From the NCBI GenBank assembly GCA_910585575.1, contig CAJUFS010000010.1:1-55446 (forward strand): a stretch of 55,446 nt of DNA, read 5' to 3'. Positions within the stretch are counted from its first letter, which is position 1, and every line of letters starts with the position of its first letter. A program made the translations under genes and the position numbers. The DNA comes from an uncultured Adlercreutzia sp. GTDB lineage: Bacteria; Actinomycetota; Coriobacteriia; Coriobacteriales; Eggerthellaceae. Shown here in pieces: positions 1 through 55,446 of this stretch. The notes under the pieces were generated by a model. It did no database searches, was not told where the DNA came from, and saw nothing but the letters and a program-made list of their open reading frames with translations.

Positions 1-56
1 ATGGACTTTCCCTTGACCCGAATCTCGTTTCCGCGGTTTTCCGGTCGTGCCGTCAT
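1..56 (-). CDS. 5' end of an unknown gene (partial)
   Basis: An ATG at 56 reads leftwards and stays open to the window edge (18 complete codons, beginning MTARPENRGNEIRVKGKS). It is preceded by a GGTGAG Shine-Dalgarno-like sequence about four bases upstream and by a TATAAC -10-like hexamer at 101-106. No family can be assigned from so few residues. The call rests only on start codon, ribosome site and promoter geometry; it could be a chance open frame. Confidence 0.4.
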   Translation of the reverse strand, partial: MTARPENRGNEIRVKGKS

Positions 57-100
57 CAGTCTCACCGTCCTTTCGGTTCACGCGCTTGCTCTTTCCCTCT

Positions 101-106
101 GTTATA
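101..106 (-). promoter_or_regulatory. -10-like element for the left-edge gene
   Basis: GTTATA on the plus strand reads TATAAC on the minus strand, about 45 bases upstream of the ATG at 56. No convincing -35 lies at 16-18 bp. The rest of 57-248 shows no gene and no clear terminator for the kinase operon that ends at 249. Confidence 0.3.
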
Positions 107-248
107 GCACTGGGAAAAAATGACGCACTGTCGATTTACGTGAGGACGGGCAAACCGCCGACTTGCGGAAAGTAAGCGACCGCTAACCCCGAGGGAACGG
201 CCAGTCAGCACACACCGAAGAAGGCGCTACAGAGCCGATTGAATGCTT

Positions 249-1139
249 TCAGGAGCGCAGGGTCACGCCGAAGCACTCCCCTTCCGCGGATGCTTCGAGC
301 TGCATGTCCATAGCACGGGCGAGGTTGGCGGCGATGGCGAGACCCAGGCCGCTGCCGCCCGCCTGGCGGGCGCCATCGCCACAATAGAAGCGGTCGAACA
401 CGCGGGAGACATCGAGGGTATCCAGATGGTTCGCAGGATTGGAAACCGTAAGCCGGAAGTCCGACGCCGCCCCAGGCACCCGCAGCTCGACGCGGGGAGC
501 GCCGCGGCCGTGGCGCAGGCAGTTGTCGAGCAGGTTGCCGACAACGCGCCCCAGGGCCTCGCCGTTGGCCTGCACTATGACGGGATCCTCGGGCAGCGAT
601 ACCACCGGCTCCCAGGCGCGCTCGGCAAAGGCCGGGTAGCGGGCGCTCAGCGCCTCGGCCACTATCGCGCCTAGGTCAACACTTTCGCGCACCAGCGTTT
701 GCTCGCCCTCATCGATTTTGGCGAATTCGAAGAGCTGATCCACGAGCCCGCGCATGACACCCAGCCGCTCGGCCGCGGCTGCCACACACTCGTCGCGCTC
801 GGTATCGCTGTCGGCCAACGCGTACAGCTGCAAGTAACCCTGAGCCCCCGTCAGCGGTGTGCGCACATCGTGGGAGAACGACGCCAGGTTCCGCTGCAGC
901 TCCCGACGCTCGGCTTCGGCGCTGCGCCGCGTCTCGTCGCACTCCTCGATCAGCGCGTTCACCTGCGACGCCAGCGCCCGGGCCGCCGGCGTCGGAAACG
1001 CCAGGCGCACTTTCCCCGCCCGACCGCGGGCCCTTGCCGCCAGTATAAGCTCCATGACCCGTAGCTGCCGCTCGTTCAGCCACCCCACCGCCACCAGCGC
1101 TACGACAAGGAGCAGGCACAACGCAACCAGCCAGATCAT
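249..1139 (-). CDS. Two-component sensor histidine kinase
   Basis: A 296-residue membrane-attached histidine kinase. One N-terminal hydrophobic segment (residues 2-20) is followed directly by a HisKA dimerisation region with the phospho-acceptor in SFSHDVRTPLTG (H90), then a HATPase domain with N-box NLLDNCLRHG and G-box SGLGLAIA. There is almost no extracytoplasmic sensor, as in small intramembrane-sensing kinases that monitor a partner transporter. The ATG at 1139 was chosen because it starts the hydrophobic segment two bases after the permease stop. An open frame reaches further upstream but runs over the permease gene. It is the last gene of the regulator-ATPase-permease-kinase operon. 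Confidence 0.9.
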   Translation of the reverse strand: MIWLVALCLLLVVALVAVGWLNERQLRVMELILAARARGRAGKVRLAFPTPAARALASQVNALIEECDETRRSAEAERRELQRNLASFSHDVRTPLTGAQGYLQLYALADSDTERDECVAAAAERLGVMRGLVDQLFEFAKIDEGEQTLVRESVDLGAIVAEALSARYPAFAERAWEPVVSLPEDPVIVQANGEALGRVVGNLLDNCLRHGRGAPRVELRVPGAASDFRLTVSNPANHLDTLDVSRVFDRFYCGDGARQAGGSGLGLAIAANLARAMDMQLEASAEGECFGVTLRS

Positions 1140-1141
1140 CG

Positions 1142-1933
1142 CTAAACCCTCTTCCGCCGAATTGCCAGCCAACACAGCGCCACTGCTGCAACCACTCCCA
1201 CCACGGGACTCAGCATATCGAGCGCTAAAGGCGGCATGCCGCTCGCTCCCACGCGCTCCAAAACCTGAAGAGGCAGCCACGAGATGATTCCTGCCATCGT
1301 TCCCTCTGCGCCCAGCCAAAAGGCAACGACATTCAGCGCATGCTCGAAAGCGAGGCTGCACAGCAAAACCACGAAAAGCACTGCCACGATTTTCCGATCT
1401 GTCACCAAGAGCACCGCCAGCGTGGCCATCGAGCAGAATACCGCTGCCAGCACCACCATCAATGCCCAGCGCACAAATCTCCCCTCGCCAAACCCCACGC
1501 TCATCGGGGCAAAAGGAAGGAGCGCAGCCCACGTAGCGGCGAACGCTACAAGAACCAGGGACAACGCTACCACGGTCGAGAGCACCACCATGGCCAGCAC
1601 ATAGTCTCGGCGAGCACTTTTCCCAACCATCAAAAGTCGCATACCGCCCTCGTGACTGTCATCAGCGTAAAGCACCGCCACGGTCCAGGAGGCGAAAAGG
1701 CACAGGTAGAGCGGCGCATGATAGGCGCTCATCACCAGTTCCGCATTGACCGCAACCTGCCGATCACCAAAAGATGGCAAGAGGGGCATCCCGGTAATCT
1801 GCGACCCCATCAATGCGTTTTCGGCTACCGAACGGCCAACTACATAGACAACGAACGCAGTCAGGCCGAAGAATCCCCAGAATGTCACGCTGCGCACAAG
1901 CCGATACAACTGGGCACGCAGAATGTTAAGCAT
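1142..1933 (-). CDS. ABC-2 type permease subunit
   Basis: A 263-residue, very hydrophobic protein with about six predicted membrane segments. The N-terminal Leu/Arg-rich stretch (MLNILRAQLYRLVRS) is typical of ABC-2 permeases of the BcrB/lantibiotic-immunity kind. The ATG at 1933 has a near-perfect Shine-Dalgarno, GGAGGTGATCTCC, just upstream, and the start overlaps the end of the ATPase gene by eight bases, which suggests translational coupling. With the neighbouring ATPase it probably exports a peptide or antibiotic, or protects against one. The substrate cannot be read from the sequence. Confidence 0.82.
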   Translation of the reverse strand: MLNILRAQLYRLVRSVTFWGFFGLTAFVVYVVGRSVAENALMGSQITGMPLLPSFGDRQVAVNAELVMSAYHAPLYLCLFASWTVAVLYADDSHEGGMRLLMVGKSARRDYVLAMVVLSTVVALSLVLVAFAATWAALLPFAPMSVGFGEGRFVRWALMVVLAAVFCSMATLAVLLVTDRKIVAVLFVVLLCSLAFEHALNVVAFWLGAEGTMAGIISWLPLQVLERVGASGMPPLALDMLSPVVGVVAAVALCWLAIRRKRV

Positions 1934-2978
1934 GGAGATCACCTCCTTCCTCAGCGGCCGACTTCGCCGAAGGATCATCCGCACTCCGCATCGGAGTAGC
2001 AAGATCGCCGGACGCACCCTTTCCGCGTACCGGAGCGGTGCCGCCCATGAGAGTTACGAAGTACTCCTCGATGTCGCGACTACGGATGTACAGGCCACTT
2101 ACAGGCACGTCCGCCGCCAGGAGAACGCGACCGACCTCTTCAGCCGTAGGCACCCCTGTGTCGACGACGGAGCCCGGTGTTTCTACCTCTCCGACGGCCC
2201 CGATGCGGATGGCGTCATCGGGCATGACCGCGAAGGCCGCCTCGGGCCAGCGTTGCTGAAGCACGGCCAAGGCCCGAGGCGCATCGGGAGTTTCCACGCA
2301 CAGATAGTCCGCGCACTCGGCAGCCACCTGGTCGGCGGTCATCTCGCACACGAGCTTTCCCTCGCGGATGACGCCGTAGCGGGTAGCCATACGATCCAGC
2401 TGATCCAGCACGTGCGAGCTGATAAGCACCGCCACCTGTCGCGTTTCAGCCAGATTCACCAGCAGCTCGCGCACGAGGCGCACCCCTTCGGGGTCAAGAC
2501 CGTTGAAGGGCTCGTCGAGCAGCAGCACTTCCGGCTCGCCTATCAGGGTCAAGGCCAAACCCAGTCGCTGCTTCATGCCCAGGGAGAAATGGCCCGCTCG
2601 ATCGCGCTCCGCAGGGTCGAGCCCTACCGCTCGCAACACCCCGACTGCCGCGTCCTTCGCATCTGGGAGCCCCTGGGCCAGCGCCCGCACCATCACGTTC
2701 TGGAAAGCGGAAAGAGAGGGATTCACCGCCGGCTGCTCAATGAGGCAGCCAAGGTGGGCGCTCGTCTGGCAGGGGCCCAGCGCCTCGCCGTAAATCTCCA
2801 CCGCACCCGACGAGGGAGCCAAATATCCCGCCAGCATCTTCAGCAGCGTCGACTTGCCCGCTCCGTTGCGACCAACCAAGCCGTAGATATCACCCGGAGC
2901 CAAGGTCAGCGAGACCCCATCGACAACACGCTTACCCCAAAAGGAGCGCGAGAGGTTTTCGCACGTCAAAGCTGCCAC
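1926..2978 (-). CDS. ABC transporter ATP-binding protein
   Basis: A 350-residue cytoplasmic ATPase energising the adjacent permease. Visible are Walker A GRNGAGKST (about residues 37-45), the signature region HFSLGMKQRL, Walker B VLLLDEPFNGLDPEG and the switch histidine in ISSH. The first 210 residues resemble BcrA/lantibiotic-immunity ATPases. The last 140 residues are a C-terminal extension ending in a hydrophilic tail. The start is GTG at 2978, behind GGAAGGAGATCCC. It overlaps the permease start by eight bases. Together with the regulator and kinase it forms the classic layout of a peptide-antibiotic sensing and detoxification module; that role is inferred from the layout. Confidence 0.88.
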   Translation of the reverse strand: MAALTCENLSRSFWGKRVVDGVSLTLAPGDIYGLVGRNGAGKSTLLKMLAGYLAPSSGAVEIYGEALGPCQTSAHLGCLIEQPAVNPSLSAFQNVMVRALAQGLPDAKDAAVGVLRAVGLDPAERDRAGHFSLGMKQRLGLALTLIGEPEVLLLDEPFNGLDPEGVRLVRELLVNLAETRQVAVLISSHVLDQLDRMATRYGVIREGKLVCEMTADQVAAECADYLCVETPDAPRALAVLQQRWPEAAFAVMPDDAIRIGAVGEVETPGSVVDTGVPTAEEVGRVLLAADVPVSGLYIRSRDIEEYFVTLMGGTAPVRGKGASGDLATPMRSADDPSAKSAAEEGGDLHA

Positions 2979-3088
2979 GGGATCTCCTTCCGTCTGGTAT
3001 CAACCGATGGTTCCAGCATAACGGGAGGCCATGCAGAAAGATCCGAGGAAGTGCCAAGATTTTTCCAAGATTGCCTTCGGGCGACCGC

Positions 3089-3124
3089 CTGGAATGAGAC
3101 AGCCAACCGTCTGACTCATTCCAG
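3089..3124 (-). terminator. Palindrome directly after the response regulator stop
   Basis: A perfect 10-bp inverted repeat, CTGGAATGAG / CTCATTCCAG, encloses a core that itself can pair AGAC with GTCT. The right arm abuts the stop codon of the response regulator. No T-run follows, so it may be an attenuator or processing hairpin rather than a full terminator. The core GACAGCCAACCGTCTGAC recurs exactly at 37085-37107 and belongs to a dispersed repeat family. Confidence 0.5.
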
Positions 3125-3832
3125 CTAGCCCAAATCACGCAGCTTGAAGCCTACGCCCCACACGGTTTCAATGAGGTCCGGGGCCTGCGCCTCGCGCAGC
3201 TTCGCGCGAATGTTGCCGATATGGGTGGCCACGGCCTTGTCCTCCAGGGCCCCTTCGCTCCCGGCTGCCGCGGCCGAAAGGCTGCGCTTGGTATGCACGC
3301 GCGCCGGCGCGGCCATCAGCGCTTCCACCATCGCGAATTCCGTCGGCGTCAGATGCACCGGCACACCACTGGCCACAAATGTCCGGGCTCTCGAATCGAG
3401 CACCCACGACCCGTAGCGCAGAGTGTCATCCCCTGACGACGTCACGCCATCAAAACCGGCACGCCTCCCCGCCCGTCGCAGCACCGCTTCCACGCGAGCG
3501 CCCAGCTCTTCCAAGTCGAACGGCTTTACCAAATAGTCGTCGGCGCCCAGCTGCAGCAGATCAACCCGGTCGGCCACTGTAGCGCGAGCGGAAAGCACGA
3601 TCACGGGCAGCCCGACGGTGGTAGCCCGAGCCACCACGTCCTCGCCATCGGCCCCTGGCAACATAAGATCGCTGATCAGCAAGTCGAAGCTTCCGCCCTC
3701 CAAGCGCAGCAGCCCCTCGGTACCGGAGAACGCCGCCGTGCAAACGGCGCCCCGTTTGCCCAAGTAGGAGCACACCACCTTGTTGATGGCCTCGTCATCT
3801 TCCACCACCAGTATGCGCAGATTCTCTAACAC
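3125..3832 (-). CDS. OmpR-family response regulator
   Basis: A 235-residue DNA-binding regulator. The receiver domain has the acidic pair in VVEDDE, the phosphorylation site in LLISDLMLPGADG, and the conserved lysine in LVKPFDLEEL. The C-terminal half is a winged-helix trans-regulatory domain (LTPTEFAMVEAL ... VWGVGFKL). It starts with GTG at 3832, only three bases after the stop of the M24 peptidase gene, so it could be transcribed from the aro operon as well as from its own promoter. Its likely partner is the kinase encoded at the end of the same operon, and its likely target is the ABC transporter between them. Confidence 0.92.
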   Translation of the reverse strand: MLENLRILVVEDDEAINKVVCSYLGKRGAVCTAAFSGTEGLLRLEGGSFDLLISDLMLPGADGEDVVARATTVGLPVIVLSARATVADRVDLLQLGADDYLVKPFDLEELGARVEAVLRRAGRRAGFDGVTSSGDDTLRYGSWVLDSRARTFVASGVPVHLTPTEFAMVEALMAAPARVHTKRSLSAAAAGSEGALEDKAVATHIGNIRAKLREAQAPDLIETVWGVGFKLRDLG

Positions 3833-3835
3833 AGG

Positions 3836-4984
3836 CTAGATAACTACCATCTCGTGGGTGCTTTGCGTGAATACGTCGAAGCCGTCGTCGGTGATGACGC
3901 CGAAGTCTTCCAAGCGCATGCCGAACTTGCCCGGCAGGTAGATGCCCGGCTCTACGGTGACCACGTTGCCTGCTACCAGCGGCTGCTCGTTGCGCGGCGC
4001 CAGCACGGGCTCCTCGTGGATATCGAGACCGACGCCATGACCCAGGCCGTGGCCCATGCGTCCCGCGAAACCGCCCTCAGTCAGCACCGATTCCGCCAGT
4101 TCGTGCGCTTCCTTGCCCGTCACGCCGGGCGCCAGCATGGCCTCCACCGCCTCGTTGGCCGCCCGCAACGTGTCCCAAGCGGCGCGCATTTCGCCTTCGG
4201 GCTCGCCCAGGAACACCGTACGCGTCATGTCCGAGCAGTACCCGTAGGACTTTGCTCCGAAATCAAGGACGACGCACTGCCCCGCCTCGAGCATGGTGGC
4301 GCCGGGGATGGCATGGGGGCTCGCCCCGTTGGCGCCCGTGGCCACAATGGAAGGGAACGCCAGGCCCTGGGCCCCGTGGCGCAGCATGAACTCTTCCAGC
4401 TCCAGTTGCACCTGTCGCTCGGTCATACCCGGCTTCATATATTGGATGATATGGGAAAACGCCGCATCGGTAATAGACTGGGCCCCGCGCATGCGAGCCA
4501 CCTCGTAGGGATCCTTCACCGCGCGCAACTTGAGCACCAATCCGTCAGTTTCGCCAATAGGGAAATCGGCGGGGAAGGCCTTCTGGAGCGCGCGGTACTC
4601 GGCCAAGGTCATGGTGTCCTCTACCTGCAGCTCCGCCTCAGGCATGCCGTGCAGCCACGAGCCGTTCCACTGGCGCGCCACAAAAGCCGCGTGGCTCTCG
4701 CGGGCCGTATCGATGCGAATGGGCGAACGACGGGCCGCCTCTTCACAGGCGGTAGCGTACCGCGAATCGGTGTGAAGCACCGCGCGGTCGCCGCTGATGT
4801 ACAGCGCATGGGCCGCCTCGTCGTCGAAAACGTCATCAAAGGCCGTAATCCAGTGGATGTTGGACGTGTCACGCACCACCATGGGACTCGGCCGCCCGTC
4901 GCGCAGCTGAGCCAAAGCGCGCAGCAGCTGCCCCACATGCCATTCGCAGGCCACCGGATTGTAAAGCTCGTTGTACACCGTCAT
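3836..4984 (-). CDS. M24 family Xaa-Pro aminopeptidase
   Basis: A 382-residue cytoplasmic metallopeptidase that should release N-terminal residues next to proline. The creatinase-like N-terminal half precedes the pita-bread catalytic half. Metal-binding residues are visible in VVLDFGAKSYGYCSDMTRT (two Asp), GHGLGHGVGLDIHE (His), VVTVEPGIYLPG (Glu) and GMRLEDFGVIT (Glu). The ATG at 4984 follows a GGAG sequence. An upstream in-frame extension would run into aroQ and was rejected. In Actinobacteria this gene usually sits between aroQ and efp; here efp is absent and a response regulator follows. Confidence 0.92.
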   Translation of the reverse strand: MTVYNELYNPVACEWHVGQLLRALAQLRDGRPSPMVVRDTSNIHWITAFDDVFDDEAAHALYISGDRAVLHTDSRYATACEEAARRSPIRIDTARESHAAFVARQWNGSWLHGMPEAELQVEDTMTLAEYRALQKAFPADFPIGETDGLVLKLRAVKDPYEVARMRGAQSITDAAFSHIIQYMKPGMTERQVQLELEEFMLRHGAQGLAFPSIVATGANGASPHAIPGATMLEAGQCVVLDFGAKSYGYCSDMTRTVFLGEPEGEMRAAWDTLRAANEAVEAMLAPGVTGKEAHELAESVLTEGGFAGRMGHGLGHGVGLDIHEEPVLAPRNEQPLVAGNVVTVEPGIYLPGKFGMRLEDFGVITDDGFDVFTQSTHEMVVI

Positions 4985-5075
4985 AGCATCGACTCCGATT
5001 CTCGTTTCGCAAACCGCGCAGGCCCCCAAGAGCGGCAGCTTCAACCACCCTCGAGCAGCGCCCGCGGCCTCTCCC

Positions 5076-5504
5076 CTACTCCTCCAGCAGCATATCGAGG
5101 GCACGCAGATAGCCCTCCTTGCCCAGGCCCTTCACCTGGCCCACGCAGGCCGGCGCAATCACCGAATGACGGCGGAACTCCTCGCGCTTCGAGATATCCG
5201 AAATATGGATCTCCACCACCGGCACGTCAATGCACTCGACTGCGTCATGAAGCGCATAGGAGTAGTGCGTATGCGCTCCCGGGTTGTACACAATGCCATC
5301 GTACACCCCATGGGCCTCATGCAGCTTGTCAACCAAGGCCCCTTCATGATTCGACTGAAAGCAATCGACCTCGCACCCACGCTCGGCCCCATAGGCCCGA
5401 ACCATTTCCTCAATGGCAGCCAGCGTATCCGACCCATAAATAGCCGGATCGCGCACACCAAGCATATTAAGGTTAGGCCCATTCATCAGCAGTATTTTCT
5501 TCAA
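5076..5504 (-). CDS. aroQ: 3-dehydroquinate dehydratase, type II
   Basis: A 142-residue protein of normal length for the family. It dehydrates 3-dehydroquinate to 3-dehydroshikimate in the shikimate pathway. The N-terminal MNGPNLNMLG is the type II signature. The tyrosine in DPAIYG, the NPGAHTHYSYAL segment and EIHISD carry the active-site residues. The start is a TTG at 5504, since no ATG or GTG gives the MNGPNLN start region; AAAGGG lies about ten bases upstream. It is separated from aroB by 227 bp, so it may have its own promoter. Confidence 0.95.
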   Translation of the reverse strand: MKKILLMNGPNLNMLGVRDPAIYGSDTLAAIEEMVRAYGAERGCEVDCFQSNHEGALVDKLHEAHGVYDGIVYNPGAHTHYSYALHDAVECIDVPVVEIHISDISKREEFRRHSVIAPACVGQVKGLGKEGYLRALDMLLEE

Positions 5505-5731
5505 ACCGATTCACCCTTTCATAGATCGGTCGGGAAGGGGTGCTCGCAGACCTCCTGAGCGCCCCCTGGAGAACGCGGCCGTTAAGAAACAGATTCCACT
5601 TCGCCAGCACCAGTTCTGGGATAGTACCGACTTATGGGCATCATCTCCTCTGTTTCTTTTGCCGCGTTCGGAAGGGGATCAGCGCGAAGCGGGCTGCGAG
5701 CGCCCCTTCCCGCCGATCGTCCGAGGAGTCC
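5505..5731. other. Intergenic region between aroB and aroQ
   Basis: No gene seen. The segment near 5680-5728 contains GGAAGGGG and CCCCTTCC arms that could form a hairpin downstream of aroB on the minus strand, but no T-run follows. A TACTAT hexamer (plus-strand ATAGTA near 5623) could be a -10 for aroQ, without a clear -35. Confidence 0.3.
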
Positions 5732-6847
5732 CTAGCGGACCTTCGAAGCCTCCCAAGCACGCAAGTGCTCCAAGATGACCGCGTCCTCCACGGCCACCAA
5801 CTCCCACGACCCAATATCCCGCGGTAGCACGAAGCGCACCTCGCCACTGCGCGTCTTCTTGTCGCGTTTCATGGCCGCCAGAATGTCCTCGGCCGGCGCT
5901 GACCACGGCAGCGACGGCAGGCCCAGACGGTCCAGCAGCTCGCCCTGGGTTTGCACCAGCTCGGGCGACGTGCCCACCACGTCCACGCCCAGCTGGGCCG
6001 CAAAACGCATGCCCTCGGCCACGGCGGCTCCATGAGAGTACACCCCGTAGCCAGCCAAGGTCTCGATGGCATGACCCAAGGTGTGGCCGTAGTTCAGGCA
6101 CTCGCGCACGCCGCGGCTCTCCGTCTTATCGGCCGCCACTACGCCCGCCTTGAACACCACCGAGCGTGCGATGGCCTCGCTTACCCCGGCGTCATCGCGG
6201 GCCGCCAGGGCGTCGGCCTGCTCCAGCAGCCAGAAAAAGAACTCGTCGGAATCGATTACCGAGGACTTGGCAATTTCCGCGCAGCCGCAGGCCCACTCAC
6301 GCTCGTCCAGCGTGGCCAGAGTGTCGGTAGAAGCCGCCACATAGGCGGGCTGCTTGAACGTGCCCACCAGGTTCTTGCCCGCGTCCAGGTTCACGCCAGT
6401 CTTGCCGCCCACGGAGGAGTCCACCATGGCCAAAAGCGTGGTAGGCACCTGCACGAAGGTGATGCCGCGCATGTAGGTGGAGGCCACGAAACCGGACAGG
6501 TCGCCCACCACGCCGCCGCCCAGGGCCACTACCGCCGCATCGCGGGTCAGCCCCAGCTGCGCCATGGCATCCCAGATCTCGCCGGCCACGGCCACAGATT
6601 TCGCCTCTTCGCCCGCAGGCACCACAATGTCGCTTACCCGGAACCCCGCGGCCTTGAGCGACGTGCGCGCCGCCTCCAAGTAGAGCGGTGCCACGTTGGC
6701 GTCGGTGATGATAAGCAGATGCGGCGCGTGGGCCACGGCGGGCAGCTTCTTCGCCCACGAGCCGAGCCCCTCCAGAACGCCCGCGCCGATGCGCACGTCG
6801 TACGGCGTCTCGCCAGGAATATTCACCACTACTTTTGTTGCGGGCAC
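5732..6847 (-). CDS. aroB: 3-dehydroquinate synthase
   Basis: A 371-residue NAD- and metal-dependent enzyme that cyclises DAHP to 3-dehydroquinate. The nucleotide-binding segment VVALGGGVVGDLSGFVASTYMRG and the substrate/metal region VPTTLLAMVDSSVGGKTGVN are well kept; the zinc ligands are expected in AEIAK and NYGHTLGHAIE. The start is GTG at 6847, preceded by GGAGGG. The reading frame overlaps the end of aroK by 19 bases, which makes co-translation likely. It is the third gene of the compact aroC-aroK-aroB block. Confidence 0.96.
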   Translation of the reverse strand: MPATKVVVNIPGETPYDVRIGAGVLEGLGSWAKKLPAVAHAPHLLIITDANVAPLYLEAARTSLKAAGFRVSDIVVPAGEEAKSVAVAGEIWDAMAQLGLTRDAAVVALGGGVVGDLSGFVASTYMRGITFVQVPTTLLAMVDSSVGGKTGVNLDAGKNLVGTFKQPAYVAASTDTLATLDEREWACGCAEIAKSSVIDSDEFFFWLLEQADALAARDDAGVSEAIARSVVFKAGVVAADKTESRGVRECLNYGHTLGHAIETLAGYGVYSHGAAVAEGMRFAAQLGVDVVGTSPELVQTQGELLDRLGLPSLPWSAPAEDILAAMKRDKKTRSGEVRFVLPRDIGSWELVAVEDAVILEHLRAWEASKVR

Positions 6848-7437
6848 AGCACGCCCTCCTTTTCCAGAATGCGTTGCACTTCGCGGGCAATGGCGGGCAC
6901 CGACTTGCCGGCCGTGGACACCGTCACATCGGCCACCGCCTCATAGAGGGGGCGGCGCTCCTCGCAGCGGGCCCGGGCGCTGTCCAAATCCTGGAACAGC
7001 GGGCGCGTCGATTTATCGCGAATGCGGTCGGAGGCCTCGTCAGCCGTCACATCGAGGAAGACCACCAGGCCGCCCTCGGCAAAGATCTCGTGGTTCTCCG
7101 GCGTGACCACCACGCCGCCGCCGCAGGACACCAGAAGCGGGTCCTCCTTGGCCGCCAGCTCGCGCAGCACGTCCGTCTCAATGGCGCGAAAACCCGGCTC
7201 GCCATCGGTGGCGAAGATCTCGGTGATCTTGCGCCCTTCCCGACGCTCCAGATAGGTGTCCATGTCCACCGAGGCAATGCGGCAGGTGCGGGCCAAACGA
7301 CGGGCCACCGATGTTTTGCCCGCCCCCATGAAGCCCACGAAGAACACCGGGCGCGTCAGCACCATGGGCTCGTCCGCATGCGGAGCCGGGCGGCGGGGGC
7401 GTCTTCCGTTTCGCTGTGCGTCTTTTCCCTGAGCCAT
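6829..7437 (-). CDS. aroK: Shikimate kinase
   Basis: A 202-residue kinase that phosphorylates shikimate at the 3-position. After a 25-residue basic, disordered N-terminal extension comes the P-loop GFMGAGKTSVARRLA, then the shikimate-binding DMDTYLERREG, the SCGGGVV segment, and the lid region RDKSTRPLFQD. The extension makes it about 30 residues longer than usual; an internal ATG (MVLTRPVFF) could be an alternative start. It begins two bases after the aroC stop and overlaps aroB by 19 bases. Confidence 0.95.
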   Translation of the reverse strand: MAQGKDAQRNGRRPRRPAPHADEPMVLTRPVFFVGFMGAGKTSVARRLARTCRIASVDMDTYLERREGRKITEIFATDGEPGFRAIETDVLRELAAKEDPLLVSCGGGVVVTPENHEIFAEGGLVVFLDVTADEASDRIRDKSTRPLFQDLDSARARCEERRPLYEAVADVTVSTAGKSVPAIAREVQRILEKEGVLCPQQK

Positions 7438-7439
7438 AG

Positions 7440-8606
7440 CTATCGCCCCATGGTCTTCAAACGCTTCTGATACGCCTTGATGGCCGCTTTCACATCGGCC
7501 ATGCAGGTGGAGCCGAAGGCCTCCAGGTAGGCATTAGCCAAGGCGAAGGCCACCTCGCCCTCGGCCACCACGGCCGCCGCGGGCACCGCACAGGTGTCGC
7601 TGCGCTCCTTGGAGGCCTCCTCGACCTCCAGCGTGTCCAAGTTCACCGTGCCGAGCGGCTGCATCAGCGTGGGGATGGGCTTCATGGCCGCCGTCACCAC
7701 CAGGGGCATGCCGTTGGTCATGCCGCCCTCCAGGCCGCCGGCGTTGTTGGAGGTACGCACAAACTCGCCGTTTTCCAAGGCAATGGGGTCGTGCACCTGG
7801 GAGCCCACGCGACGGGCCGCCTCGAAACCCAGGCCGAACTCCACGCCCTTGATGGCGGGAATGGAGAACAGTGCCGCGCCGATGCGCGAGGTCAGGCGAT
7901 CGGGGCCCGTGGCGTAGGAGCCCAAGCCGGGCACGAGGCCCGTGGCCACCACGCGGAAGGTGCCGCCCAGGCTTTCGCCGTCGGCCTTGGCGCGATCCAC
8001 GGCGCGCTTCATGGCCTCGGTGGTGCGCTCGTCGGGGCAGCGCATCTCGGAAAGCTCGATATCCAGGGGCGCATGCTGCACCACCTGGGCCAGATCTTCA
8101 TCGGCCAGGCGCACATCGCCCACCGACGTCACATAGGAGAATACATCCACACCCAACTCGGCCAGAAACTCCCGTGCAATGCCGGCAGCGGCCACGCGGG
8201 CCGCGGTCTCCCGGGCGCTGGCGCGCTCGAGGATGTTGCGGCAGTCGTCGGTGTTCGTCTTCAGGACACCCACCAAGTCGGCATGACCGGGGCGGGGCGT
8301 CACCTCGCGCACCAAATCGGACGGGACGCAGCCGAAGGCGGCCATGCGATCGGTCCAGTTCTCCCAATCGCGGTTGCGCACGGTCAGCGCAATGGGGGTG
8401 CCCAGGGTGCGCCCGAAACGCACGCCACTGGTCACGCGCACCGTGTCCGTCTCAATGGCCTGGCGGCCGCCGCGGCCGTAACCGGACTGGCGACGCTTCA
8501 GATCGGTGTTGATCTGCTCCTCGGAAATGGGAAGGCCGGCCGGCACCCCGGTCACAATGGCCGTGAGCTCGGGGCCGTGGCTCTCCCCCGCAGTGATGTA
8601 TTCCAT
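7440..8606 (-). CDS. aroC: Chorismate synthase
   Basis: A 388-residue FMN-dependent lyase that makes chorismate from EPSP, the last step of the shared aromatic pathway. The N-terminal TAGESHGPELTAIVTGVPAG and the later RASARETAARVAAG-like stretch are family hallmarks, as is the C-terminal PIPTLMQPL. The ATG at 8606 was chosen because it gives the conserved N-terminus; the frame stays open upstream without family similarity. It heads aroC-aroK-aroB, and a TACAAT hexamer at 8641-8646 lies at a suitable distance for a promoter. Confidence 0.96.
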   Translation of the reverse strand: MEYITAGESHGPELTAIVTGVPAGLPISEEQINTDLKRRQSGYGRGGRQAIETDTVRVTSGVRFGRTLGTPIALTVRNRDWENWTDRMAAFGCVPSDLVREVTPRPGHADLVGVLKTNTDDCRNILERASARETAARVAAAGIAREFLAELGVDVFSYVTSVGDVRLADEDLAQVVQHAPLDIELSEMRCPDERTTEAMKRAVDRAKADGESLGGTFRVVATGLVPGLGSYATGPDRLTSRIGAALFSIPAIKGVEFGLGFEAARRVGSQVHDPIALENGEFVRTSNNAGGLEGGMTNGMPLVVTAAMKPIPTLMQPLGTVNLDTLEVEEASKERSDTCAVPAAAVVAEGEVAFALANAYLEAFGSTCMADVKAAIKAYQKRLKTMGR

Positions 8607-8640
8607 GCTGGTTGCTTTCTGTCGTGGATAGAACAGGCCT

Positions 8641-8646
8641 ATTGTA
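8641..8646 (-). promoter_or_regulatory. Candidate -10 for the aroC-aroK-aroB operon
   Basis: ATTGTA on the plus strand reads TACAAT on the minus strand and would start RNA about 28 bases before the aroC ATG. No good -35 is present. The rest of 8607-8803 holds nothing recognisable. Confidence 0.35.
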
Positions 8647-8803
8647 GCGCAGCCGCATTTCAATTCCGGGGCGTGTTCGCCCAAGGTGACATCGTGTCGC
8701 CCCCGATGGCGCCGTCAGGTTGGCTCGAAAGCTTGCTTCCACGCAACACGCCGCCTCGAAGCCTCACCCGAGGCCGCTCCGGTCCGCGACAGCAACCGCG
8801 ACT

Positions 8804-9730
8804 CTAGAGGCTGAATCCCGCCGCCTTCGCCATAAGATCGAACAGGGCGTCATCGGAAAGGTCCAGCTTGGGCTCCTCGGTAATATCGCGCAGGATATGC
8901 ACGGTTACCACGGCCTGGCCCACCAGCATGCCGGCCCCGTCGAAAGTACGGCATCCCGCCGCCCGGGCTGCGGCCACCAAGGCCGTCTCACCGTGGCCGT
9001 AGACCACGTCGAACACCGTCTGGCGCGCCGACAGCAACGCCGTGTCAAAGGGAGCGCCATCGCCCTCGTTCATGCCCAAAGGCGTGGCGTCCAGGATAAT
9101 ATCGGCCGCCGCAATGGCCTGACGCGAGGTGTCATAGCTGCCGTACTTGAACTCCACCTGGCGGTACACGTCGGCGAAACTCAAGTGATGCTCTTGGAAC
9201 GCCGGCATATCCACCGTGCGTCCCACCAAAGCCCCCAGCTCGTCCACGTAGGTGCGCAGCACATCATGGGCCCGCGGCACCGCGCGCCCCACCAGCAGCA
9301 CCTCGGCCGGCCCCGCCTGGGCCACGGCATGGAGAATGGACAGCGACGTGGGGCCGGTGCCGCACACCACCACCTTCTTGCCGCGGAAGGTAACACCTTC
9401 GCGTTCCAGGTAGGCCACGCAGCCCTGGCCGTCAGTGTTGTAGGCAATAAGCGTGCCGTCCTTGTTCACCAGCACGTTGGCCCCATGGGCCAACTGCGCC
9501 GAGGCCGCCTGCACATCGGCAGCGGCGAAGGCCTGGGGCTTGTAGGGCGTCGTGATGTTGATGGACAGGAAATCCCGCTCCTTCAGGAAGGCCTCGGCCT
9601 GGGCAACCTCGGGAAGATCCATGAACCCGTAGTGCCACGGCAGCCCCACCGACTCGAACACCGCGTTGTACATGACCGGCGATTTCGAATGGGCGATAGG
9701 ATGCCCGAGGATATACAGGTTCTTGGTCAT
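8804..9730 (-). CDS. aroE: Shikimate dehydrogenase
   Basis: A 308-residue NADPH-linked reductase that converts 3-dehydroshikimate to shikimate. The substrate-binding N-terminal domain has HPIAHSKSPVMYNAVF and the catalytic lysine in INITTPYKPQA. The C-terminal Rossmann domain has VVVCGTGPTSLS in place of the usual GxGGxx loop; the third glycine is replaced by Pro-Thr. The insert between residues 170 and 205 makes it somewhat longer than E. coli AroE. A strong AAGGAG precedes the ATG. It lies 30 bp after yqeG and upstream of aroC, the order usual in this phylum. Confidence 0.9.
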   Translation of the reverse strand: MTKNLYILGHPIAHSKSPVMYNAVFESVGLPWHYGFMDLPEVAQAEAFLKERDFLSINITTPYKPQAFAAADVQAASAQLAHGANVLVNKDGTLIAYNTDGQGCVAYLEREGVTFRGKKVVVCGTGPTSLSILHAVAQAGPAEVLLVGRAVPRAHDVLRTYVDELGALVGRTVDMPAFQEHHLSFADVYRQVEFKYGSYDTSRQAIAAADIILDATPLGMNEGDGAPFDTALLSARQTVFDVVYGHGETALVAAARAAGCRTFDGAGMLVGQAVVTVHILRDITEEPKLDLSDDALFDLMAKAAGFSL

Positions 9731-9760
9731 AGCGTTCTCCTTGATCAGCGCGCTGGGCAG

Positions 9761-10363
9761 TTACTCTTCCTGGGCCGGTGCGGGTTGCGCCCTTACCACC
9801 GCGCCCGCCGCCCGTCCGGGAATCACCTCAGGGCCGGGCACGCCAGCGTCCGCCGTGACATTCACCGCCGGCTCCGGCTTGCGATCGCCCAGAATGGCGG
9901 ATTCCAGCACCCGCAGCGCCTTCGTGTGCTTCAGGTCCTGCTTCACCAAAGGCTGCAGCATATAGGCGGGAAGGCCGGCACAGTGGGCGCCCAGCACGTC
10001 GGTGGTCAGCTGGTCGCCGATGACCACGGTGTCGCTGCGCCGTGCCCCCAGCTTGCGCATGCCGGCGAAGAAGGCCGGCGGCAGCGGCTTCATGGCCTTG
10101 GCCACCAGAGGCAACTCCATCTGAGCGGCAAAGTCGTGGGCATCGGCATGCCAGTTGTTAGACACCAGGCAGAACTGGACACCGGCCGTACGGGCGCGTC
10201 CCAGCCACATTCCTACATCGCGGGGCACCGCATGGGTGTCGCGGGCACGGATGGTGTTGTCGATATCGAGCAGCACATGGGTATACCCCGGCGCCAGCAA
10301 ATCACGATCGATGTCGATATCGGTTATGCGCGAGAAATAGCGCTCGGGACTCCACAGGGCCAT
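9761..10363 (-). CDS. YqeG-family HAD phosphatase
   Basis: A 200-residue HAD-superfamily phosphatase of the YqeG/IIIA type. Motif I is LLDIDNTIRARDT (both catalytic Asp present), motif II is CLVSNN, the conserved lysine is in AKAMKPLPPAF, and motif III is VVIGDQLTTDVLGAH. The natural substrate of the family is not firmly known. It lies 18 bp after mltG and 30 bp before aroE, so it is probably expressed with the aromatic and cell-wall genes. Confidence 0.88.
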   Translation of the reverse strand: MALWSPERYFSRITDIDIDRDLLAPGYTHVLLDIDNTIRARDTHAVPRDVGMWLGRARTAGVQFCLVSNNWHADAHDFAAQMELPLVAKAMKPLPPAFFAGMRKLGARRSDTVVIGDQLTTDVLGAHCAGLPAYMLQPLVKQDLKHTKALRVLESAILGDRKPEPAVNVTADAGVPGPEVIPGRAAGAVVRAQPAPAQEE

Positions 10364-10381
10364 AGCATCACCGGAACGCGC

Positions 10382-11560
10382 CTAGGCGGCGTCAGATTCC
10401 TGACCCCCGTCGGAATGCTCGGCAATGGCCTGCTCGTGCTCTTCCAGGGTTTTGCTGAAGAAGCTTTCCACCGTGCCGTCGTCGGCCACATGGAAGTAGA
10501 AGAACATGTCCTTCGTCTTCATCGGATCGCACACCGCCTGCAGAGAGTTGAGGCTCGGCGAGCAGATGGGCGTGGGCGGCAGACCCTCGTGGGTATAGGT
10601 GCTGTAAGGCGTGTCGGCGTGCACTTCATCAGCGGTAGGCTCGCGTCCCACCTCGTAGGCCGTGGTGGCGTCCGATTCCAGGAACGGTCGGTCGGAAGCC
10701 AGACGGTTGTAGAACACGCCGGCCACGTGAGCGCGCACCTCGTCGTCATCGTTGGATTCCTTCTCCACAATGGAGGCCAAGGTGACGGCTTGGTACAAGT
10801 TGAGCCCCTTGCTTTCCGGATACTCGAAGGACAGGCCCTTCGTTTCCTCGCCAAACTGAGAGAGCATCATGCGCACCACCGCTGCCGCATCATCGGCCGC
10901 GGTGATCGTATAGGTTTTGGGGAACAGGAAGCCCTCGAGGGAGTTCGTGCCCGCGGTTTCCAGGAACGGGTACTCCTTGGCATAGACGCTGGCATCGGCT
11001 GAAGCCTCGTTGAAGGCATCCTCGGTAATGCGGCCGCCCGTGGCCTCGGCCACCGCCTTGGCCGTCTCGGCCCGCGTAAGGCCCTCGGGCAAGGTGAGGC
11101 TATCGCCCGTGGCAGCGGGGCCGGCCATAATGAGGCGCACAATTTCCTCGACGGACTGGCCGCCCTGGAACGTATAGGTACCGGGAATAAGCGACGAAGC
11201 CGCCTCGAGACGGGTTACCTCGTTGGTGAAGTCCTGAGCCCAGGCGATCAGATGGTTCTCGACCAGGGCGTCGCCGATGGCCTGGGCGCTCTCGCCCTCC
11301 TCGATGGTCACGTGCACCGTCTGACCCGCCTCCAAAAGCTGCGGCTGCTCAGCCGTGCAGCCGCGCACCACGAAGAACACCACGGCCGCCACAATGACAA
11401 GAGCCACGACCCCCAGGAAAATAAAGGGCTTGATATCGCGCTTCGGCACGATGGCGCTAGTGTCGTAGGTGCGGAACTCCTTATCGCCTCGAGCGTGAGC
11501 CGCGCGAGCCGCTCGCGTGGGGCGCGAAGAGTAGGTGACGTTCTTGTTATGAAGAGCCAA
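10382..11560 (-). CDS. mltG: Endolytic murein transglycosylase MltG
   Basis: A 392-residue YceG/MltG protein that cleaves nascent glycan strands at the membrane. A basic cytoplasmic N-terminus precedes one membrane helix (FIFLGVVALVIVAAVVFFVV), a LysM-like region, and the catalytic domain with ASIVEKES (catalytic Glu) and TPYSTYTHEGLPPTPICSPS. The start is taken as TTG at 11560, which has AAAGG seven bases upstream; a GTG at 11590 in the same frame lacks a ribosome site. It follows ruvX by 70 bp, the usual actinobacterial order. Confidence 0.9.
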   Translation of the reverse strand: MALHNKNVTYSSRPTRAARAAHARGDKEFRTYDTSAIVPKRDIKPFIFLGVVALVIVAAVVFFVVRGCTAEQPQLLEAGQTVHVTIEEGESAQAIGDALVENHLIAWAQDFTNEVTRLEAASSLIPGTYTFQGGQSVEEIVRLIMAGPAATGDSLTLPEGLTRAETAKAVAEATGGRITEDAFNEASADASVYAKEYPFLETAGTNSLEGFLFPKTYTITAADDAAAVVRMMLSQFGEETKGLSFEYPESKGLNLYQAVTLASIVEKESNDDDEVRAHVAGVFYNRLASDRPFLESDATTAYEVGREPTADEVHADTPYSTYTHEGLPPTPICSPSLNSLQAVCDPMKTKDMFFYFHVADDGTVESFFSKTLEEHEQAIAEHSDGGQESDAA

Positions 11561-11630
11561 GAGAGGGCCTTTCTCGCAAAGCACCGGCACCGCCGGCGGG
11601 CAAGCCGCGGCCCCTCACGCCAAGGCGCCC

Positions 11631-12047
11631 TTACGAGCGGGCGCGCTCATCGAGCCACGACTGCAGAAACAGACTTGCGGCTATCATATCAACCTTGCCG
11701 CGCATCGACCTTTCGTCATGGCCCTTTTCACGCAAAATGCGTTTGGCCTCGGCGGAACTTAAGCGCTCATCGGCGAAAACGTGCGGCAGATCGCACGCGG
11801 CGCTGATGGTCGCGGCATTCTGGCGAATGCGCGCCGCCTGGGGGCCTTCCTCCCCCGCCAGCGTGCGGGGCAGGCCGCATACCAAAAGCTCCGGCTCCCA
11901 GTCTTCCAGCACGCGCTTGAACGACTTGGCGTTCGCCAGCACCTCGGCCGCCGGCAGCACGCACACGGGGCTCGCCACCCGCTCGCCCGGGTCGCTGACG
12001 GCCACGCCCACGCGCACCTCTCCGATATCGAGCGCCATAACCCGCAT
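11631..12047 (-). CDS. ruvX: Putative pre-16S rRNA nuclease / Holliday junction resolvase (YqgF)
   Basis: A 138-residue YqgF/RuvX RNase H-fold protein of normal size. The first acidic residue is in MALDIGEVRVGVAVSD, the second conserved block is LLVCGLPRTLAGEEGPQA, and the last is DERLSSAEAKRIL followed by KVDMIAASLFLQSWLD. The family is implicated in 16S rRNA maturation and possibly junction resolution. It begins three bases after the TelA stop, so it is likely co-translated with that gene, an arrangement that separates it from alaS here. Confidence 0.93.
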   Translation of the reverse strand: MRVMALDIGEVRVGVAVSDPGERVASPVCVLPAAEVLANAKSFKRVLEDWEPELLVCGLPRTLAGEEGPQAARIRQNAATISAACDLPHVFADERLSSAEAKRILREKGHDERSMRGKVDMIAASLFLQSWLDERARS

Positions 12048-12050
12048 GGC

Positions 12051-13199
12051 CTAGCGCACCTCCAGCATCTTGGCGCGCAGCTCGGCCTCCATGCGGCGCA
12101 TCTCCGTCTCGGCCTCGGCGCGCTTGGCGCGGCCCTCGGCCTGGATTTTCATGACCTCGTCGAAGGTCTGGATGAGGTTCTCGTTGGTGACGCGCAGGGT
12201 TTCGATGTCCACAATGCCGCGCTCGGACTCGCGCGCCACGTCCACCGTGGACTGCTTCAACTTCTCGGCGTTCTTGCGCAAAAGCTCGTTGGTCATATCG
12301 GTGACGGCACTTTGGGCGCGCAGAGCCGCCTCGTTGTTAGCGAGCCCTAAGGCCAGCACCATCTGGCTCTTCCACAGCGGAATGGTGTTCACGAGCGTGG
12401 TCTGGATTTTCTCGATCATGAGCATCTCGTTGTTCTGCACCAGGCGAATCTGCGGCGCCATCTGCATGGCCACCGTGCGCGAGAGGTCGAGGTCGGAGAG
12501 CTTCTTCTCGAAGCGGTTGCAAGCGGCAGCCAGCTTCTGCACCGCCTCGGCGTCCTCGGTGGACCCAGAGGCCTGGGCCTTCGCCGACAGCTCGGCCAGA
12601 TCGCCCTCGCGCACCTGGGCCAGGCGCTGGCGGCCGGCCAACAGGTACATGGTCAGCTCCTTGAAGTAGGTGAGGTTCAGCTCGTAGAGCTGATCGAGCA
12701 TGGCCGCGTCCTTCATGAGCGTCACCTGATGACCCTCCAGGGCCTTGGCAATTTTGTCCACGTTGGCCTCGGCGGCATCATAGCGGGCCTTCAGGGCCAC
12801 AATCTTGTTGGCCTGGCGCTTGAACAGGCCGAAGAAACCCTTCTCCTCATCGTCGGTATCAAAGCTCTTCAGCTCAGTGACCACGTTCGCAATAAGGTCG
12901 CCGGCCTCGCCCAAATCCTGGGTGCGCACCTTCTCCAGGGCCGTCTCGGAAAACGACGCCATCTTCTTCTGGGCGCCCGAGCCGAAGGTGAGCACCTGCT
13001 GGGAGTTCGCGATGTCGATCTGCTGGGCGAAGGCCTCCACCTGGGCCAGCTCTTCGGCCGAGAGCGAGTCGGCCAGCGACGGGGCGGCCGGCTCGGGAGC
13101 TTCGGTTTCAATGATGGCGGCCTCAGTCACCTCTTCCACCGGCTCCAGGGTGAGCTTCGGCGTAGGGATGTTGTCGAGGTTTTTCAGTTCGTCGTTCAT
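12051..13199 (-). CDS. TelA-family protein (tellurite/toxic anion resistance)
   Basis: A 382-residue cytoplasmic protein of the TelA/KlaA family. After an acidic N-terminal linker (residues 1-45) it is almost entirely helical. Recognisable stretches are LTFGSGAQKKMASFSETALEKVRTQDLGE, the KGFFGLFKRQ segment, and NTIPLWKSQMVLALGL near residue 270. The family's biochemical role is unsettled: some members give tellurite or cell-envelope stress resistance. An AAAGGA ribosome site precedes the ATG. The next gene upstream encodes an XpaC-like protein, and TelA/XpaC pairs recur in Gram-positive genomes. Confidence 0.88.
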   Translation of the reverse strand: MNDELKNLDNIPTPKLTLEPVEEVTEAAIIETEAPEPAAPSLADSLSAEELAQVEAFAQQIDIANSQQVLTFGSGAQKKMASFSETALEKVRTQDLGEAGDLIANVVTELKSFDTDDEEKGFFGLFKRQANKIVALKARYDAAEANVDKIAKALEGHQVTLMKDAAMLDQLYELNLTYFKELTMYLLAGRQRLAQVREGDLAELSAKAQASGSTEDAEAVQKLAAACNRFEKKLSDLDLSRTVAMQMAPQIRLVQNNEMLMIEKIQTTLVNTIPLWKSQMVLALGLANNEAALRAQSAVTDMTNELLRKNAEKLKQSTVDVARESERGIVDIETLRVTNENLIQTFDEVMKIQAEGRAKRAEAETEMRRMEAELRAKMLEVR

Positions 13200-13248
13200 G
13201 GGGAATCCTTTCGGGAAGAGGGGTGGGGAAAGCGATTACGTGAGCCGC

Positions 13249-14865
13249 CTAGGGTTTCGCGTCAAAGGGGCCGTCAGTCAGCCCCTCCTGGGCCAGCAGG
13301 GCGTGAAGCACCGAGATATCGGCGGACACGTCCATGTTGAGCTCTTGGAAGGTGTCGTCGAGCAACTTCTCGAAGGCGCTGTTGAGCACGTCGAGGGTAT
13401 GCTCAATCTCACGGCGCGACGAGGCGATGTTCTCGCCTTGGACCGGCTGCTCCTCCAGGGCGTCATAGGCCTCAAGCAGCTTGAGCGTCGTGGGCAGGTA
13501 GTAGTCGTTCAGGCGGTCGAGCCCGGCGATGACCTTCGGCTCCTCTTCGGCGCGAGCCAGAATGCGCGCCGTCACTTCTTCGAGGGCCGTCACCTTCTGG
13601 CTGACTGCAGCGTCGTCAATGCGGGCGTTGAGCGCGGCCATCTGCTGCAGCGCGCTCTGGCCGCGATCGATGAAGGCGCGCTCGACGGGAGTCAGGCGGT
13701 CAGTGCGTGCCTGCTGGACGGCCTGAGCTGCCGCCTGGGCCGCTTCTTCGGCAGCGCGTGCCTCCGCGGCGGCCTGCTGGTCGGCCAACGTCTGACGCTG
13801 CGCCTGCTGGAACTGCAAGTACTGGTGATAGGCGTTGTCGGTGACCATAAGCGTTTGGTTGTTGTCGTCCAGACGCCCCTCGGGCAGATAACCGTTCTTG
13901 ATGAGGCGGCGCACCGTCGCAAGCGTCGCCTTGGGCGAAAGCTGCAGGCGTTGGGCCAGTTCGTCGATGTTGCACACCTCGCGATTGCCCATAATGCGCT
14001 TAAGAGCCTTGAGGCGCGATGCCTTGCGCAAGCAGCTGATGCCGAGGCCGAGCACCGTTACCGCCCCGGCCGTCAACAGCCCGAAGATTACCGCCGTGGC
14101 AACGCCTGCAGGCGCGGCCACCGCTCCCATGATGAGTCCGGTGATGGCGGCCCCGCCGAAAACAACCGTGCCCGCGCCACCGGCGGCGGTCATAAGTGCG
14201 CCGGAAGCGGTGAGGCCCCAGGACGAGCGGAAGCGTTTCTTGGCCTGAGCGAGCGGCTGCCCCACGGGTGCGTAAGCCGCCTGATAGGCCGGAGAGGCCG
14301 CTGGCGAACCGACTGCTGGCGCCGCACCCGGCGCGCCCGACTGCGGTCGATAGGCGGTGGGAGCGCCTGACGCGCCCCCTTGCGACCGATAGGCCGCCGA
14401 AGCCTGCGCCGCCTTACGCGCCTCCTTCCGAGCCTTCTTCTGTGCTTTCTTCTGAGCCTTGCGCTTCGCCTCCAATTCCTGGTAGGCCTTAAGGTTCTTC
14501 TCGGGCGACTGACCCAGGGCCTGGGCCGCCCCATCGGCAGCCTTGTTCACCAACTGGGCAAACTGCGAGAACGCCTTGTCCACTGACTGACACATTTTCT
14601 GGAAGTCCTGCGCCGACATGCCGGGAACCGGGCTTTCGGAACTCGTACGCGGCCCGGCATTCCAGCTGGCGCCGCTCCAGGAAGAACCCTCGGATGCAGT
14701 GCGCGAGGCCGCCCCGTTACGCGCTGCATCCACCGACGCGAACTCGTCCGGCGTCTCGTATACGCTCTCCGGCCCGGGCGTCTGCGGCTGCGCCGCCGAC
14801 TGCGGTCTTCCCCACCCGTCGACAGGCCGCTGAGGGCCAGACGAAGAAGGGTACGGGGAATTCAT
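13249..14865 (-). CDS. XpaC-like 5-bromo-4-chloroindolyl phosphate hydrolysis family protein
   Basis: A 538-residue protein. The N-terminal third is low complexity (Pro, Gln, Ser, Ala) with a basic KKAQKKARKEARKAAQ stretch. Two adjoining hydrophobic segments (about residues 225-280) follow, then a winged-helix-like region (IDELAQRLQLSPKATLATVRRLIKNGYL), a Gln/Ala coiled coil, and the XpaC signature LNDYYLPTTLKLLEAYDALEEQ ending in DISVLHALLAQEGL. The ATG at 14865 with TTAGGAG upstream was chosen; the frame continues upstream but without a ribosome site. It probably acts with the TelA protein encoded 49 bp downstream. The biochemical function is not established. Confidence 0.82.
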   Translation of the reverse strand: MNSPYPSSSGPQRPVDGWGRPQSAAQPQTPGPESVYETPDEFASVDAARNGAASRTASEGSSWSGASWNAGPRTSSESPVPGMSAQDFQKMCQSVDKAFSQFAQLVNKAADGAAQALGQSPEKNLKAYQELEAKRKAQKKAQKKARKEARKAAQASAAYRSQGGASGAPTAYRPQSGAPGAAPAVGSPAASPAYQAAYAPVGQPLAQAKKRFRSSWGLTASGALMTAAGGAGTVVFGGAAITGLIMGAVAAPAGVATAVIFGLLTAGAVTVLGLGISCLRKASRLKALKRIMGNREVCNIDELAQRLQLSPKATLATVRRLIKNGYLPEGRLDDNNQTLMVTDNAYHQYLQFQQAQRQTLADQQAAAEARAAEEAAQAAAQAVQQARTDRLTPVERAFIDRGQSALQQMAALNARIDDAAVSQKVTALEEVTARILARAEEEPKVIAGLDRLNDYYLPTTLKLLEAYDALEEQPVQGENIASSRREIEHTLDVLNSAFEKLLDDTFQELNMDVSADISVLHALLAQEGLTDGPFDAKP

Positions 14866-15011
14866 GCGCGCTCCTAACCACCGACAGCCATAGGCTGCAC
14901 CGTTAAACTTCCGCCATCTTACCACGCAGCCTCGACGCCCCTCCAAAGCTCCCCGTGCTTCCACGCAATGCGCACCCACGGAAATTGTGCAGCAAGCTGC
15001 TGCACAAATGA

Positions 15012-15040
15012 AAAGCGGGCGAGGTCTCCCCCGCCCGCTG
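15012..15040 (-). terminator. Intrinsic terminator after alaS
   Basis: On the minus strand AGCGGGCG and CGCCCGCT form an 8-bp GC stem around a short loop, followed by TTTTCATTT. It lies about 30 bases after the alaS stop codon. The remainder of 14866-15069 shows nothing else. Confidence 0.8.
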
Positions 15041-15069
15041 GCTTGGTTGCCTGTCGCGCCCGCGCGCCG

Positions 15070-17706
<2,637 letters not shown>

Positions 17707-17750
17707 AGGTGCCTGCCCGTCCTTTATCGGTCGTAGAATATTCGTCGGAA

Positions 17751-17756
17751 ATTATA
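17751..17756 (-). promoter_or_regulatory. -10 element upstream of alaS
   Basis: ATTATA on the plus strand is a consensus TATAAT on the minus strand, placing the start of RNA near 17743 and giving a leader of about 37 bases. No T-box-like leader is visible. The -35 is poor. Confidence 0.5.
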
Positions 17757-17798
17757 GTACAAATACGGGAAACACAGCGTCCTGCCCTCGAAATACGC

Positions 17799-17823
17799 AG
17801 GGGCGGCTTGGCAACCGCCCCTG
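17799..17823 (-). terminator. Hairpin after the AI-2E family gene
   Basis: CAGGGGCGG and CCGCCCCTG form a perfect 9-bp stem with an eight-base loop just after the transporter stop. The tail on the minus strand (CGTATTTCG) is only moderately U-rich. Confidence 0.65.
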
Positions 17824-17828
17824 AAAGG

Positions 17829-19223
17829 TTAGCGCTGGTTCTTTCCGCCCTTGCCGTGCGGGGACTCCGGCGGCCGCGGCGTCACCTTGCCGTGATGCTG
17901 CGGCCGCATATGGGGAAGCCGCTGGAAAAAGGCCGTGTCCTCGAGGCGGACAGCCTTCATGGAGCCCGTGGAGCCGGGGCTCGTGGCGTCGGCAGCGGGG
18001 TTGACCACCTCGTTGTCCGAGGGGACGCCCTTGAAGAACACGCCGTCCTCGGCCACCAAGTGACGCCCCGTCCGCTTCTCGAAGTAGTATACGAACACGG
18101 ACTTGGCCACGGCCACCAGGGGGATGGAGGCGAGCATGCCCACAAGCGATCCCATAAGGCCGCTCATGGCACCGCCCAGAGCCGAGCCCACCATCAAGGC
18201 CATGAGCATGAGAGCCGGATGGATGTCCACGGAGTTCTGCATGATCTTCGGCGACACGAAGGTGTACACCAGCTGCTGGATGACAATGGTGGCCAGCAGC
18301 GCGATGAGGGCCACCAACGGGCTGACAAAGATAGCCGCAATGGCAGCCAGCGCACCGCCGAGCCAGGGGCCGATGATGGGAATGATGTTCAGCACGCCAG
18401 TGATAAGGCCCAGCACCGCGGCGTTGGGAACGCCGGCTACCTGAAAGACGATGCCGCAGCCCACGCCGATAACAGCGCACTGGAGCAGCGTGCCCTTGAT
18501 GTAGCCGCCCATGACGCGGGTGAAGGTGGCATGGAAGAACTCGGCGTCCTCCTGGTGCTTCGGGCCGATGAGACGACGGGTCTCGCGCCCGATGGCCGGC
18601 AGCTCCATGAGAATCCAGAAGGCAATGACCAGGCCGAATCCGAAGGCCATAAGGCCGTTAGCCAGCGTGGTGCTGAAGGCCATGATGCCGTTGGCACTGC
18701 CCTGGGCGATGGAAGAGGCCCAGGCCGCCGCCGACTTCTGCACCTCAGCGATGACGCTTTTCACCGTGTCGTCCTCGAATACCGGCGCATAGCGGGTGTA
18801 CATGTCGTTGCCCCAAGCAATGACGGCATCCACGTAATGGGGCATGTTCGACAGCAAGTCATTGAACTGAGCATTCAAGCCGAACATTGGGGAGAAGAGC
18901 AGGAACCCCACCAGGGCAATGACCAGGGCCATGACAATATAGGCAATAGTGGTGCCCACGGCGCGATTCACATGGTGCTTTTCCAGGCCGTTCACAATAC
19001 CGCGCAGGCAGAACACGATGATGATGGTCCAAATGAGGATGGCCACCGGCACCGATAGGATGTTCATGAGGTAGACGACCACGCCCAGCAACAGAATGCC
19101 GGCAATAACCGACCAAAGATCGAGGAAGCGCACGCGCGCCTTGGCCTCCTTCAGGCCCCAGGGAAGGGCGCGATGGGCGGGTTCAGCCGTAGATGCTTGA
19201 TGGGATGCGGTCTCGAGGCTCAT
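17829..19223 (-). CDS. AI-2E family transporter
   Basis: A 464-residue polytopic membrane protein of the PerM/AI-2E exporter family. Hydrophobic segments cluster at residues 36-80, 94-115, 190-215 and 240-380. The family core GVLNIIPIIGPWLGGALAAIAAI and the conserved VQQLVYTFVSPKIMQNSVDIHPALMLMALM-type region are visible in order. A 70-residue hydrophilic C-terminal tail is rich in His, Pro and basic residues. Substrates proposed for the family (autoinducer-2, sodium/proton, lipids) differ between members; nothing here decides. AGGTG precedes the ATG. It lies between a DUF948-like gene and alaS. Confidence 0.88.
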   Translation of the reverse strand: MSLETASHQASTAEPAHRALPWGLKEAKARVRFLDLWSVIAGILLLGVVVYLMNILSVPVAILIWTIIIVFCLRGIVNGLEKHHVNRAVGTTIAYIVMALVIALVGFLLFSPMFGLNAQFNDLLSNMPHYVDAVIAWGNDMYTRYAPVFEDDTVKSVIAEVQKSAAAWASSIAQGSANGIMAFSTTLANGLMAFGFGLVIAFWILMELPAIGRETRRLIGPKHQEDAEFFHATFTRVMGGYIKGTLLQCAVIGVGCGIVFQVAGVPNAAVLGLITGVLNIIPIIGPWLGGALAAIAAIFVSPLVALIALLATIVIQQLVYTFVSPKIMQNSVDIHPALMLMALMVGSALGGAMSGLMGSLVGMLASIPLVAVAKSVFVYYFEKRTGRHLVAEDGVFFKGVPSDNEVVNPAADATSPGSTGSMKAVRLEDTAFFQRLPHMRPQHHGKVTPRPPESPHGKGGKNQR

Positions 19224-19265
19224 GAAATCACCTGGTTCATGCTTTTTGCGTACACGGCGCCGCGA

Positions 19266-20135
19266 TTACTGAACGGTGTAAGGGCTGTCGCCCGTCGGCT
19301 TTACGGGAGCCGGCTTCGCCTGGGCAGCCGCCGCGTTCGGTGAAATGGCGGGGTCGACCGCGGACTCGTCGGTATCGCCATCGGTGGCCGTTACCGCCGC
19401 GTTCGTGATGGTGGCAGCCGTGCCGTCCAGCTGGTCCTCGAAGCTCTGGGCCTTGGCCTGGCGCGCCTTGCCCTCGGCCTTGCGCTCGGCCATGCGGGCC
19501 TTCTGCTCGGATACGAGCGCGCTGGCGGCGCTCCCTACGGCGCTGACCGCATCGGCCACGGTGGCCTGACGCGGAGCCGGCTCGCCCTCGTGGGCGGCAG
19601 CATCGGCTGCCGCGCCCAGGGTTACGGACTCGTCCGAAGCGTAGCGGGGCTTGAATCGATTGCGCAGGCGCCCCGTCAGCGTGTTGACGAGATCGATGGG
19701 GGCACTCGTGACGGTATCCACCGAGCCGGCCACCTTCGACACCGAATCGGTGATCTGGGTGACATCCTCGAGGATTTGATCGACGCGCATCAGCTCGAGG
19801 TTGGCCGCATCAACGGTAAGCGACAGGCGCTCGAGCAGGGGGTCGACACGATCAACGGCCGGCTTCACGCCGGTCATGGACTCATTCACCTTGGCCACCA
19901 GGGGCTGCACCTCTTCGGTGAGCAGCGTGTTCACGTTGCCTACCAGCGGATCAACCTGAGCCGTGATCTTTTCGACGTTTTGCAGGGTGGGGACGAGCTC
20001 TTTGTGCGCGTCATCGATGGTGGAGCGCGTCGAGCGAATGGTGAGGGCCAACTCGACCACAAACCATACAAGCACAGCGCCAACCAGCACATACACAATA
20101 GGCAATGCCACATTGACCACAGCGGCGAAATCCAT
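19266..20135 (-). CDS. DUF948-like membrane-anchored coiled-coil protein
   Basis: A 289-residue protein with one N-terminal membrane helix (residues 9-33) and then a long helical region of heptad-like Val/Leu spacing (about residues 36-160) that resembles DUF948. The C-terminal 120 residues are Ala-rich, charged and probably disordered. A strong AAGGAGG precedes the ATG. A gene of this sort is commonly found between rarA and alaS in Actinobacteria, which supports the family call. The function is unknown; an envelope or scaffolding role is a guess. Confidence 0.75.
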   Translation of the reverse strand: MDFAAVVNVALPIVYVLVGAVLVWFVVELALTIRSTRSTIDDAHKELVPTLQNVEKITAQVDPLVGNVNTLLTEEVQPLVAKVNESMTGVKPAVDRVDPLLERLSLTVDAANLELMRVDQILEDVTQITDSVSKVAGSVDTVTSAPIDLVNTLTGRLRNRFKPRYASDESVTLGAAADAAAHEGEPAPRQATVADAVSAVGSAASALVSEQKARMAERKAEGKARQAKAQSFEDQLDGTAATITNAAVTATDGDTDESAVDPAISPNAAAAQAKPAPVKPTGDSPYTVQ

Positions 20136-20337
20136 GATGAGCCTCCTTATATTTACGAAGACTTGACTATACTATTACCTTGCTCATTCTAATAAGTCAC
20201 CCAGGGATTCCACAGAGCGCCACCACAAGGTAGCCGTTTCGTAAACGGCCGTAGACAAGGTGTCAAGCAAGGAGAGCGCACCTTGGTTTTCGCGCGGCTC
20301 GCTCTGCCCCCACCGAAGCGCGCACCGTGCCCAAACG
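20136..20337. other. Intergenic region between rarA and the DUF948-like gene
   Basis: No gene, terminator or repeat recognised. TATACTATTACC-like AT-rich sequence at 20165-20180 could hold a promoter. Confidence 0.25.
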
Positions 20338-21663
20338 CTAGCCCTGAGGCCGGCGGTCGCGGGCGGCGGCGTCGGTGCGATAAGCCTCCCAGCCTCGTTC
20401 GCTGGGCTGGTAGAAGCAACCGCGCTCCAGGCCGTCGGGCAGATACTGCTGATCAACCCAACCGCCGGGATAGTTGTGGGGATAGCGATAGGTGCCGTAG
20501 TTCTCGGAACCGGGACGGTGCCGGTCGCGCAAATAATCGGGCACCTTGCGGGCTGGCCCGTTGCGCACCTCGCGCAGGGCAGCGTCGATGGCCGCCTCGG
20601 CAGCATTCGACTTGGGGGCCAGGGCCAAGTAGATGGCTGCCTGGGCCAGGTTGATGCGACACTCCGGGTACCCGATAACCTCGGCGGCGCGGAAGGCCGC
20701 TTCGGCCACCAGAAGCGCCTGGGGGTCGGCGTTGCCGATATCCTCCGAGGCGGCAATGTACATGCGTCGGGCGATGAACTTCGGGTCCTCTCCCCCGTCA
20801 ATCATGCGGGCAAGCCAATACACGGCCGCATCGGGATCGCTGCCGCGCATGGACTTGATGAACGCGGAGATGATGTCGTAGTGCATGTCCTTGTTCTTGT
20901 CGTAGGGCAGCGCGCGATGCGGCGTGGCGGTGCGCACCATAGCCTCGGTAATGGCCGCCGGCGCCTCGGCCGTTCCCGGGGCCACCAAAGCCGCCGCCAG
21001 CTCCAGGGTGGTAAGCGCCCCGCGACCATCGCCCCCAGCTAAGGTGACGATGGCGTCAAGGGCTGCATCCTCTACTACGTACTGCCTCGCCAGACCGCGC
21101 TCATCGGCCACGGCACGGCGCACCAGCTGGGCAATTTCCTCGTCGGAAAGCGAATGCAGCTCCACCACGCGCGACCGCGAAATAAGAGCCGAGTTCACCT
21201 CGAAGAAGGGGTTTTCCGTAGTAGCGCCCACCAGCACCACCAGACGGTCCTCCACCGCATGGAGCAGCGCATCTTGCTGGGAGCGATTGAAACGGTGGAT
21301 CTCGTCCACGAACAAGATGGTACGCAGCCCACCCATGACAAGCCGCTTTTCGGCCGCGTCAATTTCACGGCGCAAGTCGGACACGGTGCCCCCAATAGCA
21401 GACACCTCCACAAAAGTGGCTTTTGTGGACTCGGCAATGACATGGGCCAGCGACGTTTTGCCCGTGCCTGCTGGCCCGAACAAGATAACCGAGCTAAGCG
21501 CGTCGTTCTCGATAGCCGCACGCATCCAGCTTCCCTCGCCCACGGCCTCGGCTTGGCCCACCACCTCGTCGAGCGTACGCGGCCGCATACGCACCGCCAA
21601 AGGCGCCACCGTGAGCTTCTGATCATTCTCCATTGCAGTAAACAAAGTATCCATAGCGAACAT
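20338..21663 (-). CDS. rarA: Replication-associated recombination protein RarA
   Basis: A 441-residue AAA+ ATPase (MgsA/RarA) that acts at stalled replication forks. Walker A is ILFGPAGTGKTSLAHVIAE, Walker B ILFVDEIHRFNRSQQDALLHAVE, sensor 1 LVGATTENPFFEVNSAL, and the C-terminal tetramerisation region contains SFIKSMRGSDPDAAVYWLARMIDGGEDPKFIARR-like sequence followed by DIGNADPQAL and PECRINLAQAAIYLA. Length is normal. Two in-frame ATGs (21663 and 21654) are possible. Its leader is unusual: a structured RNA with its own promoter and terminator ends 37 bases upstream, so the terminator may attenuate rarA. Confidence 0.95.
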   Translation of the reverse strand: MFAMDTLFTAMENDQKLTVAPLAVRMRPRTLDEVVGQAEAVGEGSWMRAAIENDALSSVILFGPAGTGKTSLAHVIAESTKATFVEVSAIGGTVSDLRREIDAAEKRLVMGGLRTILFVDEIHRFNRSQQDALLHAVEDRLVVLVGATTENPFFEVNSALISRSRVVELHSLSDEEIAQLVRRAVADERGLARQYVVEDAALDAIVTLAGGDGRGALTTLELAAALVAPGTAEAPAAITEAMVRTATPHRALPYDKNKDMHYDIISAFIKSMRGSDPDAAVYWLARMIDGGEDPKFIARRMYIAASEDIGNADPQALLVAEAAFRAAEVIGYPECRINLAQAAIYLALAPKSNAAEAAIDAALREVRNGPARKVPDYLRDRHRPGSENYGTYRYPHNYPGGWVDQQYLPDGLERGCFYQPSERGWEAYRTDAAARDRRPQG

Positions 21664-21699
21664 GGTAGCACATTTGTTCGAATAGCAACATCTCGCTGC

Positions 21700-21738
21700 A
21701 AAAAAGAAGCGGCCCAGCCGGAGGGGGCCGGCTGGGCC
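21700..21738 (-). terminator. Intrinsic terminator of the structured RNA, ahead of rarA
   Basis: An 11-bp perfect GC-rich stem (GGCCCAGCCGG / CCGGCTGGGCC) with a six-base loop and a T-rich tail on the minus strand. It lies 37 bases before the rarA start, and 270 bases beyond the galU stop. Confidence 0.85.
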
Positions 21739-21830
21739 AGAAGGAGGGGGATTGCGACTCTCTCAGGAGTCGCTTTCTGCTTTAAAAGAGACAAAGCAGG
21801 CAAGTGATCGGAGGGGTTGTCTCACTTGCT
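21700..21830 (-). ncRNA. Candidate structured small RNA (or rarA leader) with C-rich loops
   Basis: Read on the minus strand there are four consecutive hairpins. HP1 has 7-bp arms 21801-21807 / 21822-21828 and loop GACAACCCCTCCGA. HP2 has arms 21777-21783 / 21793-21799. HP3 has arms 21754-21760 / 21767-21773. HP4 is an 11-bp GC stem (21711-21721 / 21728-21738) with loop CCCCCT followed by GCTTCTTTTTT, a strong intrinsic terminator. The linker between HP3 and HP4 is also C-rich (AATCCCCCTCCTTC). An extended -10 would start RNA exactly at the base of HP1. It resembles the actinobacterial 6C RNA in plan; identity with that family is not shown. No open frame explains it. Confidence 0.65.
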
Positions 21831-21836
21831 GACGTC

Positions 21837-21845
21837 AGTATAACA
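21837..21845 (-). promoter_or_regulatory. Extended -10 promoter of the structured RNA
   Basis: The plus strand AGTATAACA reads TGTTATACT on the minus strand: a TGn extension and TATACT hexamer. The expected start lies seven bases on, at about 21830, the first base of hairpin 1. The -35 is weak, as is common with extended -10 promoters. The rest of 21846-22007 shows no gene; a GGGG...CCCC hairpin near 21931-21945 follows galU without a T-run. Confidence 0.6.
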
Positions 21846-22007
21846 AGCACCCTTGAATTCCCTATGACGGAGCCGTGGTGAACTTGTGGATTTGATTACT
21901 CATCGTTAAGTTTTTCGTCACCTTTTCTGGGGTTTTGCGCCCCAAAGTCTTCGTCGGCCCCCACCGAGCGTGCGCCGAGCCAAGCCACCGCGCGCCCACC
22001 GTCCTCT

Positions 22008-22820
22008 CTAGGCGTTCTGGCGCTCGAACAGAATGTTGTTCGTCTCCAGCCAGCTTTCCACCGTGCCTGTGTCGAACCCGTCGTCGGGGTTCACCACCAA
22101 CGCGTACATCTCCTCTTCCTGAAGCACCGCGTCGAGCGCGTCGGTCAGCTGGATCTCGCCGCCCACACCGGGCTCGACATCGGCCAGAAGCTCCATCACG
22201 CGCGGCGAGAGCAGGTAGCGCCCGAACACGGCCAAATTGGACGGCGCGTCCTCAAGGGCCGGCTTCTCCACCAGCGAGTCCACCTTCCACACGTTGTCGG
22301 CCACCGGGGCACCGGCAATGACGCCGAAACGGCTTACCTGATCGTCGGGCACCGGCATCACGGCAATGACACTGGCACCATTATGGGCATCGGACACCTC
22401 CTTCATAGCCGGCAGCATGTCGTTGCCCGGCACCAGCACATCGCCCAGCAGCACATAGAAGGGCTCGTCGGCCGTTTGCTCGGCGGCGCAGCGGACGGCA
22501 TGGCCCAGGCCCAGCGCCTCCTCCTGATACACGTAGCCCACATTCAGGTTGCCCACGTACTCGACGGCATCGGCATAGGCGTCCTTACCGCGCTCGCGTA
22601 AAAGCGCCACCAGCTCGGGGTTCGGCGTAAAATGATCTTCAATGGCCTGCTTCTCGCGGCTGTTGATGATGATCACCTCATCGGCGCCCGAGGCCAAGCC
22701 CTCCTCGACCACGTACTGAATAGCGGGGCGATCCACCACCAGCAGCATCTCCTTCGGCTGAGCCTTCGTGGCCGGCAGGAAGCGGGTACCCAGGCCCGCA
22801 GCGGGAATCAGTGCCTTCAT
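22008..22820 (-). CDS. galU: UTP-glucose-1-phosphate uridylyltransferase
   Basis: A 270-residue nucleotidyltransferase that makes UDP-glucose for envelope sugars. The N-terminal KALIPAAGLGTRFLPATKAQPKEMLLVVDRP-type signature is present, with the later INSREKQAIEDHF, GLGHAVRCA and LLGDVLVPG segments and VEKPALEDAPSNLAVFGRYLL. It is slightly shorter than E. coli GalU (302) but of usual length for Gram-positives. AAAGG lies seven bases before the ATG. It is divergent from apbE, with 67 bases between the two starts. Confidence 0.95.
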   Translation of the reverse strand: MKALIPAAGLGTRFLPATKAQPKEMLLVVDRPAIQYVVEEGLASGADEVIIINSREKQAIEDHFTPNPELVALLRERGKDAYADAVEYVGNLNVGYVYQEEALGLGHAVRCAAEQTADEPFYVLLGDVLVPGNDMLPAMKEVSDAHNGASVIAVMPVPDDQVSRFGVIAGAPVADNVWKVDSLVEKPALEDAPSNLAVFGRYLLSPRVMELLADVEPGVGGEIQLTDALDAVLQEEEMYALVVNPDDGFDTGTVESWLETNNILFERQNA

Positions 22821-22874
22821 CGAGCGCCTTTCTCTCCGTAATTCGCATACGCCCCGATATTACAGGATATGGCC

Positions 22875-22880
22875 TATACT
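22875..22880 (+). promoter_or_regulatory. -10 element implying a leaderless apbE mRNA
   Basis: TATACT ends seven bases before the apbE ATG at 22888, so transcription would begin on or next to the start codon. No Shine-Dalgarno is present between them, in line with a leaderless message. The -35 is not recognisable. Confidence 0.45.
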
Positions 22881-22887
22881 GGCACCT

Positions 22888-23961
22888 ATGGAAAACGGCA
22901 ACGCGCAAAATATCGATCCCATTCCCTCGGAGTCGTTCTTCGAATTCACGGCGCCTGCCGAGGGTAAACCGGCTACGGCGCACTTCCTGGCATTCAATAC
23001 GGTGATCGAGCTCCAGGCCTATGGAAACGCAGCCGAGGCCCAAGCGGCCTTCGAGGAGGCCCGCAGCGCCTGTCGCACCTATGAGCGCCTGTTCAGCCGC
23101 ACCCTCCCCCACTCCGATATCTCCCGCATCAACAACGCCGGCGGCCGCCCCGTGGCCATCGACGAGCGCACCTTCGACTTGCTGCAGAAAGCCGTCGGCT
23201 ACTGCGCTGCCAGCGAGGGCACCTTCGACATTACCGTAGGACCACTCGTGCGCCTGTGGGATTTCCATCGCGGGCGCAAGGCCGACCCCTCCATGCTTGC
23301 CTACGCTGCCAAGCACGTTCATTGGCAAAACCTGAAGCTGTGGAAGGAAGACGCCGCGGTAGCGGCGCCCGACAGCGAACGGCTCGGGTGCGACGCCAAT
23401 GCGGCCGAGCGGCAAGCAGGCGGCGAACCTTTGCCGCCGCCAACCTTCTGGGCCCAACTGGCCGACCCCCAGGCAGCGGTGGATGTCGGAGGCATTGCAA
23501 AGGGTTGGATTGCCGACGCGCTTATGGAGGGCCTGCAGCGTCACGGGCTCGCAGGCATCATCGTGAACCTGGGCGGCAACGTACTCGTATCGGGCACGAA
23601 GCCCGATGGGTCGTCCTGGCGCGTGGGCGTGCGCGACCCCCGCAACCCTGCCGAGCTTCTGGGTGCGGTACCGCTCGTCCGCGGCTCCGCCGTCACCAGC
23701 GGCGTCTACGAGCGCTGCTTCACCGACAGCGAAGGACGTTTCTACCACCATATCCTCTCGCCCCTCACGGGCCAGCCCGTGGATACCGACGTCGCCGGCG
23801 TCACCGTCGTATGCGAAAAATCCATCGATGCCGAGGGTTTCTCCACCACCCTTCTTGCCCTGGGCACCGAACGAGGCCGCGCCCTGGTAGAGCGCCACCC
23901 CGAAATCGCCCAGGCCTTCTTCGTCGACGCCGAGGGCACCATCACCCCGGCGCGGGTCTAA
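22888..23961 (+). CDS. apbE: FAD:protein FMN transferase (ApbE family)
   Basis: A 357-residue flavin transferase that attaches FMN by a phosphoester bond to Thr/Ser of target proteins. Motifs: SDISRINNAGGRPV, FDITVGPLVRLWDF, AVDVGGIAKGWIADAL, GIIVNLGGNVLVSG and DAEGFSTTLLALG (magnesium and flavin site). No N-terminal signal peptide or lipobox is visible, unusual because most ApbE proteins act outside the membrane. The ATG at 22888 was chosen since the longer frame upstream crosses the galU promoter and has no family similarity. A plausible client is the FMN-binding lipoprotein encoded at 27661-28176, whose SGAT motif is intact. Confidence 0.92.
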   Translation: MENGNAQNIDPIPSESFFEFTAPAEGKPATAHFLAFNTVIELQAYGNAAEAQAAFEEARSACRTYERLFSRTLPHSDISRINNAGGRPVAIDERTFDLLQKAVGYCAASEGTFDITVGPLVRLWDFHRGRKADPSMLAYAAKHVHWQNLKLWKEDAAVAAPDSERLGCDANAAERQAGGEPLPPPTFWAQLADPQAAVDVGGIAKGWIADALMEGLQRHGLAGIIVNLGGNVLVSGTKPDGSSWRVGVRDPRNPAELLGAVPLVRGSAVTSGVYERCFTDSEGRFYHHILSPLTGQPVDTDVAGVTVVCEKSIDAEGFSTTLLALGTERGRALVERHPEIAQAFFVDAEGTITPARV

Positions 23962-24091
23962 CCACTTAAGGCCTTCCGAAATTTCTCGGTACTTCGCGAG
24001 AAAAACCATTGTCGCGCAGAGGGCCAATACGCAAGAAGCGTTACAATTATCGTTACTTCAATGAACTATTCTCTGCGTCTCTCGAGGAGCC

Positions 24092-25051
24092 ATGACCGCC
24101 GCCGCAACAGACAACACTACGCCCTTTTCGCTTGACTCCACGTACTTCGTGGCCTTCGAGATGGCCCACGAGGCCTTGCGGCGCGGCCTTGCAGCGGCAA
24201 GTCGTCTCAACGCCACCCAGTACCGGGTGCTGACAAAGCTTCTCCAAGCCACCAAGCCTTTGCGCCAGAGCGATCTGGGGGCGGTGCTGAATATGAAAGC
24301 GAACGTCATCACTCAGGCCGTTGACACTCTCGAGCGTGAAGGGCTCGCCACCCGAACGACAGGCGACACCGATGGTCGTACCCGCTATGTCCAAGTCACC
24401 GAAGCCGGCAGAAACCATGTAGCTGCCGCGAACGTTTCCCTTGTGGAAAGCTTGTACGCGAACTTCCCCACCGAGAATCCCACCTATCGCACCATCCTCG
24501 AGGCCGCTGTGGCAGCTGGCGCCGAAATAGAGCCGCCCCTGGATACGGCCCGGGCCCAGAAGTTTCCCGCCTCGCGGGCCCTGGTGTCGGTTGAGCTTAT
24601 CCGCCAGGAAACCGAGCGCGTACTGAAGGAGGCCACCGGTGCCTCGTTCAACGAGTGCCGTATCGTGCAACGCCTGGCCGAAACCGATCGCCCCGAGCGC
24701 GTGGGCGCCTTGGCCGAAGCCCTTATGATGTCGCCCGTCAACGCCGCGCGCGCTACGGAGCGCTTAGTGCAGCGCGGTTGGGCCCAGCGCCTGAAGTCGC
24801 CCCACGACAAGAAGGCCGTCTATGTGGCCCTTACCGACGAGGGCGTCTACGAGGCCCAGGTCATCGGCACCACCGTGAACGAGCTGGCCCAAAACAAACT
24901 CTGGGCAAACCTCACGCCTGACCAGCGCCAGGCCATAGAAAAGGTCGGCCACGTCGTCGTAGCCGACCTCAACGCCCGCAAGCAGGCCAAAGAACAAGCA
25001 GACCTGGCCGCCCTTATCCCGGCGCCCGCCACCGCGGACAAGTTGAATTAA
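24092..25051 (+). CDS. Tandem-domain MarR family transcriptional regulator
   Basis: A 319-residue regulator with two winged-helix MarR domains in one chain. Domain 1 (about 15-125) has ATQYRVLTKLLQ, LRQSDLGAVLNMKANVITQAVDTLEREGLATR and a DGRTRYVQVTEAG wing. Domain 2 (about 170-295) repeats the plan with FNECRIVQRLAE, ALAEALMMSPVNAARATERLVQRGWAQR and DKKAVYVALTDEG. Ordinary MarR proteins have one domain of about 150 residues and dimerise; this chain could fold as a built-in dimer. GAGGAG precedes the ATG. It lies 130 bp after apbE, and its stop overlaps the convergent membrane gene's stop by four bases. Confidence 0.88.
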   Translation: MTAAATDNTTPFSLDSTYFVAFEMAHEALRRGLAAASRLNATQYRVLTKLLQATKPLRQSDLGAVLNMKANVITQAVDTLEREGLATRTTGDTDGRTRYVQVTEAGRNHVAAANVSLVESLYANFPTENPTYRTILEAAVAAGAEIEPPLDTARAQKFPASRALVSVELIRQETERVLKEATGASFNECRIVQRLAETDRPERVGALAEALMMSPVNAARATERLVQRGWAQRLKSPHDKKAVYVALTDEGVYEAQVIGTTVNELAQNKLWANLTPDQRQAIEKVGHVVVADLNARKQAKEQADLAALIPAPATADKLN

Positions 25052-25809
25052 ACCGCCGGCGCAGTTTCGCAAGCCACCGGTACCGTGCCCTTCCCCAGTT
25101 TCCCCAGGTAAGCCTGCGCGCCGAACAGCATCACCAGGTTCACCGCCAGATCAGCCGCAAACCAAGCACCCAGCACGGGCAAGTCGATGGCCGCGGTGTT
25201 CAGGGCCCCGAAGGTGCCCACGGTCAGCACCATGACCACGGCACCGCACAAAGCCACGGCCGCCACCAGCGAGGCCGTCAGGCTGCGCCCAGCGCGGGCG
25301 CGAGCCACGCAGGCGCACACCACCAGCGAGGCAGCGCCCAGAAGCGTGCCCAGAAACGCCGCGAAACCCACCACGCCCAGCACGATGACCGGCAGCCCCG
25401 GCAGCTTCGAGCTCATGGAACCCACCTGCACCGCCGACAGAATGCCGAGCACCACGATGACCAGGCACACCAGCGCCACAAGCGCCGTGGCCCAGCCCCA
25501 AAGAAACGCCGTGCCCGCACGCCCCGTGCCTTCGCGACCCTGGGCGTACAGCGCGCCATAGAGCACCGGACCCGCCGTGGACACCACCAGCGCCAGCCCT
25601 GCGGCAAACAGAAACGCCACGAAGGCCGAGCCCGTGAGGATCGAGCAGATCACATCGAGAATAGCCACTCCCGACGCCGAGATGTAGTCGAAGGCCAGGA
25701 TGCCCGTGGCCCCGGCCACCGTCAGGCCGATACGACCCAGAAGCGCTATGACCAGCGCCATGGCGAACAGCGTCAGAAACGGCCGCGCCATACCTTTCAT
25801 TGCCTTCAT
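25048..25809 (-). CDS. Polytopic membrane protein of unknown function
   Basis: A 253-residue Ala/Val/Leu-rich protein with about six hydrophobic segments (near 12-35, 48-75, 90-112, 122-150, 160-178 and 185-235). No catalytic motif or cofactor-binding Cys/His cluster was seen and no family is recognised. The ATG at 25809 overlaps the stop of the flavoprotein gene as ATGA and has GGGAGGTG upstream, so it is translationally coupled to the reductase. It may anchor or assist the extracellular reductase, for example in quinol interaction, but that is inference. It ends four bases inside the convergent MarR gene. Confidence 0.72.
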   Translation of the reverse strand: MKAMKGMARPFLTLFAMALVIALLGRIGLTVAGATGILAFDYISASGVAILDVICSILTGSAFVAFLFAAGLALVVSTAGPVLYGALYAQGREGTGRAGTAFLWGWATALVALVCLVIVVLGILSAVQVGSMSSKLPGLPVIVLGVVGFAAFLGTLLGAASLVVCACVARARAGRSLTASLVAAVALCGAVVMVLTVGTFGALNTAAIDLPVLGAWFAADLAVNLVMLFGAQAYLGKLGKGTVPVACETAPAV

Positions 25810-27656
25810 CGGGCACCTCCCATCTCGTTTTCCACCGCACTGGTACCGCACAGGTAGCCGCCGCAGAACGCCAGCCCCACGTCGCCCATGAGCGAGCCCA
25901 GAATAGGATCGCCAATGTAGCTGTTCTCACCGCAGGCGCCGCCGGCCGTATGCCAGCCGGCGTACAGACCGGGAATAACGCGGCCGTTCGTGCCTACGAC
26001 CTGCATCTGATCGTTGATGAGCAGGCCGGCCTTGGTGCCGTACAGGTTGCCGCCGATGCGGCAGCCGTAGAACGGCGGCTCGGTGATGGCATGGAGCCAC
26101 TCAGGCGGCATGGGATACATGAAGTCGTCCTCGCCGCGCTCGCAGGCCTCGTTCCATCGGGCCACAGCCTCGGTGAGCACGCCTTCGGCCAGGCCCAGAT
26201 CGGCCTCCAGCTCTTCCAAGGTATCGCGGCGCTTCAGTACGTCGGCGTCGATGGCGTCCTGCACGCCGTGATGCCAGTCGCGATAGTGCTCGGGCACCTT
26301 CTCAATCTGCTCCAAGTCCGGCGTGATGAGCTTACGGCAGTGCTCTTGGGCAAACCCGGCCAGATGATCCTCGTAGTTGGCGTCGAAGATAATGTAGGAG
26401 CGATGGCCTGGCGGGGTCATCTGGATGGTGGCCAAGTCGCCCAAAGCGTAGATGGCATTGGCGCCGTCCTCACCCACGCGGGAATCCATGTAGCGCAGAC
26501 GGTTGCCGCAGCGGTCGATGGTCAACCACGGCTGGCGGGACAGCTGAGTCATGCCGTCGTAGAGGAAGCGCGCCCAGGTGCCGCCCTCAGCCTGCCAGTC
26601 CACGCCGCCATCGAAGGAGGCGGAGGAATTGAAGCCGGACACATCGGCTCCGGCCCCCAGGCCCATGCGGAAGCACTCGCCGGTCTCGCTGGCCGTCAAG
26701 TAGCTGGAGGCGCAGCCCATGGCTGCCGTGGGAATGTACTTATCAAGCAGGGCCTTGTTGTTGCAGAAGCCGCCCGCCGTCAAAATGACGGCGTTCTTGG
26801 CGTGAATGTAGCGCTCGTCGGTGAAGCCCTCGTTGATGACCACGCCCACCACGCGGCCGTCGTCATCCTGCACCAGGGCCACGGCGGGACTCTGGAACTT
26901 GTAGTCCACGCCCTTGCGCTGGCCATAGGCGAACATGGCATCCGTGGCATCCTTCATCTTCAGCACATGATGGTCCAGCGTGGAGTTCTTAGGAGCCACG
27001 TACACCGGTACCTCGCCCAAACGCCACTGCACGCCGCAGTCGGCCATCCAGTCCAAGCTCGGGCCGCCCTCCGAGGCAATCTTGTAGATAAGCTTCGGGT
27101 CGGCCGCGTAATGGTACTCGTCCATAGCCCAGTCGGTCAGAGCCTGGGCGTCGAAGGGATAGCTGGGGAAGGCGAACTTCTTGCCCTCCTGCATGGACAT
27201 ACCTCCCAGAATGCCGCACATGCCCGCTTCCTGGGCATTGCCGCCGGGAAGCCCCAGGGCTTCGACGCAGATGGTGTTCGCGCCCAGCTCGGCCGCGCGG
27301 GCCGCCGCGTTCAGACCGCCGCCGCCGGCACCCACCACGCAGATGTCGCATTCGTAGTCCCACGAAGCCGGCACCGCGCGCGGCGGAATAGGCGACGCGT
27401 CGTTGGCCGGGAAGGCCTCGGGGTTGTGGTCGCGGTAAGTGCCGTCCGCGGCACTGGCGTTGGTAGCCGCGCTTTCGGGCACTGTCGGCGCGTTATCTCC
27501 CTCGCGCGTCCAATTGCCGTAGCGCTCGTCGGCCCCAAACGCGGACTCGGCACCGAACAGCCCGGCTACAGCCGCCGCCCCGGCGGCAACCGCCGACCCC
27601 GTCAGAAAGTCGCGGCGCGACAAACCGGAGGAGATCGTCTTATGCTCTGTCGTCAT
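25806..27656 (-). CDS. Tat-exported FAD-dependent reductase (flavocytochrome-type flavoprotein subunit)
   Basis: A 616-residue secreted flavoprotein. The Tat signal has SRRDFLTG at residues 13-20 followed by an Ala-rich stretch. The FAD Rossmann motif is DICVVGAGGGGLNAAARAAELG. Residues 125-600 follow the fumarate reductase/succinate dehydrogenase flavoprotein plan (AVILTAGGFCNN, GLYAGWHTAGGACGE). The usual HGxNRLGGN with its catalytic Arg is replaced by CGENSYIGD, so fumarate is unlikely; a different acceptor is inferred. GGAGG precedes the ATG, four bases after the FMN-binding gene. Gut Coriobacteria carry many such reductases for diet, drug and host compounds. Confidence 0.9.
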   Translation of the reverse strand: MTTEHKTISSGLSRRDFLTGSAVAAGAAAVAGLFGAESAFGADERYGNWTREGDNAPTVPESAATNASAADGTYRDHNPEAFPANDASPIPPRAVPASWDYECDICVVGAGGGGLNAAARAAELGANTICVEALGLPGGNAQEAGMCGILGGMSMQEGKKFAFPSYPFDAQALTDWAMDEYHYAADPKLIYKIASEGGPSLDWMADCGVQWRLGEVPVYVAPKNSTLDHHVLKMKDATDAMFAYGQRKGVDYKFQSPAVALVQDDDGRVVGVVINEGFTDERYIHAKNAVILTAGGFCNNKALLDKYIPTAAMGCASSYLTASETGECFRMGLGAGADVSGFNSSASFDGGVDWQAEGGTWARFLYDGMTQLSRQPWLTIDRCGNRLRYMDSRVGEDGANAIYALGDLATIQMTPPGHRSYIIFDANYEDHLAGFAQEHCRKLITPDLEQIEKVPEHYRDWHHGVQDAIDADVLKRRDTLEELEADLGLAEGVLTEAVARWNEACERGEDDFMYPMPPEWLHAITEPPFYGCRIGGNLYGTKAGLLINDQMQVVGTNGRVIPGLYAGWHTAGGACGENSYIGDPILGSLMGDVGLAFCGGYLCGTSAVENEMGGAR

Positions 27657-27660
27657 GGCT

Positions 27661-28176
27661 CTACGCCTCCTCTCCGGTTGCATCGGCCGCGGTAGCTTCC
27701 GCGGCCACGCCCTGCTCGGCTTGGGCCAGGGCATCATCGACTGCCTGCTTCACGCCGGCCGTGGTAATGGTGGCCCCCGAAATGGTATCGATGTCCGACC
27801 CCTGGGCCGCCTCGATCATCTGGGCGTACTTGCCATCGCGAATGGCCTCGTAGCCACCACGGCTCTGGCTCTCGCCCTCTTGGGTGGTCTCCAAGCACGA
27901 AATGCGGCCGTCATCCACCAGCAGCGTCACCGTGATGAGGCCTTCCATGCCCTTGCCCACGCCGACGTACACACCATCGTGCAGCGATCCCTCGGCTTTA
28001 GCTGCCGGATCGGCTGCTGTTTCCACAGCCCACGGATCGTCCGCGTGCAGCGCCAGCTGCTCGGCGCTGGCAGCGTCCTTGGAGCCCGAGCCCTCGAAAG
28101 ACGCTCCGCAGCCAGACAGGCCCAGCGTCAACGCCGCCGCACTGCAGGCAACCATCGTTAACTTACTCGCATGCAT
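27661..28176 (-). CDS. FMN-binding lipoprotein
   Basis: A 171-residue exported electron carrier. A lipoprotein signal ends in LGLSGC (Cys 23). After a linker, an FMN-binding domain begins GSLHDGVYVGVGKGMEGLITV and contains DTISGATITTAG; Thr 136 of the SGAT motif is the expected site of ApbE-catalysed FMN attachment. The ATG at 28176 has GGGGGAG upstream; earlier in-frame codons lack a signal peptide. It lies between the pentahaem cytochrome gene and the flavoprotein gene, so it probably passes electrons from haem to the flavoprotein on the outer face of the membrane. Confidence 0.9.
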   Translation of the reverse strand: MHASKLTMVACSAAALTLGLSGCGASFEGSGSKDAASAEQLALHADDPWAVETAADPAAKAEGSLHDGVYVGVGKGMEGLITVTLLVDDGRISCLETTQEGESQSRGGYEAIRDGKYAQMIEAAQGSDIDTISGATITTAGVKQAVDDALAQAEQGVAAEATAADATGEEA

Positions 28177-28189
28177 TGCTCCCCCTCCC

Positions 28190-28882
28190 CTAGGCCTTAT
28201 CTGCTGGCTCGGCACTCTGCACGGGAGCCGCCCAGCCTTCGGGAACCTGGTAGTCGTGACAAGTGTTGCAGTACATCATGGATTGACCGTGCGCGCTGTG
28301 ACAGCTACTGCAATCCAGTTGATAGCCCTGGTGGGACTCATGGGGGTTCACACCCTCCTCGCCGCCCCAGTCCTGGGTGGCCGCGACGACCCCTTCGAAG
28401 TCATGGCAGTCGGGCGTAGCGCACATCTGCGCATCCGAGCGCACGCCCACCGTGGTCAGCATGCCGTCTTCTCCCACAGAATAGTCGCCACGAACCCAAG
28501 CAAGCCCCTCGGTGATCTGCTCGTCGATCTTGGGCTCATGGCAGTCGAGGCACGTAGTGTCGGCCACCTGATGGACATGGGCCATGAGGGCCTCGTCTTG
28601 ATAGTAGCCCTCCACATAGGGATCCATCGGTTCATGGCAGATGGCATTGCAGAACGAAGGGCTCTCGTGCCACACGAGAAAGCCCGCGCCGGCCACCACC
28701 AACACGACGGCTATCACGCCCACCACCATCGGCCACTTTTTGCGCGGTCGCTGCGGCGCCGGCGGCGCACCGTCGCGCCCCGGTACCCCGGGGCCGGCGC
28801 TGCCGCTTTCGACATTACCTTCGTCGGCAAGAGCCCCTTGGGGCTCCTTCTCGGATGCCGGCCTTTTCTCATCCCCCATCAT
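28190..28882 (-). CDS. Membrane-anchored multihaem cytochrome c (NapC/NrfH-like, five haem sites)
   Basis: A 230-residue protein: a disordered cytoplasmic N-terminus (1-50), one membrane helix (51-71) and an extracytoplasmic cytochrome domain. Five haem sites are seen: CNAICH (78-83, three residues between cysteines), CLDCH (111), CATPDCH (154, four residues between), CSSCH (191) and CNTCH (205). The segment after the first site, EPMDPYVEGYY, resembles NapC/NrfH quinol dehydrogenases. It likely oxidises menaquinol for the downstream FMN lipoprotein and flavoprotein. Two adjacent ATGs (28882, 28879) follow GGAGGGG; the second has better spacing. A TTGACA-17-AATAAA promoter lies at 29001-29029. 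Confidence 0.88.
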   Translation of the reverse strand: MMGDEKRPASEKEPQGALADEGNVESGSAGPGVPGRDGAPPAPQRPRKKWPMVVGVIAVVLVVAGAGFLVWHESPSFCNAICHEPMDPYVEGYYQDEALMAHVHQVADTTCLDCHEPKIDEQITEGLAWVRGDYSVGEDGMLTTVGVRSDAQMCATPDCHDFEGVVAATQDWGGEEGVNPHESHQGYQLDCSSCHSAHGQSMMYCNTCHDYQVPEGWAAPVQSAEPADKA

Positions 28883-29212
28883 GACCCCTCCAATCGTTCC
28901 ATTCCGATTTTCAGTAATTTCTTCGTGAAAGTTTTTATTTACTTTCATTTATGAAATTTATGGCAGGCATACTAGCAAGATTTTTCCCGTATAACAAGGA
29001 TTTATTGACGAATAATTTATATATGTCAATTGTTATCGGTTTGGTAATTTGTGAATATTGACTGAAGATGACGATGGGAGTATGGTTTTTGCCAACGAGC
29101 AAGGAACGGCCTTGCAAAGCCAGTGGGGGTGGGCCAGCACGGCACCGCGTCCTTTCCTGATCCACCCCCGCTGCGCTCGCCCATCAGTGGTATCGATTAA
29201 GGAGGGATACCC
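28883..29212. promoter_or_regulatory. AT-rich divergent control region with an inverted repeat
   Basis: This 330-bp stretch is the most AT-rich part of the window and separates the divergent cytochrome and DUF5692-like genes. ATTGAC at 29004-29009 and GTCAAT at 29025-29030 form a 6-bp inverted repeat with a 15-base AT spacer, overlapping the minus-strand promoter. It could be an operator for a dimeric regulator. No ORF or RNA gene was seen. Confidence 0.5.
29001..29029 (-). promoter_or_regulatory. Promoter of the cytochrome-FMN-flavoprotein operon
   Basis: On the minus strand a consensus TTGACA (29029-29024) is followed after exactly 17 bp by AATAAA (29006-29001, four of six consensus bases). 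It would give a leader of about 110 bases before the cytochrome start. Confidence 0.55.
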
Positions 29213-30352
29213 ATGTTATTCGACGTGTACGGACCCAACGCGCTGTACCAGTGGCTTGGCTTGGCCCTGGTGCTGGTGGCGCTCATTCTGCTCAATGAGT
29301 TCGCCCGCCGCACCAAAGCCGGCGGCATGATCATGTTCTTCGGCGTGTCGGCCGTCATGACGGTATACTGCATCGCCATTGCCATCGGGGCTGGTATGGG
29401 ACAGGAATGGGCCCTCAACAACCCCACGCACACCGACATGAACAGCTGGTTCCACTACGCCAAGGTGTACGCAGCCCTGGCCGGCTGCATCGGCTTCATG
29501 GCGCTAAAGTACTCCTGGGGCAAGATCGGCCGCTCCCATTGGTTCAAGGCCTTCCCCTTCGTCATCGTGGCCATCAACATCATGATCGCCGTGGTGTCCG
29601 ACTTCGAGAGTGCCTTCCGTGCCTTCGGCACCACCTGGGTATCCTCCGAGGGCGTCACCCTGTACGGCGGCTGGCACAACGTGTTCAACGGCATCGCCGG
29701 CATCCTGAACATCCTGTGCATGACCGGCTGGTTCGGCATCTACATCTCCAAGAAGCGCCAGGACATGCTGTGGCCTGACATGACCTGGGTGTTCATCATT
29801 GCCTACGACCTGTGGAATTTCTGCTACACCTACAACTGCCTGCCCACCCATTCCTGGTACTGCGGCATCGCGCTGCTGCTGGCGCCTACCATCGCTGGTC
29901 TTATCTGGAACAAGGGCGGCTGGATCCAGAACCGCGCCTTTACCCTGGCCATGTGGTGCATGTTCTGCCAGATGGTTCCCATGTTCGCCAACGACTCCAT
30001 CTTCGCGGCGAACTCCGTGAATAACCCCAACGTGAACCTGGCCGTGTCCCTCATCGCCCTGTTCGCCAACATCGCCGCCCTGGCCTACATTGCCTACCGC
30101 TCCAAGAAGCTGGGCGTGAACCCCTACAAGCAGGAAGTCTTCGTGGGCACCAAGGACTTCACCGAGGCCATGGAGCGCCGCGCCGACACCGCCTACCTGC
30201 TTGAGACCGAGCCGAAGAGCGCTACGGCCGCCGAGATCGCCGAGATGGTGGCCTACAACGAGCTGCCCGTGAACGGCGAAGTGGGCTTCGTCTACGTGGC
30301 CAAGGACGCGGGCGACACCACCGTCGAAGTGGAAACGACGCAACGGAAATAA
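29213..30352 (+). CDS. DUF5692-like multi-spanning membrane protein
   Basis: A 379-residue membrane protein with about nine hydrophobic segments up to residue 300 and an 80-residue soluble C-terminus. I recognise it as similar to the uncharacterised DUF5692 family known from Coriobacteria. A striking stretch rich in Trp, Tyr, Cys and His (YDLWNFCYTYNCLPTHSWYCG, near residue 200) lies between membrane segments and could bind a cofactor or quinone; this is inference. A perfect AAGGAGG precedes the ATG and a strong terminator follows at 30386. Its divergent arrangement with the cytochrome operon suggests joint control. Confidence 0.72.
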   Translation: MLFDVYGPNALYQWLGLALVLVALILLNEFARRTKAGGMIMFFGVSAVMTVYCIAIAIGAGMGQEWALNNPTHTDMNSWFHYAKVYAALAGCIGFMALKYSWGKIGRSHWFKAFPFVIVAINIMIAVVSDFESAFRAFGTTWVSSEGVTLYGGWHNVFNGIAGILNILCMTGWFGIYISKKRQDMLWPDMTWVFIIAYDLWNFCYTYNCLPTHSWYCGIALLLAPTIAGLIWNKGGWIQNRAFTLAMWCMFCQMVPMFANDSIFAANSVNNPNVNLAVSLIALFANIAALAYIAYRSKKLGVNPYKQEVFVGTKDFTEAMERRADTAYLLETEPKSATAAEIAEMVAYNELPVNGEVGFVYVAKDAGDTTVEVETTQRK

Positions 30353-30385
30353 CCGCACCCCGTCTTCGCCGTCCACGAAACGCAC

Positions 30386-30415
30386 GAAGGGAGCCCGCCG
30401 GGGCTCCCTTCTTTG
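30386..30415 (+). terminator. Intrinsic terminator of the DUF5692-like gene
   Basis: GAAGGGAGCCC and GGGCTCCCTTC form a perfect 11-bp stem around GCCG, followed by TTTG. It lies 33 bases after the stop codon. Confidence 0.85.
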
Positions 30416-30543
30416 TTGGTGAATGAACTTCTACGCCGCCGTCCCCGCCTTCTCCTGGTCCCGCGGCGCACGCAGCCCTCAAAGGCTTTGTAGTGGATGA
30501 ATTCCTGCGGCGTAGCACCTGCACCACTCGAGTCTGCGACGTG

Positions 30544-30558
30544 CCCCCCCAAAAAAAA
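30544..30558. repeat. Homopolymer tract C7A8
   Basis: Seven C followed by eight A in an otherwise gene-free 275-bp interval (30353-30627). Such tracts can slip during replication or sequencing. No gene is affected. Confidence 0.6.
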
Positions 30559-30582
30559 GCTTTGCCGCAGAACGTTGGCAGG

Positions 30583-30638
30583 GGCTTCTAGGCTTCTAGG
30601 CTTCTAGGCTTCTAGGCTTCTAGGCTTCTAGGCTTCTA
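30583..30638. repeat. Tandem repeat, seven perfect copies of an 8-bp unit
   Basis: GGCTTCTA is repeated seven times without a mismatch. On the minus strand the unit is TAGAAGCC; because eight is not a multiple of three, the TAG falls in every frame. The array provides the stop codon of the DUF454 gene and runs on beyond it. Confidence 0.95.
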
Positions 30639-31044
30639 GTTCCAGCTCGTCGCCCAAGGGAGCGACGGCGGCTTTTTCGATAGTGGGAATATGGAACATG
30701 GCCAACCACAGCAGGAACAAAGCCACAGCAGCAAGAATGCCCCACACCAGGGGCTTCTGCACCAACAGGGCCGATACCACCAGCACGGCATAAGAAATGG
30801 CCAACATTCGCACTTTGGCTCCTACCGGCATGCCGCCGGCCTCTTTGAAGGGCACTACGTAGGCGCGATAGACCTTGGTTCCCGTTATCCAGGCGTGGGC
30901 GCGGGGCGAGCACTTCGCGAAAAGAAACGTGGCCAGCAACAGCAACGGCGTCGTGGGCAGCACGGGCACGAACACGCCCACAATGCCCAGCCCGCAGGCC
31001 AGCCACGCCACTCCCAGCAGCAGTCCGCGCAGGATTGGATTCAT
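30628..31044 (-). CDS. DUF454 (YbaN-like) small membrane protein
   Basis: A 138-residue inner-membrane protein. The family signature is the N-terminal membrane hairpin with GIVGVFVPVLPTTPLLLLATFLFAKCSPRAHAWI, followed by a second hydrophobic pair near residues 80-115. The function of YbaN/DUF454 is not established. AGAGGGGAG precedes the ATG. The last codons and the TAG stop are formed by the first unit of an 8-bp tandem repeat, so the C-terminus ELELEA may be recently fixed by repeat growth. Confidence 0.88.
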   Translation of the reverse strand: MNPILRGLLLGVAWLACGLGIVGVFVPVLPTTPLLLLATFLFAKCSPRAHAWITGTKVYRAYVVPFKEAGGMPVGAKVRMLAISYAVLVVSALLVQKPLVWGILAAVALFLLWLAMFHIPTIEKAAVAPLGDELELEA

Positions 31045-31149
31045 GGCACTCCCCTCTTCAACTTTTGCCCTGGGCGTTTCCCCGGCGCGTCCGTTGCCGC
31101 CATCATGCCACCTCAGAAGCTCAGCGAAACACTTACTGCATCCAGCATA

Positions 31150-31187
31150 TAAGAGAAGCCCGTCCAGGCTCATCACCTGAACGGGCT
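31150..31187 (-). terminator. Terminator of the ccm operon
   Basis: On the minus strand AGCCCGTTCAGG and CCTGGACGGGCT pair over 12 positions with one mismatch, followed by TCTCTTAT. It lies 130 bases after the ccmD stop and before the DUF454 gene. The rest of 31045-31318 shows a smaller GGAGGG/CCCTCC hairpin near 31277-31292 and no gene. Confidence 0.65.
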
Positions 31188-31318
31188 ATTCCATGCGCAC
31201 TCAACCGGATAATCATCCGCTTGGTAAGCCAGATGCTTTCCCACTTGGCACCTTCCGTACCAGAGGGGCGGCGCTGCAGCGAGCCAGGGAGGGCGTTCCC
31301 TCCGAAGACCCGCGGCAA

Positions 31319-31510
31319 CTACTGGGTCTTGGCCTTTTGATCGGCCACGGCTTCTTCCAGCAGCATGAGCTGGGCCTCAGCCTTCTTCGTGCCACGGAAG
31401 ATCATGAGCACGTACACCAGCAGCGCCACCCACAGAAGGGCATAGGCGGCAATGATATACGGTGCCGAGGGCAGAATAGTGGAATAGATATCGGCAAGAA
31501 TGGGGTTCAT
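31319..31510 (-). CDS. ccmD: CcmD-like small membrane protein
   Basis: A 63-residue protein with one membrane helix (about residues 16-38) and a charged cytoplasmic tail, the usual form of CcmD. CcmD helps release haem-loaded CcmE from the CcmABC complex. Sequence conservation in this family is weak, so the call rests on size, topology and position right after ccmC (59 bp) at the end of the ccm operon. Confidence 0.72.
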   Translation of the reverse strand: MNPILADIYSTILPSAPYIIAAYALLWVALLVYVLMIFRGTKKAEAQLMLLEEAVADQKAKTQ

Positions 31511-31569
31511 GGTTCGACCTTTCTATCGCGGCTGCTTCTCGGTCGAGAAGCGGGCCATCGTTCGCATCG

Positions 31570-32334
31570 CTAGTCTTCGAGGGATTCCTTGAGCGCTTCC
31601 ACGCGCTGGGTCAGGCGCACCTGATTGAAACGGGCGCGGTACAGGGCAAAGCCCACCAGCAGCATCCCTAGGGCGCACAGGCCCACGCACATGCCCATTT
31701 CGGGGCTCATGCCGCCCTCGCGCAGCACCACCGGGTGGATGGACGAGGGAATAAGGCGCGTGATCATGAAGCAGATGGGCACGTCCACCGTAGCGATAAT
31801 GGCGATAACAGCGGCAAAGGTAGCCTTGCGCTCCGGCTCGTCCACCGAGCTGCGCAGCACGAAGTAGGCGATGACAATGAGCATCAAAATGAGGTAGGTG
31901 GTCAGACGGGGCTCCCAGCTCCACCACACGCCCCACTCGAAGCGCGTCCACATCTCGCCGGTAATCATGGTCATGATGATGAACAGCAGCGAAATTTCCA
32001 GACAGATGCGCGAGCAGGTGTCGAAGCGCTGGTTCTTCGTCATGAGGAAGCGCACCGCGTAGTAGCAGCCGAAGGCCATGCCCAGAAACGAGGTGATGGC
32101 CACGGGCATATGGAAGTAGAAGATCTTCTGCGACAGCAGCATCTTCTGGGACACCATGGAGTCGCCGATAAGCTCGACACCGTCCACCGCCGCACCGCCC
32201 ACAGGGGGCACGATGAAAAACGCCATAAGGAAGCCGAGAGTAGTCAGCACCGCTCCGGCAATCAGGGCCGGCGCCATCAGCTTATCGGGCCACTGCCCCA
32301 CCTCCGGCAACTTCAGTTTCTTCTTGTCGGCCAC
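31570..32334 (-). CDS. ccmC: Haem exporter/handling protein CcmC
   Basis: A 254-residue membrane protein with six predicted helices. It presents haem to CcmE. Conserved histidines occur in KIFYFHMPVA and SSIHPVVL, on either side of the tryptophan-rich periplasmic loop WGVWWSWEPRLTT. In the usual WWD motif the last position of WxWD is Asp; here it is Glu. The start is GTG at 32334 with AAGGAGG just upstream; the frame extends further without similarity. It follows ccmB by 85 bp. Confidence 0.93.
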   Translation of the reverse strand: MADKKKLKLPEVGQWPDKLMAPALIAGAVLTTLGFLMAFFIVPPVGGAAVDGVELIGDSMVSQKMLLSQKIFYFHMPVAITSFLGMAFGCYYAVRFLMTKNQRFDTCSRICLEISLLFIIMTMITGEMWTRFEWGVWWSWEPRLTTYLILMLIVIAYFVLRSSVDEPERKATFAAVIAIIATVDVPICFMITRLIPSSIHPVVLREGGMSPEMGMCVGLCALGMLLVGFALYRARFNQVRLTQRVEALKESLED

Positions 32335-32419
32335 AAGGCCTCCTTTCCTCCAGCGCGCCCCTCGGGGCCGCTTGCCTCGCAACGCGCGTTGCCCGTCCCC
32401 ACGGCCGACGCGCGTCGCG

Positions 32420-33127
32420 CTAGTTCACCACAAAGTCGTAGAGCACCCACGACGCAAGAATCATGATCACGTCATAGCCCGCTCCCAAAGCCAAGGACGT
32501 AAAGAAGCCCTCGGCGAACACCTCGCCGCCCACCAAGGCGCAGGTAGTGGCGGACACGCAGGCGTACAAAAGCGGGAAGATAATGGGCACAAACAGAAGC
32601 GCCAGCATGACGTCCTTGCCGCGGGTAGAGGCCGTCATGGTGGACAGCAACGTGCCGATGCCGGCAATGCCGATGCTGCCCAGCAGAAGCGGCACCACCA
32701 AAAGCCAGCCGGTTTCCGCTGGCGACGCGAAGCTGGAGAAGAACACCCAGTACAGCGGCACAGCGATCACTTCCACCAGGGCCAAGAAGATCAAGTTGGA
32801 CGTGGCCTTGGACAAGAAGATGACACCTCGGTCGAGCGGCGCCAGCAGCAGACCCTCCAGGCAACCGTTCTCGGTTTCATGGGAGAACGAGCGATTGAGC
32901 CCTAGAAGCGAGGTGAATACCACGAGCGCCCACAGAAGACCGCCGGACACCTCGAGAAACTCCGCCCCGGGGCGGGCGAAGGAGAGCGCCACGCCGAAGA
33001 CCACGATAACCAGGAAGGCGTAGATGCCCATGGACACGATCATGTCCTTGGTGCGGAACTCCGCCTTCAGGTCTTTCGCCAGCAGTGTCTTGTACTGCGC
33101 CCACGTGGAGGGAGGCTTGCAGGCCAT
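32420..33127 (-). CDS. ccmB: Cytochrome c maturation ABC permease CcmB
   Basis: A 235-residue, six-helix membrane subunit that forms the CcmA2BC complex with CcmA and CcmC. Typical stretches are KDLKAEFRTKDMIVSMGIYAFLV near the N-terminus, LLGLNRSFSHETENGCLEGLLLAPLDR, and GIAGIGTLLSTMTASTRGKDVMLALLFVPIIFPLL. The ATG follows the ccmA stop with no gap (TAAATGG), so translation is coupled. Confidence 0.95.
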   Translation of the reverse strand: MACKPPSTWAQYKTLLAKDLKAEFRTKDMIVSMGIYAFLVIVVFGVALSFARPGAEFLEVSGGLLWALVVFTSLLGLNRSFSHETENGCLEGLLLAPLDRGVIFLSKATSNLIFLALVEVIAVPLYWVFFSSFASPAETGWLLVVPLLLGSIGIAGIGTLLSTMTASTRGKDVMLALLFVPIIFPLLYACVSATTCALVGGEVFAEGFFTSLALGAGYDVIMILASWVLYDFVVN

Positions 33128-33841
33128 TTACGCCACCCCCAATCCCACGGTCGAGCGATACAGCGTCCGGAACTCGTCGTCAGCCAAATCGCCCTTCTCG
33201 GCGAAGGCCACCACGCGGCCCTTCGCCAGCACCAGGACATGGCTGGCCAGGGCAAGTCCCTTGTCCAGATCATGGCTGACCATGACGAAGGTGCGGTTTT
33301 CGCGCACGCTTTCGATGAGCTCGTCGAAAATCTCGATGGCGTGGGGGTCGAGCCCCGAATACGGCTCATCGAGCAGGACGAGCGAGGGGTCGTTGATCAG
33401 GGCACGAGCAATGGAGGTGCGCTGGGTCATGCCTCGCGAAAACGTGCGCACGCGGTCCAAGCGGCGGTGCTTGAGCCCCACGGCGTCCAGCAACTCGATC
33501 ACCCGCTTCTGAGGGTTTTCCACCCCGTAGAGCTTGGCGTAGAGCAGCAGGTTCTCCTCGGCCGTAAGGTCGGGGTAGAGCATGGGGTTGTGAGAGATGA
33601 GCCCGATGGACTCGCGCGCCCGATCCGGCTCTTCCTTCAGACTGATGCCGCGCACCTCGATGGTACCCTCCGTGGGACGCGACAGCGTGGCCAGCATACG
33701 CAGAAGCGTGGTCTTGCCCGCGCCGTTCGGGCCGAACACCGAGAGAAAGGCTCCCTCGGGCAGCGCGAACGACACGTCGTCGACGGCCTTGCGGCCGCCG
33801 AACGACTTCGTCAGATGATCGACTGTCAGGGCCGCCGTCAC
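33128..33841 (-). CDS. ccmA: Cytochrome c maturation ATPase CcmA
   Basis: A 237-residue ABC ATPase that drives release of holo-CcmE from CcmC. Walker A is VFGPNGAGKTTLLRML, the signature region is TFSRGMTQRTSIARALI, Walker B is LVLLDEPYSGLDPHA, and the switch His is in MVSHD. It starts with GTG at 33841 overlapping the ccmF stop by four bases (GTGA). Position between ccmF and ccmB fixes the assignment among many ABC ATPases. Confidence 0.95.
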   Translation of the reverse strand: MTAALTVDHLTKSFGGRKAVDDVSFALPEGAFLSVFGPNGAGKTTLLRMLATLSRPTEGTIEVRGISLKEEPDRARESIGLISHNPMLYPDLTAEENLLLYAKLYGVENPQKRVIELLDAVGLKHRRLDRVRTFSRGMTQRTSIARALINDPSLVLLDEPYSGLDPHAIEIFDELIESVRENRTFVMVSHDLDKGLALASHVLVLAKGRVVAFAEKGDLADDEFRTLYRSTVGLGVA

Positions 33842-36129
33842 TGGGCGTCCTTGTCCTCAGCAGCAACCGGCACGGACTCCGCGACGGCCGCTTCCGCCAC
33901 CGCGACCTCCCCAGTCGCCGCAGGCTCTGTCGTCACTTCGACAGTTTCAGCCTCGGCAACAACCACGTCCGCATCCTGGGCCTCAGCGGCCTGAAGAGCC
34001 ACGGGCTCATCGGCCGGATCGGACTCCTTCCGACTGGCCCGCTTGGAGAACAGCGAGACGACCGAACCCACCATGAGCAGGCCGAAGCCCACCCACACGA
34101 AGCTGATCAGCGGGTTGACGCGCACGTCCATGGAGAAATCGCCCTCGTCGTTCACGCCGCGGTACACCACGAACAGGTCCTCCAAGGGGAACCCGATGAC
34201 GGAGGCCTCCAGCTTCTGCTGCTGCGTGGTGCCCGTCACCTGGACCGACGGGTGCACCTGGCCCACGAACTGGCCATCTTTGTAGGCGTCGAAGGACACG
34301 GTGTAGCGCACATTGCCGTTGCCCAGGTCATCGATGGAGTTGCCCGTGTACTGCAGCTCAAAGTCCTGGATGGTGAAGGTTTCCGCGGCCGTGTCGGCCT
34401 CTTCGTCATAGGGGATGTAGCCGGTGACTTCGGTCACGTACATGGAGGAACCGATGAGGCCCACCAGGATGATGCCCATGGCCGCATGGCACACCGAGCC
34501 GCCGAACAGCGGGAAGCGCTTGCGCAGACCGCCCGCGGCGCGCACCTTGCGCAGCGCCCGCGCCGCCATAAACGCCGCGTTGAAGAACAGCAGGCTGGCC
34601 ACCAGGAAGCCCACCACGGCCAAACCGTTGTAGTACAGCGGCGCGCCCTGCTCCAGCAGACCCTCGGCCGTGGCGCCGCCGGCATCGATCTGCGCCTGAT
34701 AGCTGGACAGCAGATAGGTGACGAAGTAGATCATGAGAACGATGAACAGCAGCCCTGCGCACAGAGCGGGGATGCGGGCCAGACGCCAGAACGCCTTCTT
34801 CTCGGTGCGGCGCCAACCCAGAAGCGGGCAGATGGCCAGCACGGCCAGATACAGAATACCCAAGGGGCGCGCGATGGCGTTATAGGTGCCAGCCGACAGG
34901 GCCTGACCGCCGAAGGGCAGCCAGCTGGGTAGCGCCGAGGAAATGGTCATGTAGGCCAGCAGCACAGCGAACACCACCATGACCAGATTGTTCACGTAAT
35001 AGGCCGCCTCTTTGGACATCAGGGAGTCGATGTCGTCATCGGCCGCGTTCTCAACGCCAAAGCTACCACGGCGCACCAGCAAGCCCACGATACCCGCCAA
35101 AAGCGACACAATGATCAGCGCCGCAAACAGCACGAGCGACACCGGGTCGCCCTCGAAGGCATGCACCGACTGCACCAGGCCCGAACGGGTGATGAAGGTG
35201 CCCAGCACCACGAACGAGAAGGTCAGACAGGCGCAGAACACGCTCCAGCGCTTGAAGGCCCCGCGCTGACGGTACACCGTGAAGGAATGAATAAGCGCCA
35301 CGCCGATGAGCCACGGCAGCAGGCTGGCGTTCTCCACCGGGTCCCAGCCCCAATAGCCGCCCCAGCCCAGCACCACGTAGGCCCAAACAGCGCCCAGACC
35401 GATGCCGGCGCCCAGCAGCACCCACGAGAACATAAGGAAGCTTGTGGAGCGGTTGACCCACAGCGGCGAGTCGTCATTGACAATAAGGGCAGCCAGCGCG
35501 TAGGCGAAGGGAATGGTCAGGCCCGCGTAACCGATAAACAACGTGGGCGGATGGATGGCCATGGCCCAGTGCTCCAGCAGCGTGTTCATGCCCACCATTG
35601 AGGCCATGGCGTTCAGCGAGCCGTCGTCGGAGAAGTAGCGGCTGTCCGTCACCGTGAAGGGCATATTGCTCTCCGAGAACAGCAGCACGCCCACGAAGGC
35701 CAGCAGCACCACCTGGGCCACGGCCAGGGCGGCGTTGTCCAGCGGACGGGTGTCCTTGCGCGTGGCAAACACCAGCACCGAGTTGAATACGGCGATGAGC
35801 CACGCCCAGAACAGCAGCGAGCCCTCGCGACCGGCCCACAGGCCCGCCAGCTTGTAGAGCCACGCCAGGTCGCCCGTGGAGGACGAGCGGTTGTCGAGCA
35901 CGTACTGGATGGTGTAGTCGCCTGAGAAGAAGCACCATACCAGTACGGCGCAGCACACCGTCAGCGCTACCGCGCCCAGCACCGTGGCCAGACGGGCGCC
36001 CCAGGCCCAGGTCTCGGAAGTTTCAAATGAGCGGCGCTTGTAGGTGATATGGGCAGCGCCCAGGCACACCAGGGAAACGGCGCAGCAAGCAAAGGCCACT
36101 AAAAGGCCCAGAAGTCCAATCATCGACAT
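33838..36129 (-). CDS. ccmF: Haem lyase CcmF
   Basis: A 763-residue polytopic protein that attaches haem to apocytochromes. The WWD signature is intact, WGGYWGWDPVENASLLPWL, within about 14 membrane helices; SWVLLGAGIGLGAVWAYVVLGWGG precedes it. Histidines expected to bind the helper haem occur in EHWAMAIHPPTLFIGY and in the ALIHSFTVYR segment. The last 75 residues are an Ala/Val/Glu-rich disordered tail not usual for CcmF. AAAGGA precedes the ATG. In systems lacking CcmH, CcmF must act without its thioredoxin-fold partners. Confidence 0.95.
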   Translation of the reverse strand: MSMIGLLGLLVAFACCAVSLVCLGAAHITYKRRSFETSETWAWGARLATVLGAVALTVCCAVLVWCFFSGDYTIQYVLDNRSSSTGDLAWLYKLAGLWAGREGSLLFWAWLIAVFNSVLVFATRKDTRPLDNAALAVAQVVLLAFVGVLLFSESNMPFTVTDSRYFSDDGSLNAMASMVGMNTLLEHWAMAIHPPTLFIGYAGLTIPFAYALAALIVNDDSPLWVNRSTSFLMFSWVLLGAGIGLGAVWAYVVLGWGGYWGWDPVENASLLPWLIGVALIHSFTVYRQRGAFKRWSVFCACLTFSFVVLGTFITRSGLVQSVHAFEGDPVSLVLFAALIIVSLLAGIVGLLVRRGSFGVENAADDDIDSLMSKEAAYYVNNLVMVVFAVLLAYMTISSALPSWLPFGGQALSAGTYNAIARPLGILYLAVLAICPLLGWRRTEKKAFWRLARIPALCAGLLFIVLMIYFVTYLLSSYQAQIDAGGATAEGLLEQGAPLYYNGLAVVGFLVASLLFFNAAFMAARALRKVRAAGGLRKRFPLFGGSVCHAAMGIILVGLIGSSMYVTEVTGYIPYDEEADTAAETFTIQDFELQYTGNSIDDLGNGNVRYTVSFDAYKDGQFVGQVHPSVQVTGTTQQQKLEASVIGFPLEDLFVVYRGVNDEGDFSMDVRVNPLISFVWVGFGLLMVGSVVSLFSKRASRKESDPADEPVALQAAEAQDADVVVAEAETVEVTTEPAATGEVAVAEAAVAESVPVAAEDKDAQ

Positions 36130-36144
36130 GGAAGGTCCTTTCGC

Positions 36145-36810
36145 TTAGCCCTCGAGGGCCACGTCCGTAGCGGCAAAGCTGCCGTCGTCGTTCAGGGAGC
36201 CCGTGAGCACCACGGTGGCACCGTCGGTCACCTCGTCAGAGAGCGCGCCGTCAAAGGCCACGGGGATTTCGCCCGCGCCGCTCTCGTCGACGATCACGAA
36301 GCGATCGCCCTCGCCCGCCGGCTTCAAGGTGCCGTCCTTCACGGTGCCGGCCACCTTGACCATCTTGCCGTACACGTCGGCGCCATAGCCCAGCAGCTGC
36401 TCGACCGTCAGGGCACTGTCGGCGTTCTCGTACTTGGAGGGGCACTTGGTAACCAGCTCGGAGCATTGCAACACGCCGGCGTCATCGATCTTTCCCGTGC
36501 AAATGGCCGTCACGTCGTTGCCGAACGTGGACGAGGCGGCTCCGTCGTAAACCACCTCAAGCTGGGTGGCCGGATCGCCCTCGGGGTCGTAGATCTTGAA
36601 CGTCAGGGTGTCGCCGGCTGTGGAGAACGAATCCTGCACCACGTTGCCCGACACCTGGACCTTCTGTCCAGCCTGGGGATTCTCGGCAGCTTCAGCCACA
36701 GACAGGGTTTGCGCGGCGGTGTTGCCGCCCACGAAGGCGAGCACCAAAATCAGCACGATAATGATGACGCCCGAAACCGCAATCATGCGCTTCTTCATCT
36801 TCGCGTTCAT
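36145..36810 (-). CDS. ccmE: Haem chaperone CcmE, Cys-type, with two OB-fold domains
   Basis: A 221-residue membrane-anchored protein; residues 10-28 form the N-terminal anchor. Domain 1 (about 46-128) is CcmE-like and ends CPSKYE, so Cys 123 stands where most CcmE proteins have the haem-binding His of HxxxY; Tyr 127 is kept. Domain 2 (about 146-220) is a second CcmE-like OB fold (GKMVKVAGTVKDGTL, PVAFDGALSDEVTDGATVVLTGSL) that stops before any haem motif. Cys-type CcmE without CcmG/H is known as System I* in Desulfovibrio and archaea. The duplication is not something I know from other CcmE. GGAG precedes the ATG; it heads the operon. Confidence 0.9.
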   Translation of the reverse strand: MNAKMKKRMIAVSGVIIIVLILVLAFVGGNTAAQTLSVAEAAENPQAGQKVQVSGNVVQDSFSTAGDTLTFKIYDPEGDPATQLEVVYDGAASSTFGNDVTAICTGKIDDAGVLQCSELVTKCPSKYENADSALTVEQLLGYGADVYGKMVKVAGTVKDGTLKPAGEGDRFVIVDESGAGEIPVAFDGALSDEVTDGATVVLTGSLNDDGSFAATDVALEG

Positions 36811-37264
36811 GAAACTCCTTCTCGCTCGCGATTGAGCCGCCTCCCCTACGGCTTGAACACATCCTTCAAAGTATCGCCCATGATGCAAGCGCCCTGGAAG
36901 ACAAATCGTCAAAACCAGCACTTTTGCGCAAAATCCCTCAGAACGCCGCAGTCTGCGATCATGGGGTCGAACTGCCTCATATCTTACGAAAGAAAGCGCG
37001 AAGCCACATCACCCTTTCAGGGTAGTTCTGCGGATCATCAACTTTTGCGGAGAACCAGAATGCCACAGATAGGACAACGGACAGTGAGACAGCCAACCGT
37101 CTGACTCGCCTCATCCAAGACGACCAACCGCCCAACTTGCCTCATTGGACCAGATTGAGACGGCCAACCGCCTGACTTGCCTCATCCAAGACAACCAATC
37201 GCCCGACCTTCTCCCCTACCTTATGAGACAGACCAAACGGTTGGCCGTCTCAGCGCGACCTTCG
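36811..37264. other. 454-bp intergenic region with degenerate repeats
   Basis: No gene seen. 36811-37080 holds nothing recognised apart from the presumed ccm promoter region (no clear hexamers). 37085-37252 carries repeats of the GAGAC family, given separately. Confidence 0.5.
37085..37252. repeat. Degenerate tandem repeats and palindrome of the GAGAC family
   Basis: Four imperfect units start near 37085, 37118, 37155 and 37189, sharing the pattern GAC(A/G)(G/A)CCAACCG(T/C)C(T/C)GACT followed by GCCTCAT. The first is identical over 23 bases to 3095-3117. The array ends in the palindrome 37224-37252 (TGAGACAG ... GGCCGTCTCA), which lies 13 bases after the capA stop on the minus strand and may terminate capA. 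Confidence 0.75.
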
Positions 37265-38338
37265 CTATTTGATCTTGCCCGTAGAGGTTACCTTGACGTG
37301 CATGCCGCGGCTGAGGCGATTCATCTTCGCGATGAGGGACTTCTTTGCCGAGCCTTTCAGCACCCGCGGCTGGAAATCGTTGGTGGAGCTTTTGCCCGAC
37401 AGCGAACATGGAATGATCTTCGCGTTGTTCTTGCTGGTCAATTTGCCGTTTTTCACGGTGAACGTCTGCTGGAAAATCATAGTGTCCTTATCGGCGGGGT
37501 TCGTGTTGCCGCCGAAGCAGAAGTTACCCAGGCTGTACACGATGTAGCGGCCCTGGTACTTCTCGATACCCTGCAGCACATGAGGATGGTGGCCCAGCAC
37601 CAGCGAGGCGCCGCAGTCGATGGCGTAGCGGCCCAGCTTCTTCTGGGTGGCATTGGGGTAGTAGTCGCGCTCGATGCCCCAATGGAAGCTGACGATGATA
37701 ATGTCCGCCTTGGCTTTCTTTGCCTTCTTGATACCGTTTTTGACGTCCTTCTTCTTCACGCCATCCACTTCGTCGAAGCCCAAAAATGCCACCTTCACGC
37801 CCTTCACCTTCTTGTAGGCGATGGTGGATTTATAACTGAAGGGAATGCCGTTTTTCTTCAGCACCTTCTTCGTGTTATTCAAGGCGCCCTTGCCGAAATC
37901 CAAAGAGTGGTTGTTGGCCAGGTTCACCACTTCCACGGAGCCCTTCTTCAAGATGTTCACGTACTTGGCGGGACCGCGGAAGGTGAAGGCCTTGCTCGCG
38001 CGCTTGCCTCCCGAGGTGAGGGTGCCCTCGAAGTTCACAATGGTCAGGTCGTCCTTGGCAAAGACCGATTTCACCTTCTTGAGAAAATAGGCATCGCCAT
38101 GGCGCTTGTAATACTGGTTGAACACGCTGTTGTAGCGAGAATCGACGCCCAGCGTACAATCGCCCGCCGCACTGATGGTGATGGACACGGGCTTTTGTGG
38201 CTGATCGGCCTTCGCCTCCGCCGCATAAGCCGTCGACGAAATGCCGATCGAAAGCACTAGGACCGCAGCCAGCGCCAAAAACGCCCCTTCGATCCGGCCC
38301 AGACCAAAGCGCGCCATTCCCTGAGAACCCCTGCGCAT
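37265..38338 (-). CDS. CapA family protein (poly-gamma-glutamate/metallophosphatase type)
   Basis: A 357-residue exported protein with a signal peptide (hydrophobic stretch about residues 17-38). The CapA metallophosphatase motifs are present in order: SAAGDCTLGVD, VNFEGTLTS, VVNLANNHSLDFGKGAL, VSFHWGIERDY, LGHHPHVLQGIE and VYSLGNFCFGG. The family is linked to capsule or polyglutamate handling, but most members are uncharacterised. It is strikingly lysine-rich (KKAKKAKAD, YKKVKGVKV) compared with its neighbours. AAGGAGG with ideal spacing selects the ATG at 38338. Palindromes of the GAGAC family flank it on both sides, so it may be an inserted cassette. Confidence 0.85.
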   Translation of the reverse strand: MRRGSQGMARFGLGRIEGAFLALAAVLVLSIGISSTAYAAEAKADQPQKPVSITISAAGDCTLGVDSRYNSVFNQYYKRHGDAYFLKKVKSVFAKDDLTIVNFEGTLTSGGKRASKAFTFRGPAKYVNILKKGSVEVVNLANNHSLDFGKGALNNTKKVLKKNGIPFSYKSTIAYKKVKGVKVAFLGFDEVDGVKKKDVKNGIKKAKKAKADIIIVSFHWGIERDYYPNATQKKLGRYAIDCGASLVLGHHPHVLQGIEKYQGRYIVYSLGNFCFGGNTNPADKDTMIFQQTFTVKNGKLTSKNNAKIIPCSLSGKSSTNDFQPRVLKGSAKKSLIAKMNRLSRGMHVKVTSTGKIK

Positions 38339-38384
38339 CAGAACCTCCTTCGTCATCTTCCCACCGGCCCATCATAGCACGCCC

Positions 38385-38403
38385 GAGACGGCTGGCCGTC
38401 TCA
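38385..38403. repeat. GAGAC-family palindrome upstream of capA
   Basis: GAGACGGC and GCCGTCTC form a perfect 8-bp inverted repeat around TG, followed by TTGGTTGG. It is the same repeat family as at 3089-3124 and 37085-37252. Confidence 0.65.
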
Positions 38404-38433
38404 TTGGTTGGACGTTTCGCTGCTCCGCAGTAC

Positions 38434-38464
38434 AAGGCGCGCCCGGGAGTGCGGGGCGCGCCTT
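38434..38464 (-). terminator. Hairpin after nrfA
   Basis: AAGGCGCGCCC and GGGCGCGCCTT form a perfect 11-bp stem about 60 bases after the nrfA stop. The following T-run is short, so efficiency is uncertain. Confidence 0.6.
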
Positions 38465-38525
38465 AGCTACGGGGCTAGAAGAGGAGGCCTGCGTTTCGGT
38501 GAGGCACCTTAGTGAGGCGCTGCGG

Positions 38526-39794
38526 CTACCAGGTCATGCCGAGGAGCGTGTAACCGGCCTTGAGCTCATCCTCACATTTGTCGAGGTTGTCCTGAGCCAG
38601 GCTGTGGTTGTGGGCGCCCTCGGAGTTCTCCACCATCACGAAATCCCAGTAGAACTGAGCGTGGCGATGGATCTGCTGGGCCTCGACCAACTTGTCGGCA
38701 TCCAAGGTCTCGCGCTGCTTCGCCAGCTCTTTAATATAGGCGTCAATCTTCGCTGCCAGCTCGTGCTCGCGATCAGTGGTGGCTTTCTGCCACTCGACAA
38801 TCTGACCGGGCAGATCGGCGTGGCATCCCTGGCACTTCTCCATGATCTCGGGGCTTTCCGTGGGATTGATCAAGTTGTGCGAGCTGAACTCGGTGCCATC
38901 CTCGGCCTGGGCCGGCGCCATATGGCAGTCGGCACAGCTGTAGCCCTGCTTCGCCATGGAGGACTGAGCGCCGCCGTAGACGGTCTCGAACTCAGGATGT
39001 TGGGCCTTCAACATAGGGGCACCCGTTTCGGTGTGCTCCCAGTCCTTGAAGTCCATGGCGTCGTAGTAGGCCAGTATGTTCTCCGCCGTCATACCCTCAA
39101 GGCCATCGTAGGGGTTGGACGTGGCCTTGGTTTCGGGAGCGAAGTAGTACTCGTTGTGGCACTGGCCACAGGTCTCGGCCTCGACGGGCACCTTGTCGGC
39201 GTCGGCTCCCAGGGCGTTGACGAAGTGCTTCTGGGTGACCACCACCTTGGACGGGTCGTTCTCGTGGCAGTTGTAGCAGCTGATGGGCTCGGTCATCTCC
39301 ATCAGCACCTCGGCGAAGGGCTTCTGGTAGGCCGAATCGCCCTCGGAGTTCACCATGGCCGTGTACTGGGGCGTCTTGCAGGTAATGCAGTTGGCCAGGG
39401 TGTTCTCGTTAACGCGCGGGGTCTCGGCCACCGACTGCAGCGTGTAGGCGTGACTGGCCGCCTCGTCGTAGCCCTTGGCAAAGCCGTAGCCCGCGTACAT
39501 GGTGACCAGCTCGGGATACTCGGTCAGATAGTCCATCTTGCCCTCGGGGCTGTTGGACTCGTTGGCCAGATAGGTCTCATATTGATTGGGGTAGATGTCC
39601 TTCCACGATTCCGCCAGCACCACGCCGAACTGATCGGCCTCGGGTATCTCTGCCGGGGCTTCAACCGCCGTGGCGCCACCCGACGACGAGGTAGCCGGCG
39701 CGGGGCTTCCGCCTGGCGCGCATGCAGCCAAACCAGCCACCAGGGCTATGGTGCCCAAGGCCGCCACCGCTGACTTCAGCTTTGACTTTCTCAT
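38526..39794 (-). CDS. nrfA: Ammonia-forming cytochrome c nitrite reductase NrfA
   Basis: A 422-residue pentahaem enzyme that reduces nitrite to ammonium outside the membrane. The active-site haem motif is CITCK (136-140) with the diagnostic lysine; four CxxCH motifs follow (173, 209, 287, 321). NEYYFAP supplies the conserved active-site Tyr, and KAQHPEFE the catalytic His. The signal ends LAAC (Cys 25), so it is a lipoprotein, unlike the soluble E. coli enzyme. GGAGGG precedes the ATG at 39794. No nrfH lies next to it; electrons may come through NapH/NapG or the NapC/NrfH-like cytochrome at 28190. Confidence 0.96.
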   Translation of the reverse strand: MRKSKLKSAVAALGTIALVAGLAACAPGGSPAPATSSSGGATAVEAPAEIPEADQFGVVLAESWKDIYPNQYETYLANESNSPEGKMDYLTEYPELVTMYAGYGFAKGYDEAASHAYTLQSVAETPRVNENTLANCITCKTPQYTAMVNSEGDSAYQKPFAEVLMEMTEPISCYNCHENDPSKVVVTQKHFVNALGADADKVPVEAETCGQCHNEYYFAPETKATSNPYDGLEGMTAENILAYYDAMDFKDWEHTETGAPMLKAQHPEFETVYGGAQSSMAKQGYSCADCHMAPAQAEDGTEFSSHNLINPTESPEIMEKCQGCHADLPGQIVEWQKATTDREHELAAKIDAYIKELAKQRETLDADKLVEAQQIHRHAQFYWDFVMVENSEGAHNHSLAQDNLDKCEDELKAGYTLLGMTW

Positions 39795-40020
39795 GATGTC
39801 CCTCCTTGATCGCTTCGCACTGCGAACTTTTTTCATTCCCGGTGCAACCGCGATCCCTCACTATTCTGAGATGTTTTCGCACTTTCACCAGGAATAACGC
39901 TTATATGAAGATACTATGGAGGCAGACAAGAGCAAAGGGACACTCAGCGAGAAAAGCATAGGGACAGTGCCGCAGAAAATGACCAAGTGCCCCTTTGGGC
40001 GCTCGGCGGCCCGACAACAG
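39795..40020. other. Intergenic region upstream of nrfA
   Basis: No gene recognised. Two copies of an AGGGACA(C/G)T(C/G) sequence lie at about 39936 and 39959, similar to the GGGGACGGTT repeats at 45541-45635. A promoter for nrfA may lie in the AT-richer 39855-39920, but no clear hexamer pair was found. Confidence 0.35.
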
Positions 40021-40190
40021 AGGCGGCGACACGCTCGGTTCCCAAATCCATCAGGACGGTGACACGCCAGGTTCCCAAAGCTACCGAGGCGGCGACACGC
40101 CAGGTTCCCAAATCCACCAAAGCGGCGACATGCCAGGTTCCCCAATCCACCAAAGCGGCGACACGCCAGGTTCCCAAATCCGTCAGTTTG
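40021..40190. repeat. 33-bp minisatellite, five units
   Basis: The sequence GACAC(G) recurs at 40028, 40061, 40094, 40127 and 40160, an exact 33-bp period. Each unit contains GGCGACACGCC (a small 4-bp hairpin in most copies) and GGTTCCCAAATCC. Units differ by a few substitutions and never in length. There are no variable spacers. All frames on both strands stay open across it, but none has a ribosome site or a recognisable protein. 40191-40357 holds nothing else. Confidence 0.9.
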
Positions 40191-40357
40191 GTTCCCCTCT
40201 TTCTCTTTGGCCAAAAATGCGACCTGGGGTTTTATGCAGGCCGGGAAACCAAAGTGGCGCATTTTGACATGCAGAGGGGAACCAAACGGCGTGATTCTGG
40301 AACCTTGGGGGCGCCTCCTGCTGCAAGCAGCTGTAGGCTGGCGGAGGGCAAACCCAT

Positions 40358-41200
40358 TTAACGCGGTCGGCGGCCGAGCTGGAAGCTCAGGGCCTTGGTG
40401 GGGCAGGCGTCCACGCAGGCGCCGCAGACCATGCAGTCGCCGGCGCGCACCAGGGGCTCATCGCCGTCCACCGCGGGCTCCAGGATGACCGGATCGGCCA
40501 GGCAGACTTCCTTGCACCGATCGCAGTGGATACAGGTCTCGTGGTCGATGGCCACGTTCACCTGGCCCGCACGGCCGATGGCCTGGTACACCCCGCCCAG
40601 CGGGCACAGCGAGCGGCACCAGATGCGTCGACTGAAGAACAGCTCGGCTGCCAGCACGGCCACCAGCGTGCCCGCACCGGCAATACCGCCGAACACGAGG
40701 CCCTTGTTCACCACCCCAATAGGCGAAACCGCCTCGAACACGGGGAAGCCCACCAGGGCCGACAGCACTACCACGCCCACGGCCACCACCATTTTCGTAC
40801 GGCGCGGCACCGTGCGCTCGGGCACCGTTAGGCCCAATTTGCGGCGCAGCCAGTCGGCCCCCTCGCCCAGCAGGTTCACCGGGCACACCCAGCCGCAGAA
40901 CGCCCGGCCGCTGATAAGCCCGTACACCACCAGCACCAGAAGCGCGCCTGCTAGGGCCGCAAGCTCCAGGCTATGGCTGGCCGCGAATACCTCCAGGGCA
41001 GCCAGCGGGTCGAACAGCGTGACACCGCCGACGCTCGAAGACGAGAGGCTGCCGAAGAACACCCCGTCGGCCGGGGTGGGCATCTGTTCATCGCCACCAG
41101 CGAAGAGGCCGAACACGCCCCACCCCGCTAAAAGCGGCGGCAGGCAAAACAGCACCAACATGGCCAGCTGCACAACCCGTCGGATGATGGTGACCTTCAC
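40358..41200 (-). CDS. napH: NapH-like membrane ferredoxin (quinol oxidation)
   Basis: A 280-residue protein with about four membrane helices. The paired cytoplasmic motifs CGWVCP and CRSLCPLGG are those of NapH, and the C-terminus has two [4Fe-4S] clusters (CIHCDRCKEVC, CMVCGACVDACP). NapH and NapG pass electrons from menaquinol towards NapA/NapB when NapC is absent. The start is GTG at 41200 with AGGAG seven bases upstream; the longer frame runs into the structured repeat element. It is separated from napD by 249 bases, unusual within a nap operon. Confidence 0.92.
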   Translation of the reverse strand: MKVTIIRRVVQLAMLVLFCLPPLLAGWGVFGLFAGGDEQMPTPADGVFFGSLSSSSVGGVTLFDPLAALEVFAASHSLELAALAGALLVLVVYGLISGRAFCGWVCPVNLLGEGADWLRRKLGLTVPERTVPRRTKMVVAVGVVVLSALVGFPVFEAVSPIGVVNKGLVFGGIAGAGTLVAVLAAELFFSRRIWCRSLCPLGGVYQAIGRAGQVNVAIDHETCIHCDRCKEVCLADPVILEPAVDGDEPLVRAGDCMVCGACVDACPTKALSFQLGRRPR

Positions 41201-41236
41201 TTTTTCTCTCCTCGCATTATGAATCCAAGTCAGCGA

Positions 41237-41406
41237 GGTTCCGACAGGTGCCTGCAATTGCCCCGCCTTTGGGCCAAGTTGGCTTTGGCCAACGCCGTGC
41301 CCAAAACACGCAACAATCCAGCGAATTGTTGCGCACTGCCTCTGCGCCCGAGAGGGCGCATTCCGAACAGCGAAGCTGGGCGGAATCGCAGGTGCCTGTC
41401 GGAACC
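41237..41406. repeat. Long-range inverted repeat enclosing three hairpins
   Basis: The outer arms 41237-41255 and 41388-41406 match in 17 of 19 positions and continue inward with weaker pairing. Between them lie a 6-bp hairpin GTTGGC/GCCAAC (41278-41293), a perfect 9-bp hairpin (41309-41317 / 41325-41333) and a 7-bp hairpin with a GAGA loop on the plus strand (41343-41360). The plan is that of a multibranched structured RNA or a small palindromic element. No open frame fits. It occupies most of the napD-napH gap. Confidence 0.7.
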
Positions 41407-41449
41407 GCAGCGTCGACGGGTCCGTTCGTCCCGTTAGGGCGAACGGAAC

Positions 41450-41722
41450 TTATAGCGTCTCGTCTTCGAAGTTCACGTAGATGAGGTTCACGTTCAGCAC
41501 GCCGGGGATTTCCACGAAGCGGCTGGCCATCTTGTGAGAGGCGCCCGTGGAGGGTGCCTCGACGGTCACGACAATCTTGTAGTCGTTGATCTCGTGCACT
41601 TCAACGCCCTCAAGGGCACCCAGGGCCTCGACTACGGCTTCAACAGCGTCAGGGACGGCCTCTACCACCAGCGAGGAAATGACTACTTTTTCGTCTTCCA
41701 TGGTCTTCTCTTTCTCAAACAT
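41450..41722 (-). CDS. napD: Nitrate reductase chaperone NapD
   Basis: A 90-residue small protein of the NapD fold: VISSLVVEAVPDAVEAVVEAL ... GVEVHEINDYKIVVTVEA. NapD binds the Tat signal of NapA and holds export until the cofactor is inserted. The ATG at 41722 with AGGAG nine bases upstream was chosen; an internal ATG at 41701 is an alternative. It lies 109 bp after the NapB-like gene. Confidence 0.88.
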   Translation of the reverse strand: MFEKEKTMEDEKVVISSLVVEAVPDAVEAVVEALGALEGVEVHEINDYKIVVTVEAPSTGASHKMASRFVEIPGVLNVNLIYVNFEDETL

Positions 41723-41831
41723 GACGGCCCGCTCCTGTGGGAGGGATGCAGGAGGCGGGCCGTCTCAGGCGTCTCATCGCCCGCTCGGAAGCGGACAGGC
41801 GAGGCGCACGGTAGGAAACCGTCGCAGGTGC

Positions 41832-42164
41832 CTACTCCCCTGCCACAGGATGGCAGGTCAGACACTCGGTGCGAGGTCCGTCGATTTCGCGGGTTTGCTT
41901 GTCGCCGTTCACGTAATGATCGTCGGGCAGCGGCGTGGCCTGGGGCAGGAACACCTCGGCGCTGTCGCTGGAGCCGTGGCAGCCGTAACAGCCGTTGGCC
42001 CCCAGACTCTCGAAGCGACCCTCGTGGCTGGCCGTCATGAGCGGCGGCTCGCCGGGCCCGTACACCACCTCGGCCTCGGCCGTAGGCTGGCTGCAACCGG
42101 CCAAGGCGCCCAGGCCTAGCACGCAGGCTACGGCCACCGCGGTCACGCAATTCGTCTTCTTCAT
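41832..42164 (-). CDS. napB: Small dihaem cytochrome lipoprotein, NapB-like
   Basis: A 110-residue lipoprotein (signal ends LGALAGC) with two haem motifs, CYGCH and CLTCH. The flanking segments PPLMTASHEGRFESLGANGCYGCHG, LPQATPLPDDHYVNGD and TECLTCHP follow the order of NapB, the electron-transfer subunit of NapA, but with a lipid anchor in place of the soluble form. GGAGG overlapping the napA stop precedes the ATG, ten bases away. Confidence is high for the cytochrome and a little lower for the NapB name. Confidence 0.85.
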   Translation of the reverse strand: MKKTNCVTAVAVACVLGLGALAGCSQPTAEAEVVYGPGEPPLMTASHEGRFESLGANGCYGCHGSSDSAEVFLPQATPLPDDHYVNGDKQTREIDGPRTECLTCHPVAGE

Positions 42165-42174
42165 GGCAGCCCTC

Positions 42175-44718
42175 CTAGATCTTCTCGATGGAAACGCAGG
42201 TCTTTTTGAAGTCCGGCTCCTTGGACAGCGGACAGTAGGTGTCCTGCACCACCAAGTTGATGAGCGTCTCTTCGGCGAAGAAGGGGGCGAACACCATGCC
42301 GCGGGGCGGACGGGTACGGCCGGCTGTGGATACCGTGATGTCGCAGGTGCCGAACCGCGAGGTAAGGCGCACGCGATCGCCGTCGGCCACGCCCAGTTCA
42401 GCGCAATCCTCGGGGTTCATGTCCAGCAGCGCCTCGGGCAACGCGCGGTTCAGCTCGGGGATACGGCGCGTCATAGAGCCGGTGTGCCAATGCTCCAGCA
42501 AGCGGCCGGTGCTGAACCAGAACGGGTACTCCTCGGAGGGCTCTTCCGCCGGCGGCTCGTAGGGACGGAACACCACCGAGGGCTTCTTGTCGGCGGACTT
42601 GTAGAAGCTCACACCGCCGGGCATGTCGTGGTCGCCGTACTGCTCGACGCCGTACTGGTCGAAACCGTCCTCCTGAGGGCCGTCGCAGAAGCGCCACAGG
42701 GTGGGCTTCCACTCGCCGTTCACCTCGCGCACCGGCCAGGTCAGGCCATGATTGTGGATGTACTCCTCGTAGGGGGCCAACTGCTTGGCCTCCATCTTCA
42801 GTTTGGCGCTCTCGTTGATGGCAGCAGCGCGCTCGTTCAGGCTGGGGTTCGAGAAAGTACGGTACTCTTCCCAGATGCTCTTGCAAGTCTCGCGCTGGTC
42901 GGCCTTGAAATCGGAGGCTGCCGCGTCGTACCACTGGCCGAACAGGTGCTCAAAGGCGTCCTGCCCGTCGATCTGCTCGCCTTCCAGGGTGCGCTTGGCA
43001 ATCTCCATCATGGCCCACAGGTCCCACTTGGCCTCGCCCGGCGGGTCGATGGCCTTCTCGAACACGGCCGTGCGACGCTCGCCGTTGCCGAAGGCGCCCT
43101 CGCGCTCCACCCACATGGCCGCGGGCAGCACCACGTCGGCGTACTGGGTGGACAGCGTGGGATACACCTCGGACACGCAGATGAAGGCGTCGTTGATGCC
43201 CTTCAGCTCGCCCTTGCCCAAAAAACGGGTAAGGTTCGGCATGGACACGGCCCAGTTGTTGTGGGCGCTCCACAGAAAGTCGATGTTGCCCTTGGAAAGC
43301 TCGCGGAATATCTTCACCGTGTGGAAGCCGGGGGCCTCGATGGCGTCCAGATAGCCCTCGGGCAGGTTCCATACCGCCTCGGTGTAGCGGCGATGGTCGG
43401 GGTTCTTCACCACCAAGTCGGCGGGCAGACGGTGGCTGAAGGTGCCCACTTCGCGGGCGGTGCCGCAGGCCGTGGGCTGACCGGTCAGGCTGAAGGCGCC
43501 GTCGCCGGGCAAGGCGTAACGCCCGGTAAGCAGGTGGATGTTGTAGATGCAGTGGTTCATCCACGTGCCGCGGTTGTGCTGGTTCACGCCCATGGTCCAC
43601 AGCGACAGCACCTTGCGGCCCTTGTCGGCGAACACCTCGGCCAGCTCTTGGATGTCCTCGGCGGGCACGCCGGAAATTTCGGAGGCGTACTGCAGCGTAT
43701 AGGGCTCCAGGCGCTTGGCGAAGGCGGCGAAGTCGATGGGCTCCACGTTGTCGACGGCCTGGCCGATGTCGCTCTTATCGTAGCCGTCGTCGGTGGCGTT
43801 GCCGATGTTCTCGGTACCCTGCTTGAACTGCACGTGGGCCGCCACGAACTCCTTGTCGTACTTGTCGTTCTGGATGAGGTAGTTCGCGATGGCGTTGGCG
43901 ATGGCAATGTCGGAGCCGGGGCGGAACGTGAGCACCTTGTCGGCCGAGGCCGAAGTGCGCGTGGTCATGGTGGTCACGTCGTAGTGGCGCACGTTCTCGT
44001 CGGCCAGCTTGCGGGCCGTCAGGCGCGAGTACAGCATGGGATGGGCCTCGGCCATATTGGCGCCCCAGGTGACGAAGGTGTCGGTCTCGTCGATGTCGGC
44101 GTAGCAACCGGCAGGCTCGTCGGTCTGGAACACGTTCATGAAGCCCACTACGGCGCTGGCCATGCACAGACGGGCATTGGGGTCGATGTTGTTGGAAAGC
44201 AGGCCCGCCTTCCAGAACTTCGCCTGGCAGTAGCCCTCGACGATGGGCTGCTGACCGGAGCCCCAGAACGCCAGACGACTCTTGTCGGCCTTCCAGGTGT
44301 CGCGCAGCTTCGACGCCACCAAGTCGAGCGCCTCGTCCCAAGTGGCCTCGCGCAGGCCCTCGGGAGTGCCCTTGGTGGCCTTGTCATCGCGGATAAGCGG
44401 GGTAGTCAGGCGATCCTCACCGTAGAGCGCGTTGGCCAGGTAGTAGCCCTTCACGCAGTTCAAACCGCGAGACGAGCCGTTCTCCGGGTCGCCCGTCACC
44501 GACACCACACGGCCGTCCTTCGACTCCACGATGACGCCGCAGCCGCAGCCGCAGAAGCGGCAGACGCCCACGGTACTCACCGTGTCGGCCGGCAGCGCCT
44601 CTTTCTTCGAGCCGCTGGTCGACGGCAGGCTCGAGCAGCTGGCCAGGGTGCCGGCCGCCGCGGCCGAGGCCAGCGCCACCGCCGTAGTTTTCACAAACAG
44701 ACGTCGGGTCAGTTCCAT
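42175..44718 (-). CDS. napA: Periplasmic nitrate reductase catalytic subunit NapA
   Basis: An 847-residue molybdopterin enzyme that reduces nitrate to nitrite outside the membrane. A Tat-type signal (LTRRLFVKTTAVALASAAAA) leads the chain. The [4Fe-4S] ligands are C53, C56, C60 and C88 (CRFCGCGCG ... NCVKGYYLA). Cys 185 in NARLCMASAV is the expected Mo ligand and marks the NapA group. Further NapA-like blocks are LWTMGVNQHNRGTW, LTGQPTACGTAREVG and EREGAFGNGERRT. GGAGG precedes the ATG. It is the second gene of the napG-A-B-D-H run. Confidence 0.97.
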   Translation of the reverse strand: MELTRRLFVKTTAVALASAAAAGTLASCSSLPSTSGSKKEALPADTVSTVGVCRFCGCGCGVIVESKDGRVVSVTGDPENGSSRGLNCVKGYYLANALYGEDRLTTPLIRDDKATKGTPEGLREATWDEALDLVASKLRDTWKADKSRLAFWGSGQQPIVEGYCQAKFWKAGLLSNNIDPNARLCMASAVVGFMNVFQTDEPAGCYADIDETDTFVTWGANMAEAHPMLYSRLTARKLADENVRHYDVTTMTTRTSASADKVLTFRPGSDIAIANAIANYLIQNDKYDKEFVAAHVQFKQGTENIGNATDDGYDKSDIGQAVDNVEPIDFAAFAKRLEPYTLQYASEISGVPAEDIQELAEVFADKGRKVLSLWTMGVNQHNRGTWMNHCIYNIHLLTGRYALPGDGAFSLTGQPTACGTAREVGTFSHRLPADLVVKNPDHRRYTEAVWNLPEGYLDAIEAPGFHTVKIFRELSKGNIDFLWSAHNNWAVSMPNLTRFLGKGELKGINDAFICVSEVYPTLSTQYADVVLPAAMWVEREGAFGNGERRTAVFEKAIDPPGEAKWDLWAMMEIAKRTLEGEQIDGQDAFEHLFGQWYDAAASDFKADQRETCKSIWEEYRTFSNPSLNERAAAINESAKLKMEAKQLAPYEEYIHNHGLTWPVREVNGEWKPTLWRFCDGPQEDGFDQYGVEQYGDHDMPGGVSFYKSADKKPSVVFRPYEPPAEEPSEEYPFWFSTGRLLEHWHTGSMTRRIPELNRALPEALLDMNPEDCAELGVADGDRVRLTSRFGTCDITVSTAGRTRPPRGMVFAPFFAEETLINLVVQDTYCPLSKEPDFKKTCVSIEKI

Positions 44719-44779
44719 TACGTCCTCCCTCCTTAAGGGCCCGCAGGCCCGGTTACCTAAGATGCACGGCCGAGCCGTG

Positions 44780-45442
44780 TTACGCCACGCCCTTTGCCAG
44801 CGTTACCGATGCGCCGCCGTTGCGCTGGGCCACGTACGCGGCCGCATCCGCGCCCGTGGGCACCACCACGATGGCCGGCGCTGGATCACTGACGGGGCAG
44901 CGCTGCTCGCACAGGCCGCACCCGGCGCAGGAATCGTTCACTACCTGGGGCGCAAATACCGCGTGGATGTCGTCCCCCTCGCGGGGGCGGTAGTCGATGA
45001 CCATGGCCTCGTCGATAAGCGGGCAGGCGCGATAGCACACCTCGCAGCGCATGCCCTGGTAGGACAAGCAAGTATCCTCGTTGATGACCGCCACGCCCAT
45101 GGCCGCCGCCGTACGCTCGGCCGGCGCCTCAAGGGCGCCCGTGGGGCAGGCAGCGGCGCAGGGGAAGTCCTCGCACAGGCGGCACGCCTGCAAACGAGCA
45201 TTGACATACGGGGTGCTCGCCGCCGTGGCGGCTTCGAAGGGCGCAGCGTGGATAGCGCCGTAGGGACAGGCCTCCAAACAGCGGCCGCAGCGCACGCAGC
45301 ACGCATCAAAGCGCGACGGCTCACCGGCTCCGGGGGGCCGCAGCAACGGCACGGGCGACGGCGTGGCCGCCCAAGCTGCCTGGGCCACCAGCACGCCCGC
45401 GGCGCATACTCCCGCTACTGCGCGAAGGATCGACACTGCCAT
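44780..45442 (-). CDS. napG: NapG-like periplasmic ferredoxin
   Basis: A 220-residue exported protein with four cysteine clusters for [4Fe-4S] centres: CVRCGRCLEACP, CRLCEDFPCAAACP, CLSYQGMRCEVCYRACP and CAGCGLCEQRCP, the NapG arrangement. A hydrophobic N-terminal segment (residues 5-25) without a clear twin-arginine pair serves as signal or anchor. The ATG at 45442 is close to AGAGGGGG; a GTG six bases further on has better spacing and may be the real start. It heads the nap operon, 61 bp before napA. Confidence 0.88.
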   Translation of the reverse strand: MAVSILRAVAGVCAAGVLVAQAAWAATPSPVPLLRPPGAGEPSRFDACCVRCGRCLEACPYGAIHAAPFEAATAASTPYVNARLQACRLCEDFPCAAACPTGALEAPAERTAAAMGVAVINEDTCLSYQGMRCEVCYRACPLIDEAMVIDYRPREGDDIHAVFAPQVVNDSCAGCGLCEQRCPVSDPAPAIVVVPTGADAAAYVAQRNGGASVTLAKGVA

Positions 45443-45540
45443 CCCCCTCTCTGAATGAACAGACCCGCACCCCGCTTTGCGTTTCCGCGTGGTACAGCAA
45501 ATCCGACTCCAGGCCGGAATCTCAGGGCGCAGCATACAAT

Positions 45541-45635
45541 GGGGACGGTTTGCCCTTTAAGGGACAGTTCGCGCTTCTTTTTTGGGGACAGTTGCCCGTA
45601 TGGGGACGGTTTTCTTCTATTTCATGGGGACGGTT
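45541..45635. repeat. Five direct copies of a GGGGAC(G/A)GTT decamer
   Basis: Copies lie at 45541, 45560 (one mismatch), 45584, 45602 and 45626, at spacings of 18-24 bases, followed by an inverted TCAGTCCC at 45643. A TACAAT hexamer ends at 45540 just before the first copy. They fill much of the 279-bp divergent region between napG and the MocR gene; the rest of it shows no gene. Confidence 0.8.
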
Positions 45636-45721
45636 GAAAAGATCAGTCCCTATCTTCGCGCGGAGCCACGCTCTTTGCTAAGCTAGTTGCTAAGAGATCC
45701 GTGGCGCAGAGAGGAGCGGCC

Positions 45722-47110
45722 GTGCATCTGGACGAAAGCTCTCCCCTCCCCTTCTATCAGCAGCTCTTCGATCAAATCCATGAGCGCATCGAAAGCGGGG
45801 ACTATCCGACCGGCAGCAAGCTGCCCTCCATTCGCGGCCTGGCGGCCGACCTGGGATGCGCGCGCAACACGGTGGAAACGGCCTACCACCTGCTCACCCA
45901 AGAGGGCTACGTCGAGAGCCATCCGGGCTCCGGCTACATCGTGCAGAACGTCTCTTACTTGCAGCCAGACGCAAAGCAGATGGCGCAGGAGCCTGCCGGT
46001 CAAGGTGACGCACGGCCGCGCTACAACTTCACCCACGGCAATTTGGAGCCACGCACCTTCCCGGCAGCAGCCTGGCGCTCCCTGACCGACGACATCTTGC
46101 TGTCCATCGACAACGTGGGCTGCGACGCCTACAACCATCCGTTCGGCGAGGAGAAGCTCTGCGAGGCCATCGCCTGGCGCCTGAATACCCAGCGCGGCAT
46201 TCAGTGCACCGCCGATCAGATCATTGTCCAAGGAGGCACGCAAACCAGCATCCAGAACCTGCTGACGCTGTTCGACAACACGCGCGATATCGTGGCCATG
46301 GAAGAGCCGGGCTACGACGGCGTGCGAGCCGTATTCGAGCGCTCGCACTTCCCCATTGTGCCCTGCCGCGTGCTGGACGGCGTTCAAACGTTTCTCAGCG
46401 ACATAGAGCAGTCTGGCGCGCGCCTTCTGTACCTCACCCCCTCTAGCCAGTTTCCCACCTGCCAAGTTCTGCCTGTCGAGGCACGGGAACGCGTGCTTGC
46501 CTGGGCCGAGCGCAATGACGCGTATATTCTCGAGGACGATTACTGTCGCGACTTCCGCTATCGAGAGCGCTCGTTGCCTCCCTTGGCCTCCATGGACACC
46601 CACGGACGTGTCGTATACATGGGCACCTTCTCCAAATCGCTCTCGCCGGCCCTGCGCATCAACTATCTGGAGCTGCCCGAACCCCTGCTCGAGCGTTGGA
46701 AGAACCACTTCGCCAACTCCTATTCCCCTGTGCCCTGGCTCAACCAGCAGGTGCTGGCCCGCTTCATGGCCGACGGCTCATGGGATCGCCACGTGCGCCG
46801 GGTCCAGGCGAAGAACCGCCGCAAGTACGAGACGCTCACCCGCGTGTTACGCGAGACCATGGGCAACGAGGTGGACATTCTCGAGAACGGCACGGGGCTG
46901 CACCTGCTGGTGCGCGTGCGCGACGGCCGCTCCCAAAGTGAGCTTATCGAGGCAGCGCGCGCCGAAGACGTGCAGGTGTACGGCACCCAGAAGTACTGGG
47001 CCAACCCCGCTCATACCCCCGACAGCACGGTGCTGGTAGGATTCTCGGCCATTGCGGAAGAGGACATCGAGCCAGGCATCCGCGCCCTGGCGAAGGCCTG
47101 GTTCGGGTAG
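45722..47110 (+). CDS. MocR/PdxR-type regulator (GntR helix-turn-helix fused to aminotransferase)
   Basis: A 462-residue chimera. The N-terminal GntR winged helix (PFYQQLFDQIHERIESGDYPTGSKLPSIRGLAADLG ... RNTVETAYHLLTQEGYV) is joined to a fold-type I aminotransferase domain with YNHPFGEEKLCEAIAWRL, LEDDYCRDFRY and the PLP lysine in GTFSKSLSPALRI. Known members sense PLP or an amine and control one neighbouring pathway. The GTG at 45722 has AGAGGAG five bases upstream and was preferred over a GTG at 45701. It is divergent from the nap operon, which makes a link possible but unproven. Confidence 0.92.
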   Translation: MHLDESSPLPFYQQLFDQIHERIESGDYPTGSKLPSIRGLAADLGCARNTVETAYHLLTQEGYVESHPGSGYIVQNVSYLQPDAKQMAQEPAGQGDARPRYNFTHGNLEPRTFPAAAWRSLTDDILLSIDNVGCDAYNHPFGEEKLCEAIAWRLNTQRGIQCTADQIIVQGGTQTSIQNLLTLFDNTRDIVAMEEPGYDGVRAVFERSHFPIVPCRVLDGVQTFLSDIEQSGARLLYLTPSSQFPTCQVLPVEARERVLAWAERNDAYILEDDYCRDFRYRERSLPPLASMDTHGRVVYMGTFSKSLSPALRINYLELPEPLLERWKNHFANSYSPVPWLNQQVLARFMADGSWDRHVRRVQAKNRRKYETLTRVLRETMGNEVDILENGTGLHLLVRVRDGRSQSELIEAARAEDVQVYGTQKYWANPAHTPDSTVLVGFSAIAEEDIEPGIRALAKAWFG

Positions 47111-47140
47111 GCCGGGGCTCGAATCCCCGAGGCACCCCAA
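47111..47140 (+). other. tRNA T-arm-like fragment
   Basis: Directly after the MocR stop, CGGGG-CTCGAAT-CCCCG has the 5-bp stem and seven-base loop of a tRNA T-arm and is followed by AGGCACCCCA, like a tRNA 3' end. No 5' half is present. It may be the relic of an attachment site or a chance hairpin. Confidence 0.3.
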
Positions 47141-47145
47141 ATACG

Positions 47146-47173
47146 AAAAGACCCCCTTTGCAGGAGGTCTTTA
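47146..47173. terminator. Bidirectional terminator between the MocR gene and tRNA-Ala
   Basis: AAAGACCCCC and GGAGGTCTTT pair with one mismatch, and A/T-rich tails flank both sides (TTTAAATTT on plus, TTTTCGTATTT on minus). It can serve both the plus-strand MocR gene and the minus-strand tRNA. Confidence 0.75.
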
Positions 47174-47180
47174 AATTTCG

Positions 47181-47256
47181 TGGTGGAGATGAAGGGATTC
47201 GAACCCTCGGCCCCCACGTTGCGAACGTGATGCTCTCCCAGCTGAGCTACATCCCC
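47181..47256 (-). tRNA. tRNA-Ala (anticodon CGC)
   Basis: The minus strand folds into a full cloverleaf of 76 bases: acceptor GGGGATG / CATCTCC, D-arm GCTC...GAGC, anticodon stem TCACG / CGTGG with loop TTCGCAA (anticodon CGC, codon GCG), T-arm GAGGG-TTCGAAT-CCCTT, discriminator A and encoded CCA. Confidence 0.97.
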
Positions 47257-47324
47257 ACGTTAGGTGCGCTTTTGGCGCAGGGCAATAGTTTGCCCGTTTC
47301 GGCGACGAATGTCAACCGAAAAAA

Positions 47325-47651
47325 TTAGGAGACCACACGCTCTTCGACGGTGATGTCGATGAGCTCCATGGACTCGTCCACAAAGGGAGCGAACAGCGGC
47401 TCGCCGTTCTGAGACAGCTCGACCATGCCGGTCAGCACGTCGACGTACTGGTAGGACTGACGGGCCGTGCGACCACGCTTGCGATCCACCTCCATGATGA
47501 ACAGCTGCGGATGCACCTGCGTGAGCACGCCCTCGCTTTCGACAATCTTCGAGCGACCCATATTGGCGCGAACCTTCAATCGTTGACCCACGAAATCGTG
47601 GAGGGTATCATGAATGCTATCGACAATCTTAGCTTGCTGAGCCAAATCCAT
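47325..47651 (-). CDS. Veg family protein
   Basis: A 108-residue protein similar to Bacillus Veg (DUF1021): FVGQRLKVRANMGRSKIVESEGVLTQVHPQLFIMEVD followed by QSYQYVDVLTGMVELS. It has a small-beta-barrel look and a short C-terminal extension. Veg in B. subtilis influences biofilm matrix genes and spore germination; in a non-sporing actinobacterium its role is open. The ATG at 47651 was used. It lies next to tRNA-Ala and is divergent from the dehydrogenase gene. Confidence 0.85.
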   Translation of the reverse strand: MDLAQQAKIVDSIHDTLHDFVGQRLKVRANMGRSKIVESEGVLTQVHPQLFIMEVDRKRGRTARQSYQYVDVLTGMVELSQNGEPLFAPFVDESMELIDITVEERVVS

Positions 47652-47938
47652 GGACTATCTTCCTAACATGGTTTTCCGTACAAGTACAACTGCACATCTT
47701 ACCACGCCTGTCAAGGGTCGCAAGTCTTTGGCGGCTGGGGGCGTACGACCCCATGCGAACGGTCGATTCGTGCACAACTTCTCCCTTTCTAACTTGATGC
47801 TGACTCTAACTACCGCGCACCCGCTTGCCGCACAAAAGTCGATGTAACAAGCCGGAAACGTTGTGTGCTACTCTGGGGCTCCAAGCAACCTATCGGTACA
47901 ATTCTGCTCAACCTACGCGACCTCAGGAGGTGCTCGCC
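47652..47938. other. Divergent intergenic region, veg / dehydrogenase
   Basis: No gene. TACAAT at 47897-47902 is a plausible -10 for the dehydrogenase gene, leaving a leader of about 30 bases with CAGGAGG. Nothing else recognised. Confidence 0.35.
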
Positions 47939-48928
47939 TTGGCAACCATCGTCATGACTGACAACGATTTCGGCGACTGCTCATTCGAAAAGCAGATGGT
48001 CGAGGAAGCGGGTATCGATTTCGTCGGCTATAGCGAACTGGCCGGCCGCGAGCCCGCCGAGCTGATCAAGCACTTGCAAAACGCCGACGGCGCTATCACC
48101 TCCTACGGATTTTACCGCGCTGAAGTGTTCGAAGCGCTCCCCCAGCTGAAGGTGGTCTCCAAGACGGGCACCGGCGTCGACAACATCGACGTAGCCGCCG
48201 CCACCGCCAACGGCACGGCCGTCTGCAACGTGCCGGCCTACGGCACCGAAGTGGTGTCCGACCACGCCATCGCGCTTACCTTGGCCGTGCTGCGCCGCAT
48301 CAACGAGATCGACACCGACATGCGCCAGGGCATCTGGGACTTCCGTCGCCGCCGCCCCCTGGGCCAGGTGCACGGGCGCACCTTCGGCGTCGTGGGCTAC
48401 GGCAATATCGGCCGCGCGGCGGCTCGCAAAGCCCGGGGCCTCGGGTTCAACGTCGTGGTCTGGGATCACAAGGGCACGCCGGGACGCTTCACTCCCGAGG
48501 ACTTTCCCTACGTCAGCTTCGAGGACCTGCTGCGCACCGCCGATGTGGTCAGCTTCCACACAGCCCTGGTGCCGGCCACCCATCACTTGCTCAACGCTGA
48601 CAACATCAAGCTCATGAAAGATGATGCCGTGGTGGTGAACACCTCCCGCGGCGCCGTCATTGACACCGATGCCGTGGCCGCCGCCCTGCAGAGCGGCAAG
48701 CTCTGGGGCGCGGGCATCGACGTCTTCGAGCACGAGCCCGTCTCCCCGGATGCCCCCATCTGCCAGGCGCCTCACACCGTGCTTACCAGCCACGCTGCCT
48801 ACTGGTCCGAGGAATCGGCCGTCGAGCTGCGCACCCGCTGCACCCAAAACGCCATCGATGTCGTGCTCGGCCGCCAACCCGAAGCCTGCGTAAACCCCGA
48901 AGCCCTTCCCACTGCTTTGGCAAAGTAG
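47939..48928 (+). CDS. D-isomer-specific 2-hydroxyacid dehydrogenase (CtBP-like)
   Basis: A 329-residue NAD-dependent dehydrogenase. The dinucleotide motif is FGVVGYGNIGRAAARKA; the catalytic triad is Arg in VNTSRGAVID, Glu in DVFEHEPVS and His in LTSHAAYWSEES. VSKTGTGVDNIDVAAAT marks the substrate domain. The SHAAYWSEESAVELR end is typical of the CtBP-like subgroup. The substrate is not decided by sequence. The start is TTG at 47939 behind CAGGAGG with eight bases spacing; upstream in-frame codons lack a ribosome site. Confidence 0.9.
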   Translation: MATIVMTDNDFGDCSFEKQMVEEAGIDFVGYSELAGREPAELIKHLQNADGAITSYGFYRAEVFEALPQLKVVSKTGTGVDNIDVAAATANGTAVCNVPAYGTEVVSDHAIALTLAVLRRINEIDTDMRQGIWDFRRRRPLGQVHGRTFGVVGYGNIGRAAARKARGLGFNVVVWDHKGTPGRFTPEDFPYVSFEDLLRTADVVSFHTALVPATHHLLNADNIKLMKDDAVVVNTSRGAVIDTDAVAAALQSGKLWGAGIDVFEHEPVSPDAPICQAPHTVLTSHAAYWSEESAVELRTRCTQNAIDVVLGRQPEACVNPEALPTALAK

Positions 48929-49084
48929 CTCGCGAGGGCGGCGCACCCGTCGGCGGGGCTCTCTGAACACCATAAAAATGGGCGGTCGTAAGACCGCCCC
49001 AGTAAAGACATGAAGGAGCGCAGCGCACGAGCGAAGCGAGCAGCGGAGCGGGTGCCCAGACGATGGGCGCGCCGCCCTCGCGAG
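48929..49084. repeat. Perfect 16-bp inverted repeat enclosing a hairpin
   Basis: CTCGCGAGGGCGGCGC at 48929-48944 is exactly mirrored by 49069-49084. The left arm begins at the base after the dehydrogenase stop. Inside, 48980-48999 forms a perfect 8-bp hairpin (GGGCGGTC-GTAA-GACCGCCC). GC-rich repeats of GAGCG/GCGAAGCG type lie between 49015 and 49052. No gene is present in 48929-49199. Confidence 0.8.
48974..48999 (-). terminator. Intrinsic terminator on the minus strand inside the inverted repeat
   Basis: Stem GGGCGGTC / GACCGCCC with a four-base loop, followed on the minus strand by ATTTTTATGG. It lies 120 bases beyond the icd terminator, so it may back that up or end a small RNA starting within the element. 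Confidence 0.5.
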
Positions 49085-49121
49085 CGGGCGGCCCGGTAAG
49101 GCCCTCGCCGCTCGCTTCAAG

Positions 49122-49162
49122 CAAAAAAAGCGACCTCTCCATCCTAGGAAAGAGAGGTCGCT
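49122..49162 (-). terminator. Intrinsic terminator of icd
   Basis: AGCGACCTCTC and GAGAGGTCGCT form a perfect 11-bp stem, followed on the minus strand by a run of seven T. It lies 38 bases after the icd stop. Confidence 0.92.
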
Positions 49163-49199
49163 GCGTCATCCGATGGGGAATCCTATTTTCGATGTTTTC

Positions 49200-50399
49200 C
49201 TAGCTCAAACGCTGGGCAATGGCCTTGATGAAGTCGCCGGTGGAAAGGGTGGTGGGGTTTTCCAACGTGGTGATGCGAGCCAGGTCGCCCGTCATCTCGC
49301 CGGCCTCGATGGTGTCGAGAGTGGCCTGCTCCAGGCGATTCGCGAAATCCACCAGGTCGTCCAGACCGTCCAGCTCGCCGCGCTTGCGCAGGGCGCCGGT
49401 CCAGGCGAAGATGGTGGCCACGGAGTTCGTGGAGGTTTCCTTCCCCTCCAGGTGCTTGTAGTAGTGACGCTGCACGGTACCGTGGGCCGCCTCGTACTCG
49501 TAGACACCGGCGGGGCTCACCAGCACCGAGGTCATCATGGCCAGGGAGCCAAAGGCGCTCGACACCATGTCACTCATGACGTCGCCGTCGTAGTTCTTGC
49601 AGGCCCAGATGAAGCCGCCATCGGCCTTCATCACGCGAGCCACGGCGTCGTCGATGAGCGTGTAGAAGTACTCGATACCGGCCTCTTCGAAGCGGGCAGC
49701 GTACTGGTCGTCGTAGATCTCCTGGAAGATGTCCTTGAAGCGGTGGTCGTACTTCTTGGAGATGGTGTCCTTCGTGGCGAACCACAGGTCCTGCTTCTGG
49801 TCGAGGGCGTACTCGAAGCAGCTGGTGGCGAAGCTGGCAATGGAGGCATCCAGGTTGTGCATGCCCTGGGCCACGCCGGGGCCCTCGAACTGGAACACCA
49901 GCTCGCGCATTTCCGTGCCGTCCTCGCCGGTGTACACCAGCTCCACCTTGCCGGGGCCGGGCACGCGCATCTCGGTGTTCTTGTACACGTCGCCGTAGGC
50001 ATGGCGGGCAATGGTGATGGGCTTGACCCAGTTGCGCACGCAGGGCTCGATGCCCTTCACGATAATGGGGGTGCGGAACACCGTGCCGTCGAGCATGGCG
50101 CGGATGGTGCCGTTGGGGCTCTTCCACATTTCCTTCAGGTCGTACTCGTCCATGCGGGCGGCGTTCGGCGTGATGGTGGCGCACTTCACGGCCACGCCCA
50201 GACGCTGGGTAGCCTCGGCCGACTCGATGGTGACCATATCGTCGGTAGCGTTGCGGTTTTCCAGCCCCAGGTCGTAGTACTCGGTCTTCAGATCGACGAA
50301 GGGGCAAATGAGCTCGTCTTTGATCATCTGCCAGATGATGCGGGTCATCTCGTCGCCGTCCATCTCCACCAACGGCGTGGTCATCTGAATCTTGCTCAT
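49200..50399 (-). CDS. icd: NADP-dependent isocitrate dehydrogenase, dimeric (type II) form
   Basis: A 399-residue enzyme that oxidises isocitrate to 2-oxoglutarate. It belongs to the eukaryote-like dimeric group: [18 protein letters not shown] at the N-terminus, [17 protein letters not shown], the metal-binding [20 protein letters not shown], and [11 protein letters not shown] near the cofactor site. In a fermenting or anaerobically respiring bacterium it would mainly make 2-oxoglutarate and NADPH for biosynthesis. The ATG at 50399 with GAGAGG upstream was preferred over a GTG six bases earlier. A strong terminator follows. Confidence 0.96.
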
Positions 50400-50516
50400 G
50401 GGCACCTCTCCCTCGCAAACGCTGATTGTCGGCGTCCATGTTACCGCGACTCGCTCCGCACGCGCCCCTCAATCAGAGGGTTAACCAAAACGAAACGGGG
50501 GGCGGCAGAACACGTG

Positions 50517-52082
50517 CTACGACGGGTTCTCCACAACGGCTAAACTGGCCGGCCCCTGCACGATAAATCCCACATCGCCCACGGAGCCTCCGGTGGCCAC
50601 CGCACCGTTGTAGGAGGCGTTGCTCAGGGTTACCACACTGCCCTGCACCGTCACTTCGCAGCCCCAACTGTCCGTTACGGTCACAGCGGCGCTGAAGGGG
50701 ATCGTCAGCGACCAGCCATCGAGCGCGGCGCTGTAGTTATCGGCCGTCAGCTCGTACAGGAAGTTCGTCTTGCCCCCCTCTTGCCAGCTTTCCGAGAGCG
50801 CGGCCGTCCACTGCAGCGTATCGTCGGAAGCGAGCATAAAAGACGCCCCGGCCTCGTTGTCCTTCTTCGGGGCATCGGCAAGGCGTAAGGCCTCTTGGTC
50901 GAACCCCGGCGCCCGCAGCGTCTCCACAAGCCAACGGCCCTCTTTGCTGAGGTCATCGACTGTAAAGCCCGCCGTCTTCTTGGAGCTGGCCTTGATGAGT
51001 GCTGCAGCCTCCTTTTTGTTGGAGAGGTTCCAGCACACGTAGCTCACATTCAGCTCGTCCATCAGCTGCACCCAGGCATCGGCCGAGTCGTAGTCGATCT
51101 TTCCGTCGCCGGACGCCTCGCAAATGCCGAACTCGGTGACGAACACCGGCAGTCCCCCCTCGACAGCTTGCTTGAGCGTGTCGCGCAGCTCTTGCTGGTG
51201 GGTGGCCGCGTAGAAGTGCAGCGAGTACATGACGTTGTCGAAGTCGAGGGGATCGGCCGCTGCCGCGGCTAAGTCCTGGCTCCAATTCGGCGTGCCGGTG
51301 ATGATAACGGCATCGGGATTGGCCGCCCGAATGACGGGAATGATCTCGTTGGCGTAGGTTTTCACGTTCGACCACGTGGTCTCCCCGTTGGGCTCGTTGC
51401 ATATCTCGAAGAGCACGTTGTCCTGATCGGCAAAGCGCTCTGCCACGCGGCCCAGCACCGCCTTGGCGTCTTCGGCATTCCACCACGGGTTCTTGTCGCT
51501 GAGCGTGTGCCAGTCCACGATGACGTACAAATCGGCTGCGGTGGCGTACTCGATGCCCTTGACCAGCCGCTTTTCCAGCTTGTCCCGATCACCGCCCGTA
51601 GCATAGCCGCCCTCATCCGCGGGATAGAGCGCCAAGCGCACGACGTTGGCTCCCCAGTCGGTACGCAATTCCTGGAAGAGCTGCTCGTTCACAAACTCGG
51701 GGTACCAAGCCAGCCCGTGGGTCGACACGCCGCGCAGCTGAATGGGCCGGTTGGTCTGATCCATGAGCTGTGCGCCCTCCACATGAAGCGCGCCGGCTGT
51801 TGAGGGCCCGGGCACCGCGACGGCTGCTTCCTGACCATGGTCCGCCGGCTCCTCTTCGGTCGGCTCCTCGGCTTGACCATCGTCGCGATCGATCTGCGCC
51901 AACCCCGTTGGGGCGTTTTCAACCACAAGTCCGTTATCACCGCGAGGCGCATCGAGCGGCCCCACAGCGAAGACGAGGGCCAGCCCCACCACAAGCAGCA
52001 CAACCAAGGCCGCAACGGCAATGCCCAGACGGGAGGATCTTCCCGCATTCGCGTGCTTACCCGCGCTCACCTTATCGCCCAC
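50517..52082 (-). CDS. Membrane-anchored GH5 glycoside hydrolase with CBM2-like domain
   Basis: A 521-residue surface enzyme. A membrane helix (residues 20-41) and an acidic linker (to about 95) lead to a GH5 cellulase-type domain: ALYPADEGGYATG, LYVIVDWHTLSDKNPWWN, acid/base Glu in LFEICNEPNGETTW and nucleophile Glu in VFVTEFGICEASG. The last 95 residues, SESWQEGGKTNFLYELTA ... LDGWSLTIPF ... VTDSWGCEV ... GDVGFIVQG, match a type 2 cellulose-binding module. The GTG start overlaps the ksgA stop by 11 bases. Such enzymes are unexpected in mostly asaccharolytic Eggerthellaceae. Confidence 0.88.
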   Translation of the reverse strand: MGDKVSAGKHANAGRSSRLGIAVAALVVLLVVGLALVFAVGPLDAPRGDNGLVVENAPTGLAQIDRDDGQAEEPTEEEPADHGQEAAVAVPGPSTAGALHVEGAQLMDQTNRPIQLRGVSTHGLAWYPEFVNEQLFQELRTDWGANVVRLALYPADEGGYATGGDRDKLEKRLVKGIEYATAADLYVIVDWHTLSDKNPWWNAEDAKAVLGRVAERFADQDNVLFEICNEPNGETTWSNVKTYANEIIPVIRAANPDAVIITGTPNWSQDLAAAAADPLDFDNVMYSLHFYAATHQQELRDTLKQAVEGGLPVFVTEFGICEASGDGKIDYDSADAWVQLMDELNVSYVCWNLSNKKEAAALIKASSKKTAGFTVDDLSKEGRWLVETLRAPGFDQEALRLADAPKKDNEAGASFMLASDDTLQWTAALSESWQEGGKTNFLYELTADNYSAALDGWSLTIPFSAAVTVTDSWGCEVTVQGSVVTLSNASYNGAVATGGSVGDVGFIVQGPASLAVVENPS

Positions 52083-53073
52083 CCTTTTCGCGCATTTCGC
52101 CGCAGGATGACGCGCTCACCTTCACAAGTGCGGCGCCCAGGGCGAGAAATTCCTGTTGATTGAGCGTTTCGCCGCGGCGCTTCGGATCGATGGCGGCCGC
52201 TTCGAACAACGCAGGAAGATCAACCGGCTCCTTGCGGCCGGCGAAGTAGGTTTTGCAAGAGTTCGCCAGCGTCTTGCGCCGGTTGGCGAAGGCGGCGTCG
52301 GCCATGGTGCAGGCGGCCGCCACCAGTTCGGGCGAGGCCGGTGCCCCGGCGGCGTCAAGCGGTACTGCCCGATCGAGCCGAATAACCGCCGAATCGACGC
52401 GCGGGGGCGGGAAGAAATTGCCCGGACCCACGGCGAAACGCCCGGCCGGCCGCGCATAGAGCCCCAGCTTCACCGTATAGGCGCCGTAGTTCTTCGTGCC
52501 CACCGTAGCCGCCATGCGGTCGGCTACCTCCTTTTGCACCATCACGGTGGCCGACTGCAAACCAGGAAACTGCTGGAAGTAGTCGAGCACCACGGTGGCG
52601 GCAACCGCATAGGGCAAGTTGGCCACGAGTTTGTTCGGCAGGACAGACGACGCGTCGTCGCCGTCGCCAAAGGTCATGGCAGCTGAAACGATATCGCTCT
52701 CGGCAACGTCCAGCGCATCCTTCTCGATAAGGGCGAACTTCTCGCGCCAGGGCCAGAGGGTGTCGGCCAACACCGCGGGCAAGTCGGGGTCGCGCTCGAT
52801 GGACACCACGGACGCGGCATGCTTCAGCAGGGCAATGGTGAGGGTGCCAATGCCGGGCCCCACCTCGAGAATGCGGTCGGTCGGCTGCACGTCGGCCAAA
52901 GCGATGATCTTCTTCAGCACGTCATCGTTGACGAGGAAGTTCTGTCCCAAAGTGTATTTGGTGCCGATACCGTGGGCCTCCAGCACCGCGCGCGTGGCGC
53001 TCGGGGTGGACAGAGGCGACAGGCGTCCGTCGTCGGCAAACTCAACCGGCAAGGTGCTAGCGTCGTCCGCCAC
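52072..53073 (-). CDS. ksgA: 16S rRNA (adenine1518/1519-N6) dimethyltransferase KsgA
   Basis: A 333-residue methyltransferase that dimethylates two adenines near the 3' end of 16S rRNA. Motifs: KYTLGQNFLVNDDVLKKI, SAM site ILEVGPGIGTLT, acidic VVSIERDP, and catalytic NLPYAVAATVV. The C-terminal domain has RPAGRFAVGPGNFFPPPRVDSAVIRL. The GTG at 53073 was chosen (AAGGG upstream); a very long upstream frame is an artefact over the neighbouring gene. It overlaps the flavodoxin-like gene by 17 bases and the GH5 gene by 11. A tatD-ksgA order with metG upstream is common in Gram-positives. Confidence 0.95.
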   Translation of the reverse strand: MADDASTLPVEFADDGRLSPLSTPSATRAVLEAHGIGTKYTLGQNFLVNDDVLKKIIALADVQPTDRILEVGPGIGTLTIALLKHAASVVSIERDPDLPAVLADTLWPWREKFALIEKDALDVAESDIVSAAMTFGDGDDASSVLPNKLVANLPYAVAATVVLDYFQQFPGLQSATVMVQKEVADRMAATVGTKNYGAYTVKLGLYARPAGRFAVGPGNFFPPPRVDSAVIRLDRAVPLDAAGAPASPELVAAACTMADAAFANRRKTLANSCKTYFAGRKEPVDLPALFEAAAIDPKRRGETLNQQEFLALGAALVKVSASSCGEMREKGGR

Positions 53074-54136
53074 GGCCGTTGCCCTTCTTCTTCGTGTTCT
53101 TTCGGCCGTAGGCCGGGCCGTTGCTCTTGCCCGAAGGCTTGCGTGATGATGAGCGGCCGCCCTGCGAGGCGCCGTTTTTCCCAGCACCTCCGTTGCCGCC
53201 GGAACGCTTTCCTGCAGCGCCCTTGCCCTTCGAGGAGCCCCCCGAAGAGTTCGACTTCCCCGCGCCCTTCGGTGCGGCAGCAAGCGAAAGGGTCGCGCGC
53301 TCTTGCGAGGCACCGCTCGCGGCACCACCCGCTCCAGCAGCACCGGCGAGACCGCTGTCGGCAGGGGGCTCACCCGGCCACGAATCGGCCAGATCATCGG
53401 GCCAGTCGTCTTCGGCGCCTTCGGCGTCATCGTCTCCCGCAGGGCATGCGGCATCGTCGCCGTCCCACGCCGCGCTGCCTCCCTCGGCAGCGTGCCAGGC
53501 GTCGGCTTCGTCGTCCACCTCTTCCCAGGCCAGTTCGTATTCCTCGGCATCGGCCAGAATCTCGCCCGCGGCGTCGATCTTGCCCACCCAATCAAGCACG
53601 GTCTCGATGCGGAAGCCAGCCACGGAAAGCGCGGAGCGCAAGGTGCCGATCATGGGCTCGAAGCCATGGGGGTCGCCGCCCTCCCCCACCACGTGCACCA
53701 CGGCGGGGCGCTTGGGATAGGTGCGCAGGTTCGTCCAGAAGTAGGGCTGCAGACGATCGAGCAGGGCTTTCAGCTGAGCCGGCACGCTGGCAAAATACAC
53801 CGGCGCCACCACGATGAGCTCATCGGCGGCATCCAGGTGCTTGCGCACCTCGGCCATGTCGTCGTCGATAACGCAGTGATGGAATGGTGCCTCGCTGGCC
53901 ACCACGGTTTCTACCGGAAGCAGCGGATCGCCTTCCTGGAACGTGAACAACGGTTCCTCGGAAACCGCGCGACAGGCATCGCAGCCCACGCACGGCTCCA
54001 CGGGCGTGCTGGCCACCGAAACGATGGACACACCGTCTCCGGGGCATTCGTCGATGCAGGCGTTGAACAGTGCGTCGGCCAAAGCGGCACTGCGCCCCGC
54101 GGCGCGGGGGGAACCGGCAAGAATGACCCTATGCAT
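53057..54136 (-). CDS. Flavodoxin-fold NAD(P)H-dependent reductase with a disordered charged tail
   Basis: A 359-residue protein. Residues 1-210 are a flavodoxin-like FMN reductase/iron-sulfur flavoprotein domain: RVILAGSPRAAGRSAALADAL, the cysteine pair in PCVGCDACRA, and ELIVVAPVYFASVPAQLKALLDRLQPYF. From about residue 215 the chain is low complexity: an acidic half (GDDDAEGAEDDWPDDLADSW), then a Ser/Gly/Lys half ending KKKGNGRGGRR. Such a tail is unusual for the family. The ATG at 54136 overlaps tatD by eight bases. It sits between tatD and ksgA, where primase-like or nuclease genes are more usual. Confidence 0.82.
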   Translation of the reverse strand: MHRVILAGSPRAAGRSAALADALFNACIDECPGDGVSIVSVASTPVEPCVGCDACRAVSEEPLFTFQEGDPLLPVETVVASEAPFHHCVIDDDMAEVRKHLDAADELIVVAPVYFASVPAQLKALLDRLQPYFWTNLRTYPKRPAVVHVVGEGGDPHGFEPMIGTLRSALSVAGFRIETVLDWVGKIDAAGEILADAEEYELAWEEVDDEADAWHAAEGGSAAWDGDDAACPAGDDDAEGAEDDWPDDLADSWPGEPPADSGLAGAAGAGGAASGASQERATLSLAAAPKGAGKSNSSGGSSKGKGAAGKRSGGNGGAGKNGASQGGRSSSRKPSGKSNGPAYGRKNTKKKGNGRGGRR

Positions 54137-55115
54137 GGGCGCCGTCCTCGTGGCTGCGCTGCCAAGCCGTCGGCTCGCGATCGAGCAGCCCCACGGCATT
54201 GGCGTACAGCTGCTCGAAGAACGCCGCACGCTCCTCGGGCGTTTCGGCGCCGCGCACCGTGGCCATAAGGTCGGCCGTCCAGACGGTATGAGCCGGCTCG
54301 CAGGCAATGCCGCGCAACGGCTCCGGCGTCATATAGGGGGCGTCGGTTTCGGTGAGCAGGCGGTCGAGGGGCACGATCTTGGCCGCCTCGCGCACTTCGT
54401 CGGCCTTCTTGAAGGTAAGCGGGCCGCCGAAGGCAATATAGCAGCCGGCATCCACCCAGCGGCGCAGCTCGGCCTCATCCAGGTTGTAGCAGTGCAGCAG
54501 CGTGCCCGCCTCGGGGAAGCCCTCCTCCTTGAGAATGGCAAAGCCGTCGTCGTGGGCCTCGCGCATATGCAGGCAAATGGGAAGGCCCGTCTCCTTCGCC
54601 AGGCGAATTTGAGCGCGGAAGACTTCCTGCTGCACTTCGCGCGGCGACAGATCGTAATGGTAGTCCAGGCCGATCTCGCCCAGGGCGCTCACGCGACGAT
54701 CAGCCAAATGCGCGCGCAGAGCAGCCTCCAGCTCCGGCGTGTAGAGCTTGGCGTTGTGGGGGTGCACGCCGCAGGCAATGCGCACCCGCGGCACGGCCAC
54801 TACCACCTCGTGCACGCCGCACTCGCAGTGGCCGGTAATGCGGCGTAGCGCACCCGTGGCCTCCATAAGCCACCCGGGCAGCGCCTGGAAGGGGCCGAAG
54901 CCGTCTTCCGAGGGATCGACGATGCACTCCACAAATCCGACGTTATGGGCGCCGGCACGGGCCAGGGCCAAAGCCGGGTCGCGCAACATCTGCACATGGG
55001 CATGGGTGTCGGCAATGGGGCCTTCCATAACCGGCGCCTCAATCTCGCGCCACACCCCGTGCTTGCGCCGCTGGCGGAACAGCGCGTCCTCGAAAATCGG
55101 TTCTTCTTCTAGCAT
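54129..55115 (-). CDS. tatD: TatD family metal-dependent deoxyribonuclease
   Basis: A 328-residue TIM-barrel hydrolase. Metal ligands are visible in ADTHAHVQM, GVHPHNAKLY, GEIGLDYHYD (Glu), PICLHMREAHDD (His) and LTETDAPYMTPEPLRG (Asp). A 45-residue insertion after the first motif (residues 45-85) makes it longer than E. coli TatD (260). TatD proteins act as 3'-5' exonucleases in DNA repair and turnover. GGGAG precedes the ATG at 55115; the frame extends upstream over metG and was cut here. The gene follows metG by eight bases. Confidence 0.92.
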   Translation of the reverse strand: MLEEEPIFEDALFRQRRKHGVWREIEAPVMEGPIADTHAHVQMLRDPALALARAGAHNVGFVECIVDPSEDGFGPFQALPGWLMEATGALRRITGHCECGVHEVVVAVPRVRIACGVHPHNAKLYTPELEAALRAHLADRRVSALGEIGLDYHYDLSPREVQQEVFRAQIRLAKETGLPICLHMREAHDDGFAILKEEGFPEAGTLLHCYNLDEAELRRWVDAGCYIAFGGPLTFKKADEVREAAKIVPLDRLLTETDAPYMTPEPLRGIACEPAHTVWTADLMATVRGAETPEERAAFFEQLYANAVGLLDREPTAWQRSHEDGAHA

Positions 55116-55123
55116 GTCACTCC

Positions 55124-55446
55124 CTAAAGTTCCGGAAGATTGTCGACGTCCAGGCGCGGGAACAGGGGCTCGCCAATTTCCACAGCATTGCCGGCGGGCA
55201 GCTGGCCCCAGGTAGTGGCGGCCTCGATATCGGTTACCTCCGCGATGGAACCCAGCCCCAAGCGTCCGAACACATCGGCCGAGGTGTTCGGCATGAACGG
55301 CGCCATATACAGCGCGATGATGCGGATGGCCTCCAGGCAGTTGTACAGCACCGCGGCCAGCTCGTCGGCCTTCTCCGGATCTTTCGCCAGCGCCCACGGC
55401 GCGCTCTCCTCCACATACAGGTTCACGCGGCTGGCCAGCTTCTGCA
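55124..55446 (-). CDS. metG: Methionyl-tRNA synthetase (3' part)
   Basis: The last 107 residues of MetRS; the gene enters from the right edge of the window. NLYVEESAPWALAKDPEKADELAAVLYNCLEAIRIIALYMAPFMPNTSADVFGRLGLG is the anticodon-binding helix bundle of the enzyme, ending EIGEPLFPRLDVDNLPEL without the C-terminal tRNA-binding (Trbp111-like) extension found in many species. The catalytic domain lies outside. Its position before tatD and ksgA is the common Gram-positive order. Confidence 0.88.
   Translation of the reverse strand, partial: QKLASRVNLYVEESAPWALAKDPEKADELAAVLYNCLEAIRIIALYMAPFMPNTSADVFGRLGLGSIAEVTDIEAATTWGQLPAGNAVEIGEPLFPRLDVDNLPEL

Follow-up and report, generated by a model that had tools for sequence, protein, structure and literature searches.

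A conserved, multicopy candidate small RNA of the Eggerthellaceae with C-rich unpaired segments and an 11-bp repeat box upstream

The DNA analysed here (the window, a stretch of 55,446 nucleotides from an uncultured Adlercreutzia sp.) carries a compact array of features between a galU-like gene and rarA, and all of them read along the minus strand: from 21890 down to 21700, four CA-cored repeats and a TATACT hexamer precede the RNA, which folds into four hairpins and ends in a T-run (Table 1). The presence of this four-hairpin RNA element, which had been proposed in a preliminary description, is confirmed on the minus strand and borne out by the sequence, by the fold (z = -6.2) and by covariation over 61 distinct copies. 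Its minimum free energy amounts to -58.1 kcal/mol compared with -34.17 kcal/mol (sd 3.86) in 200 dinucleotide-preserving shuffles, and none of the 200 was as stable. The three C-rich segments (CCCCTCC in the loop of hairpin 1, the linker CCCCCTCC, and CCCCCT in the terminator loop) are found at the places given before, and all three are unpaired in the predicted fold.

Table 1. Features of the RNA locus and its neighbours in the window
Feature	Position	Strand	Details	Basis
galU-like nucleotidyl transferase	22008..22820	minus	neighbour	Pfam NTP_transferase
Response-regulator-type box	21851..21890	minus	four CA-cored units, 11-bp period; CA starts 21888, 21877, 21866, 21855	
-10 hexamer TATACT	21837..21842	minus	TG at 21845-21844	sequence
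sRNA gene body	21700..21831	minus	about 130 nt	R1 match 21701-21831, E 7.7e-29 (own sequence part of the model)
Hairpin 1 (H1)	21800..21829	minus	8 bp, 21829-21822/21807-21800; loop CCCCTCC 21816-21810	fold
Hairpin 2 (H2)	21777..21799	minus	8 bp, 21799-21792/21784-21777; loop CU-rich in the window copy	fold
Hairpin 3 (H3)	21754..21773	minus	7 bp, 21773-21767/21760-21754; loop not C-rich	fold
C-rich linker CCCCCTCC	21743..21750	minus	single-stranded, between H3 and H4	
Hairpin 4 (H4), intrinsic terminator	21700..21739	minus	12 bp, 21739-21728/21721-21710; loop CCCCCT 21727-21722	
T-run	21705-21700	minus	3' of H4, which leads into GCTTCTTTTTT	
rarA	20338..21663	minus	neighbour, unlikely to be the regulated gene	Pfam MgsA_C, AAA

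Some details needed adjustment. The extended -10 is present in the window, and the transcription start expected from its spacing (about 21830) differs by one base from the position where pairing in hairpin 1 begins (21829), but the TG is not common to many relatives, which rather have in common a box of four CA units with 11-bp spacing upstream of the -10. The GC-rich terminator hairpin and its T-run stand as described, except that the stem counts 12 bp in the fold and not 11 bp. Likewise, rarA does begin just past the terminator, with its first ATG at 21663, at a distance of 36 bases from the T-run instead of 37. Two other readings of the element were rejected. The G-rich complement as a CsrA-type sponge expressed from the plus strand does not agree with the -10 box and the T-run, both of which lie on the minus strand; that the plus strand also folds well is to be expected, because the complement of hairpins must do so. 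A small coding gene was dismissed as well, since the longest closed reading frame has a median of 6 amino acids and reaches at least 20 in only five of 61 copies.

The comparison across the Eggerthellaceae for compensatory changes, which the preliminary description had suggested as a check, revealed covariation in all four stems. An initial alignment (A1) comprised 22 copies cut out by motif, leaving aside one locus nearly identical to another (L011 to L010), an incomplete one (L029) and loci with partial matches only. In this alignment 92.4% of the cells are paired, compared with 38-44% in controls with slid partners, and 15 of 32 pairs show changes on both sides, a value that was equalled by none of 500 shuffles. 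The covariance model R1 built from A1 found 63 matches in 44 chosen loci, 61 of them distinct. Among these distinct copies every one of the 32 pairs has a both-side change in some copy, including 8/8 pairs in H1 and 10/10 in H4, and the cells with such changes number 247 compared with 58.8 in shuffles, figures that are to be read with the leaning of this alignment towards the structure, because it was fitted to the model. Collectively, the covariation over the 61 distinct copies supports all four predicted stems.

The unpaired C-rich segments are as characteristic of the element as its stems. Of the 61 copies, 59 have a CCCC stretch in the H1 loop, 60 in the linker and 58 in the H4 loop, while it is found in the H2 loop of 31 and in the H3 loop of a single copy; counted by row, 31 of 63 have four such sites, 27 have three and five have fewer. 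Three is also the number in the window. Judged by eye, CUCCCCU forms the H1 and H4 loops and ACCCCUU the H2 loop in many copies from Eggerthella and Gordonibacter, so that these copies expose four C-rich sites. The predicted mean unpaired probability of the CCC stretches in H1, H2, the linker and H4 is 0.99-1.0 (0.99 for that of the linker) versus 0.44 for the whole RNA. The most conserved stretch of the RNA is the linker, whose CCCCUCC columns carry 1.6-2.0 bits compared with a mean of 1.23 in the stems. It keeps CCCCUCCUU and thereby goes beyond a plain C tract, retaining the letters that complement AAGGAGGGG.

The element is spread over most of the family. A DNA search of 138 Eggerthellaceae genomes retrieved it from all nine genomes of the window's genus, among them the window's own, with E-values no higher than 2.5e-45, and reached more distant genera as well; the 101 genomes with matches at E up to 1 in this search include many with short chance matches. 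With R1, copies were detected in 105 of the 138 genomes, in 76 of the 92 of good quality and in 39 of 48 genera. The number of matches per genome ranges from one to four, with many genomes having one, and three copies lie inside about 2 kb in G052, G065, G068 and G075, the first of which forms one genus (g21) with G053. The window's own genome (G000) holds two copies. The second is diverged, shows four C-rich sites and is located at G000:C14:14296-14427 (L071:6297-6428); the second copy of the window's genus, as read in G000, G003 and G005, is without the 11-bp box. Genomes of this genus have two or three matches, one of which is situated 13-16 kb from pstA in G005 and G007. An exact motif pattern scan of named genomes, from which records close to the window's genome were perhaps excluded, returned 26 stretches. 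Two of these carry no telling name; those with a genus name come from Adlercreutzia, Gordonibacter, Eggerthella sinensis, Paraeggerthella, Enteroscipio, Rubneribacter, Enterorhabdus and Ca. Aphodovivens, all members of the Eggerthellaceae. The same pattern was not found in viral contigs.

Beyond the family the signal fades. In a class-wide sample of 396 genomes, 108 had an R1 match, 90 from the family and 18 from outside (E 2.5e-7 to 0.009), and in a phylum-wide sample of 296 genomes 16 had one, nine from the family and seven from outside (E 6e-4 or weaker). With a threshold of 0.01 per genome, chance alone should yield about three matches, so most matches outside the family are near chance. 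One genome from another family of the order (G416, L220:1566-1700) displays ATCCCCTCC in H1, ATCCCCTCCTT as linker and a terminator loop rich in C, preceded by CAC units with 11-bp spacing, hence its element is likely a true relative outside the Eggerthellaceae.

The preliminary description had left the choice between a trans-acting sRNA and an attenuating leader of rarA, and the comparative data speak for the former by conservation, covariation and multiple copies, while the varying orientation speaks against the latter. A cis-acting attenuator would suit the arrangement in the window, in five other loci of the same genus and in one locus of another genus (L049), where the RNA lies just upstream of rarA in the same direction. 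Of the 13 loci with rarA in reach, however, the RNA is co-oriented in six, all from the window's genus, and divergent in seven; when L049 and the divergent L069 are added, it is transcribed away from rarA in eight of 15 loci with rarA close by. Moreover, no rarA was detected in 13-19 kb of sequence surrounding the copies at L074 to L082, nine loci that come from Gordonibacter, Eggerthella, Paraeggerthella and other genera, and in one Eggerthella genome it is found about 16 kb from the RNA. Elsewhere in the analysis, a set of rough gene calls with antisense frames among them served for orientation alone. The gene order of G017 is galU, the RNA, an S-methyltransferase-like gene, an mscS-like gene, a response regulator, a kinase and rarA (names partly by reading), and in the Eggerthella genome G052 the block also contains pst and nrdDG (partly named by reading). 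The order in G017 suggests that the adjacency to rarA is a remnant of a larger block, and the galU-RNA-rarA order of the window would most simply be explained as this block minus its middle. A conserved co-orientation upstream of rarA was not observed; thus a rarA leader is refuted as the general function, and we consider an attenuator of this gene extremely improbable.

The promoter region provides hints to how the RNA might be controlled. When 60 copies were anchored on the -10 hexamer, whose conservation in this set is given by construction because it served as anchor (L073 was omitted for want of a recognisable -10), CA appeared at -46, -35, -24 and -13 with 1.3-1.6 bits per base, and the four units occupy the place of a -35. 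A TATA[C/A]T is readable before the RNA in most aligned rows. Four units are present in 47 of the 60 copies, three in seven, one in a single copy (L087) and none in five (L027, L086, L071, L072 and L024:1180). The best-phase number of units per copy is 3.5 for a period of 11 and 0.97 to 1.9 for periods of 8-10 and 12-14. Farther upstream, about -68 from the -10, many copies have GTTAC or CACCGA at one place, which is perhaps a second control site. A promoter model (R2) was built from 46 rows including the window's site; of the 14 of 60 promoters left out, six were near-duplicates and eight had a weak or missing box, which restricts R2 deliberately to boxed promoters. It matches the window's box at E 1.2e-9, with the site itself among the model rows. 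Across 17 genomes R2 recovered RNA copies at E 1.7e-4 or better, everything else scored at most 18.4 bits with some of these matches apparently inside coding regions, and no regulon of other genes sharing the box emerged from these genomes. Similar repeats were seen elsewhere in two settings. In three genomes (L121, L122, L123) the interval from an apparent infA to the rpsM region carries, on the opposite strand, CACAAAATGCG-CACA repeats that are phased by 11 bp and resemble part of the box of the RNA. In G019 (L133) a foldase-like lipoprotein gene (named by reading) is preceded at a distance of about 110 bases by an 11-bp phased CACAATAAGCC-CACGTTCGATT-CACA.

Repeats spaced by 11 bp are the usual type of site for OmpR/PhoB-type regulators. 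The arrangement of the box suggests that the main class of copies is likely controlled by such a regulator, which would bind the four repeats in place of a -35 and switch these copies on. The likeliest one is the PhoB-like regulator encoded with a PhoR/PnpS-like kinase in the same gene block; the best NCBIfam match of the regulator is PhoB and that of the kinase PnpS/PhoR, both below the curated cut-offs. Among the matches listed, the linkage counts draw on 95 of the 105 copy-bearing genomes, and those on pstA in addition on 90 of the 96 genomes in which pstA was matched. On this basis, in all 27 genomes where a copy and a relative of the regulator with at least 70% identity share a contig, the two are no more than 40 kb apart, 13 more genomes have such a regulator and the copy on different contigs, and at 48-69% identity a relative is near a copy (40 kb) in 8 of 13, again among the matches listed; this linkage does not count as independent evidence for each genome, because it lies inside one inherited gene block. 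Five genomes have 15-21 OmpR-type regulators each, and in four of them the one nearest a copy is the regulator of the pst locus, while in G062 another OmpR-type regulator is found 12.6 kb from one of two copies. Against this regulator it counts that, among the matches listed, 27 of the 95 genomes with a copy had no regulator match at E 1e-66, and 19 genomes had the regulator without a listed copy, four of them with a weak unlisted one. It appears an even bet that the PhoB-like regulator of the block is the controlling one.

In this regard the question arises whether the RNA belongs to the phosphate regulon proper, where it would act as the repressing arm turned on by PhoP/PhoB at low phosphate. 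This idea is a special case of our preferred reading of a regulator-induced sRNA, so that the two overlap in probability, and it has several points in its favour besides the affiliation of the linked regulator and kinase. Among the matches listed, 35 genomes have the best pstA match and a copy on one contig, and in 27 of them the distance is at most 40 kb; in 39 more, pstA and the copy are on different contigs. A PstS family match was obtained near copies in seven of eight genomes, none above the curated cut-off, and was absent in G000. Furthermore, the PHO boxes of Streptomyces are described as direct repeats with units of 11 nt, of which some promoters have four (PMC7866108), and the RNA's box shares this period, a likeness judged by spacing. 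Yet the pst promoters of these genomes were not found to have this box in common with the RNA. Upstream of pstS, seven genomes have an 11-bp-phased array of four units (L207, about 11985-12030 on the minus strand, and L208 to L213, weaker in L208 and L212), but its cores, TTTAC/TTGAC/CCGAC/TTGAT by eye, differ from those of the RNA, whose box matrix scores the array at about -20 or lower. The same box upstream of pstS is thus not supported; the array itself is possibly the phosphate box of the Eggerthellaceae. Among the matches listed, the regulator is 2.6-8.7 kb from the RNA and the best pstA match on another contig in seven draft genomes (G016, G017, G018, G036, G055, G056 and G058), which also argues against the phosphate regulon, while in G021 and G027 it is pstA that lies near a copy, and the close regulator that is found on another contig. 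Finally, the RNA is kept in genomes without a pstA match: in the Adlercreutzia genomes G000, G002 and G003 box and RNA are retained, and searches found neither a regulator match at E 1e-66 nor a pstA match, which tells against the linked regulator as well. Membership in the phosphate regulon proper is hence conceivable but doubtful in our view, and phosphate limitation as the signal, a guess from linkage, deserves similar reserve.

Taken together, we regard a free-standing, intrinsically terminated, trans-acting sRNA as the probable explanation of the element, induced by a response regulator and blocking G-rich Shine-Dalgarno sites with its C-rich loops. The stems would serve as a scaffold keeping three or four (U)CCCCU motifs unpaired, and these would pair with the G-rich Shine-Dalgarno regions of mRNAs and thereby block translation. 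Candidate sites of this kind were sought in five genomes, where AGGAGGGGA stands 1-8 bases before an ATG in 30 cases (2-11 per genome) versus 13 for the reversed pattern, an excess as would be found for any Shine-Dalgarno-like motif; three of the 30 are the antisense of the RNA itself. The genes behind these sites include ferredoxin-like subunits, a kinase and LuxR-type membrane regulators (named by reading). An OppD-like ABC gene (named by reading) with AGGAGGGGAG in two genera, its site overlapping the stop codon of the preceding gene, was discarded as a conserved target because among 18 orthologues with nine readable starts AGGAGGGGA is present in three and absent in six.

RNAs such as RsmZ act as protein sponges by means of similarly repeated loops, and repeated, similar C-rich loops on variable stems would fit such a layout here, too. 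The element could accordingly be a sponge or scaffold for a protein that binds C-rich single strands, or for Rho, instead of an mRNA-pairing RNA, and the search, which found no conserved target, is in line with that. The conservation of CCCCUCCUU in the linker, with letters complementing AAGGAGGGG beyond a plain C tract, argues against a sponge, as do the C-rich sRNAs of such layout that are reported to pair with mRNAs (PMC4132741, PMC9410917), and we judge a protein sponge quite improbable. Within the preferred reading of an mRNA-pairing sRNA, a broader role may be considered. The end of the 16S rRNA is the anti-Shine-Dalgarno sequence, which the linker would mimic. The RNA might then be the repressing arm of a PhoB/PhoR-like system, whose up to four anti-Shine-Dalgarno mimics per copy (the linker CCCCUCCUU among them) would, once the regulator is active, titrate the strongest G-rich ribosome-binding sites as a broad translational brake and not through a narrow list of targets, an extension that we put forward as speculative and rather unlikely.

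Comparison with known RNAs places the element close to established systems without assigning it to any of them. Rfam 15 at gathering score found only tRNA in the window and no family for the sRNA. The preliminary description had pointed to the actinobacterial 6C RNA, which has C-rich loops and two stem-loops, but its covariance model gave no match at gathering score in the window and none at E <=10 over 21600-21950. Both are actinobacterial RNAs with C-rich loops, though the present one differs by its four stem-loops, and the likeness to 6C is one of mechanism alone. Weak Rfam matches between 21600 and 21950 comprised Hrs10 (21.2 bits against a gathering score of 108, other strand, E 0.018) and atoC (18.5 against 50). 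The sX13 RNA of Xanthomonadaceae (RF02232), whose alignment includes a C-rich terminator loop, reached 17.1 bits, far under its gathering score of 50 (E 0.47). In Listeria monocytogenes, LhrC1-5 are reported to exist in five copies, to carry the UCCC motif in loops and in an interstem single strand, and to depend on LisRK (PMC4132741). The Eggerthellaceae RNA is alike in its C-rich motif in loops and a linker that are unpaired in the predicted structure and in having several copies per genome (1-4 matches). The 11-bp repeat box and the linked PhoB-like regulator suggest that it may be under two-component control, too. In contrast to LhrC, it has four hairpins, a C-rich loop within the terminator and no Rfam family match. 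The staphylococcal IsrR consists of three stem-loops and a terminator with three C-rich regions and is reported to repress translation (PMC9410917). IsrR is controlled by Fur, whereas a box of 11-bp repeats precedes the Eggerthellaceae RNA, which has as many as four matches in a genome, a comparison made by description. Judged by these analogies, the RNA most likely works like LhrC and IsrR.

Members of the Eggerthellaceae such as Eggerthella, Gordonibacter and Adlercreutzia are involved in drug and polyphenol metabolism in the human gut, and we found no regulatory RNA of this family among the open-access papers listed in literature searches. The strategy of C-rich sRNAs has been described for low-G+C Gram-positives (PMC4132741). 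With the RNA reported here, this strategy would reach into a lineage of high G+C content, in which one would expect many G-rich stretches. As a family-wide, multicopy and two-component-linked sRNA with a clear pairing motif, it would offer a direct handle that can be probed in Eggerthella cultures.
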